From: Actinopolyspora saharensis
GTDB lineage: Bacteria; Actinomycetota; Actinomycetes; Mycobacteriales; Pseudonocardiaceae
Direction of reading: 5' to 3'
Assembly: GCF_900100925.1 (NCBI RefSeq)
Contig: NZ_FNKO01000002.1
Span: 1,674,001 to 1,738,000, forward strand
DNA: 64,000 nucleotides
Positions 1-64,000 of the stretch are shown here, one piece after another. The translations under genes and the position numbers were made by a program. The notes beneath the pieces were generated by a model. It was not told the DNA's origin, did not search any database, and was given only the letters and a program-made list of their open reading frames with translations. Every line of letters starts with the position of its first letter. Position 1 is the first letter of the stretch.

Positions 1-1
1 G

Positions 2-205
2 GACGTGTTCGTGCTGTTCAAGCACCTCAACCCCCCGCTTTCCACCGACGAGCCGCGGCGCGCCGAGCTGCGGGCGCGTTACCTGACCCTGGTGCTGCCC
101 GGCCTGCGGGACGGCTCGATCCCGCTCCCGGGAGCGGCTCCGGACTGGGACGAGCTGCGGCGGATGTGCGAGACCGGAGCGGACTCTACTCACTCGGAAG
201 GGTGA
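2..205 (+). CDS. C-terminal fragment, probable TetR-family regulator (5' end outside window)
   Basis: The frame is open from the first base and stops at TGA 203-205, so this is the tail of a gene that begins before the window. The 66 or so visible residues are helical, with an LFKHLNPPL stretch and a RARYLTLVLPGLR helix, and end in a short polar tail. That pattern resembles the C-terminal ligand-binding and dimerisation half of TetR regulators. No DNA-binding domain is visible, so the family is an inference from a short fragment. An internal GTG at position 5 exists but is unlikely to be a real start. Confidence 0.45.
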   Translation, partial: DVFVLFKHLNPPLSTDEPRRAELRARYLTLVLPGLRDGSIPLPGAAPDWDELRRMCETGADSTHSEG

Positions 206-312
206 GTCGGTCCCGGGTGGGCGGTCCGCGCCGCCGCGGAATCCGCGGTTAGCGGCGGAATCGTAAGGCAGGTGATCTTCGCAGTGTTTCACCGGCGGAC
301 TACCCTGCGCGT

Positions 313-1095
313 GTGGGCATACCTGCATGGGTCTGGTTCGTCGTGGCGGCCGTCGCGATCGCGGCAGGCGTCGCGCTGCTGATCACCGACCGCGCGCGGC
401 GGACGGCAAAAAACCGGGAAAGACGACGTTGGGCGGCGCTGCGCGGATGGCAGTTCGCCGAGTACGACCAGGTGCTGCCGACCAAGTGGCAATGCGGTTT
501 GCTGCCGCAGTACAGCGGTGCCGTGGCCACCGACATCGTCGCGGGGTCCACTTTCACCGCCGACGGTCGGCGCCAGGTCTCGGTGCTCGACCTGGTGGTC
601 GGTGGCAGGACCGTGGCGGTGCTGGTCGGGTTGCGGTGCCGCAGGCCGATCGCGACCACGCTGGAGTTGTGGCTGCCGGAGGTGCCCGTGCCGCACGAGT
701 CCGAACTGGACCTGCTCGGTCCGGTCGGGTCGCGCTACGCGTTCGTGGGCGATGTGGCCACGGCACGTCCGAACGTCACCCCCGACGTGGTGGACGCCGT
801 CGAGGAGTTCGGTGACGACGTCACCGTGGTCTGGGCAGAGAGCGACTGGGTGCTGGCCGCGCTCGAGCCCGGTGCCGCCGATCCCGCGCAGCTGGAGAGC
901 GTCCTGCGCGCCCTCGGACAGCTGGCCGACCTGGTCGATCCGTTCGAAGTGGACCCCAACGAGGACCGGCCTTCCGAGCACTCCGCGCCGAACGAAGCAG
1001 TGGAGGAAGCGGTGGAGGAGTCCGCCGACGACGCGGTCGCCGAGGTCGACACCGAGGTCGGGCGGAGCAGGTCGGTCGAGGACGGAACCGCCTGA
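313..1095 (+). CDS. Single-pass membrane-anchored protein of unknown function
   Basis: This is a 260-residue protein starting at GTG 313. One hydrophobic segment at residues 4-24 is followed by an Arg-rich stop-transfer sequence, which places the rest in the cytoplasm. The middle (residues 40-200) is a compact mixed domain with no motif I recognise. The last 50 residues are very acidic (Glu, Asp, Ala) and probably disordered. A strong hairpin terminator follows at 1135-1174, so the gene is probably transcribed alone. It resembles unnamed proteins of Pseudonocardiales, but no function can be assigned. Confidence 0.7.
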
Positions 1096-1134
1096 CCCCC
1101 GGTGCGGCAGCGGTCCCCGCGTGAGGGGAGTTCT

Positions 1135-1201
1135 CGGTGGGCGGACGGTTCCCCGCGGAGCCGTCCGCCCACCGGTGTGCTCGTCCCGCGGGGGCGAGCA
1201 C
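1135..1201 (+). terminator. Two stacked hairpins, intrinsic terminator
   Basis: Positions 1135-1148 pair perfectly with 1161-1174 (14 bp, 12-nt loop). A second hairpin, 1177-1183 with 1195-1201 (7 bp), follows at once. There is no U-run, as is usual in high-GC actinomycetes. It lies 40 nt after the stop of the upstream gene and before the next promoter region. Confidence 0.7.
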
Positions 1202-1282
1202 CGAGCGGAGGGGCTTCTCCCGGGCGCCGCGGGACGGCTCCGCGGGGTGGTCCCGGTCGCGTGCGCGGGTAGGCTGCGGGAC

Positions 1283-2056
1283 ATGTCTACCGCTCTCGTG
1301 ACCGGTGCGACGGCTGGGATCGGACGGGCTTTCGCCCGCCGGCTAGCCGCAGAAGGCCATGATCTGGTGCTGGTTGCCCGCGACTCGGAACGGCTGCGCT
1401 TGCTGGCGGAGCAGCTGCGCGAGCGCTACGGGACGGCCTGCGAGCCGATCCCGGCCGATCTGACCGACCAGGACGCCCTCCGCGAGGTCGAGCAGCGCCT
1501 CGAGGACCCCACCCGGCCGATCGACCTGTTGGTGAACAACGCGGGCTTCGGGACCTCGGGGGCCTTCTGGGACACCGACCCGGAAACCCTGCGCACGCAG
1601 GTCGAGCTGAACGTGACGGCAGTGCTGCGGCTGACCCGCGCCGCCGTTCCGGTGATGCGCGGGCTGGGGCGCGGCGACGTGATCAACGTGTCCAGCGTGG
1701 CCGGTTTCTTCCCGATGTCCGGGTCGACGTACTCGGCCACGAAGTCCTGGGTCACCACCTTCTCCGAGGGGCTTTCCGCCTCGTTGGCGGGCAGCGGGGT
1801 GCGCGTGATGGCGCTGTGCCCCGGGTTCACCCGCACCGAGTTCCACCAGCGGGCCCAGCTGGAGATGAGCGGGCTGCCGCGTGCCTTCTGGCTGGACGCG
1901 GACGACCTGGTGCACGGGGCGATGGACGACCTCCGGAAGGGCAGGACGGTCTCCGTTCCCGGAGCGCAGTACAAGGCGCTCGTGTTCCTGGGACGGCTGG
2001 TGCCGAACTGGTTGCAGCGGATCATCGTGACCAGGGCCGCCCCCGGGCGCACCTGA
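1283..2056 (+). CDS. Short-chain dehydrogenase/reductase (SDR)
   Basis: This 257-residue classical SDR is predicted to be an NAD(P)H-dependent oxidoreductase of the cytoplasm. The Rossmann motif [10 protein letters not shown] lies at residues 7-16, NNAG near 88-91, and the catalytic Ser-Tyr-Lys set appears as NVSS, then YSATK. An Arg in LVARDSER after the second strand suggests an NADP preference. The C-terminus is hydrophobic ([16 protein letters not shown]), as in SDRs that act on lipids or associate with membranes. ATG 1283 was chosen because the Rossmann strand starts three residues later. The substrate cannot be told from sequence. Confidence 0.88.
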
Positions 2057-2182
2057 TCGGTTCCCCGCTCGGTGGTGTTCGGTAGCGCGATCGAGGCCAC
2101 GCGGCTGATGCTGCACGGCCTCGACCGCGTCGGGCTGCTGGGGCAGCCGGGGAGGTTCTCTCGGAGGGCGCCGGCCACAGTC

Positions 2183-2206
2183 GAAAGTGAAATTTGGTCA
2201 CTTTTC
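2183..2206. promoter_or_regulatory. AT-rich inverted repeat upstream of methyltransferase
   Basis: AAAGTGA (2184-2190) and TCACTTT (2198-2204) form a perfect 7-bp inverted repeat around AATTTGG, in an unusually AT-rich patch within a 290-bp intergenic region. It could be an operator or part of the promoter of the methyltransferase at 2348. There is no direct evidence of which protein would bind. Confidence 0.35.
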
Positions 2207-2347
2207 CTTTCGGGGTGGGAAAAGCCGGTTCCGGGATCGCTGCTAGTTTTTCGGAAAAGGCGACGGCGGTAGAGCGAAAGCGACGTGGCGGTGTCCGCAG
2301 CGTCCGGCCGTCCCGTTTCACCACGATTGTCCGCGAGGAATCGGAGA

Positions 2348-3214
2348 ATGCTCATGTCGAACCCGACCGAAGTGGGTTCCGCGATACCCTCCACCGATGT
2401 CGAGAGCGCCTACGAGCTCTTCGCGCCGCTGGCGGAGAAGTACTGGGGCCCCGATCTGCACAACGGCTACTGGTACGGCGAGCAGGACGACACCTCGCTG
2501 GAGGAGGCTTCGCGGCGACTGACCGAGTTAGTCGCCGACCGGCTCCGCGTCGGCCCGGGCGACCGGGTGCTGGACGTCGGCTGCGGAAACGGCAGGCCCG
2601 CCGTCTCGGTGGGCACCGGCACCGGTGCCCAGGTCACCGGGGTGGACGTCAACAGGAGCGCACTGGCCGCGGCGTCCGAGCACGCCGCCGCCAACGGGCT
2701 CGGCGACCGGGTCGCCTTCGAGTGCGCGGACGCGCTCGACCTCCCGTTCCGGCCGGGAAGCTTCGACGCCGCGCTGCTGATCGAGTCCTCGCTGCACTTC
2801 GAACTGGACGAACTCCTCCCGAGCCTCGCCGGAATGCTGCGTCCCGCGGGGCGGCTGGTGCTGGAGACGCCCTACGCGAAAGTGCCGATGAACGAGCGGA
2901 TGCGGCAGCGCACCGCCGAGTACTACGAGATGATCCAGGCGGTGTCCCTGGAGACCCTGCCACGTCATCTCGAGGTCGCGGGCGCTGTCGAGCTGGAACC
3001 GGTGGAGTTCCTCGACATCACCGAGAACACGGCGCAGACGTGGCCGCGTGCTCTGGAGCGGCTGCGGGAGAACTGGTCCGAGATCGAGCGGGTGCTCGGC
3101 TCCGAGGTCGCCGAGCGCGCCGTGCGGGTGGTCGACGACTGGCGCGCCGTTCCGGAGATCGGGTTCATGGTCATGACGCTGCGCCGCCGGGAACGTGATT
3201 CCGAGGCGGGCTGA
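2348..3214 (+). CDS. SAM-dependent small-molecule methyltransferase (RebM/MycE-like)
   Basis: This is a 288-residue class I methyltransferase. Motif I (VLDVGCGNGRPAV) is near residues 76-88, motif II ends in GVDVN, and motif IV is FDAALLIESSLHF. The opening NGYWYGEQDDTSLEEA pattern is typical of actinomycete O- or C-methyltransferases acting on sugars and natural products such as RebM-type enzymes. GAGGAA about 7 nt upstream supports ATG 2348; ATG 2354 is the alternative. No biosynthetic genes flank it, so the substrate is unknown. A long hairpin follows at 3327-3376. Confidence 0.8.
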   Translation: MLMSNPTEVGSAIPSTDVESAYELFAPLAEKYWGPDLHNGYWYGEQDDTSLEEASRRLTELVADRLRVGPGDRVLDVGCGNGRPAVSVGTGTGAQVTGVDVNRSALAAASEHAAANGLGDRVAFECADALDLPFRPGSFDAALLIESSLHFELDELLPSLAGMLRPAGRLVLETPYAKVPMNERMRQRTAEYYEMIQAVSLETLPRHLEVAGAVELEPVEFLDITENTAQTWPRALERLRENWSEIERVLGSEVAERAVRVVDDWRAVPEIGFMVMTLRRRERDSEAG

Positions 3215-3326
3215 GCGGTGTGCTCCGCGTTCCCCGTCCGCGGGGAATTAGGTGCGCTTCGGCCCGTCGGGGCGCCGGGGAGGGGCGCACCGATCGACGA
3301 CTCGACCGGGGCGCACGAGGCGTGCT

Positions 3327-3376
3327 CGCGGGTTCGTGGCCCCGGGGAAGCACGGGGAGGAGGCCACGAACCCGCG
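3327..3376. terminator. Bidirectional terminator between convergent genes
   Basis: Positions 3327-3341 pair perfectly with 3362-3376 (15 bp, 20-nt loop). The hairpin lies between the 3' ends of the methyltransferase (plus) and the GNAT gene (minus), so it can serve both. Confidence 0.7.
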
Positions 3377-3399
3377 TGGTCTGCGCGTCGGGTCGGTCC

Positions 3400-3897
3400 T
3401 CACGCTTCGCTCGCGGCGACTTCCACGGCCCGGTCGGGTGTCTTGATCCACTCGAGGCTGGGAGCGGCGAACAGGCTCACGGTGGTCAGTTCGGTGAAGC
3501 CGAGCGAGCGCGCGAGCAGCTTGGACTGCCGGTTCGCGGTGGCGATGTCGGCGACCACCCTGGTGGCTCCCGCGCCGTAGAGCGCCCGGAGGCTCGCGTC
3601 GGCGAGTTTGCTGGCCAGTGCTCTGCCCTGGAAACCGGGCCGCAGCGCGATCCACTCGACGTGCCCCCAGTGCTGGTGGGTCAGGAAGGGCATGGACGCC
3701 AGGATGAATCCGACCACGGCACCTTCGGAGTGGGCCACGTGGCAGGCCTCCGGCTGCTGGTCCAGGTGCTTGGCGATGGCGCTCAGCGACCAGGTGGAGT
3801 ACGGGAATTCATCGGTGTCGAAAACATCGTTGCCCGTTTTGAGCACTTCGGGTACGTCCTCGGACGTCATGGGACGTATGTCAGCGATTGATGTCAT
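3400..3897 (-). CDS. GNAT-family N-acetyltransferase
   Basis: This 165-residue protein has a single GNAT fold. The core runs from the IRPMTSEDVPEVL opening through a beta-strand VVGFILASM to the acetyl-CoA pyrophosphate-binding segment LRPGFQGRALASKL (residues 90-103) and the usual LARSLGFTE near 130-140, ending in an extension. The acyl acceptor is not predictable. It is transcribed divergently from pyrE across a 174-bp AT-rich intergenic region (3898-4071) that should hold both promoters. The start is ATG at 3897. Confidence 0.82.
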   Translation of the reverse strand: MTSIADIRPMTSEDVPEVLKTGNDVFDTDEFPYSTWSLSAIAKHLDQQPEACHVAHSEGAVVGFILASMPFLTHQHWGHVEWIALRPGFQGRALASKLADASLRALYGAGATRVVADIATANRQSKLLARSLGFTELTTVSLFAAPSLEWIKTPDRAVEVAASEA

Positions 3898-4071
3898 GGC
3901 GGGAATAGTAACCGGCGGGGATTGTTTTGTTCGCCTATCCCTGGTGTGCACTCTTTCGAGTGATCCATTTCTAATTTGTCGGAAAAATGGGTCCGTTCTG
4001 TTGCTCTTTTTCTCACTCTTCCGGGGGAGCAGCGATAAAGATCGTGCGAGCGGGCGGTATGCTTTCCCGCC

Positions 4072-4638
4072 GTGGAGGAACAAGCCGCACACACTGCTGT
4101 GGATCGACAGAGCCGCGACAGGCTCGCCGGGCTCGTTCGGGACCTGACGGTCGTGCACGAGCCGGTCACCCTGTCCTCGGGTAGGCGGGCGGACTACTAC
4201 GTGGACCTGCGCAGGGCCACGCTGCACCACGACGCGGCACCGCTGATCGGTTCCCTGCTGCGCCGGCTCACGTCGGACTGGGACTACGCCGCCGTCGGCG
4301 GGCTCACCCTGGGCGCGGACCCCGTCGCCGCCGCCGTGCTGCACGCGAGCGGGCAGCCGCTCGACGCCTTCGTGGTGCGCAAGGACACCAAGCAGCACGG
4401 CATGCAGCGCCGCATCGAGGGGCCGGACGTGACCGGCCGCAGGGTTCTCGCCGTCGAGGACACCTCCACCACCGGCGACAGCGTGCTCACGGCCGTCGAG
4501 GCCCTGCGCGAGGCCGACGCGGAGATCGTGGGCGTGGCCACCGTGGTGGACCGGGACACCGGCGCGCGCGAGGCCATCGAAGAGGCCGGGCTCCCGTACC
4601 GCTCCCTGCTGGGGCTCTCCGACCTTGGGCTGGCATGA
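4072..4638 (+). CDS. pyrE: Orotate phosphoribosyltransferase
   Basis: PyrE joins orotate and PRPP to make orotidine 5'-phosphate in pyrimidine synthesis. The 188-residue length fits the family. The PRPP-binding loop VLAVEDTSTTGDSV lies at residues 125-138, the substrate loop SSGRRADYYVDLR at 35-47, and the flexible catalytic loop VRKDTKQHG at 102-110. GTG 4072 was chosen because the conserved fold begins soon after. The next gene, a TrmH-type methyltransferase, starts 58 nt downstream. A pyrE and TrmH-like neighbourhood is also known in mycobacteria (Rv0382c, Rv0380c). Confidence 0.95.
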   Translation: MEEQAAHTAVDRQSRDRLAGLVRDLTVVHEPVTLSSGRRADYYVDLRRATLHHDAAPLIGSLLRRLTSDWDYAAVGGLTLGADPVAAAVLHASGQPLDAFVVRKDTKQHGMQRRIEGPDVTGRRVLAVEDTSTTGDSVLTAVEALREADAEIVGVATVVDRDTGAREAIEEAGLPYRSLLGLSDLGLA

Positions 4639-4696
4639 CGGCGGTGATCCGGCGGCGGACGCGCCGGAGCGCGCCACGCGTTCGCGGGGAGGTGCG

Positions 4697-5428
4697 GTGA
4701 CTCCGGAGAGTGTCCCCGCCGTGGACGGCGGAACCGAGAACGAAGAGCGAAATTCAGCCGAACGAGTGAGCCCGGAGCGGGCCACGGCCGAGCCGGGACC
4801 CACCGAGTGGGGGACGGCTCCGGTCGGGGTCGGCCCCTGGGAGGGGGAGTGGCCGGACGACGAGCGCTACGACCCCGAACTGCTCGAGCACGGGGACCGG
4901 CGCAACGTCGTGGACCAGTACCGGTACTGGCACCGCTCGGCCATCGTGGCCGACCTCGACCGCCGCAGGCACGGTTTCCACGTGGCCATCGAGAACTTCC
5001 AGCACGACCACAACATCGGAACGGTCGTGCGCACGGCGAACGCTTTCGCCGCGCGGGCCGTGCACATCGTGGGCCGCAGGAGGTGGAACAGGCGCGGGGC
5101 GATGGTCACCGACCGCTACCAGCACGTCAGCCACCACCCCGATCTCGACGAGCTGCGCGACTACGCCGACGGGAACGGGCTGCGGATCGTCGCGGTGGAC
5201 AACACCCCGGGGGCCGAGCCCCTCGAGCGGGCGACGCTGCCGCGTGACTGCGTGCTGCTGTTTGGCCAGGAGGGACCCGGACTGGGGGACGACTCGCGGC
5301 GGATCGCCGACCAGGTGGTCTCCATAGCCCAGTTCGGCTCCACCCGCTCGATCAACGCGGGGGTGGCCGCGGGGATAGTGATGCACACCTGGGTGCGGCA
5401 GCACGCCGACCTCACCAACTCCTGGTGA
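4697..5428 (+). CDS. TrmH/SpoU-family RNA 2'-O-ribose methyltransferase
   Basis: This 243-residue SPOUT methyltransferase should 2'-O-methylate tRNA or rRNA using SAM. Its three family motifs are present: motif 1 NIGTVVRTANAF (107-117, catalytic Arg112), motif 2 LLFGQEGPGL (187-196) and motif 3 SINAGVAAGIV (218-228). These form the knot that binds SAM. The first 60 residues are acidic and low in complexity. GTG 4697 follows a strong GGGGAGG, which decides the start. It lies just downstream of pyrE and is probably co-transcribed. The exact target nucleotide is unknown. Confidence 0.9.
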   Translation: MTPESVPAVDGGTENEERNSAERVSPERATAEPGPTEWGTAPVGVGPWEGEWPDDERYDPELLEHGDRRNVVDQYRYWHRSAIVADLDRRRHGFHVAIENFQHDHNIGTVVRTANAFAARAVHIVGRRRWNRRGAMVTDRYQHVSHHPDLDELRDYADGNGLRIVAVDNTPGAEPLERATLPRDCVLLFGQEGPGLGDDSRRIADQVVSIAQFGSTRSINAGVAAGIVMHTWVRQHADLTNSW

Positions 5429-5667
5429 CCGATTCCACGGGCGTCGTGCCCACCGGTGACCGGAGCGCAGGACCTCCGCGCGGCGGGGCCGGGGCGTGTC
5501 GCCCTGATAGCGGACCGTTCACGAGCCGGTGGCATCATGAGGACATCTCCACCGCGTGACATCCACGCGTTCCGGTCGATCCACGTGGAGCCCTCCGCGG
5601 GTGGATTCTTCCGGTGACCGCTGAAGGAAGCCGGTGTCAGCCGACGTCCCACAACGAAAAGCAGGTC

Positions 5668-6606
5668 ATGGTCAAATCAGCACGCTCGTATCTGGCTAAT
5701 CTGGTCCGAGGGGGACTGATCGGCACCGCCGAGATCGTTCCCGGCGTAAGCGGCGGAACGATCGCCCTGGTCACCGGTATCTACGAAGCCCTCATCGGCT
5801 CGGCCGGTCATCTGCTCAGCGGGCTCAGGATGGCGGTGGCCGACGTTCCGCGCGGGGCGGGGCTCTCCAGGGCTTCCGCCGAGCTGCGGCGGGTGCGCTG
5901 GGACGTGGTGCTTCCGGCGCTGATCGGCCTGGTCTGCGCCGCGCTGATCGCGGCCAAGCTGCTCGAACCGGTGCTGCACGACCACCCGGTCGCCTCGAAC
6001 GCGGTGTTCTTCGGCCTGGTGCTGGCCTCGCTGTGGGTTCCGATCTCGATGGTCGGGCGCCCGTGGCGGGCCTCGGACGTGCTGACCGCGGTCGTGGTGG
6101 CCGCGATCGCCTTCGTGCTCACGAGCCTGCCCCCGACCTCGATAGCGCCGAATCCGGTGGTCGTGGCGCTGGCCGCGGCCGTCGCGGTGTGCGCCCTGGT
6201 GCTGCCCGGGGTTTCCGGCTCCTTCTTCCTGCTCTCGTTCGGGCTGTACGAGACGACGATCTCGGCGCTCAACGACCGGGACCTGGGCTACATCGCCACC
6301 TTCGCGCTCGGGGCGGTCATCGGCCTGGGGCTGTTCGTCAAGCTGCTGCAGTGGCTGCTCGAACACCGCAGGCGGATCACCCTGGTGGTTATGACCGGTG
6401 TGATGGCCGGTTGCCTGCGGGCGCTGTGGCCGTGGCAGACCGAGGGGCGCGCCCTGCAGGCCCCCTCGGGCGACGCGGGCGTGATCGCCCTGTTCTTCCT
6501 GCTCGGAGTGGCCCTGGTCACCGCCGTGCTGCTCGTCGAGCGCCTGGTGCTGCGCAGCAGGACGACGGCCGAGTCACCGACGGAGCAGATCACCCGGGTG
6601 AGCTGA
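5668..6606 (+). CDS. DUF368 family membrane protein (PopT-like undecaprenyl-phosphate translocase)
   Basis: This is a 312-residue polytopic protein with about eight to nine hydrophobic segments. The family signature GGLIGTAEIVPGVSGGTIALVTGIYE is recognised near the N-terminus (about residues 15-40), and its inverted-repeat partner, with VLPGVSGSFFLLSFGLYE, lies around residues 180-197. DUF368 proteins have been shown to return undecaprenyl phosphate across the cytoplasmic membrane for reuse in wall polymer synthesis. That role is carried over here by family membership. The start is ATG 5668; translation could begin further upstream, but the conserved region starts after it. Confidence 0.85.
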   Translation: MVKSARSYLANLVRGGLIGTAEIVPGVSGGTIALVTGIYEALIGSAGHLLSGLRMAVADVPRGAGLSRASAELRRVRWDVVLPALIGLVCAALIAAKLLEPVLHDHPVASNAVFFGLVLASLWVPISMVGRPWRASDVLTAVVVAAIAFVLTSLPPTSIAPNPVVVALAAAVAVCALVLPGVSGSFFLLSFGLYETTISALNDRDLGYIATFALGAVIGLGLFVKLLQWLLEHRRRITLVVMTGVMAGCLRALWPWQTEGRALQAPSGDAGVIALFFLLGVALVTAVLLVERLVLRSRTTAESPTEQITRVS

Positions 6607-6713
6607 AGCCGCGTCCGGCTCTCGGGCAGGCGGCCCCGGGCGAAGCCCTCGTCGGAAGTTCGGGGAGGGGCGGGGCTCGGTCCGCCGATCCGCGGGGGCG
6701 GTCGCGCGGTGGT

Positions 6714-6941
6714 TCAGTGCAGCGTGAGCACTCCTGCCACCGCCCCCGCCGCGACACCGAGCAGCAGCGCGAACAGCAGCACGGACAGCACGGGCAGCTT
6801 CCGCCGCCTCGGACTCCGCGGTGGAGCGGGCGGCGGACTCGTCGGTTGAGCGTTGCCCGCGGCCTGCGCCTGCAGGGCCGCCGACAGCATCCGCTCGGGA
6901 GGCTGGTTCTCGCCGCTGCCGCCGCTCGTCGAGGCGTTCAT
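6714..6941 (-). CDS. Small tail-anchored membrane protein
   Basis: This 75-residue protein has a polar, Pro-rich N-terminal half (PPPAPPRSPRRRKLP), and residues 50-73 form one hydrophobic helix ending at the C-terminus. That suggests a cytoplasmic tail held by a C-terminal anchor. It is read towards DUF368 (convergent) and lies 124 nt downstream of nagA on the same strand. No family is recognised. Confidence 0.6.
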   Translation of the reverse strand: MNASTSGGSGENQPPERMLSAALQAQAAGNAQPTSPPPAPPRSPRRRKLPVLSVLLFALLLGVAAGAVAGVLTLH

Positions 6942-7065
6942 ACTTCCACTGTAGGTCCGCGGGCCGTGGTGCGTCGCCGGCGGACTCCCGCCCGGTGCGG
7001 GGCCGAGTGCCCCGGAACCGGACGCGCCCTCCCAGCCGGACGCGCCTTCCCCGCCCGGGCGCAGC

Positions 7066-8220
7066 TCAGCCGGACGCGGCGCGGCGGCCGCCGTCCTTGA
7101 GCACCTCGGTGGGGCGCAGCTGCTCGTCCAGCACCACCAGGTCGGCGGCCAGCCCGGAGCGGATCGAACCGACCCGCCCGGACAGCCCGAGCTGCTCGGC
7201 CGGCCTGGTGGAGCAGGCCGCCACCGCCTCGGTCACGTCGAGCCCGCAGCGCAGGACCAGGTTGCGCAGCGCGGTGTCCATGGTCAACGTGCTGCCCGCC
7301 AGGGAACCGTCCTCCAGGCGCGGTTCCCCACCGGAGACGGTCAGCGGCAGCTCGCCGAGTTCGTACCGGCCGTCGCCCGCGTCGGTGGCGCTGATCGCGT
7401 CCGTGACAGCGACGGTTCGGGCAGTTCCCGCGTGGCGGGCGACCAGCCGGGCCACGGTCGGGTGCAGGTGCACCATGTCGCAGATCAGCTCGACGGTGAC
7501 CCGCTCGTCGTCGAGCAGCGTGCCGACCGGTCCCGGTTCGCGGTGGTGCAGCGGCCGCATCCCGTTGAAGAGGTGGGTGGCCACGGTGGCTCCCGCGTCG
7601 ACGGCGGGCTCGACCTGCTCGGCGAGCGCGTCCGTGTGGCCGATGGCGACCGTGACCCCCGAGGCGGTGAGCTGGCGGATCGCTTCCACCGCCCCGTCCA
7701 GTTCGGGGGCCAGCGTGACCATCCGGATCGCCCCTTCACCGGCGTCGAGCAGCTCGTCGACGGACTCCCGGTCGGGCGAGCGCAGCATCGACGTGTCGTG
7801 CGCGCCGCAGCGCACGGAGGAGAGGAAGGGGCCTTCCAGGTGGATGCCCGCCAGGTCCCCGTTCGAGACGGGCCCGAGCAGTGCCCGTACCTGCTCACGC
7901 AGCCGGGGGATGGAAGCCGTGACCAGGCTGGCCACCAGCGTGGTGGTGCCGTGGGAGCGGTGCGTGGCCACCGTCCGCTCGATCTGTTCGGGGTCCTGGC
8001 TGGTCAGTGAGCCACCGCCGCCGCCGTGGCAGTGCATGTCCACGAATCCGGGCACGATCCAACTCCCCGTGAGGTCCGCGGGTCGGTCCCCCGGAGCTGG
8101 GCCCTCACCGACCTCGGCGATCCTGCCGTCCGCGATGCGGACCCAGCCGTTTTCCAGGACTCCTTCGTCGGTGACGATCCGACCGCCGATCGTGGTCGGC
8201 GCGGTTGGTTCGGTGCTCAC
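7066..8220 (-). CDS. nagA: N-acetylglucosamine-6-phosphate deacetylase
   Basis: NagA removes acetate from GlcNAc-6-P, feeding amino sugars into glycolysis and wall synthesis. The 384-residue length is typical. The amidohydrolase metal motif DMHCHGGGG holds His63 and His65. The metal-ligand Glu sits in IHLEGPFLS, later His ligands in AIGHTDA and ATHLFNGM, and the catalytic Asp in AVTDAIS. The start is GTG 8220, which follows GGAAGGAA; an upstream extension would add a non-conserved Arg-rich stretch. No PTS or nag regulator genes are adjacent. Confidence 0.93.
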   Translation of the reverse strand: MSTEPTAPTTIGGRIVTDEGVLENGWVRIADGRIAEVGEGPAPGDRPADLTGSWIVPGFVDMHCHGGGGGSLTSQDPEQIERTVATHRSHGTTTLVASLVTASIPRLREQVRALLGPVSNGDLAGIHLEGPFLSSVRCGAHDTSMLRSPDRESVDELLDAGEGAIRMVTLAPELDGAVEAIRQLTASGVTVAIGHTDALAEQVEPAVDAGATVATHLFNGMRPLHHREPGPVGTLLDDERVTVELICDMVHLHPTVARLVARHAGTARTVAVTDAISATDAGDGRYELGELPLTVSGGEPRLEDGSLAGSTLTMDTALRNLVLRCGLDVTEAVAACSTRPAEQLGLSGRVGSIRSGLAADLVVLDEQLRPTEVLKDGGRRAASG

Positions 8221-8384
8221 GGTGTCGGCGTTCCTTCCAGGGAGGCGGCAGTGCGCACGGGACCGGAGTGCGGCGTGCGACATCGAACCGGGCGCCCCGT
8301 GCTGTCGGGCGGGTGTTGCGAGTGCGTCCCCCCGATTCTACTTTGGTCTACACCAGCTGCTGTAGACGAATCGACGGTGCCTGC

Positions 8385-8513
8385 TGCTTGGCGGTGCCGA
8401 CTGCTCGGGCTCACAGCGCTCGCGTTGGACAGTGCCCCTTGGTCGGGAGTAGCTGCTCAAGAGCGTGCCCAACGCAGCAAGGCGCCGACTCACATGCCGG
8501 CTGAGCAACCACC
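8385..8513 (-). repeat. Dispersed intergenic repeat, copy A
   Basis: Reading the minus strand, the segment 8513-8457 matches 16464-16520 at 53 of 57 bases, and the core CCAACGCGAGCGCTGTGAGC (8429-8410) is identical to 16681-16700 and 30249-30268. It fills the gap between the 3' end of the sigma factor gene and the 5' side of nagA. There is no coding role or transposase, and related copies lie at 16.5, 27.4, 30.3 and 33.5 kb. Confidence 0.8.
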
Positions 8514-8540
8514 TGCGCGAGCCGCCACGAGCACTGATCC

Positions 8541-9125
8541 TCAGGAAGTGCCGAGGTGCTTCTGCAAGGCCTCCAGGGCCCGACTGGCCGTCGACTTCAC
8601 CGTCCCCTTGGACACGCCGGTGGCCTCGGCGATCTCGCCCTCGGACATGTTCCCGTAGTAACGCAGCACGAGGACCTCGCGCTGGCGCCGTGGCAGGTGC
8701 CCGAGAGCCGTGACGATCGCCTGGTGCTCGGTCGACAGCATCGCCAGGGACTCCGCGGAGCGCGCGTCCGGCTGGTGCGGGGGCTGGTACTCCCGCGCGG
8801 TCTTGCGACGGCGCAGCACCGAGCGGCTGCCGTTGACCACGGCCGTGCGCAGGTAGCCGACCGCGGCCTTGGAGTCGCGCAGCTGGGACCAGTTGCGGTA
8901 CAGCCCGGTGAAGGCCTCCTGGACCACGTCCTCGGCGGTGGCCGGATCGTCCACCAGCAGGATCGCGAGCCGCACCATGCGCATCTGCTGCTGGCGGTAG
9001 AGGTCCTCCAGCCTCAGCGGTGCGTCCTGGGTCTCCTCCTGCTCCCCCGAGCCGTCCAGGGTGCGTAGGTGGCCGAGAGTGCGCTCGACCGAGCGCTCGA
9101 TTCCGCTGGTTCCGTCCCCGATCAC
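8541..9125 (-). CDS. SigE-family ECF RNA polymerase sigma factor
   Basis: This 194-residue group IV sigma factor has region 2 at about residues 45-110 (LAILLVDDPATAEDVVQEAFTGLY), which recognises the -10 element and melts DNA. Region 4 lies at 130-190 (LPRRQREVLVLRYYGNMS, then EIAEATGVSKGTVKSTASRAL), the helix-turn-helix for the -35 element. The first 40 residues are polar. GTG 9125 has GGAG just upstream and leaves room for a divergent promoter with the gene at 9222; longer starts would overlap that gene. No anti-sigma gene is adjacent. Confidence 0.87.
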   Translation of the reverse strand: MIGDGTSGIERSVERTLGHLRTLDGSGEQEETQDAPLRLEDLYRQQQMRMVRLAILLVDDPATAEDVVQEAFTGLYRNWSQLRDSKAAVGYLRTAVVNGSRSVLRRRKTAREYQPPHQPDARSAESLAMLSTEHQAIVTALGHLPRRQREVLVLRYYGNMSEGEIAEATGVSKGTVKSTASRALEALQKHLGTS

Positions 9126-9221
9126 GACTCCGCAAGGTACCGTCCGCGAAGGGGGTGCGTCTGCTAACCCGGTAATGTCCGCAAGGAACTCGTTACAATC
9201 GCTCGCGCGAGGAGTCCCCGC

Positions 9222-9503
9222 ATGACCACATTCGTCGTCGAGATCCGCTACGGCAGCGATCGGGATCTGCTCGAGCGGACCCGCCCCGCCCACCGCGAGT
9301 ACTCGAAATCGCTGTCGGAGCGGGGATACCTGGTGGCAGCGGGCCCGTTCGCCGACGACAGCGGCGCGATGCTGGTCTACGACGTGGCCGACAGGGCGGC
9401 GCTCGACGAGCTGCTCGCCGAGGACCCCTACACCACGGAGGGCGTGCTGGCCGAGACCACCGTGCGGGAGTGGAGTCCCGTGACCGGCAGCTGGCTCGGC
9501 TGA
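9222..9503 (+). CDS. YciI-like protein
   Basis: This 93-residue protein has the YciI fold: an N-terminal strand (TTFVVEIRYG), the conserved AHREYSKSLSERG helix with a His-Arg pair, AAGPFADDSGAMLVYDV, and a C-terminal EDPYTTEGVLAETTVREW. Family members are small ferredoxin-like dimers with a conserved His-Asp pair of unproven enzymatic function, often found near ECF sigma factors. That matches the divergent sigma gene at 9125. The start is ATG 9222. Confidence 0.85.
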   Translation: MTTFVVEIRYGSDRDLLERTRPAHREYSKSLSERGYLVAAGPFADDSGAMLVYDVADRAALDELLAEDPYTTEGVLAETTVREWSPVTGSWLG

Positions 9504-10389
9504 GGCGTACGGGAGCTCGGCAGGTCGGTTGTCCCCGGAAGCCGGTAGGCCTCTCGGGGCGGCCGGGGCGAGTACGAGGCCGCTTCGACGTCGGACGCGT
9601 CGAACGACACCGATGATTCGGACCGAACGGGCCGAGACCGGAGCACGAGATCTCGCACAGCCTCTCGGCTGCTCATTCGGCCGCTGTTGCTGTTGTTGCG
9701 CCGGGGCTCGTGGAAGCAGCCCTTGGTGGATCGTGCTCCTGTTGCAGGAAGCGGACCAGCGCGAGGGCTGCGGCTGCTAGCCGTAGTTACCGGGAGAGTC
9801 GTTCAGAGGGCCCGCGGGGCTCGCTGAGGATGGGGAGGCTACCTCCGCTGTAGCCAGGAGCTCTGGATACAGCTCTCCGCTAACATCCCGTGGACACCGT
9901 TGCGCCGTTGTGTCCAGCTCTCACACGTTGATGTCGGTGAGTTCACCGTGACCGAATGCGTTCGAACTCGGTGGTGTATTCCAACGGCGCGTGTACACGT
10001 GGCTGCTATGAGGACGATGCCGTGCTGGCTGATCGCCGGTCGATGTCATATCGGTAGTCGCATTCCAACCGTACTGAACTGGTCTAGCTCATCAGACGAC
10101 TTCGGGATCAGTGGTGGAGCACGCCCCCGGATGTCGTTGCATCTGACGATCCCGTTATCGACGGTCGGGGCGACCCGCCGCCGACTCCATCCTGGAACCC
10201 TGCGGCGACCGTCCCCGTGGGGCGACCATAGGTGAGGTCATTGGGTCAGTGTTCGTTTTCTGTCACTACGTGAACAAAGATTGGCTGTGTCGCGAGAACA
10301 CGAATTGCCGCGAATAATAAAAATGTTATCCAAATTGCTGGATTTTTCCTGGGTTGATTGTCTTGTGTCTTTTGTCGCTGGTGTGACGG
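9504..10389. other. 886-bp stretch without a convincing gene
   Basis: No reading frame here has family features or normal actinobacterial codon usage. The GC content falls steadily towards 10.3 kb. One stop-free piece at 10088-10231 (plus) reads as a plausible protein tail ending in SWNPAATVPVGRP, but it has no start and is preceded by a stop, so it may be a decayed gene end. The rest holds no repeat that I can match elsewhere. Confidence 0.5.
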
Positions 10390-10419
10390 TTGACCGAAAG
10401 AAGTGTGCATGGGTAATTT
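10390..10419 (+). promoter_or_regulatory. Candidate sigma-70-type promoter for the small secreted protein cassette
   Basis: TTGACC at 10390-10395 and TAATTT at 10414-10419 are separated by 18 nt in a clearly AT-rich region. They lie about 50 nt before ATG 10468, which has a strong GGGGGAAAGG ribosome binding site. A small inverted repeat (ACCGAA, TTCGGT) lies between the promoter and the gene. Confidence 0.4.
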
Positions 10420-10467
10420 TTGATTTGACCGAATCGAGTTTCGGTTAAATTTTTTCCGGGGGAAAGG

Positions 10468-10875
10468 ATGTGTGCTGTGGTGTTCTCGATCGGGGCATCG
10501 CGCTACATCGGCGCGGCAACTTTAGGGATTGTGGCTTTCGTGGGTTCTGGTGCGGTCGCTTGCGCTGATGATCGCTCGAGTGGTGTGAATTCAGGTGTTT
10601 CCGCTCGGGCGGTTGTTCGAGCAGGCGACAGCCAGGAGCAACGCCAGCTTGTTTCCAGTGATACGCTCAATCAAGTCAAACCATACGTGTCCGTCGACTC
10701 AAACGGTGTGACGATGACTGTCCCCGAGGAGGTCGAGAAGAACCTTCCTCGGGAGGAAATGGAGCAGCTCCGGGAGTACCAGAGTCAGATCAACCAGTTG
10801 ATCGCTGACGGTGCAGCGGAAGTTCGGCCGGATGGAACCATTGTCCCGTCCGATTCTGCTGAAGGGGGGGAATAG
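10468..10875 (+). CDS. Small secreted protein of unknown function
   Basis: This 135-residue protein has a signal-peptide-like N-terminus: a hydrophobic stretch at residues 11-30 ending in AVACADD. The Cys could be a lipid anchor, but the lipobox is weak. The mature part is acidic and hydrophilic, with a predicted coiled segment around LPREEMEQLREYQSQINQL. Codon usage is less GC-biased than in its neighbours, with many AAT and TTT-type codons, which suggests acquired DNA. It is the first of three small genes in a row, and I do not recognise a family. Confidence 0.6.
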   Translation: MCAVVFSIGASRYIGAATLGIVAFVGSGAVACADDRSSGVNSGVSARAVVRAGDSQEQRQLVSSDTLNQVKPYVSVDSNGVTMTVPEEVEKNLPREEMEQLREYQSQINQLIADGAAEVRPDGTIVPSDSAEGGE

Positions 10876-10909
10876 CGAACTTCTTCGGGCGCCGACAGGG
10901 CATGGTTAC

Positions 10910-11173
10910 GTGAAAGCGCACTGGTACGGACTGGAGGTCGCCTTCGATTCCTGGGTGCGGAACAAGATCAACGCGACCGGCGGGGTCGGTGCCTTGGTCG
11001 GAGCCATCGCTACGGGCCCGTGGGCTGTCGTTATTGAGGCAGCGTCCGGTGTCATCGTTGCCGAGGCCAACGCGTGCGCGCACGAGGACGGCTATACGTA
11101 CATGTACTTTATCGGAGTGACCGCACCTGTCACGGGTGGAATTCCCACTCCTGTTTGCAATCCCTTCGGGTGA
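10910..11173 (+). CDS. Small Gly/Ala-rich amphipathic protein, bacteriocin-like
   Basis: From GTG 10910 this is an 87-residue protein. It opens with KAHWYGLEVAFDSWVRNKIN, continues through a glycine-zipper-like helix GGVGALVGAIATGPWAVVI, and ends with two Cys-containing segments (NACAHEDG and PVCNPFG). Small hydrophobic proteins of this layout in Gram-positive bacteria are often secreted or membrane-active, but I cannot name the family. An earlier start is possible because the frame is open back to 10811, overlapping the upstream gene. Poor ribosome binding makes the start uncertain. Confidence 0.5.
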   Translation: MKAHWYGLEVAFDSWVRNKINATGGVGALVGAIATGPWAVVIEAASGVIVAEANACAHEDGYTYMYFIGVTAPVTGGIPTPVCNPFG

Positions 11174-11183
11174 TCGAGTGACT

Positions 11184-11411
11184 ATGCCATTGAAGACGGA
11201 TGGACTCAAAGAATCGTCGACCTTTCGCTGGACCGGTTTCGTGGTTTCGCTGGTGCTGGCATTGGCAGCGGCGATCGCCGGGTTGGTCGCCCTTTTCACG
11301 GGAGTGGGCAGCACACCTGTGGTAGTGCTGTTGTTCTGCTATCTGGCGTGCAAGCTGGTGCTCTACATCTTGGGCTGGCGGACACCGTTGTACGACAACC
11401 CGTCCCGGTAG
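11184..11411 (+). CDS. Small two-helix membrane protein, possible immunity or partner protein
   Basis: This 75-residue protein starts at ATG 11184, 10 nt after the previous stop (GTG 11178 is also possible). It has two hydrophobic helices (about residues 16-36 and 42-62) with a short loop between them, and both ends are likely cytoplasmic. The size, topology and position directly behind a hydrophobic small protein recall immunity proteins of bacteriocin cassettes. That role is inference from context only. Confidence 0.55.
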   Translation: MPLKTDGLKESSTFRWTGFVVSLVLALAAAIAGLVALFTGVGSTPVVVLLFCYLACKLVLYILGWRTPLYDNPSR

Positions 11412-11794
11412 GGATTGTGTGGAAGGTGTCGAGGTCATCCCGCCCGCGACGGCGGAAGACCTCGATACAGCCGCTGGTCGCGAGGTGCTCCGGGCCGGAC
11501 GGTCGAGTCGCCGAGGACGAGCCCTCCACTCGGTCTGGGCGACGACCTCCTCGGACACACCCCGGGCCGGGCCGCCTCCGGCCAGGAACGTGCCCGGGCG
11601 GAACGGTCGTCGGACAGGTGGGGCGCGGCGGGTCGTGGTCGGCACCGAACACCACCGGCGCCAGTGGTTCACCGGAGTCGGACTCCCACAACCGCCGGAC
11701 CGGTGTGGTTCCCCCGAACGTGCCGAGTTCGGTGCGGCGGGCGGTGTCCTGCGGGGAACGGCGCGTTCGGGTGTCTTGCTGGGAGGATGTGGCC
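11412..11794. other. 383-bp stretch without an assigned gene
   Basis: Several frames are open because of high GC, but none has a start with a ribosome binding site or recognisable features. On the minus strand one frame reads GTTPVRRLWESDSGEPLAPV around 11700, which looks somewhat protein-like and might be a remnant. The promoter of the DUF3151 gene must lie in the last part. Confidence 0.4.
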
Positions 11795-12211
11795 ATGACG
11801 ACGCAAGGAAACCTGCTGGAACCTCCGGAGACCTTCCTGCCGGAGGACACCGCCGCGCAGACCGAACTCGACGAGGGCAAGGCTGCCAACGAGGTCGCGG
11901 CGCGCCACCCCACCTGCAGCGCTGCCTGGGCCCAGCTCGCCGAGCTGGCTCTGGAGTCGGGGGAGTCCGTGGCCGCTTACGCCTACGCCCGCACCGGTTA
12001 CCACCGTGGGCTGGACTCGCTGCGGAAGGCGGGGTGGAAGGGCTTCGGCCCCGTCCCGTGGAGCCACCGCCCGAACCAGGGGGTGCTGCGTTCCGTCGCG
12101 ATGCTGGCCAAGGCGGCCGGGGCCATCGGCGAGGACGAGGAGTACGAGCGCTGCCGCCAGCTGCTCCTCGACAGCGACCCGGAGTCGCTGGAGCCCAACG
12201 GCCTGAGCTGA
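11795..12211 (+). CDS. DUF3151 family conserved actinobacterial protein
   Basis: This 138-residue soluble protein has a helical core. The conserved segments AANEVAARHPTCSAAWAQLAE, YAYARTGYHRGLD and RKAGWKGFGPVPWSHRPNQG match my memory of the DUF3151 family (M. tuberculosis Rv0360c), whose function is unknown. GGGAGG 8 nt upstream fixes ATG 11795. In mycobacteria this gene lies a few genes from purA, as here (purA at 15155). The repeat-like helices around LAELALESGES resemble a TPR, but this is weak. Confidence 0.8.
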   Translation: MTTQGNLLEPPETFLPEDTAAQTELDEGKAANEVAARHPTCSAAWAQLAELALESGESVAAYAYARTGYHRGLDSLRKAGWKGFGPVPWSHRPNQGVLRSVAMLAKAAGAIGEDEEYERCRQLLLDSDPESLEPNGLS

Positions 12212-12376
12212 TCGAGGTTTTCGGCGCGGTCCGCTCGATCGTTCGGGTGAGGTTTCGGCGCAGGCGCGTCGCAGGCCGGCCCCGGGAACTTCGGAAGCGG
12301 TGACGGTCCGGCCCGCTCACTGGGCGTTCACCCGCCTGGGCGGGGTTACTCGGCGTGCTTGACGGAGAATGGCGAC

Positions 12377-13465
12377 GTGCAGCGATTGCGCCAGGAACTC
12401 AGCAGGCGGGGGCGTCGCCTGCTGCGAACGGGCATCCCCATCGTGCAGTGCGCAGTGGCCGCCGGGCTGGCCTGGCTGCTGGCCCGGCACGTGGTCGGGC
12501 ACCCCCAGCCGTTCTTCGCCCCCATAGCCGGAGTGATCGCCCTCGGCGTCTCCCTGGGGCAGCGGTTGCGCCGCGCCGCCGAGCTGGTCGTGGGCGTCAG
12601 CGTGGGCGTGGGCGTGGGCGACGTGCTGATATCGGTGATCGGGACCGGTCCGTGGCAGATCGCCCTGGTGGTGGCGCTGGCCATGGGCACGGCCGTCCTG
12701 CTGGACGCGGGCGGGGTCATCGTCATGCAGGCCGCTTCGTCCTCGGTGCTGGTCGCGACCCTGCTGCCTCCGGCCACGATGGGCGGGCTCAACCGCATGG
12801 TCGACGCCGCTATCGGTGGTCTGGTGGGGCTGGTGGTGGCCGCGCTGCTGCCGCAGAACCCGCTGGCCGTCGCCCATCGGCACGAGCGCGTGGTCCTCGG
12901 GGAGCTGACCGAGGCGTTGCGCGGGATCTCCGCCGCCATGGCCAGCGAGGACGTCGCTGCGGCCTCGGAGGTGCTGGCCGGGGCGCGCAAGAGCCAGCGC
13001 TCGGTGGAGGAGCTGCGCTCGGCCCTGACCACCGGAAGTGAGATCGCCCGTTTCGCGCCGCTCCGCTGGCACCACCGCGCCGATCTGGAGCGCTACCAGA
13101 CCGCAGCCACCCCCGTGGACCGCGCGCTGCGCAACACCAGGGTGCTGACGCGGCGCGCGCTCGCTGCGCTGCGGGACGACGAGCGGGTTCCGCGCCCGCT
13201 GCCCGGGATGCTGGAAGAACTGGCGGGTGCGGTGGTCCTGCTGCGCGACGAGCTCGCCGACGGGGCGGAGCCGCTGCGCACGCGCGAGGCCGCACGCGCC
13301 GTCGCGCGGAGGACCACCGTCCGGCTGCTGTCCGAGACGGACTTCTCCATGCAGGTGGTGGTGCTGCAGGTCCGCTCCATCGCGGTGGACCTGCTGCAGG
13401 CCACCGGGATGGGGCGTTCCGAGGCGCTGGCCGAGCTGCCTCCCCTGCACCCGGAGTCGGACTAG
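12377..13465 (+). CDS. FUSC-like aromatic acid exporter family membrane protein
   Basis: This is a protein of about 362 residues. The N-terminal half has some five to six closely packed hydrophobic helices (residues 18-165), including FFAPIAGVIALGVSLGQRLRR, the hallmark of FUSC/ArAE-type proteins. The C-terminal half is a cytoplasmic helical domain rich in Arg and Glu. Relatives export aromatic acids or are uncharacterised. GGAG 8 nt before GTG 12377 supports that start; TTG 12359 would add six residues. No regulator or substrate genes are adjacent. Confidence 0.75.
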   Translation: MQRLRQELSRRGRRLLRTGIPIVQCAVAAGLAWLLARHVVGHPQPFFAPIAGVIALGVSLGQRLRRAAELVVGVSVGVGVGDVLISVIGTGPWQIALVVALAMGTAVLLDAGGVIVMQAASSSVLVATLLPPATMGGLNRMVDAAIGGLVGLVVAALLPQNPLAVAHRHERVVLGELTEALRGISAAMASEDVAAASEVLAGARKSQRSVEELRSALTTGSEIARFAPLRWHHRADLERYQTAATPVDRALRNTRVLTRRALAALRDDERVPRPLPGMLEELAGAVVLLRDELADGAEPLRTREAARAVARRTTVRLLSETDFSMQVVVLQVRSIAVDLLQATGMGRSEALAELPPLHPESD

Positions 13466-13529
13466 CAGTGACCGGAACCTCCCGGAGGCCGGTGCGGGCG
13501 GCGGTGCCGCAGCAGCGCGGTTCGGCTGG

Positions 13530-14171
13530 TCAGCAGCCCTGAAGGACGTCCCGGAGGGTCTTCTTCTCCGCGGTGGTCACGGACAGCTCCCACTTGTGCT
13601 TGGTGCCGGTCCAGGCGGCCGCGTAGCCGCAGTGGGTGCTCCGGTCCGGGGGAAGCCACTCGTCCGGGGCATCGTCCCCCTTGGACCGGTTCACGCTGTC
13701 GGTGACCGCCACGAGCTGCGGCCCGTCCAGGTCGTTGGCGAACTTCTCGCGCTTGTCGACGGTCCACTCCGAGGCCCCCGAACGCCAGGCCTCGCCCAGC
13801 GGAACGATGTGGTCTATGTCCATGTCGGATGGATCCGTCCAGGTTTCACCGTCATACCAGCTTTCCCACTCGCCCGAGGTCGGGTAGCAGTCCCGGCCGG
13901 TGTCCACGCCCGTGCCCTCCCGGATGAGCACGCGCTCGCGCACGTTGCAGTTCCGCCCCTCGGCCTCGGCCCAGTGCGGGAACTCGTCCCTGTCGTAACC
14001 GTCCATCGACCCCTTCGGGGCGACCCGCAGCTCGTCGAGCAGGTCGGCGGCCTCCGCCGCGCTCGGCGTGCCCGGCGGAGCCGACTCGTACTCGGCTCCG
14101 GTCGACGGTCCACCGCAGGACAGCGTGGCCAGCAGCGGCAGTGTGAGCAGGAGCTTGGTCGTGTTCCTCAC
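13530..14171 (-). CDS. Secreted HNH-family nuclease (DUF1524-like)
   Basis: This 213-residue protein has an N-terminal export signal ending near Cys23 (LLATLSCGG), possibly a lipoprotein, though the lipobox is not canonical. The HNH core reads DMDIDHIVPLGEAWRSGA, then NDLDGPQLVAVTDSVNRSKGD, with His in the first element, Asn in the second and a final Lys-Asp. This is the standard DUF1524/GmrSD-type HNH seen in actinobacterial exported proteins. It probably cuts DNA outside the membrane. The start is GTG 14171. No immunity gene is apparent beside it. Confidence 0.82.
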   Translation of the reverse strand: MRNTTKLLLTLPLLATLSCGGPSTGAEYESAPPGTPSAAEAADLLDELRVAPKGSMDGYDRDEFPHWAEAEGRNCNVRERVLIREGTGVDTGRDCYPTSGEWESWYDGETWTDPSDMDIDHIVPLGEAWRSGASEWTVDKREKFANDLDGPQLVAVTDSVNRSKGDDAPDEWLPPDRSTHCGYAAAWTGTKHKWELSVTTAEKKTLRDVLQGC

Positions 14172-14304
14172 TGGTGCTCTCTGTTCGGCGTTGGTGGCTG
14201 ATGCTCGACGACGCACTGTTGATCATCCGTTTTCCGCGGTGCCTGCCGCAATACGATGATCGGTGATTCGTGTCGCCACCCGTTCGGTCGTGCAGCGGAG
14301 TCGC

Positions 14305-15009
14305 TCAGGGCCGGACCAGCAGCAGGTCCCTGGTGTGCCGGTACCAGGCGCAGCGGGTCAGCGGCCTGGGGTGGGCCACCCCGTCCCGGTGGACGGTGGC
14401 CTGCTCGAAACTGGCCTGCACGGCTCGCCCGCGCGCCGTCTCCCGGCGACGTCGCAGCAGACCGCGGTGCGTGACCCTGGTCACTAGGCCGTCCATGATC
14501 GGGGCGGGCTGGGTGGCCAGCGGGTCGTCGGTCGGTTCGGGAAGCGCGGAGGCGTCGGGATCGGGGAACACCTCCACCGAGCGTGCGGGCCCGTGCAGCA
14601 CGCGCTGGTCGTCGCAGTAGATCTGCCCGGTGATCGGTTCGATCGTGCCCAGCCCGAGCAGCACTCCGCCGGAGTCGTCCCTGATGAGCGGGGTGGGGCG
14701 AGCTCGGCCGTCCAACGCCTGGTCGAACCGGCCCGCCGGTATCGACCACAGCTCACCGGCGGGTGACTTCTCCACCGGAACGTAGCCGACGGCCAGCTCG
14801 TCCAGCAGTCCCTTGCGGAGCAGGCGCAGCACCACCGCGGCGAGGTCCGCGTCCGTTCCGTGCACGATGACGCGCCCCGCGGAATCGGCGAGTATCGGGT
14901 CGACTTCGGTGCGTGACGGCTGGGCGGGAAGGTCGAACCATCGCAGCCCCGCGTGCGTCGGACGTGCTTCGGTATCGACGTTTCCGCAGGATAGTGCGGT
15001 GGTAGTCAC
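14305..15009 (-). CDS. Conserved actinobacterial protein adjacent to purA, function unknown
   Basis: From GTG 15009, behind AGGAGCG, this encodes 234 residues without a signal or membrane segment. Visible blocks are [26 protein letters not shown], then an Asp-rich [14 protein letters not shown], and a basic C-terminal domain. It is divergent from purA across 145 bp, the same arrangement as Rv0358 and purA in M. tuberculosis, so it is probably the orthologue. That link rests on position and length rather than a sequence comparison. A role linked to purine metabolism would be speculation. Confidence 0.6.
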
Positions 15010-15154
15010 GTTACGCTCCTGGTTTACCCTGATCGACCGGCATTGGCAGGTGCCGGGCCTTCCTTGGAGTGGCGGCGCAGACGTGGCCACCGACAGCGAT
15101 GACCCGCCGTCACCAGTTGCACAGACCGCCTCCAGTGACAGGTTGGAGTTTCAC

Positions 15155-16441
15155 ATGCCGGCAATCGTGTTGATCGGCGCCCAGTGGGGCGACGAGGGAA
15201 AGGGTAAGGCGACCGACCTGCTCGGCGAGCAGGCGCAGTGGGTTGTGCGCTACCAAGGGGGGAACAACGCCGGGCACACCGTGGTGCTGCCGGACGGGCA
15301 GGACTTCGCGCTGAAGCTGATCCCCTCCGGGATCCTCAGCCCCGAGGTGCACAACGTCATCGGCAACGGCGTGGTCGTCAACCCGGAGGCGCTGCTCGAG
15401 GAGCTGGACGGTCTGGAGTCGCGGGGGGTCGACACCTCCAAGCTCTCGCTGTCGGCGGACGCGCACCTGGTCATGCCGTACCACGTGGCCATGGACAGGG
15501 TCACCGAGCGCTACCTCGGCAAGAAGCGCATCGGGACCACCGGGCGCGGCATCGGGCCCTGCTACCAGGACAAGGTGGCCCGCGTCGGTGTTCGCGTCCA
15601 GGACGTGCTGGACGAGAAGATCCTGCGCCAGAAGGTCGAGGCCGCGCTGGAGTACAAGAACCAGGTGCTGGTCAAGGTGTACAACCGGCGCGCCATGGAC
15701 CCCGACGAGGTGGTCGACACCGTGCTCGCGCAGGCCGAGCGGTTCGCCGGTCGGGTCGCCGAGACGAAGCTGATGCTGGACCAGGCGCTCAACCGCGACG
15801 AGACGGTGCTGCTGGAGGGCTCGCAGGGCACGCTGCTGGACGTGGACCACGGGACTTACCCGTTCGTGACCTCCTCCAACCCCACCTCCGGGGGCGCGTG
15901 CGCGGGCGCGGGGATCGGCCCCAGCAGGATCGACTCGGTGGTCGGCATCCTCAAGGCCTACACCACGCGGGTCGGAGCCGGTCCGTTCCCGACCGAGCTG
16001 AACGACGCCGCCGGGGAGAACCTGCGCAAGGTCGGCGGCGAGGTCGGCGTGAACACCGGCAGGGACCGGCGCACCGGCTGGTTCGACGCGGTGATCGCCC
16101 GCTACGCGACCAGGGTGAACGGCATCACCGACTACTTCCTCACCAAGCTCGACGTGCTGTCCGGGCTGGAGACCATCCCGGTCTGCGTCGCCTACGACGT
16201 GGACGGGATGCGCACCTCCGAGATGCCGATGACCCAGACCGGGGTGCACCACGCGGTGCCGGTCTACGAGGAGATCCCCGGCTGGCGCGAGGACATCAGC
16301 GGCGCCCGGACCTTCGAGGACCTGCCGCCCAACGCCCGGGCCTACATCGAGCGGCTCGAGGAGCTGGCGCAGGCGCGGATCTCGGCGATCGGGGTTGGGC
16401 CCGGAAGGGAGCAGACCATCGTGCGCCACGAGATTGTTTGA
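15155..16441 (+). CDS. purA: Adenylosuccinate synthetase
   Basis: PurA uses GTP to join IMP and aspartate, the first step from IMP to AMP. The length, 428 residues, is right. The GTP and IMP loop [11 protein letters not shown] is at residues 8-18 with catalytic Asp13, GGNNAGHT holds His41, and the IMP-binding [17 protein letters not shown] and later [21 protein letters not shown] follow. The aspartate-binding VGAGPFPTE and the base-recognition [10 protein letters not shown] are also intact. ATG 15155 begins the conserved domain directly. Three other purine genes (purD, purB, purC) lie within 12 kb. Confidence 0.97.
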
Positions 16442-16463
16442 CCGTTCGGGGCGGGTGGGCAGG

Positions 16464-16856
16464 GTGGTTGCTTAGCCGGCACGTGAGTCGGCGCCTTGCT
16501 GTGTTGGGCACGCTTTTGAGTAGCGACCTACGCGGCGAGCGGCCCGGCCTTGCAATGCATCCGACTCACGCACCGGAGCTTCTCCTCCTGCGTGGGCTCA
16601 AAGCACCCGCGCGGAACGGAGCCTTCCATCTGAAGTGCGCAGAGCACCCGGACAGGCACTCCCACTCAAGGGGGCCCACGCCAACGCGAGCGCTGTGAGC
16701 CCGAGCAGTCGGCACCGCCGCGGGTTCTCTCGTGGTGCTCTCGCGAGGACGGCCCCGACGTTGTGTAGGCCGCTACCCGATGTCGGGGCACCCGCAGCGA
16801 GAGCCCGCGAGAGGTTCCGCCAAGCAACCAACCGAGCAACCGGCACCGTCGACCCT
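16464..16856 (+). repeat. Dispersed intergenic repeat, copy B (long composite)
   Basis: This fills the gap between the convergent 3' ends of purA and glpQ. It holds three modules: 16464-16520 (53/57 to copy A), the core CCAACGCGAGCGCTGTGAGC at 16681-16700, and 16745-16798, which matches 30411-30464 at 52 of 54 bases. The last module is a nested inverted repeat with CCCCGAC and GTCGGGG arms. GAGGTTCCGCCAAGC follows in both copies. No coding potential is seen. Confidence 0.85.
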
Positions 16857-17984
16857 TCACTCAAGGGCGTGGACGGCTGTGTCGGGCTGATCGGCGAATA
16901 CGGCATCGACCCCCGTGGCCAGGAGGGCGCGGAGGAAGCCGAACACGTCCCCGTAGGCGCTAGCCCCGCCCGCACTGCGGAAGTCGGCGGGCAGGAAGGT
17001 GTTCTCGGCCCGGACGGTGTAGGGCACCACTTTCAGCCCCGCCCGGTGGGCGTGCTCCACCAGCCGGGTCGGTTCCTCCAGGTAGCCCTGGTCGTCCCTG
17101 AGCAGGATCATGGTGGTCGCCGGGGCCACCCAGTCCGCGTACTCGGCGACTTCCCGCAGCCCCTCCGGGGTGACCACGTCGGCGTAGGTGCGCGGGTCCC
17201 CGCTCGCCGTGAAGTCGTACGGGGCTCCGCTGCTCGAGACCAGCTGCACCAGGTCGACCCGCAGCCGCCGGTCCAGCCTGCGCAGGTTGCCGACCTCGAA
17301 GGACTGCACCGCGACCTCGGCGTGCGGAGTGTTGAGCCCGTTCCGCTCGAGCGCGTCCACCAGGCGGGGTTCCACGGGCAGCCCGACCGAGCGGAAGTAG
17401 CTCGGGTGCTTGATCTCCGGTGCGATCCCGATCCGCCTGCCGAGCTCGTGGGACAGCTCCCGCTTCAGCTCGATGATCTCCCGCAGGGTCGGTATCTCGA
17501 AGCGGCCGTCGTAGATCGTGTTCCGCTGCCGGATCTCGGGGAGTCGTTCGGTGGCGCGCAGCGTCTTCAGCTCGGCCAAGGTGAAGTCCTCGGTGAACCA
17601 GCCCGTCACCGATTCGCCGTCGACGACCTTGGTGGTTCTGCGGTCGGCGAACTCGGGGTGCTGCTCCACGTCGGTGGTGCCGCTGATCTCGTTCTCGTGC
17701 CTGGCGACGAGCGCGCCGTCCTTGGTGGGCACGAGGTCGGGCTCGATGTGGTCGGCCCCCATCCGGGCGGCCAGTTCGTAGGAAGCCAGGGTGTGCTCCG
17801 GCCGGTAGCCGGGCGCTCCCCTGTGTCCGAAGACCTCGATGGACTCCCCCTGCTCGGAACGTTCGGGATGCCGTGGTGCGCTCTGCGCGGCACCCGCCGA
17901 GGGTGCCAGAGCGCTGGCGGAGAGCACGGACAGTGTCAGGGCGCACAGCAGCGCTCGCGCGCTTGGTCGGGTTCTGCGTCGCAC
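16857..17984 (-). CDS. glpQ: Secreted glycerophosphodiester phosphodiesterase
   Basis: GlpQ-type enzymes release glycerol 3-phosphate from deacylated phospholipids outside the membrane. This 375-residue protein has a signal peptide (RPSARALLCALTLSVLSASALAPSAGAAQ, cleavage near residue 34 after AGA). The TIM-barrel motifs are VFGHRGAPGYRPEHT with catalytic His-Arg, MGADHIEPDLVPTKDGALVARHE with Glu, Asp and the second His, and IAPEIKHP. GAGGAGG 9 nt upstream of GTG 17984 settles the start. The gene is divergent from purD. Confidence 0.9.
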   Translation of the reverse strand: MRRRTRPSARALLCALTLSVLSASALAPSAGAAQSAPRHPERSEQGESIEVFGHRGAPGYRPEHTLASYELAARMGADHIEPDLVPTKDGALVARHENEISGTTDVEQHPEFADRRTTKVVDGESVTGWFTEDFTLAELKTLRATERLPEIRQRNTIYDGRFEIPTLREIIELKRELSHELGRRIGIAPEIKHPSYFRSVGLPVEPRLVDALERNGLNTPHAEVAVQSFEVGNLRRLDRRLRVDLVQLVSSSGAPYDFTASGDPRTYADVVTPEGLREVAEYADWVAPATTMILLRDDQGYLEEPTRLVEHAHRAGLKVVPYTVRAENTFLPADFRSAGGASAYGDVFGFLRALLATGVDAVFADQPDTAVHALE

Positions 17985-18171
17985 GGCCGGGGACCTCCTC
18001 GTGATGCGACCGGTGTCCAACGGAGGGGAAGTATCCCGCACGCTTCGCCACCGCTCGATCAAACGAGAACTTACGCGCTGCTAGGCCGCGATGAATTCTT
18101 CGCGACTCGCGTCGCCCGTTCGGCGGGGGTGGGCGGTCGTCGCCCCCACCCGAAGCTTTACGCTGCGGGGC

Positions 18172-19455
18172 GTGCGCATCCTCGTGATTGGTGCAGGTGG
18201 CAGGGAACACGCGATCGTGCTGGCGCTTTCCCGCGATCCCGCAGTGACCGCTCTGGCGTGTGCCCCGGGCAACGCGGGAACCTCGGTACTCGCCGAGTCC
18301 TACCCGGTCGACGTGTCCGATCCGGCCTCGGTGACCGAGCTCGCCGTCGGGTGGCGAGCCGATCTGGTGGTGCTCGGCCCGGAGACCCCGTTGGTCGCGG
18401 GTGTGGCCGACGCGCTCCGCGCCGAGGGAATCGCCTGCTTCGGCCCTTCCAGAGCCGCCGCTCGCATCGAGGGTTCCAAGGCCTTCGCCAAGGACGTGAT
18501 GCTCTCGGCCGGGGTGCCGACGGCACACAGCGAAACGGTGGACAACCCGGCCAAGCTGGACGCGGCGCTGGTCAACTTCGGCCCCACCTGGGTGGTCAAG
18601 GACGACGGGCTGGCCGGTGGCAAGGGCGTGCTGGTCACCGAGGACTTCGACGCGGCACGCGCCCACGCGCTGAAGCTGCTGGAGGACGGGCACCCGGTGC
18701 TGCTCGAATCGTTCCTGGACGGCCCCGAGGCGTCCCTGCTGTGCCTGGTCGACGGTTCGACGGTGCGCCCGCTGCTGCCCGCGCAGGACTTCAAGCGGGT
18801 CGGCGACGGGGACGTCGGCCCGAACACCGGTGGCATGGGCGCCTACGCCCCGCTGCCGTGGGCGGACGAGGGACTGGTCGACGAGGTGGTGCGCACCGTC
18901 GTCCAACCCACCGTGGACGAGCTGGCCAACCGCGGGACCCCTTTCTCGGGGCTGCTCTACGCGGGGCTGGCGCTGACCTCCTCCGGCCCGCAGGTCGTCG
19001 AGTTCAACTGCCGGTTCGGCGACCCGGAGACCCAGGCTGTGCTGGCGATGCTGCGCACCCCGTTGGCGGGCCTGCTCGACGCGGTTGCCCGGGGTGAGCT
19101 GGCCGAGCAGCCCGAGCTGGAGTGGTTGCCGGGCGCCGCCGTGACGGTGGTCCTCGCCGCGGAGGGCTACCCAGGGCGGCCGCGCGTCGACGAGCCGATC
19201 GGCGGTTCCGACGGGCCCGGGGTGCTGCACTCCGGAACCCGGACCCGTCCGGACGGGAGCGTGGTCTCCGCGGGCGGTCGGGTGCTGTCGGTGGTGGGCA
19301 CCGGAGCGGACCTGGAGTCCGCGCGGGAGGAGGTCTACCGCCGGGTCGATGCGGTCCACCTGCCGGGTGCGCACTACCGCACCGACATCGCGGCCCGCGC
19401 GGCCCGTGGCGAGATCGAGATGCCCCGCGTGGCCGACTCGGTCCGCAACTCCTGA
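18172..19455 (+). CDS. purD: Phosphoribosylamine-glycine ligase
   Basis: PurD (GAR synthetase) couples phosphoribosylamine to glycine with ATP, the second step of purine synthesis. The protein has 427 residues with an N-domain beginning [14 protein letters not shown], the ATP-grasp loop [13 protein letters not shown] (about 142-154), the family signature [11 protein letters not shown] and a C-terminal sandwich domain. GTG 18172 immediately precedes the conserved start; the extra upstream residues of the open frame are not family-like. It is divergent from glpQ. Confidence 0.96.
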
Positions 19456-19654
19456 GCGACTCCTCCGGCGAACCAGCGGCTCGACCCGTCCGGTTGCGCC
19501 GGTTGCCCGACGTCCCCCGAGATTTCTCGAGCGCGTGGGACCTCAGCCCGGGCGAGTTGTGGGACGCTGGCGGTGATGGCTCCACGCGGTGGGGCGTGCC
19601 CGTGCTCGCCCGCCGCGCTCCGCGGAGCCTCTCCCGTGGTGAGGTGAGCTGAAG

Positions 19655-19843
19655 ATGTGGTGGAAGGTCGTTCTCGGACTGCTCGCGCTCTGGCTGGTGA
19701 TCTCGGTCGGCGGGGCGATCATCGGGTTCGTGGTCAAGGGACTGTTCTGGATCGCCGTGCTCGGCGGCGCGCTGTTCCTGGCCACGGCCGCGGTCGGTTG
19801 GGCGAAGAAGGACGACAAGCAGCTGAGGAACCGTTCGCGGTGA
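19655..19843 (+). CDS. Small two-helix membrane protein
   Basis: This 62-residue protein has two hydrophobic segments (residues 4-28 and 30-50) and a basic C-terminal tail (KKDDKQLRNRSR). ATG 19655 has a GAGGTGAGC-like ribosome binding site upstream. It lies 199 nt after purD on the same strand, and no family is recognised. Confidence 0.6.
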   Translation: MWWKVVLGLLALWLVISVGGAIIGFVVKGLFWIAVLGGALFLATAAVGWAKKDDKQLRNRSR

Positions 19844-19932
19844 ACCGTGGTCCGGCGTGTGCACCGGTCCTGCCCGGGCACGCGCCGGAGGGAAACCGGC
19901 GCCGGGAAACCGGTGCCGGACTCCGTGGCGGG

Positions 19933-20574
19933 TCAGCGGCCCTCCGCGGGAGTGGACAGCCCGCGTGAGCGCAGCACCTCGCGCGCGTGCTCGGGACCCT
20001 GCCAGAGCTCGGCGGCGAGCCCCGCTCGACGGGCCGCCTCGACGTTGGCGGGCCCGTCGTCGAAGAACAGGCACTGCCCCGGTGCGGCCCCGAGCCGGTC
20101 CAGCAGTATGCGCCAGATTCCCTCGTCGGGTTTCGCCGTTCCCAGGTCACCGGAGAAGAGCAGCCGCCGGAAGTGCCGCGTCCAGGGCATCCGTTCCACG
20201 GTTCGCGCGAACGTGACCGGGGCGTTGGACAGCAGGGCCAGCTCGGACGACCGCGAGCCGAGCTCCCGGAGCAGGGCGAGGGTGCCCGGATCGAACTCCG
20301 ACCACCCGGCGACGTCGATCCGGGTCAGCTTCTCGGCCTGCGCCGCGTCCACGCTCCGGTCCAGCCGTCCGGCCACGGCCTTCCAGTACTCGTGGTCGGC
20401 GAGCCCCCGGTCGTAGGCGTCGCGCTCGGCGAAGTACGCGGTCGTCACCTCGGCGAGGCCCGAATCGTCGAGTCCCAGCTCGGCCGCGATCCGCGGCAGC
20501 GCCTCGGTGGGCCTGCTTATGACGCCACCGTAGTCGAAGACCAACCAGCGCGGGGGTTCGAGCGAGTCGGACAC
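19933..20574 (-). CDS. HAD-superfamily hydrolase (phosphatase-like)
   Basis: This 213-residue HAD phosphatase has motif I LVFDYGGV with the nucleophile Asp14, a helical cap domain at about residues 22-95, motif II LALLSNAP, motif III Lys in FSGDLGTAKPDEGIW, and motif IV LFFDDGPANVEAAR. FDYGGV is the form seen in the epoxide-hydrolase-N-terminal and YihX-type HAD phosphatases. AGGAGG upstream of GTG 20574 fixes the start. The substrate is unknown. Confidence 0.86.
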   Translation of the reverse strand: MSDSLEPPRWLVFDYGGVISRPTEALPRIAAELGLDDSGLAEVTTAYFAERDAYDRGLADHEYWKAVAGRLDRSVDAAQAEKLTRIDVAGWSEFDPGTLALLRELGSRSSELALLSNAPVTFARTVERMPWTRHFRRLLFSGDLGTAKPDEGIWRILLDRLGAAPGQCLFFDDGPANVEAARRAGLAAELWQGPEHAREVLRSRGLSTPAEGR

Positions 20575-20740
20575 GTCCGGCGACCTCCTGGGAACTGCTC
20601 TCGAGTTGGTTCGCTTGGCGGTGCGAGCGGCCCGGGTGGTGCGTCTCGGAGCCGAGGGCGAGCGCGGACCCGTTCGGAAAGGTTGCCAACCCGTCGGCAC
20701 GGGTGGCAACCGCCCGCTGCGGCGCAGCACTCGCCGGTGC

Positions 20741-21748
20741 TCAGGCGCCCTGGTCCACCCGGCGCAGCACCTCGTCGATGTCGGCCGAGCTCACGTCACC
20801 GTGCGTGACGAACCGCAGTCTGCCGCCCATCGGTACGGCGAGCACGCCGAGCCCGCGCAGCCACTCGAGGCCGTGCTGCACGTCCGGCACGGAGGCCAGC
20901 ACGATGTTCGTCTGCGGCGAGGTGATGTTCCAGCCGCGCTCGACGAGTCCCTCGGCCAGCTTCTTCGCGTTGTCGTGGTCGGTGCGCAGCCTCTCGGTGC
21001 GGTCCAGCGCCACCAGACCGGCCGCGGCCAGCACACCGCCCTGGCGGACGCCGCCGCCGAGCATCTTGCGCATGCGGCGGGCCTGCTCGACGAACTCGGA
21101 GCTGCCCGCCACCGCGGAGCCGACCGGAGCGCCGAGCCCCTTGCTGAGGCAGGTCTGCACCGTGTCCGCGCCCACGGTCAGGGCGGCGGCCGGGACTCCC
21201 AGCGCTGTCGCGGCGTTGAAGATGCGTGCGCCGTCCACGTGAACCCGGAGCCCGTTGTCCTTGGCCGCGGCCACCAGCTGCGCGTGCTCGTCGGGCGGGA
21301 TGACCGTGCCCCCCGCCCCGTTGTGCGTGTTCTCGAGGCAGAGCAGGTTGGTGCGCAGCGCGTCGTAGCGCCCGCTGTCGGCCGCTTCGGAGCGGATCAG
21401 CCGGGGGGTGGGGCGCCCCGGGCCCGCGTCCCAGCTCAGCGGTTCGGGCATTCCGGAGGCGAGCCAGGCGGCCGAACCGAGCTCGTGGGTGAGCACGTGC
21501 GCTTTGCGCGGCGCGAGGAAACGGTCCCCGCGCTGCAGGTGCGCGGAGAGCGCGATCAGGTTCCCCATGGTGCCGCTGGGGACCCACAGCGCCTCCTCGG
21601 TGCCGAGCAGTTCCGCGATTCTGGCTTCCAGCTTCCGCATGGTCGGGTCGCGGTCCAGCACGTCGTCGCCGAGTTCCGCGGCGGCCATGGCCGCCGTCAT
21701 CCGCTCGTCGGGACGTGTCACCGTGTCGGAACGGAGATCGATCGGCAT
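20741..21748 (-). CDS. ltaE: Low-specificity L-threonine aldolase
   Basis: This 335-residue fold-type I PLP enzyme splits L-threonine or allo-threonine into glycine and acetaldehyde. The PLP lysine is Lys203 in TCLSKGLGAPVGS. The opening IDLRSDTVTRP, the GDDVLDRDPT loop, the phosphate contact PSGTMGN and the HVDGARIFNAA aspartate are all present. ATG 21748 was chosen as the common family start; GTG 21760 would add four residues. Neither has a good ribosome binding site. Glycine from it could feed the purine pathway encoded nearby, but no operon link is visible. Confidence 0.9.
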   Translation of the reverse strand: MPIDLRSDTVTRPDERMTAAMAAAELGDDVLDRDPTMRKLEARIAELLGTEEALWVPSGTMGNLIALSAHLQRGDRFLAPRKAHVLTHELGSAAWLASGMPEPLSWDAGPGRPTPRLIRSEAADSGRYDALRTNLLCLENTHNGAGGTVIPPDEHAQLVAAAKDNGLRVHVDGARIFNAATALGVPAAALTVGADTVQTCLSKGLGAPVGSAVAGSSEFVEQARRMRKMLGGGVRQGGVLAAAGLVALDRTERLRTDHDNAKKLAEGLVERGWNITSPQTNIVLASVPDVQHGLEWLRGLGVLAVPMGGRLRFVTHGDVSSADIDEVLRRVDQGA

Positions 21749-21927
21749 CAAATTGGTCACGAACGGATCACACCATACGGGTGCGTCGGCGGGGAATCGG
21801 GTGTTCGCAGGCGGGGCGGTCCCGCTTCCGGCGGGGGTGTGGTGATCGCCCCCGGTGGACGTGCAACCGTGAAGGGCGGACGTTCCGTCCTGGTACGTGT
21901 CGGCACGCAACGAGCGGAGGCTTCCGC

Positions 21928-22446
21928 GTGGACCAACGCGAGGAGCAGGAGTTCGCGGAGTACTTCGCGGCTCGGCGGGAGGCCGTGCGTCGGATGGCGT
22001 ACATGATGTGCGGCGATTGGCATCGCGCGGACGACCTCGCCCAGAGCGCTTTCATCGCGGTACACCGCAAGTGGCGCAAGATACGCGACAAGGACGCGCT
22101 GGACGCCTACGTCCGGAGGACCCTCACGCGTGCGGTGATCGACGAGTCGCGGAAACCGTGGCGCCGGGAACGGACGGTGGAGCAGCTCCCCGAGCGGCCC
22201 GCCGGGAACCCGGACGTGGACGACTCCGTGGCCACGCGCCGCACCCTGCTCGCCGGATTGCGCATGGTGCCGCCCAAGCAGCGGGCCGTGCTGGTGCTGC
22301 GCTATCTGGAAGGACTCGACGTGGCCGGAGTCGCCGAGATCATGAAGTGCAGCGAGGGCAATGTGAAGAGCCAGACGGCGCGGGGGCTGGAAGCGCTCCG
22401 AACCGCTCTGGGGGACTCGCTCGGCGATCTGCGGTCGATGTCGTGA
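21928..22446 (+). CDS. SigE-family ECF sigma factor
   Basis: This is a 172-residue ECF sigma factor. Region 2 reads RMAYMMCGDWHRADDLAQSAFIAVHRKW (about residues 20-47) and region 4 PPKQRAVLVLRYLEGL, then VAEIMKCSEGNVKSQTARGLEAL. GCGGAGG 7 nt before GTG 21928 decides the start. The membrane protein at 22459 follows after 12 nt and is probably its regulator. It is a close paralogue of the broken sigma gene at 24393, suggesting a local duplication. Confidence 0.9.
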   Translation: MDQREEQEFAEYFAARREAVRRMAYMMCGDWHRADDLAQSAFIAVHRKWRKIRDKDALDAYVRRTLTRAVIDESRKPWRRERTVEQLPERPAGNPDVDDSVATRRTLLAGLRMVPPKQRAVLVLRYLEGLDVAGVAEIMKCSEGNVKSQTARGLEALRTALGDSLGDLRSMS

Positions 22447-22458
22447 GGAGGTCGGACA

Positions 22459-23139
22459 GTGCAGGAGCGTGATCTAACCGAGCTGTTCCGGGAGGCGGCC
22501 GAGGCCGCACCCGAGGCCACGTTCGACGAGAACGACGTGGCCAGGGCTTCCCGCCGGGTGACGGCTCGCAGGCGGATCGGTGCCGTCGGGGGGTCCACGG
22601 CGGTGCTGGCCGTGCTGGTCACCGGTGTCGGCTTCGGCGCGGGCTGGTTCGAGCCGGAGGTCAGCACCAGGGCCGATCCGCCGCCGAGCGCTTCGGCTCC
22701 GGAAGGCCCGGAGCCGCGTTCGGGGGGCGCGGACGAGGCTCCCACGATGCTCTCCGTCCCGGGCGGGGGCACGTCGAGCGAGTGCGGTCCGCCGGACCAG
22801 CGGCTGGCGGGTGAGCTCTCGGAGGAGCTGCCCGAGGTCTCCGAGGCGAGCGCGCCCGTGGCGGCTGCGGACTGTCCGCCCGAGGCGAAGACGGCCTCCT
22901 TCCAGCTGAGCCGGGGTCAGGCCAGCGGTAACGTGGCCGTGGTCCTCAGCCCGGCGGCCGCTGCCCCCGACGGGGGCGACGCCGAGCTGGAACGCAAGGA
23001 CGACGGCGGGGTGGAGGTGACCGTCCGCGCGAGCAGCGGCCGGGAGCTGACGCTGCGCAGCAGCCCGGACAGCGGTGGGCCCGCCCCTTACGCCGGGCAG
23101 CTGCGCGACATCGCCGAGCGACTGGCCGGCGAGTTGTGA
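22459..23139 (+). CDS. Membrane-anchored partner of ECF sigma factor (putative anti-sigma)
   Basis: This 226-residue protein has a cytoplasmic N-terminal segment of about 45 residues (LTELFREAAEAAPEATFDENDV), one transmembrane helix (residues 44-62, GGSTAVLAVLVTGVGFGAG) and an exported, Pro/Glu/Ser-rich outer domain with two Cys. No zinc-binding HxxxCxxC motif is present, so it is not a classical ZAS anti-sigma. Its position and layout match the second pair at 24930. Anti-sigma activity is inferred from context. Confidence 0.65.
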   Translation: MQERDLTELFREAAEAAPEATFDENDVARASRRVTARRRIGAVGGSTAVLAVLVTGVGFGAGWFEPEVSTRADPPPSASAPEGPEPRSGGADEAPTMLSVPGGGTSSECGPPDQRLAGELSEELPEVSEASAPVAAADCPPEAKTASFQLSRGQASGNVAVVLSPAAAAPDGGDAELERKDDGGVEVTVRASSGRELTLRSSPDSGGPAPYAGQLRDIAERLAGEL

Positions 23140-23222
23140 TCCAGCCGCTCGTGAGCCCGCCGGGGGCGGTGCTCGTGGTGGTTTCGCCCACCAGAGTGGT
23201 ACGGGCGTGCCATTTTTTGGGT

Positions 23223-23253
23223 AGGGTGGTCCGCGGAAGAGGTTGACCACCCT
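23223..23253 (+). promoter_or_regulatory. Perfect 9-bp inverted repeat in the leader of the SMR exporter
   Basis: AGGGTGGTC (23223-23231) and GACCACCCT (23245-23253) flank a 13-nt loop, 22 nt before the start of the SMR gene. It could be a TetR operator (a TetR gene lies downstream) or an RNA attenuator. I could not match it to the guanidine I, II or III riboswitch consensus. Confidence 0.5.
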
Positions 23254-23274
23254 CCCGTGGAAAGGCGAGCTGTC

Positions 23275-23598
23275 ATGGCCTGGCTGGTGTTGCTCCTCTC
23301 CGGTCTCCTCGAGGCCGGGTGGGCCGTTTCCCTGAAGCTCTCGGAGGGGTTCAGCAGGCTCGTGCCGAGCGCGGCCTTCCTCGTGTTCGCGGCGGGCAGC
23401 TTCGCCGGGCTCGCCTGGGCGATGCGCGCGCTGCCGGTCGGCCCGGCCTACGCGGTCTGGACCGGCGTGGGCGCCGCGCTGACCGCCGTGATCGGCATGG
23501 TCTGGCTCGGCGACGCCGTCTCCGCGGTCAAGGTGGTCTCGATCGTGCTGATCGTGGCCGGTGTGCTCGGGTTGAACCTGGCCGGAGGTGGGCACTGA
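23275..23598 (+). CDS. SMR-family exporter, SugE/Gdx-like
   Basis: This 107-residue protein has four hydrophobic helices, the standard small multidrug resistance size. The essential membrane Glu is in LSGLLEAGWAVSLKLSEGF (Glu13). The family motif AYAVWTGVGAALTAVIGM follows in helix 3. GWAVSLKLSEGF is closer to SugE/Gdx guanidinium exporters than to EmrE-like pumps, and the true substrate could be guanidinium. ATG 23275 is used. A TetR gene follows 85 nt downstream on the same strand, a common exporter-regulator pair. Confidence 0.88.
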   Translation: MAWLVLLLSGLLEAGWAVSLKLSEGFSRLVPSAAFLVFAAGSFAGLAWAMRALPVGPAYAVWTGVGAALTAVIGMVWLGDAVSAVKVVSIVLIVAGVLGLNLAGGGH

Positions 23599-23683
23599 GC
23601 CGCCCGCCCGCCGCGGACCCGCTCGCGCGGGCGGTGCGCGTGCGGCCTCTTCCGGACGAGCGTCTTTGCCTAGGATCGGCACG

Positions 23684-24268
23684 ATGACGGCGGCGAGCAC
23701 TCCGAAGGGCGAACGACGGCGGAACCTGCTGGTGGTGGCCGCGGCCGAACTGCTGACCGAAGGGGGCTTCGCGGCTGTGAGGCACCGCGCTGTCGCCGAG
23801 CGCGCCGGGCTGCCGCTGGCCTCGACGACCTACTACTTCGGTTCGCTCGACGAGCTGATCGGCGCCGCTGTGCGGCACGAGGCCGAGGGGGAGCTGGCCG
23901 AGGGGCGGCGACGGCTCGAACTGCTCTCGGAACAGCCGCACGGCACGGCGGACGTCATCGAGCTGGTCCTGGACCTGCTGCTGGGGACCGCGTCGCGGGA
24001 GGGCGGCACGGAGTCGGTGCTGCTGCGCTACGAGCGGCTGGTCGGTTCACCGCGCAGACCCGCCCTGGCCGAGCTGATGCGCGAGTTGGCCGCGCGGTTG
24101 CACGAGCTGCTCGGCGAGATCTTCACCAGGTCGGGCGTGGAGATCAGCGGGGACCGGATGTTCGAGCTGATCGCCCTGGTGGACGGTGCCGTGGTCAACG
24201 CGCTGATCGAGAGCGACCCGGATCCCAGGGGCGCGGCCCGGCGGATGCTGCGCGCCCAGCTGCTCTGA
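23684..24268 (+). CDS. TetR-family transcriptional regulator
   Basis: This 194-residue protein has an N-terminal helix-turn-helix (residues 12-58): NLLVVAAAELLTEGGFAAV, RHRAVAERAGLP and STTYYFGSLDELI. The remainder is a helical effector domain. It lies directly downstream of the SMR exporter, so it probably represses that gene, and the inverted repeat at 23223-23253 is a candidate operator. ATG 23684 is 9 residues before the first helix. Confidence 0.87.
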   Translation: MTAASTPKGERRRNLLVVAAAELLTEGGFAAVRHRAVAERAGLPLASTTYYFGSLDELIGAAVRHEAEGELAEGRRRLELLSEQPHGTADVIELVLDLLLGTASREGGTESVLLRYERLVGSPRRPALAELMRELAARLHELLGEIFTRSGVEISGDRMFELIALVDGAVVNALIESDPDPRGAARRMLRAQLL

Positions 24269-24392
24269 CCCCGCCCGCTCCGGACGGTCGACCGGTTCGA
24301 CCCGGTGAACCACGACGAGTCCCGTCCCGCGTGCAACCTCCTCCCGGATCCGCGCGTATCAGGGGGTGCGGCACGGAAGAGGGGTGTGGCCA

Positions 24393-24930
24393 ATGCGGGA
24401 GAGCGAAGAGTCGTTCCGGGCCTTCGCACGTACTCACACGACACAGTTGCGGCGCTCGGCCTATCTGCTGTGCGGTGACTGACCTGGCCGAGGACCTGGT
24501 GCAGAACACGCTCGTCAAGCTCTACCGGGCGTGGTGGCGGATCAACGAGAACACCGCCGTGCGCTACGCGCGCAAGACCCTGATGCGGGTCTGGCTCGAC
24601 GAGCGGCGCCGACCGTGGCGGCGGGTCGAACGCGGCTACGGCGCCGTTCCCGAGCAGGCGCACGTCGAGAGCGACCCCGCCGTGCTCGGGCAGCGCGGTT
24701 GCACCAGGGACCTGGTGCTGGAGGCGCTGTCCGGGTTGCCTGCCAGGCAGCGGGCCGTGCTGGTGCTGCGCTACTGGGAGGACCTGCCCGTCTCCGAGAC
24801 CGCCGCGATCATGCGGTGCTCCGAGGGGACCGTCAAGAGTCAGGCGTCCAAGGGGTTGCGCAGTCTCCGGACCGAAATCGTGGAACGCGATCCCGAGCAG
24901 GCCGGGGTCGTGGCCGAAGGGACAGTGTGA
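24393..24930 (+). pseudogene. SigE-family ECF sigma factor interrupted by a frameshift
   Basis: ATG 24393 opens a proper sigma start (FRAFARTHTTQLRRSAYLLCGD) that hits TGA at 24480-24482, just where the family has CGDWHLAEDLVQ. The rest of the gene continues in another frame from LAEDLVQNTLVKLYRAW to 24930, with intact region 4 (LPARQRAVLVLRYWEDL, IMRCSEGTVKSQASKGL). The join GACTGACCTG is explained by loss of two bases from GACTGGCACCTG. The downstream partner gene overlaps its stop by one base and is intact, so the break may be recent, a sequencing error, or a rare recoding site. Confidence 0.8.
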
Positions 24931-25724
24931 TGGACGAACAGCTGTTGCGGGAACGCATGACAGCGGCCGTCGACGGGGAGCCGCCGCTGGGGCTCGATCC
25001 GGAGCGGGCGGCCGACGAGGCCATCCGGCGCAGCAAGCGGCGCAGGGCCACGATCGGGAGCGGGGTGGCCACCGTGGCCGTGGTCGGCGCGGTGGCCGTG
25101 CTGCCGGGGGTGGCGGGCTCAGGGGGCGGCCAGCAGCTCGCCCCGGCCGCGTCCTCCTCCACTTCGGGAGGAGCGGAGAGCGCTCGGCCCCACCCCGGTC
25201 AGCAACGGATCGACCAGCTCGCCCGACACGCGGTCGAGAAGGTCTCCGAGCTCCGTCCGCAAGCTCGCGACGTCCGGGCGAGCGAGGCGAAGTACGTCGG
25301 CGGAGGCGAGAAGCTCCCCGCCCACCTGTCGATCACCGTCGCGTTCGTCGACTCCCAGGGGCCCGCCGCGATCGAGATCGACGTGTTCCCCGACGGCGTT
25401 CCCGGCGGGGTGAACCTCGGCGAGGGGGACAGCTTCCAGCTTCGGGGCGGGAAGCGCGACGGAGCGGGATCCGGAGACGGGGACACTTCGAAGGGACCGC
25501 AGGGTTCGGAGGGCGATTCGAGCGCTTCGAAGACCGGCGAGCTGTCACCGAACCCGTCGGTGAGGCAGCTGACCAGGGAGCGTGCGGACGGATCGGTGGT
25601 TTACGTCGCTGCGGGTGCGCCCGCGGACGCCTCGCGGGAGCAGCGGATGCGGGAGAGCCCGGTGATGCCCCGCTGGCAACTGGCCCGGTTCGCCTCCGAC
25701 TCGAAGTTCCGGCTCGACCGCTGA
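24930..25724 (+). CDS. Membrane-anchored partner of the frameshifted sigma factor (putative anti-sigma)
   Basis: This 264-residue protein has an N-terminal cytoplasmic segment of about 45 residues (LLRERMTAAVDGEPPLGLDPERAADEAI), one membrane helix near residues 50-70 (VATVAVVGAVAVLPGVAG) and an exported domain with a Gly/Ser/Asp-rich linker. The layout matches the protein at 22459. ATG 24930 shares its A with the TGA of the sigma gene, so translation of the two is coupled. A role as anti-sigma or sensor is inferred from context. Confidence 0.68.
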   Translation: MDEQLLRERMTAAVDGEPPLGLDPERAADEAIRRSKRRRATIGSGVATVAVVGAVAVLPGVAGSGGGQQLAPAASSSTSGGAESARPHPGQQRIDQLARHAVEKVSELRPQARDVRASEAKYVGGGEKLPAHLSITVAFVDSQGPAAIEIDVFPDGVPGGVNLGEGDSFQLRGGKRDGAGSGDGDTSKGPQGSEGDSSASKTGELSPNPSVRQLTRERADGSVVYVAAGAPADASREQRMRESPVMPRWQLARFASDSKFRLDR

Positions 25725-25883
25725 GTGCCGGGGTGCTCGTCCGGGTGAGGTCCGGGTGGCGCCACCCGGACCTCACCCGGCGGCAGCGAGACCGTGCTGC
25801 TGCTGTCGGGGAAAACTCCCGATTACAGGCAAAATTGGAGCTCCGGCGTCGTGCGATCCGGGCCGCCGGTATCCTTGCCGGAC

Positions 25884-27317
25884 GTGACGGACAAGCCCAG
25901 CATTCCCGACGCACTGGCCAGCAGGTACGCCTCACCGGAGCTGGTGAAGCTCTGGTCCCCGGAGCACAAGATCGTCCTGGAGCGAAAGCTGTGGCTCGCG
26001 GTGCTGCGGGCGCAGTCCGAGCTCGGCGTCGAGGTCCCCGCCGAGGCCGTCGCGGACTACGAGCGGGTCCTGGAGCGGGTGGACCTGGAGTCGATCGCCG
26101 AGCGGGAGCGCGTCACCAGGCACGACGTCAAGGCGCGCATCGAGGAGTTCAACGAACTCGCCGGGCACGAGCACGTGCACAAGGGCATGACCTCGCGCGA
26201 CCTGACCGAGAACGTGGAGCAGCTGCAGGTTCGGCGCAGTCTGGAGCACGCGCGCGACCGCACCGTCGCGGTGCTGGCCAGGCTGGGGCAGCTGGCCGGT
26301 GAGCACGGTGAACTGGTCATGGCGGGGCGTTCGCACAACGTGGCGGCCCAGGCCACCACGCTCGGAAAGCGGTTCGCCACCGCCGCCGACGAGCTGCTCG
26401 TGGCCTACCGCAGGTTGGAGGAGCTGCTCGCGCGCTACCCGCTGCGCGGCATCAAGGGGCCCGTGGGCACTTCCCAGGACGCGCTGGACCTGTTCGACGG
26501 CGACCTGGACAAGTTGACCGAGCTGGAGCGCAGGGTCGCCGGGCACCTGGGCTTCGGCAAGGTGCTCGGCAGCGTCGGGCAGGTCTACCCCAGGTCCCTC
26601 GACTTCGAGGTGCTGACCGCGCTCTCGCAGCTGGCCGCGGCACCCGCCAGCCTGGCCAAGACCATCCGGCTGATGGCGGGCCAGGAGCTGGTCACCGAGG
26701 GCTTCAAGCCGGGGCAGGTCGGTTCCAGCGCGATGCCGCACAAGATGAACACGCGCTCCTGCGAGCGGGTCAACGGCCTCGCCGTGGTGCTGCGCGGCTA
26801 CGTCTCGATGTCCAGCGAGCTCGCCGGCGACCAGTGGAACGAGGGGGACGTCTCCTGCTCGGTGGTGCGGCGCGTGGCGCTGCCCGACGCGTTCTTCGCC
26901 TTCGACGGGCTGCTGGAGACCATGCTGACCGTGCTGGACGAGTTCGGCGCCTTCCCGGCCGTGATCGGGCGGGAGCTGGACCGGTACCTGCCGTTCCTGG
27001 CCACCACCAAGGTGCTGATGGCCGCGGTGCGGTCCGGTGTGGGCAGGGAGACCGCGCACGAGGCGATCAAGGAGAACGCCGTGGCGGTGGCCCTGGACAT
27101 GCGCGAGCGGGGGCTGGAGCGCAACGACCTGCTCGACCGGTTGGCCGCTGACGAGCGGCTGCCGCTGGACCGCGAGCGGCTCGGCGAGCTGCTGTCCGAC
27201 CCGCTGGAGTTCACCGGGGCGGCCTCGACTCAGGTGAGCGAGGTGCTCTCCGAGATCAACTCCGTGGTGGAGCGCCACCCCGACGCGGCGGCCTACTCCC
27301 CGGCCCCGATCCTCTGA
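25884..27317 (+). CDS. purB: Adenylosuccinate lyase
   Basis: PurB cleaves SAICAR and adenylosuccinate, releasing fumarate, and so acts twice in purine synthesis. This 477-residue protein belongs to the fumarase/aspartase superfamily, with the C3 signature GSSAMPHKMN (about residues 280-290, catalytic Ser loop), the TSRDLTENVEQL and GRSHNVAAQATTLGKR segments with the catalytic His, and a C-terminal helical domain. GTG 25884 is chosen on the family start. The product of the adjacent purC (SAICAR) is its substrate. Confidence 0.96.
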   Translation: MTDKPSIPDALASRYASPELVKLWSPEHKIVLERKLWLAVLRAQSELGVEVPAEAVADYERVLERVDLESIAERERVTRHDVKARIEEFNELAGHEHVHKGMTSRDLTENVEQLQVRRSLEHARDRTVAVLARLGQLAGEHGELVMAGRSHNVAAQATTLGKRFATAADELLVAYRRLEELLARYPLRGIKGPVGTSQDALDLFDGDLDKLTELERRVAGHLGFGKVLGSVGQVYPRSLDFEVLTALSQLAAAPASLAKTIRLMAGQELVTEGFKPGQVGSSAMPHKMNTRSCERVNGLAVVLRGYVSMSSELAGDQWNEGDVSCSVVRRVALPDAFFAFDGLLETMLTVLDEFGAFPAVIGRELDRYLPFLATTKVLMAAVRSGVGRETAHEAIKENAVAVALDMRERGLERNDLLDRLAADERLPLDRERLGELLSDPLEFTGAASTQVSEVLSEINSVVERHPDAAAYSPAPIL

Positions 27318-27374
27318 ACGGGGAGAGTCGGCGACTCGGGCTGCGCAGTCACTCACTCGGCGGGCCCCGCGGTC

Positions 27375-27470
27375 GGTCGGGCTGCGCAGGCTCGCAAGCA
27401 CCTGCGTTGGCGTGGAGCTCCCGGTCAGGAGTTCCTGTTCGAGAGTTGGCGGCGGCTCGGGGAGTGCGCC
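27375..27470 (-). repeat. Dispersed intergenic repeat, copy D (diverged)
   Basis: Between purB and purC. The core reads GCTCGCAAGCACCTGCGTTGG at 27390-27410, which matches copy E (33473-33493) at 19 of 21 bases and is a diverged reverse complement of the 30249 core. Similarity continues through the GTGGAGCT and GGAGTTCCTG blocks to 27470. It is noncoding. Confidence 0.6.
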
Positions 27471-27517
27471 CGAGCCGCGCGGGCCCGGCGCTCCTCCGCC
27501 CGGACGGGTGAGGCAGA

Positions 27518-28426
27518 ATGCGACTCGTGGTCGCGCTTTCCGAATACCGCCCGGTCGCGGCGGGCAAGGTCCGTGAACTCTACGAAGTGGACGAGGACCA
27601 CCTGCTGCTGGTCGCCTCGGACCGCATCTCCGCCTACGACCACGTGCTGCGGACCCCGATCCCGGACAAGGGTCGGGTGCTCACCGCGATGAGCGTGTTC
27701 TGGTTCGAGCTGCTCGGGGACTTGGTCGACAACCACCTGGTCGCCGCGGGCGACGACCCGCGCATCCCCGCCGAGGTGCGCGGGAGGGCGCTGCTGGTGC
27801 GCAAGCTGGACATGCTGCCGGTGGAGTGCGTGGCGCGCGGTTACCTCAGCGGTTCCGGTCTGGCCGAGTACCGGCGGACCGGCGCGGTCTGCGGGGTGGC
27901 GCTGCCCGACGGTCTCACCGAGTCCTCGCGACTCCCGGAGCCGATCTTCACCCCGGCCACCAAGGCCGAGCTGGGCGATCACGACGAGAACGTCAGCTTC
28001 GCCGCCGTGGTCGACGCCGTGGGCGAGCGCCGCGCGGAGCAGCTGCGCGAGCTCACCCTGGGCATCTACGAGCGGGCCGCCGAGCACGCGCGTGGCAGGG
28101 GCGTGATCCTCGCTGACACCAAGTTCGAGTTCGGCGTCGTGCAGGACGGCGGACTGGTCCTCGCCGACGAGGTGCTCACCCCGGACTCCTCGCGCTACTG
28201 GCCCGCCGACGGGTACGAGCCGGGCAGGGCGCAGCCCTCCTTCGACAAGCAGTACGTGCGGGACTGGCTGACCTCCTCCGAGTCCGGTTGGGACCGTTCC
28301 GCCGACGCGCCGCCTCCGCCGCTCCCCCCGGAGGTGGTGGCGGCCACGAGGCAGCGCTACGTCGAGGCCTACGAGCGGATCACCGGGCGCGACCTGGCCG
28401 ACTGGCCCGTGGACTCCGCGGAGTGA
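27518..28426 (+). CDS. purC: Phosphoribosylaminoimidazole-succinocarboxamide synthase
   Basis: PurC (SAICAR synthetase) joins CAIR and aspartate with ATP. This 302-residue protein has the N-terminal glycine loop [26 protein letters not shown] (residues 13-38), the CAIR-binding [19 protein letters not shown], and the signature LADTKFEFG near residue 207. ATG 27518 is preceded by GAGG; GTG 27527 would shorten it by three residues. It lies 200 nt after purB on the same strand with a repeat element between. Confidence 0.96.
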
Positions 28427-28592
28427 GCTCCTCCCGCCTGGACGGTTGACCGCGGGGCAGGGCTCGGTCGGGTCCTGCCGCGTCGCGGGCGCCTCCGGCG
28501 GGCGCACCTCGCGGGCGGGTCACCCTTCCTTCCTCCGGCGGCCACCGGTGCTTCGTCCTCCGGTCACGTCGTCTTCAGCGCGGGATGGCCCC

Positions 28593-29345
28593 ATGATGTC
28601 CGTGGGTACACGGCTCGTGGTCTCGTTGCACGGCATCGGCGGCGCGGAAGCGCTGGACCGCTGCGAACGCTTCGCCGCCGACATGCAGGCCCGGGGCGTC
28701 GCGCTCTCGCTGCTGGTGGCACCGGCCGAGCTGACGGACCCGGCCGTGTCGGACTGGCTGCTCCGGCGTCGTGCGCGGGGTGACTTCCCGGTGCTGCACG
28801 GGGTGGGTGGGGTCTTCCACAACGCGGAGAGCGCCTTCGACGCCCCGCGCTTCCTGCCGAGGCACGAGGCGGGGTTGTGGCTGGCCGCGGCGAACGCCGT
28901 GCTCGAGGCCCGCGGGCTCTCGACCGAGGTCTTCGCGGTGCGGGCGAACCGCGTTTCGGACGGCACGCTGCGCGCGCTGCGCGAGTCGGGGTTCGGGCTC
29001 TGCGCGGGCCCCGCGGTGCTCCACGACCTCCGCGCCGAGGCGACGCACCGGGTGGATGCGCGGGTTTTCACCGGTCCGCGTGGTGAGGTGGGGCGCTGCC
29101 GAGCCCTGCGCCTGGGCACCGAGCGGTCGGTGCTGGCGGGCAGGTGGTTGACGCGGTTGGCGGTCTCGGCGGCGGACCTGCTGGCCCCGCGGAGAAGGTT
29201 GGCCGTGGCCGACGCCGTGGACGGCGCGTTGGCGCGCGGGGCCGTGCCGGTGACCTACGACCAGCTGGTTCCGCGGGAGCGCGCCCCGCGTCCGGTGCCC
29301 GGAACGCGGGGCGGGATTCCCAACCCGGACCCGTTGACCAGCTGA
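28593..29345 (+). CDS. DUF2334-type polysaccharide deacetylase-like protein
   Basis: This 250-residue protein resembles DUF2334, a divergent branch of the NodB/polysaccharide deacetylase barrel. The opening LVVSLHGIGGAEALDRCERFAADMQARGV with the SLHGIG motif takes the place of the usual DDG motif. HEAGLWLAAANAVLEARGL and a later motif around VPVTYDQLV follow. No signal peptide is seen, so it is probably cytoplasmic. Start choices are ATG 28593 or ATG 28596. The substrate is unknown. The neighbour on the opposite strand (29358) converges on it. Confidence 0.7.
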   Translation: MMSVGTRLVVSLHGIGGAEALDRCERFAADMQARGVALSLLVAPAELTDPAVSDWLLRRRARGDFPVLHGVGGVFHNAESAFDAPRFLPRHEAGLWLAAANAVLEARGLSTEVFAVRANRVSDGTLRALRESGFGLCAGPAVLHDLRAEATHRVDARVFTGPRGEVGRCRALRLGTERSVLAGRWLTRLAVSAADLLAPRRRLAVADAVDGALARGAVPVTYDQLVPRERAPRPVPGTRGGIPNPDPLTS

Positions 29346-29357
29346 TCGGCGGGACCG

Positions 29358-30011
29358 TCACGCCTGCTGGGGCTGGGGGATCTCGGTGGGCTCGCCCCTG
29401 TTGAGGCGGTGGAGGGTGGTGCCCTCCGGGCCGAGCTGCTCGAACTTGCCGTAGTGCATCTCCGGCACGGAGAGCACGGCCTCGTGGATCGGCACCGTGA
29501 TGCGCGGGTTCACCTCGCGCAGGAAGTCCACGGCCTCGGAGAGCTTCAGCCACGGCGCTCCCGTGGGCAGACCGAGCACGTCGACCCGCTGCTCGGGCAC
29601 GTGGAAGGAGTCGCCCGGGTGGTAGAAGGCGCCGCCGTCGAAGAAGTATCCGATGTTGGCGATGACGGGGATGTCCCGGTGGATGACCGCGTGCTGACCA
29701 CCGACCACCTCGACCGGTACCCCGGCGAGCTCGAAGGCGTCCCCGGCGCGGGCGACCTCGGCCGTGGTGCCCAGTTCGGACAGCGCCGCCGCCGAGTCGG
29801 TGTCGGCCACCAGCCGGGCGTTCGGGTTGTTGCGCAGCACCGCGGGCAGGCGTTCGTTGTCCAGGTGATCGGGGTGCTTGTGGGTGATCAGCACCGCGTC
29901 CAGGTCGCGGAGCGCGTCGAAGCCCTCGGAGAAGGTGCCCGGGTCGATCAGCAGCCGGGCCGTGGACATCTCGACCAGTACGCAGGAGTGACCGTAGTGG
30001 GTCAGCCTCAA
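29358..30011 (-). CDS. MBL-fold metal-dependent hydrolase, UlaG-like
   Basis: This 217-residue metallo-beta-lactamase fold protein opens with MRLTHYGHSCVLVE, then LLIDPGTFSEG, the metal motif THKHPDHLD (HxHxDH) near residues 43-51, GGQHAVIH and YHPGDSF with later metal ligands. Such small proteins hydrolyse phosphodiester, lactone or similar bonds, and the substrate is unclear. TTG 30011 is the only start close to the conserved region and is preceded by GGAGGTAA, a strong ribosome binding site. Confidence 0.85.
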   Translation of the reverse strand: MRLTHYGHSCVLVEMSTARLLIDPGTFSEGFDALRDLDAVLITHKHPDHLDNERLPAVLRNNPNARLVADTDSAAALSELGTTAEVARAGDAFELAGVPVEVVGGQHAVIHRDIPVIANIGYFFDGGAFYHPGDSFHVPEQRVDVLGLPTGAPWLKLSEAVDFLREVNPRITVPIHEAVLSVPEMHYGKFEQLGPEGTTLHRLNRGEPTEIPQPQQA

Positions 30012-30169
30012 GAGTTACCTCCGTGTTCTCGTTCGACTGTGCCGTCGCGTCGGTGCGCTTCGCGGTGACACCGGATCACCCCACCCAATCAGCCGGGCGG
30101 GGAGCTTCCTGCGAAGCGTCCCGAAGTTGTCGCGGCAACTCTCGGAGACTTCGGCGCGTCGGCCGTTGC

Positions 30170-30500
30170 CCCCACGCAGCCTGCACCGCCGCGGGGCAAC
30201 CGAGCCGCCACGAAACCCCGGAGAGGAACTCCCGACCAGGGCGCCACCCCAACGCGAGCGCTGTGAGCCTACGCAACCGGCACCGCCGCGAGCTCCCCGA
30301 GTTGTCGGCAGTCCCCGAACAGAAGCTCCCGCTCAACAGGCACACCCCGACGCGAGCGCTTGGAGCCTACGCAACCGGCACCGCCGCGGGTTCTCAGTCG
30401 AGTGCCCGGCGAGGACGGCCCCGACGTTGTGTAGGTAGCTACCCGATGTCGGGGCACCCGCAGCCGGGCGCCGACTGAGGTTCCGCCAAGCGACCAAGTA
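30170..30500 (+). repeat. Dispersed intergenic repeat, copy C (two cores in tandem)
   Basis: Core CCAACGCGAGCGCTGTGAGC lies at 30249-30268, with a second diverged core (17/20) at 30347-30366 about 98 nt later, each followed by GCAACCGGCACCGCCGCG. The 30411-30464 segment matches 16745-16798 at 52 of 54 bases and contains the perfect palindrome GGTAGCTACC inside larger CCCCGAC/GTCGGGG arms. GAGGTTCCGCCAAGC follows at 30477-30491. It fills the 515-bp gap between the MBL gene and the TetR gene. Confidence 0.85.
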
Positions 30501-30526
30501 CGCAAACCGAGCCCCCGAGAATTCCC

Positions 30527-31207
30527 TCAATCTCCCCCAGGTTTCCACCGCCGCCCCTGCACCATGTCACCGAACCCCATCCAGACCAGATTCATCAGTC
30601 GCATGGACAGCGCGTCGGCCGTGTACTCGGGGTGGTCGAACCACCAGTCGAGCATGGACTCGCCCGCGCCCACGAGCGCGGCGGCGAAGGGTTGCACCTG
30701 CTCGTGCGGAACCGGCTGCTGCTCGGTGCCGCTCGCGCGGGCCAGCAGGCCCGTGACCAGGTCCAGCGCGCGTTGTCTCCACTCGGAGAGCTCGGCGGTG
30801 AAGGGTTGTCCCTGGGTCCTGGCCTGGCGGTGCAGGACCGTCCAGCTGGCGCGGTTCTCGTTGGCGTACTCGAAGAAGGCGCGCAGGCCCCGCCAGAGCT
30901 GTTCGTCCGGGCTGAGGTTCGCTTCGACGGCCTGGCCGATCGAGTCGATCAACCGGTTCGCCTCCCGTCGAATGCAGGCGACGAAGAGCTCCTCCTTGGA
31001 ACCGAGGTAGGTGTAGATCATGGGTTTGGAGATCTCGGCCGCGTCGGAGATCTCGTCCATCGCCGCCTCGTGGTAGCCGTGCCGGGCGAAGACCTCCACG
31101 GCGGCGTCCAGGATCTGGCGTTCGCGCACTTGCCGGGGCAGCCTGCGGGAACGTGGTTTGGCGGGGGTTTCGGACCGCTCGGCCCGGGGTCGTCTCGCGT
31201 CCTGCAC
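30527..31207 (-). CDS. TetR-family regulator of the SCP2 / acyl-CoA dehydrogenase locus
   Basis: This 226-residue protein has a basic N-terminal extension and then a TetR helix-turn-helix at about residues 25-75 (RERQILDAAVEVFARHGYHEAAMDEISDAAEISKPMIYTYLGSKEELF). The C-terminal domain is helical. It is divergent from the SCP2-domain and acyl-CoA dehydrogenase genes, so it most likely controls lipid degradation, and it may bind the tandem palindromes at 31511-31538. GTG 31207 was chosen. Its ligand is probably an acyl-CoA, by analogy only. Confidence 0.85.
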   Translation of the reverse strand: MQDARRPRAERSETPAKPRSRRLPRQVRERQILDAAVEVFARHGYHEAAMDEISDAAEISKPMIYTYLGSKEELFVACIRREANRLIDSIGQAVEANLSPDEQLWRGLRAFFEYANENRASWTVLHRQARTQGQPFTAELSEWRQRALDLVTGLLARASGTEQQPVPHEQVQPFAAALVGAGESMLDWWFDHPEYTADALSMRLMNLVWMGFGDMVQGRRWKPGGD

Positions 31208-31557
31208 CCTGAGGAGTCCTTTCGCGGCGGCTTGAGTCCGTGCTCGGGTGCCGGTGCGTGAGCCGGCGCCCCTGCCGAGTCGGGTCGTTCGCGCGGGCAC
31301 CACGCGGCGGACGACCCGGCCTCGCGTTCCGTCCGGCTCGCGCGCCGGAGCTTCGCACGCTGGTCAGGCCGGGCACCCAAGCCGGCACACCATTCTGCAA
31401 GGTCGCGGGTGCTGTTCGTCGACTCGGTTCGGTGCCGCGGAGGGCCCGGACGGCGGGTGCGCCCGAGTACAGTGGGGCGGAGTTGATCGGAGCTGCCTTG
31501 CCGCATTACCTACTCGAGAGTAGCCTTACTCGTGAGTAGCTAATGGAGGGGTTTCAC
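31208..31557. other. Divergent promoter region between TetR and SCP2 genes
   Basis: This 350-bp region holds no reading frame with features. It carries the tandem operators at 31511-31538 near the SCP2 start. The rest is GC-rich and featureless apart from the 5' end of the TetR transcript. Confidence 0.5.
31511..31538. promoter_or_regulatory. Tandem palindromic operators, probable TetR binding sites
   Basis: Two copies of TACTC-N2-GAGTA (31511-31522 and 31527-31538) lie 16 bp apart, end to end. The first is extended to CTACTCGAGAGTAG. They sit 20 nt before the start of the SCP2 gene, overlapping its expected promoter, and upstream of the divergent TetR gene. The dyad symmetry and spacing fit two TetR dimers. 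Confidence 0.7.
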
Positions 31558-32151
31558 ATGACAGAATCCGATCCGATCGCCGCCCTCGGCTCCACGGACC
31601 CGAAGGAGCTCGGCAGCGAGGAATTCGTCGCGCTGCTGGAAGCGGCCTCCGAGCGGGCCGCCGCGGGAGCCGAGGTCGATCTCAGCTCCCTGGAACCGCA
31701 GCAGTTCGCCAGGCTCATCTCGCGAGCCTCGGACGAGCAGCTCAAAGCGGTCATGGCGCGCCCGGAGCTGGCGGAGCGGATCCTGGACGAGGTGTTCCGG
31801 CGCATGGGCGAGCACTACCGCTCCGACAAGGCGGGAAGCACCGAAGCCGTGGTGCGCTGGCGCATCAACCTGGACGGCTCCGCCACACCGGAGAACCCCT
31901 CCGCGGACGGGCAGGACGAACCCGGTGTGCTGCGCTACGAGTGCGTGCTCTCGGAAGGCACCTGCACCGTGAGCAAGACCCCGGAGCGGGAACCGCGGGT
32001 CACGGTCATGCTCGGGCCGGTCGAGCTGCTCAAGCTCGCCTCCAGCAACGCATCGGCTCCGATGCTGTTCATGAAGGGCAAGCTGAAGGTCGCCGGTGAC
32101 GTGGGATTCGCCGCGGGCCTGACCAAGCTGTTCCAGATCCCGAAGGCGTGA
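31558..32151 (+). CDS. SCP2 sterol-binding domain protein
   Basis: This 197-residue protein has an acidic, helical N-terminal half (PIAALGSTDPKELGSEEFVALLEAASERA) and a C-terminal SCP2 domain (about 85-195), with VVRWRINLDGSA, LRYECVLSEGTCTV, ASAPMLFMKGKLKVAGDVG and a hydrophobic end. SCP2 domains carry acyl chains or sterols. GGAGGGG at 31545-31551 fixes ATG 31558; ATG 31543 is out of register with it. It is 72 nt upstream of the acyl-CoA dehydrogenase gene, suggesting a shared fatty acid or sterol pathway under TetR control. Confidence 0.82.
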   Translation: MTESDPIAALGSTDPKELGSEEFVALLEAASERAAAGAEVDLSSLEPQQFARLISRASDEQLKAVMARPELAERILDEVFRRMGEHYRSDKAGSTEAVVRWRINLDGSATPENPSADGQDEPGVLRYECVLSEGTCTVSKTPEREPRVTVMLGPVELLKLASSNASAPMLFMKGKLKVAGDVGFAAGLTKLFQIPKA

Positions 32152-32223
32152 CCGGGCTGTCCGCCCGCTGACGGAACACGAGCACCCCTCCCCGAGCCGT
32201 ACCCCCGAACCGCCGAGGACGTT

Positions 32224-33432
32224 ATGAGCTTCTCGCTGGAACTGACCGAAGAGCACCGGGAACTGCGCGACTGGCTGCGCGGATTCGCCGAGCGGGAGAT
32301 ACGCCCCGCAGCCGCGGAGTGGGACGAGCGCGAGGAAACCCCGTGGCCCGTCATCTCCGAAGCGGCCAAGGTCGGCCTGTACGGGTTCGAGACGCTGGCG
32401 ACCTTCTGGGCGGACGAGACCGGGCTGTCGCTGCCGATCGCCAACGAGGAGCTGTTCTGGGGCGACGGCGGGATCGGGATGGCGATCTTCGGGACCACGT
32501 TGGCCGTGGCCGGGATCTTCTCCGCGGGCACCCCCGACCAGCTGGCCGAGTGGGTGCCCCAGTGCTACGGGGACGTGGAAGAACCGCAGGTCGCGGCGTT
32601 CTGCTCCTCGGAACCCGACGCGGGGTCGGACGTGGCCGCCATGCGCACCCGCGCGGTCTACGACGAGGCCGCGGACGAGTGGGTGCTCAACGGGCACAAG
32701 GCCTGGGCGACCAACGGCGGGATCGCCAACGTCCACGTGGTCCAGGCCGTGGTCGACCCCGAGCTGGGACCGCGCGGGCAGGCCGCTTTCGTGGTCCCAC
32801 CGGGCACCCCCGGGCTGACCTCGCCCGGCAAGATCCGCAAGCACGGTCTGCGGGCCTCGCACACCGCCGACGTCTTCCTCGACGACGTGCGCGTTCCCGG
32901 AAGGTGCCTGCTCGGGGGCAAGGAGAAGCTGGACGAGCGGCTCGCCCGAGCCCGCGAAGGCGGCAAGTCGAGCTCGCAGGCCATGCGCACCTTCGAGCTC
33001 TCCCGCCCGACCGTCGGGGCCCAGGCGCTCGGCATCGCCAGAGCCGCCTACGAGCAGGCGCTGGAGTACGCCGGACAGCGGGAGACCTTCGGCCGCCCCA
33101 TCGTCGACAACCAGGGGATCGCGTTCACGCTCGCCGACATGCGCACCGAGATCGACGCCGCGCGCCTGCTCGTCTGGCGGGCCGCCTGGATGGGGCGCAA
33201 CGAGGTCCCGTTCACCTCCGGAGAAGGGTCGATGTCGAAGCTGAAGGCGGGCCGAGTGGCCACCTGGGCCACCGAGCGCGCCATCCAGGTTCTGGGAGGC
33301 AGCGGCTACACCAGGGAGTACCCGGTGGAACGGATGCACCGCGACGCCAAGATCTACGACATCTTCGAGGGCACCGAGCAGATCCAGCAGCTGGTGGTGG
33401 CCAGGGCCGTTTCCGGGCGCCACATTCCTTGA
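32224..33432 (+). CDS. Acyl-CoA dehydrogenase
   Basis: This 402-residue flavoprotein oxidises acyl-CoA at the alpha-beta bond. It has the N-terminal helical domain, the FAD- and substrate-binding segments VAAFCSSEPDAGSDVAAMRTRA and GHKAWATNGGIAN (the W-x-T-N pattern), and the C-terminal helical domain with QRETFGRPI, the LGGSGYTREYPVERMHRDAKI motif and catalytic Glu382 in DIFEGTEQ. The start is ATG 32224. The neighbouring SCP2 and TetR genes suggest degradation of long or branched acyl chains. Confidence 0.93.
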   Translation: MSFSLELTEEHRELRDWLRGFAEREIRPAAAEWDEREETPWPVISEAAKVGLYGFETLATFWADETGLSLPIANEELFWGDGGIGMAIFGTTLAVAGIFSAGTPDQLAEWVPQCYGDVEEPQVAAFCSSEPDAGSDVAAMRTRAVYDEAADEWVLNGHKAWATNGGIANVHVVQAVVDPELGPRGQAAFVVPPGTPGLTSPGKIRKHGLRASHTADVFLDDVRVPGRCLLGGKEKLDERLARAREGGKSSSQAMRTFELSRPTVGAQALGIARAAYEQALEYAGQRETFGRPIVDNQGIAFTLADMRTEIDAARLLVWRAAWMGRNEVPFTSGEGSMSKLKAGRVATWATERAIQVLGGSGYTREYPVERMHRDAKIYDIFEGTEQIQQLVVARAVSGRHIP

Positions 33433-33439
33433 TCGGAGG

Positions 33440-33545
33440 TCGGTCGGTCCCTTTGCTCGGGTTGCTGCGTGGGCTCGTAAGCGCCTGCGTTGGAGTGGAG
33501 CTTTCTGCTGGAAGTTCCTGACGGGTCTCTGGCGGCTGGGTTCGC
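33440..33545 (-). repeat. Dispersed intergenic repeat, copy E (diverged)
   Basis: The core GCTCGTAAGCGCCTGCGTTGG at 33473-33493 matches copy D (27390-27410) at 19 of 21 bases. Flanking GGTCGGTCGG and GTGGAGCT are also shared with copy D. It starts just after the acyl-CoA dehydrogenase stop. Confidence 0.55.
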
Positions 33546-33597
33546 TGAGCGGCGCTCACTCGGTGGAACGCTCGTTGCGGCGGGGGATGGTGCGCAT

Positions 33598-33629
33598 CAC
33601 TGTTCGTTGACAGTGCGGAACTGCACTGT
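33598..33629. promoter_or_regulatory. Overlapping inverted repeats
   Basis: CACTGT (33598-33603) pairs with ACAGTG (33610-33615), and ACAGTGC (33610-33616) pairs with GCACTGT (33623-33629). The middle arm can pair with either side, giving alternative hairpins or two overlapping operators. Confidence 0.4.
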
Positions 33630-33988
33630 TCAGCGCGCTGCGCAGCGCTTTCTGTTTTGTCCGAAGTGGGAGTTCCCGAGCGGTTCGTGGTGTTCGCCAC
33701 GGTTCGGAATTCTCGCCTGTTTTGACTCCGTTGCTCTGGGATGGTGTTTGGTTGCGACGCGGTTAAGAGGTTCGAATCTTCACCCGAACGGGGGAGAACG
33801 AACGACTTCTCCCGTGGCAGCCGTGTGCTCCACGTTTCATGGGCGTGGGCGCCCCGCGGTCCTGCCGCGGAGCGCGCCGTCCCCGGAGAGGGGAGCCCCG
33901 AAGACGTGGGGCACCGTGCCGGAACCTCGGGCGGACGACGATCTCGAGGCTTCGGCTTCGCTTCGAGAGTGATTGGGAGGGCGAAGCG

Positions 33989-34486
33989 GTGAGCAAGGCG
34001 ACATCCGACCCCGGAACTCCGATCTTCGGGGAGGTGTACAGCGAGCTCGAACTACCGGAGATCGACGTGCACGACTTCGAGTGGCACGAGGTCGACTTCC
34101 CCGAGGGACCTGCGGCCACTCGTCCGCCGGAGGTCGACGACGGCGAGCCGAACCAAACCGCGGCCCCGAACGAGGCGACCGGCGAGGAGCCCGGGCAGGA
34201 CGCGCTTCAGGACGAGGGCAGCGCGGGTGCGCCCGAACCGTCCGCGGAGGCGCAGGAGGCCCGGAACGAGACTGCCGAGCCCGCCGCCGCGGAGGACGCT
34301 ACGCGCGGAACCACGCGCTCGGAGGGGCGGGCCAACCGGCGCTCCAGGGCCGAGAGCACCGAGGCGGCCGAGGACCCCGACAGCGGCGACTCCCAGCACG
34401 GTGGGCAGAGCAGCAACGCGGCGGCCGAGGCCGTGGCCGGCGCGGCGGCGGCGCAGCGCGGGGGCCGCAGGCGCAAGGAGGACTGA
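33989..34486 (+). CDS. Acidic, low-complexity protein of unknown function
   Basis: This 165-residue protein is dominated by Glu, Asp, Ala, Pro, Ser and Gly. The N-terminal 30 residues carry a short structured-looking segment (TPIFGEVYSELELPEIDVHDFEWHEVDF split over two blocks), and the C-terminus is basic (AAQRGGRRRKED). It is probably intrinsically disordered and cytoplasmic. GGGAGG upstream of GTG 33989 supports translation. No family is recognised, and its neighbours give no clue. Confidence 0.6.
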   Translation: MSKATSDPGTPIFGEVYSELELPEIDVHDFEWHEVDFPEGPAATRPPEVDDGEPNQTAAPNEATGEEPGQDALQDEGSAGAPEPSAEAQEARNETAEPAAAEDATRGTTRSEGRANRRSRAESTEAAEDPDSGDSQHGGQSSNAAAEAVAGAAAAQRGGRRRKED

Positions 34487-34815
34487 GCCCACGAGCGGTT
34501 CGCCGCGGACCGTCCGGCCGCGAACGCTCGTCCACGCATCCTGATCGCCCCGAGTCACGTGTCGGCCCCGAACGGCACGTGCCCGGCGCGAGGTCCGCCC
34601 GTCCCCGGACGGCCTGTTCGGCTGCGCGCGGCGCCGAGCTCCCCGCGGCGGGCACCCGTGAATTCGCTGCGTGATCACCCGTGGTGTGACCGGTTCCTCC
34701 GCTTCGCGGGGCGGCCTTCGACGCGGGGCCGCCCGTTCTCGGCATCTTGACCGATCCACTTCCGCGTGTTTGGCTTTCGCACCAACGAAGGCCTAGCCGT
34801 TGGAGGTGTCCGGAG
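34487..34815. other. 329-bp intergenic region before GH97
   Basis: GC-rich, with one short palindrome (CCGTCCCCGGACGG). No gene, repeat copy or clear promoter is seen. Confidence 0.4.
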
Positions 34816-36960
34816 ATGTCGGATCGCCGTATCGATCGCCGCGCGTTCGTGGCCGGAACAGGACTGGCCGCGGCGGGGTGGGCCGCGAGTTCGCTCCTGG
34901 GGGCGGGGCCGGTTTCCGCGGCCGAGTCCAGGGGCGAACCGGTCGTGGTGACCTCACCGGACGGAAACGTCGAACTCCGCTTCCGCGTGGCCCGGGGGAG
35001 GCCGCAGTACTCGATCGCTCACTCGGGTCGCACCGTGCTGACCTGGTCGGGGATGGGATTCGAGCTCGGAGACGGCTCCCGGCTGGACGAGCGGACGGTG
35101 CTGTCCGCCGTCCACCGCGACGAGCTCGACGAGACGTGGCAACCGACCTGGGGCGCGCGCTCCGAGGTGCGCAGTCACTGCAATCGGATGGTGGCCAGCT
35201 TACGGATCCCCCACCGGCGCGGCGCGGAGCTCGGCGTCGAGTTCCGCGTGTTCGACGACGGGGTGGGCTTTCGCTACCTGTTCGGCAGGAGGTGGCAGGA
35301 CTTCGAGGTGCTCGACGAGCACACGGAGTTCCGGTTCACCGGCAACCACACGGCCTGGTCCATCCCGGCCAACTACGACTCCTACGAGTACCTGCACACC
35401 GAGACGCCGCTGTCCGGCGTCGGTGGGCTGGCCGACTGGCAGGAACCACGTGACGATCCCGGACAGCGGATCGGGTCGGCAGCCACGCCGTTGACCGTGC
35501 GGATCGCCGACGATCTGTACCTGGCGCTGCACGAGGCCGCGCTCTACGACTATCCGGAGGCCACGCTCGACAAGATCGAGGGCGGCCCGTCACTGCGCAC
35601 GGCCCTGGCACCGCTGAAGGGGCAGGGACGGCTCAAGGCCCGGCTCACCGGGCCCTTCTCGACTCCCTGGCGCACGTTCATCCTGGGGCGGAGTCCCGGG
35701 GAGCTGGTCGAGTCGCACCTGGTGCTCAACCTCAACGAGCCGTGCGCCATCCGGGACACCTCCTGGATCGAGCCCGCCACCTACGTCGGCGTGTGGTGGA
35801 GCATCCACAAGGGGCGGAACAGCTGGGCCCCCGGGCCGGATCTCGGTGCCACCACCGACAACGTCATGCGCTACATGGACTTCGCCGCCGAGAACGGGAT
35901 CCCCTACGTGCTGGCGGAGGGCTGGAACGAGGGCTGGCAGACCGGCGAGGGCGAGGACTTCGCCAACGCGCAGGACTTCAGCACTCCGAACCCGCAGTTC
36001 GACCTGGAACGCGTGGTGGAGTACGGGCGCAGGCGGGGTGTCCGGTTCCTCGCGCACAACGAGACCGGCGGTGGGATCGACAACTACGAGAAGCAGCTCG
36101 ACGAGGTGTTCGCCAAGTACGAACGACTCGGGATTCCCGGTGTCAAAACCGGCTACGCCGGGGTGATCGACAAGCACTACCACCACGACCAGACGATGGT
36201 GCGGCACTACCAGCGGGTCATCGAGAAGGCGGCCGAGCACCGGCTGATGATCAACGCGCACGAGCCGATCAAGGGCACCGGTATCGAGCGGACCTGGCCG
36301 AACTTCGTCTCCCGCGAAGGAGTCAAGGGGCAGGAGTACGAGGCCTGGTCCAAGGGCAATCCGCCGGAGCACACCGTGACCTTGCCCTTCACCCGGATGC
36401 TCGCGGGACCGCTGGACTACACACCGGGGATCTTCGACATCACTTGGTTCCCGGAGCAGTCCCCGGAGGACCCGCACGGCGCGGACAACGACGGCACGCG
36501 CGTGCACACCACCAGGGCGCACCAGATCGCGCTGTACCCGGTGCTGCTCAGCGGAGTGCAGATGCTGGCCGACGTCCCGGAGAACTACCGGGGAGCCCCG
36601 GAGTTCGAGTTCCTGCGCGCGGTCCCGGCCACGTGGGACGACACGCGGGTGGTCGACGGCGCGGTCGGCGACTACATCAGCGTGGCCCGGCGCAGCGGCG
36701 AGCAGTGGTTCGTCGGCACCCTGACCGACGAGCAGGCCCGCACCGTGGAGGTGCCGCTGGCCTTCCTGGGTCCGGGCAGCTACGTGGCGCACTGCTACGC
36801 GGACACGCCGGACACCGATCTGGAGGACAACCCCAACGCGGTGGCCGTGACCAGCGAACGCGTGGACGCCACCACCACGGTGCGAGCCGAGATGACCAAC
36901 GGCAGCGGACACGCGATGTGGATCGTCCCCGCCGGGAACCCGGACCCGCGGAACCCGTAG
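34816..36960 (+). CDS. Tat-exported glycoside hydrolase family 97 enzyme
   Basis: This 714-residue protein has a Tat signal (DRRAFVAGTGLAAAGWAASS, residues 6-25) followed by the GH97 three-domain layout: N-terminal beta-supersandwich, TIM barrel (about residues 285-560) and C-terminal domain. The barrel motifs SIHKGRNSWAPG, VKTGYAGV, INAHEP, GTGIERTWPNF, EGVKGQEYE and TLPFTRMLAGPLDYTPGIF are recognised. Retaining GH97 members have Asp where VKTGYA has Gly, so an inverting alpha-glucosidase type, like SusB, is suggested. ATG 34816 is preceded by GGAG. Confidence 0.88.
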   Translation: MSDRRIDRRAFVAGTGLAAAGWAASSLLGAGPVSAAESRGEPVVVTSPDGNVELRFRVARGRPQYSIAHSGRTVLTWSGMGFELGDGSRLDERTVLSAVHRDELDETWQPTWGARSEVRSHCNRMVASLRIPHRRGAELGVEFRVFDDGVGFRYLFGRRWQDFEVLDEHTEFRFTGNHTAWSIPANYDSYEYLHTETPLSGVGGLADWQEPRDDPGQRIGSAATPLTVRIADDLYLALHEAALYDYPEATLDKIEGGPSLRTALAPLKGQGRLKARLTGPFSTPWRTFILGRSPGELVESHLVLNLNEPCAIRDTSWIEPATYVGVWWSIHKGRNSWAPGPDLGATTDNVMRYMDFAAENGIPYVLAEGWNEGWQTGEGEDFANAQDFSTPNPQFDLERVVEYGRRRGVRFLAHNETGGGIDNYEKQLDEVFAKYERLGIPGVKTGYAGVIDKHYHHDQTMVRHYQRVIEKAAEHRLMINAHEPIKGTGIERTWPNFVSREGVKGQEYEAWSKGNPPEHTVTLPFTRMLAGPLDYTPGIFDITWFPEQSPEDPHGADNDGTRVHTTRAHQIALYPVLLSGVQMLADVPENYRGAPEFEFLRAVPATWDDTRVVDGAVGDYISVARRSGEQWFVGTLTDEQARTVEVPLAFLGPGSYVAHCYADTPDTDLEDNPNAVAVTSERVDATTTVRAEMTNGSGHAMWIVPAGNPDPRNP

Positions 36961-37056
36961 TCCGCACCGGTCGGGCCCCGCGTTCGGCGGAGGAACCGAG
37001 TGCGGAGCGCTTCCGAACGGGGACCGAGTGTCGGGGGTTCGTGCGATGTTCGCGCC

Positions 37057-37524
37057 ATGACCACATGGCAGCGTTTCACCACCGAGGCCCCGGAACTCGC
37101 CTCGGCAGTCCGGGCGCGTTTCGAAGCCGGGACCCACCACGTGCTGGCGACCCTGCGCGGTGACGGTTCGCCGCGGGTGAGCGGGACCGAGGTCCAGTTC
37201 CACGACGCCGATCTCACGTTCGGTTCCATGTGGGGTGCGGTCAAGGCGCGCGACCTGCAGCGCGACCCGCGTTGCGCGCTGCACGCCCACCCCTCGGACC
37301 AGAACATGGAAGGTGGGGACGCCAAGATCACCGCGCAGGCCGTGGAGGTGACGGCCGAGGACGAACTGGACCACTACCGGGCGGAGACGCAGCCCCCACC
37401 GGGCTCGCTGCACCTGTTCCGGCTGGACCTGCGGGAGGTGGTGCTCACCGCGGTGGAGGGGCAGCGGCTGGCGGTGCGGCTGTGGCGTCCCGACGCCGGT
37501 GTGACCCTGTTCCACCGCTCCTAG
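37057..37524 (+). CDS. Pyridoxamine 5'-phosphate oxidase-like split-barrel protein
   Basis: This 155-residue split-barrel flavin or F420-binding protein has the core HHVLATLRGDGSPRVSGTEVQF and TFGSMWGAVKARDLQRDPRCALHAHPSD (residues 27-80), typical of PNPOx-like and F420-dependent reductase families. The cofactor and substrate are not determined; the lack of a flavin-type Arg/Lys pattern favours no particular choice. ATG 37057 is used. Confidence 0.78.
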   Translation: MTTWQRFTTEAPELASAVRARFEAGTHHVLATLRGDGSPRVSGTEVQFHDADLTFGSMWGAVKARDLQRDPRCALHAHPSDQNMEGGDAKITAQAVEVTAEDELDHYRAETQPPPGSLHLFRLDLREVVLTAVEGQRLAVRLWRPDAGVTLFHRS

Positions 37525-37623
37525 GACGCACGGCGGGTCCTGGGCGGCGCGCGGCGGAGTCCCGACGGCGGCGAGTCCCACGTGCGGGCAGCGCCTCCCG
37601 CGAGCCACGACGATCGCAACGGG

Positions 37624-37669
37624 CCCCGTTCCGGTGCGGCGCTCGCGCGAGCACCGCACCGGAACGGGG
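37624..37669. terminator. Bidirectional terminator between PNPOx-like and E2 genes
   Basis: Positions 37624-37639 pair perfectly with 37654-37669 (16 bp). The loop itself contains GCTCGC/GCGAGC, allowing a continuous stem. It lies between convergent gene ends. Confidence 0.75.
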
Positions 37670-37676
37670 ATCCCGC

Positions 37677-39113
37677 TCAGAAGGTCAGCGCCATGCCCGG
37701 GTCGGAGAGGATCGCCCCGACGTCGGCGAGGAAGCGGGATCCCTGCTGCCCGTCGACCATGCGGTGGTCGAAGCTCAGCGCGAGCTGGCAGACCTGACGC
37801 GGCACCACCTGGCCGTCCACCACCCAGGGCATCTCGCGGATCGCGCCGAAGGCCAGGATGGCCGACTCGCCGGGATTCAGGATGGGAGTCCCGGTGTCCA
37901 CACCGAACACGCCGACGTTGGTGATCGTGATGGTGCCGTTGGTCATCGCCTCGGGCGGGGTCCTGCCCTCCCGCGCGGTGTTGGTGAGCTCGTCCAGGGC
38001 CACCGCGAGCTCCCGCAGCGACTTCGCCTCGGCGTCACGCACCTTGGGGACCACCAGCCCCCGGTCGGTGGCCGCGGCCACCCCCAGGTGCACGTAGTCC
38101 TTGTAGACGATCTCGCCGGCTTCGCCGTCCCAGCTCGCGTTCACGTCCGGAGTCCTGGCGATCGCCAGGCACATGGCCTTCGCGGCCACGGCCAGCGGCG
38201 TCACCTTCACGTCCCGGAAGTCCGGGTGCGTCTTGAGCCGCTGCCGGAACTCCATCATCGGCGTGACGTCGACGGTGAGGAACTCGGTGACGTGCGGTGC
38301 GGTGAACGCGCTGTCCACCATCGCCTGGGCCGTGGCCTTGCGCACTCCCTTGACCGGGACGCGGTGCTCCCGTGCTCCGGTCGCACCTGCGGGGGAGGGC
38401 GCGGTGGGCTCCGCGGCGGGCGCGGACGCGGCCCGTTCGACGTCCTCGCGGGTGATGACGCCGGCGGCACCGGATCCGGTCAGCGAGCGCAGGTCCACTC
38501 CCAGGTCCTTGGCCAGTTTGCGCACCGGCGGCTTGGCCAGGGGGACCAAGCCGGTGGAGGGCGTCGCGGAGTCCTGCCGGGACGGAGCGGAACCGTTCAG
38601 CGCTGCTCCGCCGGCGGGAGCGCTCCGCGGGGTGCCGTTCGTCCCGTTCCGCTTCGCGGTGGATCCGCTCTCCACCGCGCCCCCGCCAGATGGGGCGTCG
38701 GGGGCCGGTTGTGCCGTGGCCGCGGGGGCGGCGCCCCTCTTGCGGGGACGGCGTTTGGCGCTGGAGGAGCGGGGCCCGTATCCGACCAGATTCGCGACCT
38801 GCTCCTCGCCGCCCTGCTCGCCGCTGCCGCCTGCGGCCTGCTGGGCCTCCTCCGACTCCGCCTGCTGGTCGTCCAGTTCGAAGGCCAGTATCGGGGTGCC
38901 GACCTCGACGGTCTGGCCCGGCTGGGCCAGCAGCTCGCCGACCCTGCCCGCGTAGGGGGAGGGCAGCTCGACGGACGCCTTGGCGGTCTCGATCTCCACG
39001 ATGGTCTGGTTGAGCTCGACCTGATCCCCGGGGCCGACCCGCCAGTTCAGGATTTCCGCCTCGGTCAGGCCTTCGCCGACGTCCGGAAGCGGGAAATTCT
39101 TGAGTTGCGACAT
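37677..39113 (-). CDS. bkdC: 2-oxo acid dehydrogenase E2 (branched-chain type dihydrolipoamide acyltransferase)
   Basis: This 478-residue E2 has one lipoyl domain (residues 5-80, lipoylated Lys45 in IETAKASV), a long Ala/Pro/Ser linker, a peripheral subunit-binding domain (about 185-225, PVRKLAKDLGVDLRSLTGSG) and the catalytic domain ending in SFDHRMVDG with His and Asp of the active site. ATG 39113 follows AAGGGGG. It is the third gene of an operon with E1 beta and E1 alpha. Separate E1 alpha and beta subunits and the single lipoyl domain suggest branched-chain 2-oxo acids, though a pyruvate complex is possible. Confidence 0.9.
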   Translation of the reverse strand: MSQLKNFPLPDVGEGLTEAEILNWRVGPGDQVELNQTIVEIETAKASVELPSPYAGRVGELLAQPGQTVEVGTPILAFELDDQQAESEEAQQAAGGSGEQGGEEQVANLVGYGPRSSSAKRRPRKRGAAPAATAQPAPDAPSGGGAVESGSTAKRNGTNGTPRSAPAGGAALNGSAPSRQDSATPSTGLVPLAKPPVRKLAKDLGVDLRSLTGSGAAGVITREDVERAASAPAAEPTAPSPAGATGAREHRVPVKGVRKATAQAMVDSAFTAPHVTEFLTVDVTPMMEFRQRLKTHPDFRDVKVTPLAVAAKAMCLAIARTPDVNASWDGEAGEIVYKDYVHLGVAAATDRGLVVPKVRDAEAKSLRELAVALDELTNTAREGRTPPEAMTNGTITITNVGVFGVDTGTPILNPGESAILAFGAIREMPWVVDGQVVPRQVCQLALSFDHRMVDGQQGSRFLADVGAILSDPGMALTF

Positions 39114-39124
39114 GGCAGCCCCCT

Positions 39125-40144
39125 TCAGTACGCCAGCGAACGGTCGACGGCGTCGAGCACCCGATCGAGGTCGGGCAGGTACCCGTCCTCCAACTTGCTC
39201 GGTGGGTACGGCGTGTCGAATCCGTTCACCCGCATGACGGGGGCCTCGAGGGAGTAGAAGCACTCCTGCTGGATCCGCGCGGCGACCTCCGAGGTGACCG
39301 AGGACTCCGGAGGGGACTCGCTCACCACGATCAGACGTCCGGTCCGGCGCACCGACTCGGCCACGGGGCCGAGGTCCAGCGGTGACAAGGAGCGCAGGTC
39401 CACGACCTCGAGCTCGTTGCCGTCCTCGGTGGCCGCGTTGGCCGCGTCCAGACAGGTTTTGACCATGGGGCCGTACGCGGCGAGCGTGGCGGAGCTCCCC
39501 CTGCGCAGCAGCGCCGAACTGCCCATGGGCAGGTGCTCGGCCGCGGGGTCGAGCTCGGCCTTCTCCCAGTAGCGCCGCTTCGGTTCGAAGAACAGGACCG
39601 GGTCGTCGCTGTCGATGGCCTGCTGCAGCATCCAGTAGGCGTCCACCGGGTTCGAACAGGCCACGACCTTCAGGCCCGCGACGTGCGCGAACAGCGACTC
39701 CGGCGACTCGGAGTGGTGCTCGACCGCTCCGATGCCCCCGCCGAAGGGGACGCGGATGACCACCGGGGCCTTGAGCTTGCCCTGGCTGCGGAAGTGCAGC
39801 TTGGACAGCTGCGAGACGATCTGGTCGAAGCCGGGGAAGATGAAGCCGTCGAACTGGATCTCGCAGACCGGGCGGAACCCGCGCATCGCGAGCCCGATGG
39901 CCGCTCCGATGATCCCGGACTCCGCGAGCGGGGTGTCCAGCACGCGGTGCTCCCCGAAGTCCTTCTGCAGCCCGTCGGTCACCCGGAAGACGCCGCCGAG
40001 CTTGCCGATGTCCTCGCCCATGACGAGCACCTTCGGGTCGCGTTCCATGGCGGCGCGCATGGCCATGTTCAGACCCTTGGCCATGGTGATCGTCCGGGGC
40101 TGCGCGGTGTCTGAACCGGTGGTTTCAACGGTGGGCGCGGCCAT
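39125..40144 (-). CDS. bkdB: 2-oxo acid dehydrogenase E1 component, beta subunit
   Basis: This 339-residue transketolase-like subunit shows the typical ALEMGEDIGKLGGVFR-like start (here VLVMGEDIGKLGGVFRVTDGLQ), LDTPLAESGIIGAAIGLAMRGFRPV, FGGGIGAVEHHSES, and a C-terminal domain with the VVDLRSLSPLD motif. It pairs with the alpha subunit to make the E1 decarboxylase. Its ATG at 40144 shares one base with the stop of E1 alpha (TGATG), so translation is coupled. E2 follows after 11 nt. Confidence 0.93.
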   Translation of the reverse strand: MAAPTVETTGSDTAQPRTITMAKGLNMAMRAAMERDPKVLVMGEDIGKLGGVFRVTDGLQKDFGEHRVLDTPLAESGIIGAAIGLAMRGFRPVCEIQFDGFIFPGFDQIVSQLSKLHFRSQGKLKAPVVIRVPFGGGIGAVEHHSESPESLFAHVAGLKVVACSNPVDAYWMLQQAIDSDDPVLFFEPKRRYWEKAELDPAAEHLPMGSSALLRRGSSATLAAYGPMVKTCLDAANAATEDGNELEVVDLRSLSPLDLGPVAESVRRTGRLIVVSESPPESSVTSEVAARIQQECFYSLEAPVMRVNGFDTPYPPSKLEDGYLPDLDRVLDAVDRSLAY

Positions 40145-41391
40145 CAGCGAACACTCCCCTCGGTGTCGTTGCCCGCATCGGCGAAGCCGGAAAGGTATTC
40201 GAAGTACTCGTCCCGCTGTGCGGCCACCACGGGGCTCTCCTCCGCGTAGACGGCGGAGAACATCCGTTCCGGCGGGGGGTCGGGCATGTTGAGGCAGAAG
40301 TCGCGGAACCGCGTGGCCAGTTCCTCGCCCTCGTCGTCCACCTCGTCGATGAACCCCTGGTCGGCGATCTGCTCCCGGAGCAGGTGCACCCGCAGCCGTT
40401 CGATCGGGTCCTTGAGCTTCCACGCCTGGAGGTCGTCGTCCATCCGGTAGCGCGTGGCGTCGTCGGAGGTGGTGTGCGCGTCCATGCGGTAGGTGAAGGC
40501 CTCGATCAGCACCGGGCCGTTCCCGTTGCGCGCCTCGTCCAGCGCCCACTTGGAGACGGCGAGGCTGGCGAGCACGTCGTTGCCGTCCACTCGGATGCCG
40601 GGGAAGCCGTACCCCCTGGCGCGCTCGTAGAGCGGAACGCGGCTCTGGCGCTCGGTCGGCTCGGAGATCGCCCACTGGTTGTTCTGGCAGAAGAAGACCA
40701 CGGGGGAGTCGTAGACGGAGGCCCAGACCATGCCCTCGTGCACGTCGCCCTGGCTGGTGGCGCCGTCGCCGAAGAACGTCATCGTGGCTTCGTTCGCGTC
40801 GGGGTCGGGGTTGCCGACCCCGCCCTCGAACTTCTGCCCCATCGCGTAACCGGTGGCGTTCACGCACTGGTTGCCGATGACGATGGTGTACAGCCCCATC
40901 CCGGTCCGGTTCGGGTCCCAGCTGCCGTGGTCCGTTCCGCGGAATATGCCGAGCAGCTCGGTGGGGTCGATGCCCCGGCACCAGGCCACTCCGTGCTCGC
41001 GGTAGCTCGGGAAGGCCATGTCCTGGGGCCGCAGCGCTCTTCCGGCGCCGATCTGCGCCGCTTCCTGGCCGAGCAGCGGCACCCAGATGCCGAGCTGCCC
41101 CTGGCGCTGAAGTGAGTTGCCCTCGCGGTCGGCCCGGCGGATCAGCACCATGTCGCGGTACATCCCGCGCAACTGCTGCTCCGAGACGTCGATGTCGAAA
41201 TCCGGGTGCGATACCCGCTGACCCTCCGGTGTCAGAAGCTGCACGAGGTCAGCTCCGCCTTCGCTGGTCGCGCGCAATCCGGCGATCACCTGCTCCCTCG
41301 TTGGTACTGCTGAGGTTGCGGCAGGGGCCGTCTCGTCCGCGTGACCACGATCCTCGGATCGGCTCGGTCGCGTCCAGTGTTCGGGGGACAT
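40144..41391 (-). CDS. bkdA: 2-oxo acid dehydrogenase E1 component, alpha subunit
   Basis: This 415-residue subunit binds thiamine diphosphate through GDGATSQGDVHEGMVWASVYDSPVVFFCQNN (the GDG..NN motif). The substrate-binding ALRPQDMAFPSYREHGVAWCRG and DAHTTSDD motifs and the phosphorylation-loop-like Ser/Asp segment near the end are visible. ATG 41391 follows GAGGAG. It is the first gene of the operon; the divergent 360-bp region upstream holds its promoter. No Lrp-type BkdR regulator is adjacent. Confidence 0.92.
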   Translation of the reverse strand: MSPEHWTRPSRSEDRGHADETAPAATSAVPTREQVIAGLRATSEGGADLVQLLTPEGQRVSHPDFDIDVSEQQLRGMYRDMVLIRRADREGNSLQRQGQLGIWVPLLGQEAAQIGAGRALRPQDMAFPSYREHGVAWCRGIDPTELLGIFRGTDHGSWDPNRTGMGLYTIVIGNQCVNATGYAMGQKFEGGVGNPDPDANEATMTFFGDGATSQGDVHEGMVWASVYDSPVVFFCQNNQWAISEPTERQSRVPLYERARGYGFPGIRVDGNDVLASLAVSKWALDEARNGNGPVLIEAFTYRMDAHTTSDDATRYRMDDDLQAWKLKDPIERLRVHLLREQIADQGFIDEVDDEGEELATRFRDFCLNMPDPPPERMFSAVYAEESPVVAAQRDEYFEYLSGFADAGNDTEGSVR

Positions 41392-41751
41392 GTGGATCTC
41401 CTCGTCTCACCCGGCCCGATCGCTTGTGACGACGGGTCCGGTTGCTCCGCCCGGTGCCGTTCGGCCTGGTGGGCCCCGGTGCGCCGGGCGCAGCCTTTGG
41501 ATCGCTGTAGTGGCCATCCTGGCATGACACCCGCCACTTTCGTGAGTCCCGCCACAAAGATCGATCCCGCCTGCAAACCTGTTCCCCGGCACCGTAGTGC
41601 TTGCTCGTGAAGCACGTATTCGCAGGTCATCAAAGGGGTGGAGCTCCGATTGACGGGGTTGTGACAGTTGTATAACCAATCTTTTCGGGTTTTGCTCACG
41701 AATCGGCGAAAGCCCTTCGTGTGCAGCCCCGCGCGCCATACAATGCGTCGG
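41392..41751. other. Divergent promoter region between E1 alpha and GPP34 genes
   Basis: 360 bp without a reading frame of substance. The stretch 41640-41700 is AT-rich and holds the candidate promoter at 41650-41676. The E1 alpha promoter is not obvious. Confidence 0.45.
41650..41676 (+). promoter_or_regulatory. Candidate sigma-70-type promoter for the first GPP34 gene
   Basis: TTGACG (41650-41655) and TATAAC (41671-41676) are separated by 15 nt, slightly short, in an AT-rich stretch. They lie about 75 nt before GTG 41752. Confidence 0.4.
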
Positions 41752-42438
41752 GTGAATGATCGATCACGTACCGCTTTCGGACTCCCGGGCGAGCTCGTGC
41801 TGCTGCTGCACAAGCCGCACGGCGGGCACCACTCGGCCCATCCGGATGTGGCAGTGGCCGCGGCCGAGGTGGCCGAGCTGGTGCTTCGGGGTCATGCCAC
41901 GATCACCGACCTCGGACTGTCCGGCTCCGGGATGCGGCTGGACGACGTGGAGCCCGGCGGGCTCGAGTGGCTGGACGACGCGCTGGACCAGCTGCGTCGC
42001 AAGGTGCGGCGCTCCACCGGTGCGGTTGCCCTCGGTTCCTGGTTCCACTCCAGGAACGGTGTGTTCAAGAGGTACCGGGACCGGATGGCCCGGGACGGGC
42101 CGCTGTGGGCGGAGCGGCGCAAGGTGTTCGGCGTGGAGTACTCCAAGTACTTCCCCGACTCGGAGATCAGGGGTGCGCTGGTCCAGGAGCTCGGGGAGGT
42201 GGCCAGGCAGGAGCGGGCCGTCGACAACAGGCTGGCCCTGCTCGCCGCGATCGTCCACGGCACCGGTCTGCTGAGCGAGCTCGGGATGGATCGCTCCGAA
42301 CGGCGGGTGATCAAGTCGCTGGCCCGGGGCGAGAAGCTCGGGGAGGCCGTCGACGCGACCGTGGGGGCGGCGCGGGCGGCCATCGTGGTCGCCGGGGCGG
42401 CGGCCGCCACCGGTGGCGGGGACGGCGGAGGAGGCTGA
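41752..42438 (+). CDS. GPP34 (Golgi phosphoprotein 3-like) domain protein, paralogue 1
   Basis: This 228-residue GPP34 protein has the mark LPGELVLLLHKPHGG near the N-terminus, then VAAAEVAELVLRGHATIT, and ends in a helical SLARGEKLGEAVD segment and a glycine-rich, mildly hydrophobic tail. In eukaryotes this fold binds phosphatidylinositol 4-phosphate and the cytoplasmic tails of glycosyltransferases; in actinomycetes its role is unknown. GTG 41752 is chosen because the same GTG and codons are conserved in the tandem paralogue at 42515. Confidence 0.85.
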   Translation: MNDRSRTAFGLPGELVLLLHKPHGGHHSAHPDVAVAAAEVAELVLRGHATITDLGLSGSGMRLDDVEPGGLEWLDDALDQLRRKVRRSTGAVALGSWFHSRNGVFKRYRDRMARDGPLWAERRKVFGVEYSKYFPDSEIRGALVQELGEVARQERAVDNRLALLAAIVHGTGLLSELGMDRSERRVIKSLARGEKLGEAVDATVGAARAAIVVAGAAAATGGGDGGGG

Positions 42439-42514
42439 CCCGCGGCCGTCGAGTGCTTTTCGGATTCACGCAAAGCGCCCCACCACCGCGCTGCCACCTC
42501 CTAGACTTCGCCGG

Positions 42515-43231
42515 GTGAGTGAACGATCACCCGGTGTTTCGGACCTGTCGCTGCCCGCCGAGCTCGTGCTGTTGCTGCACAAGACGAACGGCAGGCCGTT
42601 CGCCAGCGTGGATGCCCACACCGTCGTGGCCGTGGCCGAGGTGGCCGAGCTCGTGCTGCGCGGCCGGGTCGAGCTGCGCGGACGGAGACCCAGAAGTTCG
42701 CGGGTCGTGTTGCTGGACCGGAGCCCGACGGGGGTGGACTGGCTGGACCGGGACCTGGAACTGCTGGCCTTCTGGATGAGCTCGCGCTCGGCCTCGATTT
42801 CCCTGCTCACCTGGTTCTCGCTGCGGCGGCTGGCCTTCACCGAGCACCGCACCCGCTTGCACGCGGCGGGCCACTTCGAGCACCGCAGGGACAGAGTGCT
42901 CGGGTTGTGGTCGCACGAGCGCTACGTCCCGTCGGAACGGGAGCGCGGAGCGCGGTTGGAGAAGCTTCTCCGCGTCGCCCGCGGGGAGAGTCACGTCGAC
43001 GACCGGACGCTGCTGTTCGTGGCGCTGAGCTACTTCAGCGGGCTGTCGCTGGCCCTCTCCGTCGAGCAGTCCCTGCGGGAGCGGCTGGGCTCGATCGCCC
43101 GGGGCGAGAAGCTCGGGGAGGCCGTCGACACGACCGTGGTGACGGCGCAGGTGGCCGTCGTGGCGGGCGGAGCGGTGGCCACCGGCGGGGACGGCGACGG
43201 TGGGGACGGTGGTGACGGCGGAGGAGGTTGA
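42515..43231 (+). CDS. GPP34 domain protein, paralogue 2
   Basis: This 238-residue second GPP34 protein lies 76 nt after the first. It shares LPAELVLLLHKTNGRP, VVAVAEVAELVLRGRVELRG, ARGEKLGEAVDTTVV and a long Gly/Asp-rich C-terminal tail (GGDGDGGDGGDGGGG). The DNA around both starts (GGTGARTGAWCGATCAC) is nearly identical, so this is a tandem duplication. Sequence identity elsewhere is only moderate, so it is not recent. Function is unknown. Confidence 0.83.
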   Translation: MSERSPGVSDLSLPAELVLLLHKTNGRPFASVDAHTVVAVAEVAELVLRGRVELRGRRPRSSRVVLLDRSPTGVDWLDRDLELLAFWMSSRSASISLLTWFSLRRLAFTEHRTRLHAAGHFEHRRDRVLGLWSHERYVPSERERGARLEKLLRVARGESHVDDRTLLFVALSYFSGLSLALSVEQSLRERLGSIARGEKLGEAVDTTVVTAQVAVVAGGAVATGGDGDGGDGGDGGGG

Positions 43232-43284
43232 GGTCTGCCCCACGGGGAGCTGTCCGTTCCGGAAAGTGGGAATACGATCGAGGC

Positions 43285-44709
43285 GTGGACCACGCAGCAG
43301 TTAACACCTTCGTCCGTCAGCAGTGGGACTCCTCCGTGGTGTCCAGCCTCTCCCGGTTGGTCGAGATACCGGCCGTGTCCCCCGGGTTCGATCCCGACTG
43401 GGAGGCCAACGGTCGGCTGGATGCGGCCATCGGCCACGTGCGGGAGTGGATCGAGGCCAGGGGCATCGCCGGGGTCGCCACCGAGGTAGTGCGGCTGCCC
43501 GGGCGCAGCCCGCTGCTGCTGGTGGACGTCCCGGGCACGGACGGTGCTGCGGACGGCTCGGCCGAGACAGCGCTGCTGTACGGGCACCTGGACAAGCAGC
43601 CCCCGATGGAGGGCTGGTCCGCCGGGTTCGGCCCGTGGGACCCGGTGGTGCACGAGGGCAGGCTCTACGGGCGCGGCTCGGTGGACGACGGCTACTCCGG
43701 CTACGCGGCCGTGACGGCGATCGAGGCGCTGCGCGCGCAGGGCGGTCGGCATCCGCGCTGCGTGCTGCTGCTGGAGACCGGCGAGGAGTCGGGCAGCCCC
43801 GATCTGCCCGCCTACCTGGACCACCTCTCCGAACGACTGGGGCGGATCGGTCTGGTGGTCTGCCTGGACTCCGGCGGCGGGGACTACGAGCGGCTCTGGT
43901 TGACCACCTCGCTGCGCGGTCTGGTGCAGGTGAACCTGACCGTCAAGGTGCTCGACTCCGGGCAGCACTCGGGCGCGGCGAGCGGGCTGGTCCCGGACTC
44001 CTTCCGGATCGCCCGGCGACTGCTGGACCGGCTGGAGGACCCGGAGACGGGGGAGATCCTGCTGCCGGAGCTGAACGTGCGGATCCCGGACAGCCGCGCC
44101 GCGGAGGCGCGTGCGGGTGTCGAGGCGGCGCCGGGGCTGGTGCGCGGTTCGGTGGAGCTGCCGCGGGGGATGCGGATGGTGCACGAGGACGAGGCCGAGC
44201 TGGCCCTGAACAACTGGTGGCGCCCCACGCTGACCGTGATCGGTGCGGACGGTCTGCCGCGCCCGGAGGAGGCGGGCAACGTGCTGCGCTCCCGGACCAC
44301 GCTCGACCTGAGCTTCCGGCTGCCGCCCACCGCCGATCCGGACGCGGCGCTGCGCGCCGTGCGCTCGACGCTGGAGCGGGACGTTCCCTACGGGGCCGAG
44401 GTCGAGTTCGGCCACGAGGAGGCAGGCCGGGGGTTCAACGCGCCCGAGACGGCTCCCTGGTTGAACGAGGCGCTGGACCGGGCCAGTGCCGAGGTGTTCG
44501 GCGCGGGCTGGCGTTCCATGGGGCTGGGTGGTTCGATCCCGTTCATGGGGCTGCTGCACGAGCGCTACCCGGAGGCGCAGTTCGTGGTCACCGGCGCGCT
44601 TGGGCCGCGCAGCAACGCCCACGTGCCGGACGAGTCCCTGGATCTGGACTACGCGGCCAAGGTGACCAGCGCCGTGGCCTACGTGCTCGACGCGCACGCC
44701 CGGAAGTGA
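43285..44709 (+). CDS. M20-family metallopeptidase
   Basis: This 474-residue M20 zinc peptidase has the family motif LLYGHLDKQPPMEGW with the first metal His and Asp, VDDGYSGYAAV with the bridging Asp, LLLETGEESGSPD with the catalytic Glu pair, and a later RSNAHVPDES metal His. The central dimerisation domain is at roughly residues 210-340. It probably removes dipeptides or acyl groups from amino acids. GTG 43285 is preceded by an A-rich stretch only. The gene follows the GPP34 pair by 53 nt. Confidence 0.9.
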   Translation: MDHAAVNTFVRQQWDSSVVSSLSRLVEIPAVSPGFDPDWEANGRLDAAIGHVREWIEARGIAGVATEVVRLPGRSPLLLVDVPGTDGAADGSAETALLYGHLDKQPPMEGWSAGFGPWDPVVHEGRLYGRGSVDDGYSGYAAVTAIEALRAQGGRHPRCVLLLETGEESGSPDLPAYLDHLSERLGRIGLVVCLDSGGGDYERLWLTTSLRGLVQVNLTVKVLDSGQHSGAASGLVPDSFRIARRLLDRLEDPETGEILLPELNVRIPDSRAAEARAGVEAAPGLVRGSVELPRGMRMVHEDEAELALNNWWRPTLTVIGADGLPRPEEAGNVLRSRTTLDLSFRLPPTADPDAALRAVRSTLERDVPYGAEVEFGHEEAGRGFNAPETAPWLNEALDRASAEVFGAGWRSMGLGGSIPFMGLLHERYPEAQFVVTGALGPRSNAHVPDESLDLDYAAKVTSAVAYVLDAHARK

Positions 44710-45100
44710 GCCGGCGGGCTCGCGGGCTCCTCGGGGCGCCCGCGGGCCGGCGTGCGGCCTCCCGGACGGCTGGCCCGCGGACGGCGGCCTCCCGGAGCGG
44801 GAGGACCGGTTTCCGCGAATGTGCCTGGTCACTCTTGGTGATGGCCTCCAACCCCTAGTCGCTTCACCTGTTCGGAGGAGGGGTATCGTATTGGCCGCTA
44901 TCGCGGCCGCTGAACTCGATCTCGTGCGGCGTCGGTTGAGTGACCAAACCAATCGGGAAAGCGCTGCGTGTTCACTCGTTGTGTGGTTGTCATGCTTCCG
45001 AGTGAAGTTGACGTGATCGAAACACGTGAGGCCATTTCCGATGGCCCCGGCGGATGGCAGTATCCCAGCATCCGGATTCCCGTCGAGGAGGAGTGACACT
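44710..45100. other. 391-bp intergenic region before the ABC importer
   Basis: It contains the terminator at 44788-44804, then an AT-balanced stretch with GGCCGCTATCGCGGCC (an inverted repeat) near 44894 and a probable importer promoter near 45000. No reading frame is convincing. Confidence 0.4.
44788..44804 (+). terminator. Short hairpin after the M20 peptidase
   Basis: CCTCCCG and CGGGAGG pair perfectly around a 3-nt loop, about 80 nt after the stop. Confidence 0.45.
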
Positions 45101-45904
45101 GTGGCGCGTCGGACGATGTGGAGAGCGGCGGCTGTGCTGCCCGCGCTCGCACTGGTCGCGGCAGTGGCGGGCTGCGGCAGCGGCGGTGGCGAGGCCAAGG
45201 GCATTCCGCTGGTGCAGCAGGGCCAGCTGACCACCTGCACCAACCCGCCGTACGAGCCGTTCGAGTCCAGGAAGAACGGCGAGATCGTCGGCTTCGACAT
45301 GGCGCTGATCGACCTGGTGGCCGAGGACCTCGGCGTTCCCCAGGAAGTCACCACCGCTCCGTTCGAGACCATCCAGTCCGGCCAGGCGCTCAACGTCGGC
45401 AACTGCGACATCGCCGCCTCGGCGATAACGGTCACCGATGTGCGCAAGGAGAACTTCGACTTCTCCGAGCCGTACTTCCAGGCCAGCCAGGCGCTGCTCG
45501 TTCCTAAGGACTCCGGGGTGAACAGCCTGGACCAGCTCGAGGGCAAGACGGTGGGCTACCAGAAGGGCACCACCGGAGAGAAGTACGCCAAGGAGCACGC
45601 CAAGCCGAAGGGCATCACGATCAAGCAGTACGCGGACCTGGGGCTGCTTTACCCGGCGCTGAAGAACGGGCAGATCGACGCGGTGATCGCCGACGACTTC
45701 GTGCTCCGCGACTTCGTGCAGCAGAACCCGGACTACGAGATGTCCAAGAAGTTCGACACCAGCGAGTCCTACGGCTTCGGGGTGGAGAGCGGCAGCGACA
45801 AGCTCCGCAAGAAGATCAACGAGGTGCTCGCGCGGGCCAAGCAGGACGGAACCTACGACCGGCTGCACGAGAAGTGGTTCGGCTTCGCACCCTCGGAGAA
45901 GTGA
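45101..45904 (+). CDS. Amino acid ABC transporter, substrate-binding lipoprotein
   Basis: This 267-residue protein has an N-terminal signal with lipobox VAGC (Cys about residue 24), so it is lipid-anchored outside the membrane. The SBP type-3 fold is clear: TCTNPPYEPFESRKNGEIVGFDMALIDLVAEDLG, NCDIAASAITVTDVRKENFDFSEPYF and LKNGQIDAVIADDFVLRDFV. Ligand contacts and neighbouring genes fit polar amino acids such as glutamate, glutamine or cystine. GTG 45101 follows GAGGAGGAG. The permease and ATPase follow downstream. Confidence 0.9.
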   Translation: MARRTMWRAAAVLPALALVAAVAGCGSGGGEAKGIPLVQQGQLTTCTNPPYEPFESRKNGEIVGFDMALIDLVAEDLGVPQEVTTAPFETIQSGQALNVGNCDIAASAITVTDVRKENFDFSEPYFQASQALLVPKDSGVNSLDQLEGKTVGYQKGTTGEKYAKEHAKPKGITIKQYADLGLLYPALKNGQIDAVIADDFVLRDFVQQNPDYEMSKKFDTSESYGFGVESGSDKLRKKINEVLARAKQDGTYDRLHEKWFGFAPSEK

Positions 45905-46008
45905 GCTCGCGGTTCCGCCGCTGCGGAACCGGCCGTACTCGCTGAGCCCGTGTACGACGGGCCGGGCGTGAACCGCGCCCGGCCCGCCACGACTGCCCTG
46001 GAGTCTCG

Positions 46009-46842
46009 ATGGCAGTAGAATCTCGCCCCGTCAAGAGCGGGATGAGCAAGCGCAAGCGCGCCAAACTGGGGCGCGGCGCGCAGTACGTGGTCCTGATCCT
46101 GATCGTGGTCGTGGCCGCCCTGCTGGCCGACTGGGGCAAGATCCAGGAGACCTTCTTCAACGTCGGGGTCGCGCAGTCCATGTTCCCCACCGTGGTCACC
46201 ACGGCGCTGGTGAACACGGCGATCTACACCGCGCTGGGCTTCGCCTTCGGTCTCGGGCTGGCGCTCCTGCTGGCCCTGATGCGGATGTCCTCGGTGGGCC
46301 CGTACCGCTGGATCGCGGGTGCCTACATCGAGTTCTTCCGCGGACTGCCCGCGATGCTGGTGTTCCTGTCCGTGGGTGTCGGCGTCCCCACGGCCTTCGA
46401 GGACGTCGACCTCAACCGCAACATCACCATCATGCTCTCGCTGGGGATCGTCGGTTCGGCCTACATGGCCGAGACGATCCGCGCGGGGATCAAGGCGGTG
46501 CCGAGCGGACAGCTCGAGGCGGCGCGCTCCCTGGGGATGTCGCACGCCCGCGCGACGATGACCATCGTCATCCCGCAGGCCTTCCGGATCATCCTGCCGC
46601 CGCTGACCAACGAGCTGATCCTGCTGACCAAGGACTCCTCGCTGGCCTTCGTGCTGGGAGCCGCGCTGGAGCAGCAGGAGCTGACCCAGTTCGGCAGGTC
46701 GGCGCTGACCACCTATCCGGGCATGACCTCGATCCTGGTCGTCGGGCTGTGCTATTTGGTGATCACGATCCCGCTGGGGATCCTGCAGCAGCGCCTGGAG
46801 CGCAGGTTCGGCCCCGACGGCGGACAGGGGAGCAAGTCATGA
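46009..46842 (+). CDS. Amino acid ABC transporter permease
   Basis: This 277-residue inner-membrane protein has about five to six helices. The ABC coupling EAA-like loop is [30 protein letters not shown] (near residue 170-200), and the HisM/GlnP-type opening [22 protein letters not shown] is recognised. Only one permease gene is present, so it probably works as a homodimer. ATG 46009 is used. Its stop overlaps the start of the ATPase gene by four bases (ATGA). Confidence 0.92.
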
Positions 46843-47600
46843 GCGACGTCAAGATCGACATATCGGGGCTGCGCAAGTCCTTCGGGCAGCTGGAAGTGCT
46901 CGGCGGGGTCGACCAGCGGGTCGAGTCCGGCGAGGTGGTCTGCGTTATCGGGCCCTCCGGCTCGGGCAAGTCCACTTTCCTGCGCTGCGTCAACCTGCTG
47001 GAGCAGCCCACCGCGGGCAGGATCGTCGTGGACGGGATGGAGCTGACCGACCCGGACACGGACATCGACGTGGCCCGGGCGCGCATCGGGATGGTCTTCC
47101 AGCAGTTCAACCTGTTCACGCACCTGTCAGTGCTGGACAACCTCACCGTGGCCCAGCGCAAGGTGCTCGGGCGGGACCGGACCAAGGCCGAGTCCGTGGC
47201 CGGGGAGAACCTGCGCAAGGTCGGGCTGGAGGACAAGGCCGGTTCCATGCCGGGGCGGTTGTCGGGCGGGCAGCAGCAGCGTGTCGGGATAGCTCGCGCC
47301 CTGGCGATGGACCCGGACGTGATGCTGTTCGACGAGCCCACCTCGGCGCTGGACCCCGAGCTGGTCGGGGACGTGCTGGGGGTGATGCGCAGGCTGGCCG
47401 ACGAGGGCATGACGATGCTGGTGGTCACCCACGAGATGCAGTTCGCGCGGGAGGTGGCCGACCGCGTGCTGTTCATGGACGGTGGGGTCATCGTCGAGCA
47501 GGGGCCTCCGGCCGAGGTCATCGGGGCGCCGCAGCAGGAGCGCACTCGCGGGTTCCTCGCCAGGGTGCTGGATCCGACGCACGCCGAGCCGGAGGACTGA
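46839..47600 (+). CDS. Amino acid ABC transporter ATP-binding protein
   Basis: This 253-residue GlnQ-type ATPase has Walker [11 protein letters not shown] near residues 39-48, the Q-loop in [14 protein letters not shown], signature [15 protein letters not shown], Walker [13 protein letters not shown] and the His switch VVTHEM. ATG 46839 overlaps the permease stop, giving translational coupling. It completes a three-gene importer. Confidence 0.95.
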
Positions 47601-47718
47601 GGTTCTGCTCGCGCGGCTCGTCGCGTGCGCCCGCGCTGGGTCCGTGCGCGGGCTGCTCGCTCGCGGGCGCCCCGGGCCCGGGGTGACCGGGCGGTCTCGT
47701 TCGAGCCGGGGTGTCGAG

Positions 47719-47988
47719 TCAGGGCGAGCGGCCGGTGGTGCCGCGCCGTTCGTCCGCCCCGCTCTCCTGCTCGGACCGGCGCTGGGACAGCAGCAGCATG
47801 GCGCGGTACAGACCCGGCCCGCGTGATTCGCGGGAGTCGGTTCGCTTCTGCGGGGTGGTCTGCTCGCCCTCTCCGGAGGGCGGGCCCTTCTTCTTCCGGG
47901 AGAACCTGCCGTCGTCAGCTCCGCGCAGGAACAACCAGATCGCCAGGAGCGCGATCAGGGCGAGTGCGACCGTGGCCAGATCAACCAT
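47719..47988 (-). CDS. Small single-pass membrane protein
   Basis: This 89-residue protein has one N-terminal transmembrane helix (residues 3-22, LATVALALIALLAIWLFL) and a basic, Pro/Gln/Ser-rich cytoplasmic tail (FSRKKKGPPSGEGEQTTPQKR). ATG 47988 has an excellent AGGAGGTGTG ribosome binding site. It lies between the ABC importer (convergent) and pckG, and no family is recognised. Confidence 0.65.
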   Translation of the reverse strand: MVDLATVALALIALLAIWLFLRGADDGRFSRKKKGPPSGEGEQTTPQKRTDSRESRGPGLYRAMLLLSQRRSEQESGADERRGTTGRSP

Positions 47989-48409
47989 CACACACCTCCT
48001 CGGGTGTGTTGCGCAGCCTTTCCGGTTTCTCGGACGCGTTGAGTGTGCCCCGTGGCTCGCTGACCCGGCCAACCCAATCTCACTCGTTGACGCTGAGTAT
48101 TCTTACGCCGTCCGAACGGTCGGGATCCGGTGCTGAGGAGTTCTTCCCCGCGCATTCCGGGGCGGATCGGCAGGCAATCCGGCGAGTTCGCGGAAATATC
48201 CGCGCGAAACCTCGGATCGGGTGATTCCGCTTGCCGAAGTGTCGATCAAGCTTCCACTCGACGGAGTGAGTTGCGGAGATTGACTTCAAACAAAAATACG
48301 CTCCGTGATAAGTCGTGCGGGCATTCCGCGAAGTCCGCGGAATGCCCGCACGACTACCCCGCACGAGCAACGGGGCGGTTCGCCCCGGCGGAGCGCTGGA
48401 CGGAGCGCC
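47989..48409. other. 421-bp intergenic region with the pckG terminator
   Basis: No reading frame of note. It has a patch of moderate AT content around 48100-48300 (promoter of the small protein on the minus strand likely near 48010-48090) and the strong inverted repeat at 48311-48355. Confidence 0.45.
48311..48355 (-). terminator. Perfect 20-bp hairpin terminator downstream of pckG
   Basis: AGTCGTGCGGGCATTCCGCG (48311-48330) is the exact reverse complement of 48336-48355, with a 5-nt loop (AAGTC). It lies 55 nt after the pckG stop on the minus strand, a textbook position. The symmetry lets it act in both directions. Confidence 0.85.
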
Positions 48410-50239
48410 TCACTCGCCGACGCGCTGCTTGAGGGCCTCCAGCTCGTCACGCATCGAGGTGGGCAGGGCGTCGCCGATGGTGTCGAACCACTCCTCGATC
48501 AGCGGGAGCTCCGCGCGCCACTCGGAGCGGTCCACCTCCAGCGACTGCTCGATCTCCTCGCGGGTGGCGTCGAGGTTGCTCAGGTCGAGCTGGTCGGCGG
48601 TGGGAACCCGGCCGATAGCGGTCTCCTCCGCGGCCGCGTTGCCCTCGAGCCGGTCCACGATCCACTTGAGCACGCGGCAGTTCTCGCCGAAACCGGGCCA
48701 GACGATCTTCTCGCCGGAGGGGTCCCTGCGGAACCAGTTCACGTAGTAGATGCTCGGCATCTTGGAGGTGTCGGCCTCCTTGCCCATGTTGACCCAGTGC
48801 TGGAAGTAGTCCCCGACGTTGTAGCCGATGAACGGCAGCATGGCCATCGGGTCGCGCCGGACCTCGCCGACCTTGCCCGCGGCTGCCGCGGTCTTCTCGG
48901 AGGACAGCGTGGCCCCCATGAACACGCCGTGCTGCCAGTCGAAGGCCTCGTTGACCAGCGGGATCGTGGTCTTGCGGCGCCCGCCGAACAGGATGGCCGA
49001 GATCGGCACGCCCTGCGGGTCGTCCCACTCCGGCGCCAGGATCGGGCACTGCGACATCGGGGTGCAGTAGCGCGAGTTGGGGTGGGCGGCCTTCTCGTCG
49101 GAGTCGGGCGTCCAGTCCCGCCCCTTCCAGTCGGTCAGGTGCGCGGGCTCGCCCTCCATCTCCTCCCACCACACGTCGTCGTCGTCGGTGAGCGCGACGT
49201 TGGTGAAGATGGAGTTGCCCTTCTCGACGGTGCGCATCGCGTTGGGGTTGGTGTTCCAGTTGGTCCCCGGGGCGACGCCGAAGAAACCGGCCTCGGGGTT
49301 GACGGCGTAGAGCCTGCCGTCCTCGCCGAAGCGCATCCACGCGATGTCGTCGCCGAGGGTCTCGACCCGCCAGCCGGGGATGGTCGGCTCGAGCATCGCC
49401 AGGTTGGTCTTGCCGCAGGCCGACGGGAAGGCGGCCGCCACGTAGTAGACCCTGTTCTCCGGCGAGATCAGCTTAAGGATCAGCATGTGCTCGGCCAGCC
49501 AGCCCTCGTCACGGGCCATAGCCGAGGCGATCCGCAGGGAGTAGCACTTCTTGCCGAGCAGCGCGTTGCCGCCGTAGCCGGAGCCGAAGCTCCAGATCAG
49601 CCGCTCCTCGGGGAAGTGCGTGATGTACTTGGTCTCGTTGCACGGCCACGGGACGTCCTGCTGGCCGGGTTCGAGCGGGGCACCGACCGAGTGCAGCGCG
49701 GGCACGAACTCGGCGTCGCTGTCCTCGGCGAACCGTTCCAGCACCCGGTCACCCATCCGCGTCATGATGTGCATGGAGACCACCACGTACTCGGAGTCGG
49801 TGATCTCCACGCCCAGGCGCGGCGGGTCCGCCTCGACCGGGCCCATGCAGAACGGGACCACGTACATCGTCCGGCCACGCATGCAGCCCCGGTAGAGCTC
49901 GGTCATGGTGGCCTTCATCCGGTCCGGGTCCATCCAGTTGTTCGTCACGCCCGCGTCGGCCTTGTCGCGCGAGCAGATGAACGTGCGCTCCTCGACGCGG
50001 GCGACGTCGCTGGGGTCGGAGGCCGTCCAGAACGAGTTGGGTTTCTTCGACTCGTCCAGTCGCTTGAAGGTGCCGGCCTCGACCAGTCGGTCCGTCAGAC
50101 GCTGCCATTCCTCCTGGGACCCGTCGCACCACACGACCTGTTCGGGCGTGGTCAGTTCCGCGACCTCGCGTACCCATGACAGCAGGCGTTCGTGATTCAC
50201 GGGTGCCTGGTCGAGACCGGGGATGGTCAGAGCGGTCAT
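48410..50239 (-). CDS. pckG: Phosphoenolpyruvate carboxykinase (GTP)
   Basis: PckG interconverts oxaloacetate and phosphoenolpyruvate with GTP, the key gluconeogenic step. The 609-residue length matches. The kinase-1a loop [12 protein letters not shown] (residues 271-282) binds GTP and metal, and [29 protein letters not shown] holds metal ligands. The N-terminal substrate domain carries [14 protein letters not shown]. The start is ATG 50239. A perfect palindrome lies 87 nt upstream at 50326-50352 and a strong terminator downstream at 48311-48355. Confidence 0.97.
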
Positions 50240-50661
50240 CGTGTCGTGTCTCCTGACTGGGCGCCTCAGCCCGGATTCTTCGTTCCGTCGACGCACCGGC
50301 CGACGGGGCTTTCAAGGAATGCATCGCTCCGCCCGGAAATTCCGGGCGGAGCTGCGAAGTGGATGCACCGAGACTAACCGGATGGCCCTGCGTTTACGGA
50401 GATCAGCGTTGTCGCTTCTCTCACAGGAACGATAAGGGAATCGATTCAGTTGGGCGGGATACACGAAAATTAGCGTGTCGTTGCCCGCTTCGCGCCATGT
50501 TTTCCTGCCCGAGTGGGGGTGTCGCGGGTTCGTCGTCTTCTTCGGGGAAAATGGTTCAACCGATTTTGCGTGTGTTCCGGGTCACATTTTTGTTTTGGGG
50601 GTTTGGTGATGTCGGGCGGAGGGCAAGCGGATGAGCGCGCATTTCCGGTCCTCCCGCGCGT
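50240..50661. other. 422-bp intergenic region upstream of pckG
   Basis: It contains the palindrome at 50326-50352 and a lower-GC stretch around 50450-50600 (TTTTTGTTTTGGGGGTTTGG). No convincing gene is seen. The pckG promoter is probably here. Confidence 0.45.
50326..50352. promoter_or_regulatory. 27-bp near-perfect palindrome upstream of pckG
   Basis: GCTCCGCCCGGAA (50326-50338) and TTCCGGGCGGAGC (50340-50352) are exact reverse complements around one base. With a one-base centre it cannot be an efficient RNA hairpin, so a dimeric DNA-binding protein, acting on carbon control, is likelier. Confidence 0.5.
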
Positions 50662-51375
50662 TCAGCCCCAGAAGGCGTCGCTGGCCGGGTCGGTTTCGCC
50701 GGGGTCCGGGGTGCGGTGCGGAGACGGGGCCGGGTCGGCCTGCTCGCCGGACTCCCACAGCCAGTCCTCGGCACCGGTGACCGGGCTCTTCGTCTGCCCG
50801 GAGGCGTACTGCCCGCTGCCGTCGAAGCTCCCCTGGTCGACCACGGTCCACTCGCCGTCGCCGGTGTGCTTGGCCACGGTCACCTCGCCAGAGTCGTTGA
50901 TCCGGACCATCTGGTCGGCGGCTCCGTCCCCGTTCACGTCGGTGACCAGCATCTGCCCGCCGTCGGTGTCGACCACCGCCGTGTCCGGCCTGCCGTCGTT
51001 GTTGGTGTCCTCGGTCGGAGGGCCCACCTCCCGGTCGCCCCGGGGAGTGTCGACCACCATCGCTTGTCCTCCGGCGTCGTCCCGCGGGTCCTGCCGGGGC
51101 GATCCGTCCGGCTGCTCGGGCACCCACTCCCCGGAGACCTCGTCGAAGCGGGCGCGCTCCACGACGTTGCCCTGCTCGTCGACGGTGCGCATGACGTCGG
51201 CCGCGCCGTCGGAGTCCGAGTCGGTGTAGGCGAGGTAGCCGTCGTCGGTGAGCACGGCCACGGTCTCGTCCACTCCGTTCTGGTCCAGGTCGTGGTTGGC
51301 CTCGGCGGTGTACTCCGCGCCGTCCACGTTGATGCGGATGTCGCCGTCTCCGGAACCGGTGTCCTCCACGTACAT
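50662..51375 (-). CDS. DUF6802-like protein with Asp/Gly-rich repeats
   Basis: This 237-residue protein is rich in repeats of the form D-x-D-G-D-x-x-D or N-G-D-G (HDLDQNGVDETVAVLTDDGY, YTDSDSDGAADVMRT, EDTNNDGRPDTAVVDTDGG, TDVNGDGAADQMVRIND). The spacing resembles EF-hand-like or FG-GAP calcium loops. No signal peptide is seen. ATG 51375 has GGGAG upstream; GTG 51417 would add 14 residues without a ribosome binding site. It is divergent from the siderophore reductase at 51737. Confidence 0.65.
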   Translation of the reverse strand: MYVEDTGSGDGDIRINVDGAEYTAEANHDLDQNGVDETVAVLTDDGYLAYTDSDSDGAADVMRTVDEQGNVVERARFDEVSGEWVPEQPDGSPRQDPRDDAGGQAMVVDTPRGDREVGPPTEDTNNDGRPDTAVVDTDGGQMLVTDVNGDGAADQMVRINDSGEVTVAKHTGDGEWTVVDQGSFDGSGQYASGQTKSPVTGAEDWLWESGEQADPAPSPHRTPDPGETDPASDAFWG

Positions 51376-51736
51376 GAGGTGAGCACTCCCGTCGTAGCCG
51401 TCGTTGCTCGTTCGCACCTGGGACGCGGCGCGCCGGCGCGCGGTTCCCGAGGCGTGCTCGGGCGGAGGGCTGCTCCGTGCGGCGGCTCGGCCGCGGGGCC
51501 GGGTGGACTTGCCCGGGGCAGTCTCTTCGGACTGTGACGTGCCGCCCCCTGTACTACTATCGCCAAGGGCCTTAAGTATAGGCTAACCTTACCCGCGGAT
51601 CGGGTCGGCAGGACTCGATCGGGTGGTTCGTCCGGTTGTTCGGTCGTGCCGCGGCGCGAGGGTCCGCGGAGCGGGCCCTCGCGACAACCGGACCGCGAAT
51701 CTTCGCAAGCCCGCTCGTGCGAGAAGGGGAGAGCCC
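51376..51736. other. Divergent region with iron box
   Basis: 361 bp between the DUF6802-like gene and the siderophore reductase. It holds the iron box at 51573-51591; no reading frame of note. Confidence 0.5.
51573..51591 (+). promoter_or_regulatory. IdeR/DtxR iron box
   Basis: TAAGTATAGGCTAACCTTA matches the 19-bp IdeR/DtxR consensus TTAGGTTAGGCTAACCTAA at 15 positions, including the whole central AGGCTAACCT. It is the most AT-rich patch nearby and lies 145 nt before the reductase start. Iron-bound regulator should repress the gene when iron is plentiful. Confidence 0.8.
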
Positions 51737-52723
51737 ATGACCGCTGCGCTCGAACACACGGCTCGTCGTAACGAGCAGAAACCCGAGTACCGGGTTTACA
51801 CCGTTGAGGTGGTCGCTCGAAAGCGGTTGAGCCCGAGCTTCGTGCGCGTGACGGTGGCGGGCGAGTGCCTGCGCTCCTTCGGCGCGGGCGGGGCCGACCA
51901 GCGCATCAAGCTGATGCTGCCCCAGCCGGGGCGGACCGTCGCCGATGTTCCGCAGGGGCGGGACTGGTACGCCGAGTGGCAGGCGATGCCGGAGGAGACG
52001 CGGCCCACGATGCGGACCTACACGGTGCGCGCCTTCCGGCCGTCCCGGGCGGAGATCGACATCGACTTCGTGCTGCACGGATCCGAAGTGGACTCGGGAG
52101 GTCCCGCGTCCAACTGGGCAGCTTCCACCCGGCCGGGGGATCGAGTGGCGCTGCTCGGGCCGGACCGCCCCGGAACCGGGCGCATGTGGGGGTGCGAGTG
52201 GTGCCCGCCCGCCACGGCCCGGCGGCTGCTGCTGGCCGGGGACGAGACCGCCATTCCCGCGGTGGGGGCCATCCTCGAGTCGCTGCCCGCGAGCGCTTGC
52301 GGCATCGCCTGCCTGGAGATCCCGACCGAGGACGACGTCCAGGAGTGGGAGGTCCCGAGCGGGATGGAGGTCCGGTGGCTGCCGAGGAAGGTGGGGACCG
52401 TGCGGCAGCACCACGGTTCGCTGCTGGAGGGCGCCCTGTCCGAGGCGTTGCGGGAGCTGTGCGGCGGGAACGCGGAGCCGGAGCAGCTCACATCGTCCCC
52501 TTCCGCGTCCCTGGAGGACGTGGACGTGGACAGCTGCCCGCTCTGGGAGGTCCCGGAGGCTCCCGCCCGGGAGCGCGTCGACGTGGAAAGCGGGGAGCTC
52601 TACGGCTGGCTCGCCGGTGAGGCCGGGGTGATCAAGCGCCTGCGCAGGATGACGGTCAACCAGTACGGGGTTCCGCGCACCTCGGTGGCCTTCATGGGGT
52701 ACTGGCGCGAGGGCCGTCACTGA
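51737..52723 (+). CDS. Siderophore-interacting protein (FAD-binding ferric reductase)
   Basis: This 328-residue ViuB/SIP-family flavoprotein should reduce ferric siderophore inside the cell to release iron. The N-terminal FAD-binding domain includes SPSFVRVTVAGECLRSF and RTYTVRAFRPSRAEIDIDFVLHG (residues 95-115 hold the RxYT flavin motif). GPASNWAASTRPGDRVALLGP, LLLAGDETAIPAVGAILESL and the C-terminal SIP domain (GELYGWLAGEAGVIKRLRR) follow. It lies behind an iron box and near the des operon. AAGGGGAG precedes ATG 51737. Confidence 0.92.
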   Translation: MTAALEHTARRNEQKPEYRVYTVEVVARKRLSPSFVRVTVAGECLRSFGAGGADQRIKLMLPQPGRTVADVPQGRDWYAEWQAMPEETRPTMRTYTVRAFRPSRAEIDIDFVLHGSEVDSGGPASNWAASTRPGDRVALLGPDRPGTGRMWGCEWCPPATARRLLLAGDETAIPAVGAILESLPASACGIACLEIPTEDDVQEWEVPSGMEVRWLPRKVGTVRQHHGSLLEGALSEALRELCGGNAEPEQLTSSPSASLEDVDVDSCPLWEVPEAPARERVDVESGELYGWLAGEAGVIKRLRRMTVNQYGVPRTSVAFMGYWREGRH

Positions 52724-52765
52724 CGGGTCGGTTCGCGCGCCGCGGTGCGCGTGCGGAGTCCGGTC

Positions 52766-53872
52766 TCACGCGGCCACCGACCACCGGTGCGGTCCGGTCG
52801 GGGTGTCGAGCCGGACCGCGTGCGTCCCGTCCGGGGACACGGTCAGTTCGTACTGCTGCGGTGTCGGTTTCCCCGCGGACAGCCACCAGCGGTGGGCGGT
52901 GTCCACCTCGTTCCACAGGCGGCGCGGGCCGAGTTGGCGCACGGTCCACGGATGCAGGCCACGGACGAGCTCCACCCGCGCCCACGAGGTCGAGCGGGCA
53001 TCGTGCAGTTCCACGTTGCGGTGGTCGGCGTCGAGGTCCTCCACGGTGACGTAGCAGTTCGGCACGCGCAGTCCGATCGTGAAGGAGGCGTGCGCGAAGG
53101 AGATCATCTCGAACAGCTCCCGGCCGCCGCGTCGGGTCACCGTGCTGTCCGCCGCTTCGATCTCGTCTTCGCTCGGTTCGAGGAAGTCGCGGCGCTGGTC
53201 CCTGAGCCGCATGAACGCCAGATCGGTTCCACATCGGCCGGAGGCCGAGCCGTCCTCGTGCACCTCCCACCGCGTGAGCGCGTCGTCGCCGTAGTCGGTT
53301 CCCCACGGGGTGACGATCTTTCCACCGGGCCGGGTCTGCGCGATCCACGCGCGCGGGATCCGCCGGACGGAGGCGGTGCAGACCACCCGGTCGTACGGGG
53401 CTGCGGGAGGGTGCCCGGCGAGGCCGTCCCCGGTCACGACCAGCGGGGAGTAGCCTGCGCGGAGCAGGCGGATGCGGGCTCGGTCGGCGACCTCGCTGTC
53501 CACTTCGACCGACACGACGCGTCCGCGCGGGCCGACCCGCTCGGTGAGCAGGGCGGCGTTCCAGCCGGTTCCCGTGCCGATCTCCAGCACGCGGTGGCCC
53601 GCGCGCACGTCGAGCTCCTCGAGCATGGCGGCGACCAGGGACGGTTGGCTGCACGAACTGGACGGGCGCAGGCCCACCCCGTTCGGTGGTGCCCTGCCGT
53701 CGTCGACCTGGGTGACGATCGGTTCGTCCGCCTCGACCAGGGCACGCCACCCGGCTTCGTCGTCGGTGCGGGAGACGGGGGTGAATCCGTCACCAGCGGG
53801 GTTTTCCAGCCAGACCACGGACGGAACGAACCGGTCGCGCGGTACCGGGAGCCGAGCACGCGAGTGAGTCAT
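52766..53872 (-). CDS. Protein L-isoaspartate methyltransferase-like enzyme, peptide-maturation type
   Basis: This 368-residue class I methyltransferase has the PIMT motif I in MLEELDVRAGHRVLEIGTGTGWNAALL (about residues 90-116). A segment GLRPSSSCSQPSLVAAM just before it is characteristic of methyltransferases that accompany ATP-grasp peptide maturases. Later motifs include VVSVEVDSEVADRARI and PYDRVVCTASVRRIPRAW. The C-terminal 150 residues differ from housekeeping PIMT. A 40-codon gene precedes it by 14 nt, suggesting a peptide-and-modifier pair. No ATP-grasp gene is visible nearby. The start is ATG 53872. Confidence 0.75.
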   Translation of the reverse strand: MTHSRARLPVPRDRFVPSVVWLENPAGDGFTPVSRTDDEAGWRALVEADEPIVTQVDDGRAPPNGVGLRPSSSCSQPSLVAAMLEELDVRAGHRVLEIGTGTGWNAALLTERVGPRGRVVSVEVDSEVADRARIRLLRAGYSPLVVTGDGLAGHPPAAPYDRVVCTASVRRIPRAWIAQTRPGGKIVTPWGTDYGDDALTRWEVHEDGSASGRCGTDLAFMRLRDQRRDFLEPSEDEIEAADSTVTRRGGRELFEMISFAHASFTIGLRVPNCYVTVEDLDADHRNVELHDARSTSWARVELVRGLHPWTVRQLGPRRLWNEVDTAHRWWLSAGKPTPQQYELTVSPDGTHAVRLDTPTGPHRWSVAA

Positions 53873-53886
53873 CCGCCGTGCCGTCG

Positions 53887-54009
53887 CTACTTGTCCTCGT
53901 GCTTGTCCCCGTCGTCCTTGGTTTCCCAGTTCTCCCACTTGTCGGGTTGGGGAGTGCCCTGGCCGTCCCGGTCCGAGTCGCGCCTGCCCATGCTCGACCT
54001 CCACAGCAT
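53887..54009 (-). CDS. 40-residue Lys/Trp/Asp/Glu-rich peptide, candidate RiPP precursor
   Basis: The reading frame begins at ATG 54009 with an excellent GAGGAG 8 nt upstream and stops 14 nt before the methyltransferase start. The N-terminal half is basic (RSSMGRRDSDRDGQG). The C-terminal half ends in DKWENWETKDDGDKHEDK, rich in Lys, Trp, Glu, Asp and Thr, the residues joined by ester or amide bonds in graspetides or modified to aspartimide. No cleavage motif can be proved. The precursor role is inferred from size, position and composition. Confidence 0.5.
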   Translation of the reverse strand: MLWRSSMGRRDSDRDGQGTPQPDKWENWETKDDGDKHEDK

Positions 54010-54143
54010 CGGATCGATCTCCTCGAGTGCGAGGTTAGCGACCGGTGCTGCTCGCGCGGTAGATATCGACCAGGGGACGCGGAGGCGCGCGACGCGCGAG
54101 GTCCCGCCCGGTGGTGCGCCGAGCGGGACTGCGCGAAGCGGGG

Positions 54144-54347
54144 TCAGTCGTCGAGGCGCTCGCTCTTGAGCGCGTCGAGGAAGGAGCCCCACTGCGAACG
54201 TGTGAACGCGAGGGTGGGGCTGTTGTCGCCGAGTTTCGTGTCGCGTACTCCGGCAGCGGAAGGCGCAATCCCCACTTCAACGCAGGCTCCGGTGCCGTTG
54301 CTGCGGGTGGACTTGCGCCACCGCGCCTCGGTGAGATTGGGGGTCAT
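54144..54347 (-). CDS. DUF397 protein (WhiJ-system small partner)
   Basis: This 67-residue DUF397 protein has the core ARWRKSTRSNGTGACVEV near the N-terminus, then VRDTKL, LAFTRSQWGSFLDALK. DUF397 genes usually follow XRE/DUF5753 regulators in actinomycetes and act as antagonists or partners in WhiJ-type developmental switches. GAAGG just upstream supports ATG 54347, 4 nt after the regulator stop. Function is by family only. Confidence 0.86.
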   Translation of the reverse strand: MTPNLTEARWRKSTRSNGTGACVEVGIAPSAAGVRDTKLGDNSPTLAFTRSQWGSFLDALKSERLDD

Positions 54348-54351
54348 CCCG

Positions 54352-55197
54352 TCACCTTCCAGCGCCAAGCTCTTCTATGGTCTGCTTCAGCATGGATTTG
54401 GACTCGTTCAAGCCGAGTGCTTCCATCCGTAGCCGCTCGTAGACCAGGTTATATGTGTCGAGGTGGTGCGGTCGATCCAGGTAGTCCGCGCTTGTGATGT
54501 CTTCGACATACACCGTGCGCTTGTGGTTGTTGCGCAGCCGCAGGATCGTGAAGGAAGTGCCCAGCGAAGCGTGGCTACCGGCACTGAACGGCAGCACCTG
54601 CATCGCTACGTGCTGGAGTTCCGCCAAGTCGCAGAGAAGTTCCAGCTGTTCGGTCATGACCGCTGTACCGCCGATTCGGCGTTTCAACGTACCTTCGCTG
54701 AGGACGACCGACAGCTGAGGTGGAGTAGTGCTGTACAACTTCTCACGACGCTCCACGCGTCGTTTGACCAGCTGGTCGATGTCAGATGCTTTCGCTAGTA
54801 CCGAAGCCTTGGCGACCTCGCGTGCGTAGTCTTCGGTCTGTAGGAGTCCGGGGATCAGTTCCTCGGCGAATAGTAGGATCTCAGAAGCCCCGGCCTCCAT
54901 CCCGACGTAAGTTCGAGCCCAGTCGGAAACCTTGCCGTAGTTGCCTCGTCTACGGGCCTCCTTGCCGAGCTGGCGAACACGTTCCGCCGTGGCCTCGTCG
55001 GCTTCGAAGTACCCGAGGAGCACCTCGACTTCAGCCGCGCTGAGTGTGGCCGCTCCGGTCTCTACCTTGCCGACTTTGGTGGGGTACCAGCCGAGACGCT
55101 CGGCTACTTGCTCTCGATCCCTGCCGGACTGCGTGCGTAGTTGCTCCAGCTCCATACCGAGTTGGATACGGTGCATCGTTGGTTCCGAAGCGCCCAT
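54352..55197 (-). CDS. XRE-family regulator with DUF5753 domain (WhiJ-like)
   Basis: This 281-residue protein has an N-terminal XRE helix-turn-helix (residues 10-65, LEQLRTQSGRDREQVAERLGWYPTKVGKVETGAATLS) and a C-terminal DUF5753 domain (EELIPGLLQTEDYAREV, LSVVLSEGTLKRRIGG and LQHVAMQVLPFSAGSHA). WhiJ-like regulators repress development and secondary metabolism together with DUF397 proteins. Codon usage includes unusual AT-rich codons, suggesting an acquired or fast-changing region. The start is ATG 55197. Confidence 0.9.
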   Translation of the reverse strand: MGASEPTMHRIQLGMELEQLRTQSGRDREQVAERLGWYPTKVGKVETGAATLSAAEVEVLLGYFEADEATAERVRQLGKEARRRGNYGKVSDWARTYVGMEAGASEILLFAEELIPGLLQTEDYAREVAKASVLAKASDIDQLVKRRVERREKLYSTTPPQLSVVLSEGTLKRRIGGTAVMTEQLELLCDLAELQHVAMQVLPFSAGSHASLGTSFTILRLRNNHKRTVYVEDITSADYLDRPHHLDTYNLVYERLRMEALGLNESKSMLKQTIEELGAGR

Positions 55198-55707
55198 GTG
55201 CCTACCTCCTGGCGACCGCTGCAGCAGGATGTCTACTCCGTTGAAGAGCCACTGACATCCCTCAATCGTAGTATCGACAAGTCGTAATCCTAGTTATAAT
55301 CTCTACCTGTCTTTGCTTTCTGAGTGTACAAATTACACTCCTGCAAGGACGTAGCGTGATCGGACAGTGGTTCGCTGGACCGGCCAGCATGAGAGGGAGG
55401 TCGGACTTATCGGTCCATAGGAGACGGACGACTTTACGCAGGCCGCAGCTGGAGCAACTGAAGGGGAAGTTGGACCGCAGGGTATGGGGCCTCGTGTCCT
55501 TCGCTGGCTCTGTCCAGCTGGTTCAGGGCTGCGGCACGGTGCGTGTGGTTTGCCGGGTCGGTTCGGCTCGGCAAGTACGCCCGTCGATGTGTGAACCACT
55601 CGTCCGGTGGTGGCGACCACCGGACGAGCAGTCTTTCCCGCGTTCCACCGCCAAGTAGCACGCGGGGAGGGCTCCAACCAGTCGATTTCTGAGTGAGGAG
55701 CAAGGCC
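55198..55707. other. 510-bp divergent region with AT-rich stretch and perfect hairpin
   Basis: The first part (55260-55340) is the most AT-rich sequence of the island and probably carries the regulator promoter. A reading frame at 55356-55658 is open, but it has no good start or recognisable content, so it is not called. The hairpin at 55599-55628 ends it. Confidence 0.4.
55599..55628 (+). terminator. Perfect 12-bp hairpin
   Basis: CTCGTCCGGTGG (55599-55610) pairs exactly with CCACCGGACGAG (55617-55628) around TGGCGA, followed by a CAGTCTTTCC tail. It could end a transcript read from the left or serve as an operator for the small-gene operon at 55708. Confidence 0.5.
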
Positions 55708-56034
55708 ATGCTACCGCCTGAGTTCTGCGGGACAACCCGTGATGACACGTTCCGGGGACCCGAGCAAGACGCGGACGTGGTGTTTCTGGTGGTGGTGCCG
55801 CAGCAGTGGCCGCCGGACGGGCGGCGGCACGCGCTGCGGGAGCACCCCAGCAGGCATCAGGTGCGCACGCAGCTTCGCGCGGTGTGCGGCACGTCGGTGA
55901 TCGTGCCGTTTCCGACCGTCCCCCAGCAGGGTGCGGCCGCAGTGAGCACCGCGGAGACGGTGGTCGACTGCGAGCACTGCGCCGCGGTGGTCCGCGAGCG
56001 CGGCTACCGCCGCGTGCTGCTGGAATCCGGGTGA
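55708..56034 (+). CDS. Small Cys-containing protein of the WhiJ-linked operon
   Basis: This 108-residue protein begins MLPPEFCGTTRDD, contains VVFLVVVPQQWPPDGRR, and ends near DCEHCAAVVRERGYRRV with a CxxC pair. It has no signal peptide. GAGGAG is 9 nt upstream of ATG 55708, which clearly sets the start. The stop overlaps the next gene (GTGA). Similar unnamed proteins sit next to DUF397/XRE pairs in actinomycetes. Function is unknown. Confidence 0.65.
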   Translation: MLPPEFCGTTRDDTFRGPEQDADVVFLVVVPQQWPPDGRRHALREHPSRHQVRTQLRAVCGTSVIVPFPTVPQQGAAAVSTAETVVDCEHCAAVVRERGYRRVLLESG

Positions 56035-56303
56035 GCTCGCGCGCCGACCGGCAGGCGCGTTTCGTGCTGGGGTGGGACTCCGGCTGGATCCATGCCACGA
56101 GTTCCCACCTGGCCGCTGATTTCCGACACGGCTGGGTGCTGTGCCTGTGCGGCGCGTGGATCGCTCTCGCGCCGCATCCGCCCGTGCTGCTGGATTTCTC
56201 CTGGCACGGCTACTGCGGGCCGTGCCTGATGACGCGCGCCGGCATCGCTGACCTGCGCAACGATCTCAGGGAGCCGTACCCGTCGTGGCTCGTGACGAGC
56301 TGA
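56031..56303 (+). CDS. Small Cys-rich protein, overlapping gene
   Basis: This 90-residue protein starts at GTG 56031, which overlaps the previous stop by four bases. It has a CLCGAW and CGPCLMT pair of Cys motifs (CxC and CxxC, about 30 residues apart), plausible for metal binding, in a sequence rich in His and Trp. No signal peptide. Coupling to the previous gene suggests stoichiometric production, and the function is unknown. Confidence 0.6.
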   Translation: MSSRADRQARFVLGWDSGWIHATSSHLAADFRHGWVLCLCGAWIALAPHPPVLLDFSWHGYCGPCLMTRAGIADLRNDLREPYPSWLVTS

Positions 56304-56371
56304 GAGAGCGGCTCGCCACGCTCCGCGCGACGGTCGGTTCCCCGCTCAACGATCCGGACCGGAACGCATGA
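56285..56371 (+). CDS. 28-residue mini-gene in the overlapping operon
   Basis: GTG 56285 opens a 28-codon frame (VARDELRERLATLRATVGSP, then LNDPDRNA) that overlaps the upstream gene's end by 19 nt and its TGA overlaps the next ATG (ATGA at 56368-56371). The tight packing suggests it is translated, perhaps only to couple the two larger genes. It could equally be a chance frame. Confidence 0.4.
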   Translation: MARDELRERLATLRATVGSPLNDPDRNA

Positions 56372-56928
56372 TCACTCTGATTCTGTCCATCTTGATTGCT
56401 TTTCTCCGACGGATACGGGCCGACAGCGGTGCCGTCCGAGTCGCCCCTGGGTCCTGTGTGGATTCCTCTGCTGGCAGCGGGGTCGGAGCGGCCTGCGATG
56501 CCGCCGCTGTCACGGCGGAGATCCCGCGACCACGCGGGCTGGTGGCCGACCGAACGTGGATCGCGGGCGAGGGCGAGGCCCAGTGGCACGCCTGCGAGGT
56601 CGTGGTCGGCCTCGCTGCCACGTCCGCGCATGGTGCCTGCGGGCGCACCGTGCGCGGCTTGCGCGAGCGCAGCACCGGTTACGACCCGCCGGAGCAGCGG
56701 CACCGGTCGGTGTGCGGGCCGTGCCTGCACGCGATCGGCTACCTCCCGCCGCGCGCGGTGCTGCGCAGGCGACTCCCCCGAGTGACTGCTGCCCCCGATC
56801 CCCGGTGGCCGGGCACCGACCCGGACACCGGACAACCGGCCACGGCGACCGCGCTGCACGCGCGGGCGGAACCCGCCGGTTCCCACCCGGCCCGCACTCA
56901 CCCGGCGGAGCTCCAGCCCGCGGCGTAG
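56368..56928 (+). CDS. Membrane-anchored protein with CxxC motif
   Basis: This 186-residue protein has a short hydrophobic N-terminus (MITLILSILIAFLRR), then a low-complexity linker and a central domain with HACEVVVG, ACGRTV and SVCGPCLHAIGY, resembling a zinc-binding or ligand-binding pair. The C-terminal 45 residues are Pro/Ala/Thr-rich. ATG 56368 overlaps the mini-gene stop. Function is unknown. It is probably the last member of this small-gene operon. Confidence 0.6.
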   Translation: MITLILSILIAFLRRIRADSGAVRVAPGSCVDSSAGSGVGAACDAAAVTAEIPRPRGLVADRTWIAGEGEAQWHACEVVVGLAATSAHGACGRTVRGLRERSTGYDPPEQRHRSVCGPCLHAIGYLPPRAVLRRRLPRVTAAPDPRWPGTDPDTGQPATATALHARAEPAGSHPARTHPAELQPAA

Positions 56929-57097
56929 CGCTACAGACCACCCCGCCGGGCGACCTGACCAGCCCCGCGAACCCGGGAACACGTCGTGAATCTCCGACGA
57001 GCGGCGTGTACCCGTGCCCGCTCGGTCCAGCGACGTACCGGGCGGTCCTCCAGAACCCTCCGAGCTTTGTCCGAAAGGAAATAGAAGGGGATTAACG

Positions 57098-57154
57098 ATG
57101 GCCGACCGGGTTCGGTGCTGCAAAGACGTGAAAGAGGTATCCACATGGATGTAG
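57098..57154 (+). CDS. 18-codon leader reading frame overlapping the methyltransferase start
   Basis: ATG 57098, with AAGGGG 7 nt upstream, encodes MADRVRCCKDVKEVSTWM and stops at TAG 57152-57154, inside the second and third codons of the methyltransferase (ATG 57145). The overlap suggests translational coupling. It could also be a tiny substrate, since it has two adjacent Cys, a Trp and Thr, but this is unproven. Confidence 0.4.
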   Translation: MADRVRCCKDVKEVSTWM

Positions 57155-58383
57155 AACGTGACATGGCTGATGAGGGTGCTGCGGAGGACAGCGCGCAGCC
57201 CGGTGCTCTGCGTGCGGCCATGGTCGAGGAATTGCGCCAGATGGGCGCACTGCGCAGCGATCCGGTCGAGCGGGCTTTCCGGGTGGTGCCCCGGCATCTG
57301 TTCTCCCCGGAGGCACCGCTGATGGAGGCCTACGGGGTCAACCGGTCGGTGGTGGTCAAACGGGACGACGACGGGATGGCGCTGTCGACCGTCTCGGCTC
57401 CCAGTATGCAGGCCAACATGCTGGAGCAGACCGAGGTCCAGCCCGGTATGCGCGTGCTGGAGATCGGATCCGGTGGGGTCAACGCCGCGATGCTCGCCGA
57501 ACTCGTTGGCGCGGAGGGCCACGTGACCACGGTCGACATCGACGCGGACGTGACCGAGCGCGCCCGGCGCGGACTGGCCGAGTCCGGATACGACCAAGTG
57601 CGGGTGGTCTGCGCCGACGCTGAACACGGCGTGGCCGACCAAGCGCCCTACGACCGGATCCTGGTCACCGTCGGGGTGTGGGACATCCCGCCCGCCTGGT
57701 TGGATCAGCTCGTCGAGGGCGGCAGGCTGATCGTCCCTCTTCGGTTGCAGGGGGTAATGCGGTCGATCGCGCTGGAACGCGCGGACGGCCGGCTGACCAG
57801 CCGGAGCGTGCACCCGTGCGGGTTCGTGCCGGTGCAGGGTGCGGGTGCCCGCGAGGAGCACGTGGCGCTGCTCGACGCGGACGTGGGGTTGCGGTTCGAC
57901 GAGCAGCGACGTCTCAACATCGCCGGGCTCAGCGAGGCGCTGGCCACACCCCCTGAAGAGCGGTGGTCGGGAGTCACCATCGGTTCCCAGGAAATGATCG
58001 ACGACCTGACTCTGTGGTTGACGACCACGCTGCCCGGCTGCGGCATGTTGACCGCGAAACAAGCCGCCATCGATCGCGGGCTCGTGGGCCGCCCCGCCCG
58101 CCGGGGAGTTCCGGCAGCGGTTGACGGGGACAGCTTCGCCTACCGCGCCGCGGTGCGCGCCGCCGAGGACGAACGGCATGAACTCGGCGTACACGGCCAC
58201 GGCCCTCGCGGCGCCGAACTCGCCGAGCAGTACGTCGACCTGATGCGCCAGTGGGACCGGCAACACCGTCACGGCCCCGGCGCCGTCATCGAGGTCCACC
58301 CCGCCCACACCCCCGATGAGCGGGTGAATCATGGGTTCGTGCTCGACAGGAACCACACCCGTGTCGTGATCTTCTGGCCCTGA
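57145..58383 (+). CDS. FxLD-system-like SAM-dependent peptide methyltransferase
   Basis: This 412-residue PIMT-like methyltransferase has an N-terminal segment MVEELRQMGALRSDPVERAFRVVPRHLFSPEAP (the VPRHLF mark), motif I VLEIGSGGVNAAMLAELVGAEGHVTTVDID (about residues 110-140) and a long C-terminal region (residues 240-412) ending HGFVLDRNHTRVVIFWP. This layout matches what I recall of the methyltransferases of FxLD-type lanthipeptide loci. No LanB-type dehydratase or FxLD precursor is seen in the window, so it may be an orphan enzyme acting on another peptide. The start is ATG 57145. Confidence 0.72.
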   Translation: MDVERDMADEGAAEDSAQPGALRAAMVEELRQMGALRSDPVERAFRVVPRHLFSPEAPLMEAYGVNRSVVVKRDDDGMALSTVSAPSMQANMLEQTEVQPGMRVLEIGSGGVNAAMLAELVGAEGHVTTVDIDADVTERARRGLAESGYDQVRVVCADAEHGVADQAPYDRILVTVGVWDIPPAWLDQLVEGGRLIVPLRLQGVMRSIALERADGRLTSRSVHPCGFVPVQGAGAREEHVALLDADVGLRFDEQRRLNIAGLSEALATPPEERWSGVTIGSQEMIDDLTLWLTTTLPGCGMLTAKQAAIDRGLVGRPARRGVPAAVDGDSFAYRAAVRAAEDERHELGVHGHGPRGAELAEQYVDLMRQWDRQHRHGPGAVIEVHPAHTPDERVNHGFVLDRNHTRVVIFWP

Positions 58384-58445
58384 TCCTTCCTGGTCAGGGG
58401 CAGAAAACAGAAATATTCGAACACTGTGAAAGGAGTGTGTCCGAC

Positions 58446-58502
58446 ATGTCCATACCCACCACGCTGTTCGCGCGGTTCGAAACCTCCGAGCGGAGTCCTT
58501 AG
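58446..58502 (+). CDS. 18-codon reading frame downstream of the methyltransferase
   Basis: ATG 58446 follows AAAGGAG by 10 nt and encodes MSIPTTLFARFETSERSP, stopping at TAG 58500-58502, before the hairpin at 58531-58574. Size, ribosome binding site and position after a peptide methyltransferase make it a candidate peptide, but there is no proof of translation. It contains Thr, Phe, Glu, Ser and no Cys. Confidence 0.35.
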   Translation: MSIPTTLFARFETSERSP

Positions 58503-58530
58503 TCGCGTGCCACGACCCCAACCTCGGGGC

Positions 58531-58574
58531 GCCCACCGGTGGGACGTTTCACGCGAAACATCCCACCGGCGGGC
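58531..58574. terminator. Long hairpin between convergent operons with a parS-like centre
   Basis: Positions 58536-58550 pair with 58555-58569 (one mismatch in 15), and the stem extends by four more pairs outside a mismatch. It lies between the end of the FxLD methyltransferase region (plus) and desD (minus), so it is a bidirectional terminator. Its centre CGTTTCACGCGAAACA differs from parS (TGTTTCACGTGAAACA) at two positions. Confidence 0.7.
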
Positions 58575-58579
58575 GGGAA

Positions 58580-60385
58580 TCACCGCTGCACGAGCTCCGG
58601 CGCGTGGGGCGCGATCGGGTTGGACAGGGTCCCGGCGAAGGCGAGCGCGCTGCTCGGGTCCTGCAGGTCGACCATCTGCTCGTTGTCCCCGAGCTGCAGC
58701 CTGTTCAGGCAGGACAGCGAGAACCACTCGGTGAACAGGTCGTGCCGCCGGAACTTGTCCCGCAGCTCGGGGTTGTCCCGCTGGTGGTCGGCCACGCACT
58801 CGGCCACGGTCCTCCAGAAGGCCTCCTCGCTGAGCAGGCCCTCGGTGTGGGCGATCGAGCACAGGAAGCGGAAGAAGCAGTCGAACACGTCGGTGAGCAG
58901 GGACAGCTCGCGCAGGTGCTCCGGAACCACCGAGCGGATCCGCTCGACCTCGGGCGGAAGCTGCACATCGGCGTCGAGCACTGCGATCTCCTCGGCGACG
59001 TCCTTGAGCAGGGCGCCCTCGGGAACCCCGTCCTCGAGCACGAGGATGATGTTCTCGCCGTGCGGCATGGCCACCAGGTCGTGGGCGTAGAACAGGTGCA
59101 GCAGCGGCCGCAGGTAGACGTCCAGGTAGCGGCGCAGCCAGACCGCGGGCTCCAGCCCCGAGCGGGACACGAGCTCGCCGAGCACCGAGTCCCCGAAGCG
59201 GTCCACGTGCAGCAGCGCGGCCATGCTCACCAGCCGCTGCCCGGAGCGGATCTTCGGCACGGGGCTCTCCCGCCAGAGCGCGGCCAGCATCTTGCGGTAG
59301 GGGGAGCTCTTCGAGCCCGCTGCCTCGTAGTACTCGTTGTGGTAGCCGATCGCCGCCCGCTCGCGCAGGATGTCGAACCCCGAGTCGGCGAGCTGCCGAT
59401 CACGCGCGATCAGCCCGGACAGCCAGTCGTTGATGGCCGGGGTCGCCTTCATGTACTCGGCGGACAACCCGCGCAGGAACCCCATGTTGCGCACCGACAG
59501 CGCCGTTTTCACGTAGTGCTTCGACGGCGAGCTCTCGTTGAACATGGTGCGCACGGACTGCTGGGGGCGGTAGGAGTCGGAACCACGTCCGAGGTGGACG
59601 AGGTTGTTCCGCGCCACCTCGGCGGCGAAGGTCACCGAGAGCTTGTTCTCCCACTGCCACGGGTGCACCGGGAAGAGGTGGTACTCCTCCGGATCGAGCC
59701 CGCGCTCGCGCAGCCCGGCGGCGAACGCCTCCCGCTCCGCCTCGTCCAGTTCGGACGAGATCAGTTCCGCGTAGCTCGTCTCGGAGGACACGGTGAACGT
59801 GGACCGGTCGCGGTGCGCGGCCATCCAGACCAGGGAGACGGACTGCCCTGCCTCCGGCGCGTACTCGGTGAACTCGGTGCTGTCGAACCCGATGCGCCCG
59901 CTGTTGGCCACGAAGCACGGGTGCCCCTCGGTGAGCCCCGCCTCCACCGCTTGGAAACCGGCGTCGAGCAGTTCCGCCGAGCGCGTGGCGGGCATGGCCA
60001 GCTTGAACGCGCTGCTGGACAGCGTGCTGCTGATCTCCTCCAGGTAGACGGGCAGCATCTCCGTGCGCAGCCCCAGGGTCTCGCGGAACTCCAGGAACAG
60101 CGCGAGCACGTCGAGCGGTTGCTCGCTGCCCGCGGAGCGCCTGGTGATGCTGTCGGCGTCGACTCGCCAGTGCCGCAGGCTCCCGATCTCGGCGGCGAAG
60201 CGGTACTCCACCAGCCCGTCGTCGCTGCTCACCCGGTAGTGCCCCGGTGCGGTCTCCGCGGGCTCCAGCAGGCGTTCGTGGGAGAACTCGGCCAGTGCCT
60301 TGCGCACCAGTAATCGGTTGGCGGTCTCCCAGTGGTGCGGGGTCAGATGGGCCGCGACCTCGCGCGGTGCGGATGCGCTGCTCAA
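58580..60385 (-). CDS. desD: NRPS-independent siderophore synthetase, DesD-like (IucA/IucC family)
   Basis: This 601-residue NIS synthetase joins hydroxamate-amine units using ATP, as in desferrioxamine assembly. Family hallmarks include HPCFVANSGRIGFDSTE (pyrophosphate and ATP contact region, near residue 155-170), HPWQWENKL, QSVRTMFNESSPSKHYVKTALSV, the YAHDLVAMPHGENIILVLEDG block with catalytic His/Asn, and a FhuF-like C-terminal domain. TTG 60385 shares bases with the desC stop and has AGGAGG 8 nt upstream. It is last in the operon. Confidence 0.94.
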   Translation of the reverse strand: MSSASAPREVAAHLTPHHWETANRLLVRKALAEFSHERLLEPAETAPGHYRVSSDDGLVEYRFAAEIGSLRHWRVDADSITRRSAGSEQPLDVLALFLEFRETLGLRTEMLPVYLEEISSTLSSSAFKLAMPATRSAELLDAGFQAVEAGLTEGHPCFVANSGRIGFDSTEFTEYAPEAGQSVSLVWMAAHRDRSTFTVSSETSYAELISSELDEAEREAFAAGLRERGLDPEEYHLFPVHPWQWENKLSVTFAAEVARNNLVHLGRGSDSYRPQQSVRTMFNESSPSKHYVKTALSVRNMGFLRGLSAEYMKATPAINDWLSGLIARDRQLADSGFDILRERAAIGYHNEYYEAAGSKSSPYRKMLAALWRESPVPKIRSGQRLVSMAALLHVDRFGDSVLGELVSRSGLEPAVWLRRYLDVYLRPLLHLFYAHDLVAMPHGENIILVLEDGVPEGALLKDVAEEIAVLDADVQLPPEVERIRSVVPEHLRELSLLTDVFDCFFRFLCSIAHTEGLLSEEAFWRTVAECVADHQRDNPELRDKFRRHDLFTEWFSLSCLNRLQLGDNEQMVDLQDPSSALAFAGTLSNPIAPHAPELVQR

Positions 60386-60969
60386 CGGGATGCCTCCTGG
60401 TCGTGCTCGGCGGGCACCGTCGCCTGGTACTGGGCGCGGGTGCAGGTGCTGAGAAGGGCCGTCTTGCCCGGAAGGGACACGGTTCCGACCACCTCGAAAC
60501 CGACGGTGCTGTTGAGCCGGTGCACGGAGGTGTTGCGCACGTCGGGCTCGACGACCACGCGCTGGTTGTCCGGATCGGACAGCAGCAGTTCCATGACGGT
60601 GCGCAGCACTCCGAGGGTGAATCCGCGCAGGGGCGTCGTGGTCGGGGCGACCAGGAAGTGCATGCCCACGTCGCCCGGCAGCACCCGGTACGCATCGGCC
60701 AGTTCGCTGCCGGCCGGGTCGTAGCGCTCCATCACGAAGGCGGGCGTCCCGTCGTGCGTGCCCAGCAGCGCGTCGTGCCCTGGGGTGGCCGCTACGTCGG
60801 TGAACTGCCGCGCCACGTCGTCCCGCGTGGCCTCGTTCATCAGCCAGAACGCGGACTTGGGGTGGGTGAGCCAGCGGTGCAGCAGGTCGACGTCCGCGGC
60901 CGGGTCGACGTGGCGGACCGCGAACTCCCCGAGGCGCGGGTCGGTGCGGGTGAAAACGACGTCGTTCAT
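60382..60969 (-). CDS. desC: N-hydroxy-cadaverine acyltransferase, DesC-like (GNAT)
   Basis: This 195-residue AlcB/IucB-type GNAT acetylates or succinylates the hydroxylated amine to form the hydroxamate. The core has [17 protein letters not shown] near the N-terminus and the acyl-CoA domain with [30 protein letters not shown], and [26 protein letters not shown] at the end. ATG 60969 overlaps the desB stop by four bases (ATGA). It is the third gene of the operon; its acyl donor is unknown. Confidence 0.9.
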
Positions 60970-62288
60970 GCCACCGGCTCCTCTCCCGCTCGGCTCCGCT
61001 GCTCGGGAGCGGCGAACTGCTGGAAGGCGATCGAGCGCTCGATCGGGTAGTACTCCTCGCCGAGCATCTCCCGGATGATGCAGGAGTTGCGGTAGGCGGC
61101 CATGCCGAGATCCGGGGTGACGAATCCGTGCGTGTGCAGTTCGGCGTTCTGCACGAAGATCTCGGAGCCCTTCGGGTCGATGCTGTAGTTCCGGCCGACG
61201 TCGAAGCGCCCGGACTCGTCCCAGCTGATCCGGTCGGTCACGGGCTCGAGCAGTTCGGGGACCTCGTAGCGGTACCCGGTTGCCAGCACCAGGCCATCTG
61301 TGTCCAGGCTGAAGTCCGCGCCCTGCTCCTGCTGGCGCAGGCTCAGCGTGTACTTCCCGCTGTCCGGGTCGTGGTGCGCCGAGGTGAGCGCGGTGTTGGT
61401 CATCAGCCTGGTCGAGCAGCGCGCCGACAGGTTCTTCACGTAGAGCAGGTCGAAGATGTTGTCGACCAGCTCGGCGCTGATCCCCTTGTACAGGCCGTGC
61501 TGCTCGGCCAGCAGCGACTCCCTGGTGCGCTCCGGCAGCGAGTGGAAGTAGTCGGTGTACTCGGGAGAGGTCATCTCCAGGGTCAGCTTCGTGTACTCCA
61601 GCGGGAAGAACCTGGGCGAGCGCGTCACCCAGTTGAGCGTGTAGCCGTGCTTGTCGATCTCGCCGAGCAGGTCGTAGTAGATCTCGGCCGCGCTCTGCCC
61701 GCTGCCGACGACGGTGACGCTGTCCTTGCTCAACAGCGAGTCCCTGCGCTCCAGGTACTCGGAGTTGTGGAAGGCGTCGCCGCCGATCCCCCGGCACGCC
61801 TCGGGGACGTGCGGCGGCGTCCCGGTCCCGAGCACCAGGCGGCGGGCCCGGTGCGTGTCGACGCGTCCGCTGGACAGCTCGGTGGCGCGCACCAGGTAGG
61901 TCGCGGAGCGCTCGTCGTACTCGACCGAGGTCACCTCGGTGCCGAACCGGACGTTGTCGAGCTTGCGCGCCGCCCAGCGGCAGTAGTCGTTGTACTCGAG
62001 CCGGGGCGGGAACCAGTCGGCGCGGATGTAGAAGGAGTACAGCCTGCCGACCTCCTTGAGGTAGTTCAGGAAGGAGAACGGCGAGGTCGGGTCGGCCATG
62101 CTCACCAGGTCGGCCAGGAACGGCGTCTGCAGGGTGCTGTTTTCCAGCATCATCCCGCTGTGCCAGTCGAAGTCGGGTTTCCTCTCCAGGAAGAGCCCGT
62201 TGAGCTCGCCGATCGGCTCGGTCAGGCAGGCCAGTCCCAGGTTGAACGGCCCGACTCCGATGGCGATGAAGTCGTGCGTGGGTTGCAT
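60966..62288 (-). CDS. desB: L-lysine / cadaverine N-monooxygenase, DesB-like
   Basis: This 440-residue flavin-dependent N-hydroxylase hydroxylates the omega-amine of cadaverine (or lysine) for siderophore assembly. Motifs are the FAD loop [15 protein letters not shown] (residues 8-22), the NADPH loop [18 protein letters not shown] (near 195-212) and the C-terminal ATGYRY substrate motif. ATG 62288 is 58 nt after desA. The order A-B-C-D matches Streptomyces desferrioxamine operons. Confidence 0.94.
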
Positions 62289-62346
62289 CCGTGCTCCGGT
62301 TCGTCGTGTTCTCGGCTGGTTCGGCGCTGTTCGAGCCGAACTTCGA

Positions 62347-63894
62347 TCAGCTGGCTCGGCGCTGTTCGAGTTCCCGGGCGGTTCCGTGCTCCTCCAGGTA
62401 CTGTCCGGCGTGTTCGGCCACGAGCTCGAGCACCGCGGTGATGTCGGCGCGCGTGGCCCTCGGGTTGAGCAGGGTGAACTTCAGGTGGTTGCGCCCGTCC
62501 ACGACCGTCTCCGCGATCGCAGCCTCCGCCGAGTCGTAGAGCGCGCCGCGGGCGTGCAGGTTCGCCCGGTCGCAGAGCTCGGGGTCGATGTCGGCGCGCG
62601 GGACGTAGCGGAACACCAGCGTGCTGAGCTCGGGGCGGGTGACCACTTCGAAGCGGGGGTCGGCGTTCAGCGCCTCCCAGGCCTGCTGGGCCAGGTCCAG
62701 CACGTCGTCGAAGAGCTCGCCGAGGGCGTCCGGCCCCATCGTGCGCAGCGTGAGCCAGAGCTTGAGCGCGTCGAACCTCCGCGTGGTCTGGATGCTCTTG
62801 TCCACCTGGTTCGGGATCAGCTGCTGCGCGTGGCGCTCCGGATTGAGGTAGTCGGCGTGGTAGGTGACGTGGCGCAGCGTCTCCCGGTCCCGCACCAGCA
62901 CGGCGCTGGAGCTGACCGGCTGGAAGAAGGACTTGTGGTAGTCGACCACCACCGAGTCGGCGTGCTCGATCCCGGTCAGGGACGGGCCCTTGCCGGAGAT
63001 CAGCAGCCCGCAGCCGTAGGCCGCGTCCACGTGCATCCAGACCCCGGCTCGGGCGCAGCTGCCCGCTATCTCCAGGAGCGGGTCGATGCTGCCGAAGTCC
63101 GTGGTGCCCGCGGTGGCGACCACGGCCATCGGGGTCAGCCCCCGGTCGCGGCAGTCGTCCAGCGCGGCGTCCAGCGCGGACGGGACCATCCGCCGCTGCT
63201 CGTCGCAGTCCACCGGGATCACCGATTCGGAGCCGAGCCCGAGCAGCTTGGCCGCCTTGACGATGCTGAAGTGGCTGTCGCGGGAGGTCAGGATCCGCAT
63301 CCTGGAGAGCCGCTCGCCGGTGTCGGCGGTGTCCTCCTGCGCTGCCAGGGCCTGCTCGCGGGCCAGCAGCAGGGCCTGCAGGTTGGACTGGGTCCCTCCG
63401 CTGGTGAACACCCCGTCGGCCTGCTCGCCCAGTCCGACGCGGCCGGTGGTCCAGTCGATCAGCTGTTGTTCGATGAACGTGCCGCCCGCGCTCTGGTCCC
63501 AGGTGTCCAGTGAGGAGTTGATCGCCGAGCCGATGGCCTCGGCGAGCAGCGCCGGGATGACGACCGGGCAGTTGAGGTGGGCCAGGTAGCGCGGGTGGTG
63601 GAAGTGGACCGCGTCGCGGAGGTAGACCTTCTCCAGTTCGTCCAGCGCCTCGCTCGTGTCGCGCAGCGGGGCGTCCAGGTCGATCCGCTTGGTCTCCGGC
63701 TCGAGCTGTTCCGGCCGGATTCCGGTGGTGGGCCTGTCGCGTCCGGTGAGCTCACCGATCACGCGTTCGACGCCCTGCAGGACCGATGAGCGGTAGGCGG
63801 CGGTGTTGTGCTCGTCCAGCAGGTTCTCGCGCGGATCGTCCCGCTGTGCTGGTGTTCCGGACGGTTCCTCGTGCTGGTGGGCGAGGAAACTCAT
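62347..63894 (-). CDS. desA: PLP-dependent lysine decarboxylase, DesA-like
   Basis: This 515-residue group II PLP decarboxylase should convert lysine to cadaverine, the first step of the siderophore. Features are the [23 protein letters not shown] opening, the glycine-rich [17 protein letters not shown] phosphate loop, the [11 protein letters not shown] segment and the Schiff-base lysine in [15 protein letters not shown] near residue 325. It is the first gene of the operon. The start is ATG 63894. Its promoter and any iron box lie mostly outside the window. Confidence 0.94.
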
Positions 63895-63980
63895 GACCCG
63901 TCCTCCTCGGTGCTCGGTGTTGCGCTGATCGTTTCGGGGCCTGTGGCGGGGGCGAGGGGGTGTTCGAGCTGTGGTGAGCG

Positions 63981-64000
63981 CGAGCGGCGCGCGCCGCTCG
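63981..64000. promoter_or_regulatory. Perfect 20-bp palindrome at window edge
   Basis: CGAGCGGCGC followed by GCGCCGCTCG is its own reverse complement. It lies 87-106 nt upstream of desA. At full GC it may be a hairpin or operator, and it may continue beyond the window. Confidence 0.4.

Follow-up and report, generated by a model that had tools for sequence, protein, structure and literature searches.

A probable two-gene peptide and methyltransferase unit of the imiditide (type I pamtide) kind in Actinopolyspora saharensis

Described systems and the character of the locus

In the imiditides, also called pamtides, a PIMT homologue adds a methyl group to a single Asp of the precursor, which is linear in type I and zinc-folded in type II, and the products are an aspartimide and isoAsp (PMC10787088, PMC13001092). 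Type I has been catalogued in 1414 units and type II in 125, and the type I precursors average 17.3% Gly, 16.8% Pro and 10.2% Asp at about 45 aa (PMC10787088). An extra C-terminal domain and a WxxxGxP motif are named as features of RiPP-associated PIMTs, and the enzymes SpaM and NmaM modify their linear precursors without a partner enzyme (PMC13001092, PMC10787088). Imiditides are also described as strongly positive, as a general remark rather than a rule of membership (PMC13001092).

In the window, which is the whole stretch of 64,000 nucleotides of A. saharensis DNA that was analysed, a small gene is followed on the minus strand by a gene for a PIMT-like methyltransferase (Table 1). The host is a salt-loving soil actinomycete. 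Very probably the pair is a RiPP system of the imiditide (type I pamtide) kind. The features that agree with type I are the two-gene unit with no other modifying enzyme seen, the extra C-terminal domain, the WxxxGxP motif and a conserved Asp. The composition does not agree: the 24-sequence precursor group (mean 37 aa, the frame-broken L086 counted) is rich in Asp (19.8%) and Gly (14.7%) but holds 4.7% Pro, the peptide of the window has a net charge of -4, and 23 of the 24 precursors are net negative, the exception being L086. The preliminary description had proposed an unrecognised RiPP; as the units of its branch match the published imiditides and pamtides by description, it is rather most likely a new member of a class that has been in print since 2023, under the name of pamtides in PMC10787088 and as imiditides in work cited by PMC13001092.

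The pairs NmaA-NmaM of Nonomuraea maritima and SpaA-SpaM of Streptomyces sparsogenes resemble the unit of the window in being two-gene systems whose linear precursor has no obvious cyclisation motif. Moreover NmaM and SpaM, like the enzyme of the window, are PIMT homologues with the extra C-terminal domain and WxxxGxP, and their precursors have a conserved Asp next to Gly. Compared by published description and not by alignment, the branch of the window differs from the NmaA/SpaA type in that its precursors are net negative, shorter, poor in Pro and contain Trp. The cysimiditides or type II pamtides (FcaA-FcaM) are also near, and enzymes beside zinc-ribbon-like precursors share the branch of the window; their precursors, however, have two CxxCxGxG motifs flanking the Asp, whereas the window's peptide has neither Cys nor a zinc ribbon. 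The group 13 graspetides (fuscimiditide, amycolimiditide, SsfA) have a related aspartyl methyltransferase and two such clusters exist elsewhere in the genome, but they need an ATP-grasp enzyme; beside the unit of the window there is none, and in two relatives the unit occurs in a genome that lacks one. The acidic, Trp-containing branch looks distinctive and is not described in the text consulted of PMC10787088 and PMC13001092. A literature search with its precursor sequence motifs gave no related paper.

Table 1. Positions of the features of the two-gene unit in the window
Feature	Position	Strand	Remarks
Precursor peptide gene	53887..53991	-	34 codons + TAG; ATG 53991, stop TAG 53889-53887; MGRRDSDRDGQGTPQPDKWENWETKDDGDKHEDK
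MLWRSS, the six extra codons of the 40-codon reading	53992..54009	-	Elsewhere only in A. biskrensis
GGAGG Shine-Dalgarno	53998..54002	-	6 nt before ATG 53991
Asp9-Gly10 codons, candidate methylated/aspartimide site	53962..53967	-	D9 and G10 invariant in 20/20 aligned precursors
Asp29-Lys30-His31, candidate recognition element	53899..53907	-	[GN]-K-H motif of most wider-branch precursors
PIMT-like peptide aspartyl O-methyltransferase (putative activity, from sequence)	52766..53872	-	368 aa; start ATG 53872-53870
SSSCSQPSLVAAM, residues 71-83	53624..53662	-	S72, S73, S75, P77 and V80 invariant in 60-sequence alignment
SAM-binding EIGTGTG, residues 97-103	53564..53584	-	E97, G99, G101 and G103 invariant (60 sequences)
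WLSAGKP, residues 330-336	52865..52885	-	WxxxGxP motif of RiPP-associated PIMTs (PMC13001092)

The precursor gene and the adjacent methyltransferase

The small gene was originally read as 40 codons with a very strong ribosome binding site. Such a site is present (AGGAG, 9 nt before ATG 54009), although that start is probably six codons too early. Since the common similarity of the relatives begins at MG[KRE].., which is the second start, and since AGGA, GGAG or a longer form stands just 5' of it in 21 of 24 sequences (AGGAGG in 12), the shorter start is preferred and the gene most likely has 34 codons rather than 40. The MLWRSS stretch would then probably be 5' leader and not coding. The reading of the C-terminal half of the peptide as packed with Thr, among other residues, was overstated, as the peptide has two Thr. 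The consensus of the branch, MGKRDxDRDGQGxxQPDKWENWGxKDDGNKHE, is acidic and contains Trp, and the precursors of this sub-branch are 33-43 aa long, rich in Asp, Gly, Lys and Glu, with Trp, and poor in Pro. No promoter or terminator was found in a scan of 52600-54400.

The pattern of substitution indicates that the small gene is under selection at the protein level. In its own frame the mean pS was 0.546 against a pN of 0.120 (22 precursor sequences, 229 of 231 pairs, those that differ), and the two shifted frames reverse this relation (pS/pN 0.127/0.224 and 0.106/0.236). These 22 were drawn from the 24 collected sequences, L084 and L086 being left out. Moreover ten residues (M1, G2, D5, R8, D9, G10, G12, Q15, D27 and H31) had no exception in 20 aligned precursors. 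In genome G010 (L086 / L015) the frame of the small gene breaks within a run of G, after residue 24, and the remaining acidic tail sits in the next frame, which is either a real break or a sequencing error.

The methyltransferase gene follows on the same strand after a gap of 14 nt (53873-53886), and the lead-in SSSCSQPSLVAAM is found in its product, both as first described. The predicted fold is like that of the PIMT of Thermotoga maritima including its C-terminal domain (PDB 1DL5 matches residues 1-357 of the model), and most canonical PIMTs match the model only to near residue 226. The T. maritima protein is presumably a repair enzyme and we know of no precursor gene that accompanies it. 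The WxxxGxP motif is present in 58 of the 72 other enzymes of the branch of the window (absent from 14) and is not specific to the imiditide/pamtide class, since 6 of 9 ATP-grasp-linked enzymes also have it. The enzyme, of net charge -7, falls under the cut-off of every NCBIfam family listed; its best match is the graspetide methyltransferase TIGR04188, at 312.6 bits where the cut-off is 380. Among named relatives the closest is Actinopolyspora biskrensis (91% in its best segment). In A. biskrensis (L091 / L016 / L040) the methyltransferase matches in two overlapping stretches in different open frames, so that it appears split in that record while the precursor is intact.

Pairing of the genes and their relatives

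In all 25 loci (L064-L087, L091) where the match covers most of the enzyme at an identity of at least about 59%, a small gene of this type lies ahead of the methyltransferase, which is the outcome of the neighbourhood comparison that the preliminary description had proposed as a check. A motif search found the small gene in 23 of the 24 loci searched, L074 and L087 (diverged) were recognised outside this search, and L086 is counted in spite of its broken frame. In the 26th genome (L141, G007) there is a 93-residue piece of the methyltransferase at 60% and no small gene. Among 61 relatives the methyltransferase is matched at E < 1e-100 in 10 genomes, and it is in exactly these that the peptide is matched at E < 1e-9 (11 copies), with thresholds that were set after the lists were seen. 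No clear stand-alone copy of the peptide occurred in the 61 relatives, the next match (E 0.007) lying inside a 790-aa open frame. Because several of these genomes contributed to the peptide profile, its matches are partly built in, and the informative result is the absence elsewhere. Of the two peptide copies in genome G004, one stands before the full enzyme and the other before a match limited to residues 4-217; the second copy and the partial methyltransferase lie at G004:C4:165909-166684 (inside L082), 6 kb from the full unit.

The unit is conserved across genera and its sequence conservation is strong. Considering open frames of at least 100 aa within about 5 kb, only the methyltransferase is common to all 26 loci. 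XRE-type regulators are the next real neighbour family, in 12 of the 26 at varying places and on either strand, and a conserved third gene of this size was therefore rejected. No exporter or protease family was seen travelling with the unit in the neighbour comparison, in which RiPP enzymes were detectable as recurrent families of at least 100 aa, ATP-grasp enzymes being searched for directly. In the window a DUF397 protein and an XRE/DUF5753 regulator are directly upstream of the unit (54144-55197, minus strand), and a siderophore-interacting protein (51623-52723, plus strand) and an IucA/IucC-type siderophore synthetase (58580-60385, minus strand) flank it. A second PIMT-like methyltransferase, of the FxLD system (57115-58383, plus strand; TIGR04364, 547.5 bits, over the cut-off), is placed 3 kb away, and no FxLD-like precursor was evident upstream of it in 56100-57300.

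A tree of 108 rows, from which 12 near-copies and the short L191 were omitted, has one branch (SH-aLRT 97) of 90 methyltransferases, most of them with a candidate small gene, and the type of the window forms a single 18-row clade (support 100) inside it. The branch includes 8 enzymes with zinc-ribbon-like (type II-like) precursors and others with Gly/Pro/Asp-rich (type I-like) ones; these labels are precursor motifs read by eye and the rows include no characterised enzyme. Outside it fall the 8 enzymes linked to an ATP-grasp, three FxLD-like enzymes from the genome itself and a group of seven for which no partner is clear. An earlier tree of 92 rows gave the same picture; the two are quick trees with no bootstrap and a midpoint root, some inner forks being open. 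The group of seven (L024, L029-L033, L035), which has no ATP-grasp match in the flanks searched and no clear precursor, possibly corresponds to the FHA-VWA clusters of PMC10787088.

In a class-wide search 62 of 394 genomes had a match at E <= 1e-40, and full-length matches in the other bacterial families sampled reach about 51% identity at best. Among the 29 loci listed from these 62 genomes, none had an ATP-grasp match within 1.5 kb. Read by eye, eight of the 29 show precursors whose two Cys pairs resemble those of type II pamtides (the second pair of L194 is imperfect), 6 of these with Asp-Gly between the pairs and most beginning MGKH; 13 have Gly/Pro/Asp-rich peptides starting MGKH or similar; and the other 8 are less clear, one being without a candidate. 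For the wider branch, precursors were picked by a composition-score script from the 72 other rows, of which at least 11 had no convincing small gene in the scan. No candidate came from L021, L135, L138 and L113, and those of L122, L136, L129, L019, L104, L097 and L103 scored 0.3 or less and were dropped. With the frame-broken L015 dropped by hand, L134 swapped for a longer reading and the window added, 61 precursors were obtained.

The preliminary description had left two options, an ATP-grasp enzyme encoded elsewhere or a methyltransferase acting alone, for example to make an aspartimide. No ATP-grasp gene of the graspetide family is in the window, as it had stated, and the two that the genome holds over the family cut-off lie elsewhere, in graspetide-type pairs of ATP-grasp and methyltransferase (L130, G000:C2:1314604; L131, G000:C1:837948). 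Neither was there a match to this family within 5 kb in any of the 25 loci. An ATP-grasp over the cut-off occurs in 18 of the 61 relatives. The unit is present in G003 without any match to the family, G004 has it with a match of a 41-residue fragment only (E 7e-4), and in A. biskrensis (G001, L091) 60 residues only are matched; these three are 99% complete drafts of 20 contigs each, G003 and G004 being of the same genus. Conversely ATP-grasps occur without such a unit in G002 and G005, and in G007 with no more of it than the methyltransferase piece L141. As two same-genus drafts of such completeness hold the unit with no ATP-grasp beyond a 41-residue fragment, the methyltransferase most likely acts alone without requiring one. 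Of the two options it is this one that is supported, from the neighbourhoods, the co-occurrence, the tree and these two genomes. Inside the two-gene branch there is one enzyme (L103, G176) with an ATP-grasp match of 172 bits lying 3.75 kb upstream of it.

Candidate site, recognition and alternative readings

By analogy with the published relatives, from which we infer the chemistry of the unit, the small gene would encode a linear precursor, otherwise unmodified, and the adjacent methyltransferase (PIMT with the extra C-terminal domain) would bind it, probably via the conserved C-terminal D/N-K-H region. With SAM as donor a single Asp would be methylated, most likely Asp9 in the invariant Asp9-Gly10 pair, and methanol would be lost to give an aspartimide (net -18 Da), which would hydrolyse mainly to isoAsp. 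Both the Asp and the recognition element were chosen here by conservation alone. D9 is the best candidate for the modified site, with a chance that we put somewhat above even. Of the three invariant Asp (D5, D9 and D27), D9 has Gly after it in every case, and G12 and Q15 do not vary either. The residues after D5 are variable, and D27 is followed by G, E, Q, A or, in L066, by P, where it could not cyclise because Pro has no amide hydrogen. Asp-Gly is the context most prone to aspartimide formation. In the wider branch D-G occurs in 53 of the 61 precursors, N-G only in three and neither in five. Asn-Gly stands where others have Asp-Gly in L089, L110, L112 and L017, the last of which has D-G elsewhere too, and such precursors would keep the succinimide chemistry. 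At the site of the type II pamtides, TSDGK, the neighbour of the Asp is also Gly (PMC10787088).

That the small frame is not a gene has practically no probability. The frame is short and hardly represented in protein collections: among about 5.8 billion proteins searched, the single cluster recovered was the 40-aa reading of the window itself (4 member sequences, 3 contigs), which also means that such a precursor gene is easily missed. Against this reading are the excess of pS over pN, in the frame of the small gene only, the conserved start with its Shine-Dalgarno in 21 of 24, and the stop close to the methyltransferase. A housekeeping methyltransferase for isoAsp repair, with the small gene as an unrelated neighbour, would explain the PCMT domain and the PIMT fold of the enzyme. 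We consider this extremely improbable in view of the co-occurrence in fixed order with a conserved, selected small gene, the extra C-terminal domain with WxxxGxP, and a patchy distribution, a match at E <= 1e-70 being present in 48 of 390 genomes of the same bacterial family. It is only a little less remote that the peptide is a graspetide made in trans, cross-linked by an ATP-grasp of the genome and then methylated by the enzyme of the window, as could be supposed from the best NCBIfam match and from the two ATP-grasps over the cut-off. Each of these, however, has its own methyltransferase directly after it (36% and 33% identity to that of the window, best segments), the ATP-grasp-linked enzymes fall outside the branch of the window in the tree, G003 has the unit with no family match, and G004 has two peptide copies beside its 41-residue fragment.

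Another reading concerns the role of the peptide: it could be an acidic, cytoplasmic, regulated protein for which methylation and isomerisation of the Asp are a timed switch and which is never exported or cleaved. The want of any constant neighbour but the methyltransferase in the 26 loci, the XRE-type regulators found in 12 of them at variable place and strand, and a conservation across genera that would be unusual for an antibiotic-like core can all be cited for it. Nevertheless pamtide clusters have been published with the same want of extra genes (PMC13001092, PMC10787088), and the chemistry would be that of the imiditide-type unit, only the biological role being different. We regard this role as possible though unlikely. 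The role of aspartimides in imiditide-type peptides is itself still described as open (PMC13001092). The branch is small, strongly conserved across genera and has no constant third gene. It makes a simple two-gene pair in which one Asp is the obvious candidate.

Returning to the imiditide-type unit, the activity of the described enzymes has been tied to C-terminal residues of the precursor and an acidic loop of the enzyme, and the review's charge-charge model of recognition pairs a positive precursor with a negative enzyme loop (PMC13001092). In the unit of the window precursor (-4) and enzyme (-7) are both net negative, so the published argument from bulk charge cannot be transferred unchanged. 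Among the 61 precursors (chosen by script, near-copies included) 53 have [GNDEPS][KRN]H after residue 12, and in most enzymes of the window's clade the C-terminal domain holds an acidic stretch, EDLDADH in the window. Our guess is that the K-H tail of the precursor meets this acidic stretch. A further speculation, which we hold to be doubtful, is that the acidic KWENW branch is a separate imiditide kind, in which there would be no docking of a positive precursor on a negative loop, a single Asp9-Gly10 on the N-terminal side would be modified, the D/N-K-H tail would serve as handle, and the product would be an intracellular, self-timed aspartimide switch that is not secreted. In any case the reversed charge of the branch can be used to test how general the published electrostatic model is. 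The order of the two motifs is the reverse of that of the window in the precursors of L124, L127, L134, L140 and L027, which have K-H or R-H first and then D-(I/L)-(D/N)-P-x-x-(Y/W/F). The enzymes of the first four form one clade (support 97 in the 92-row tree and 96 in the 108-row tree) and L027 was joined to them by its precursor only; the first motif reads D-H in L140 and is the only one of the two in L027.
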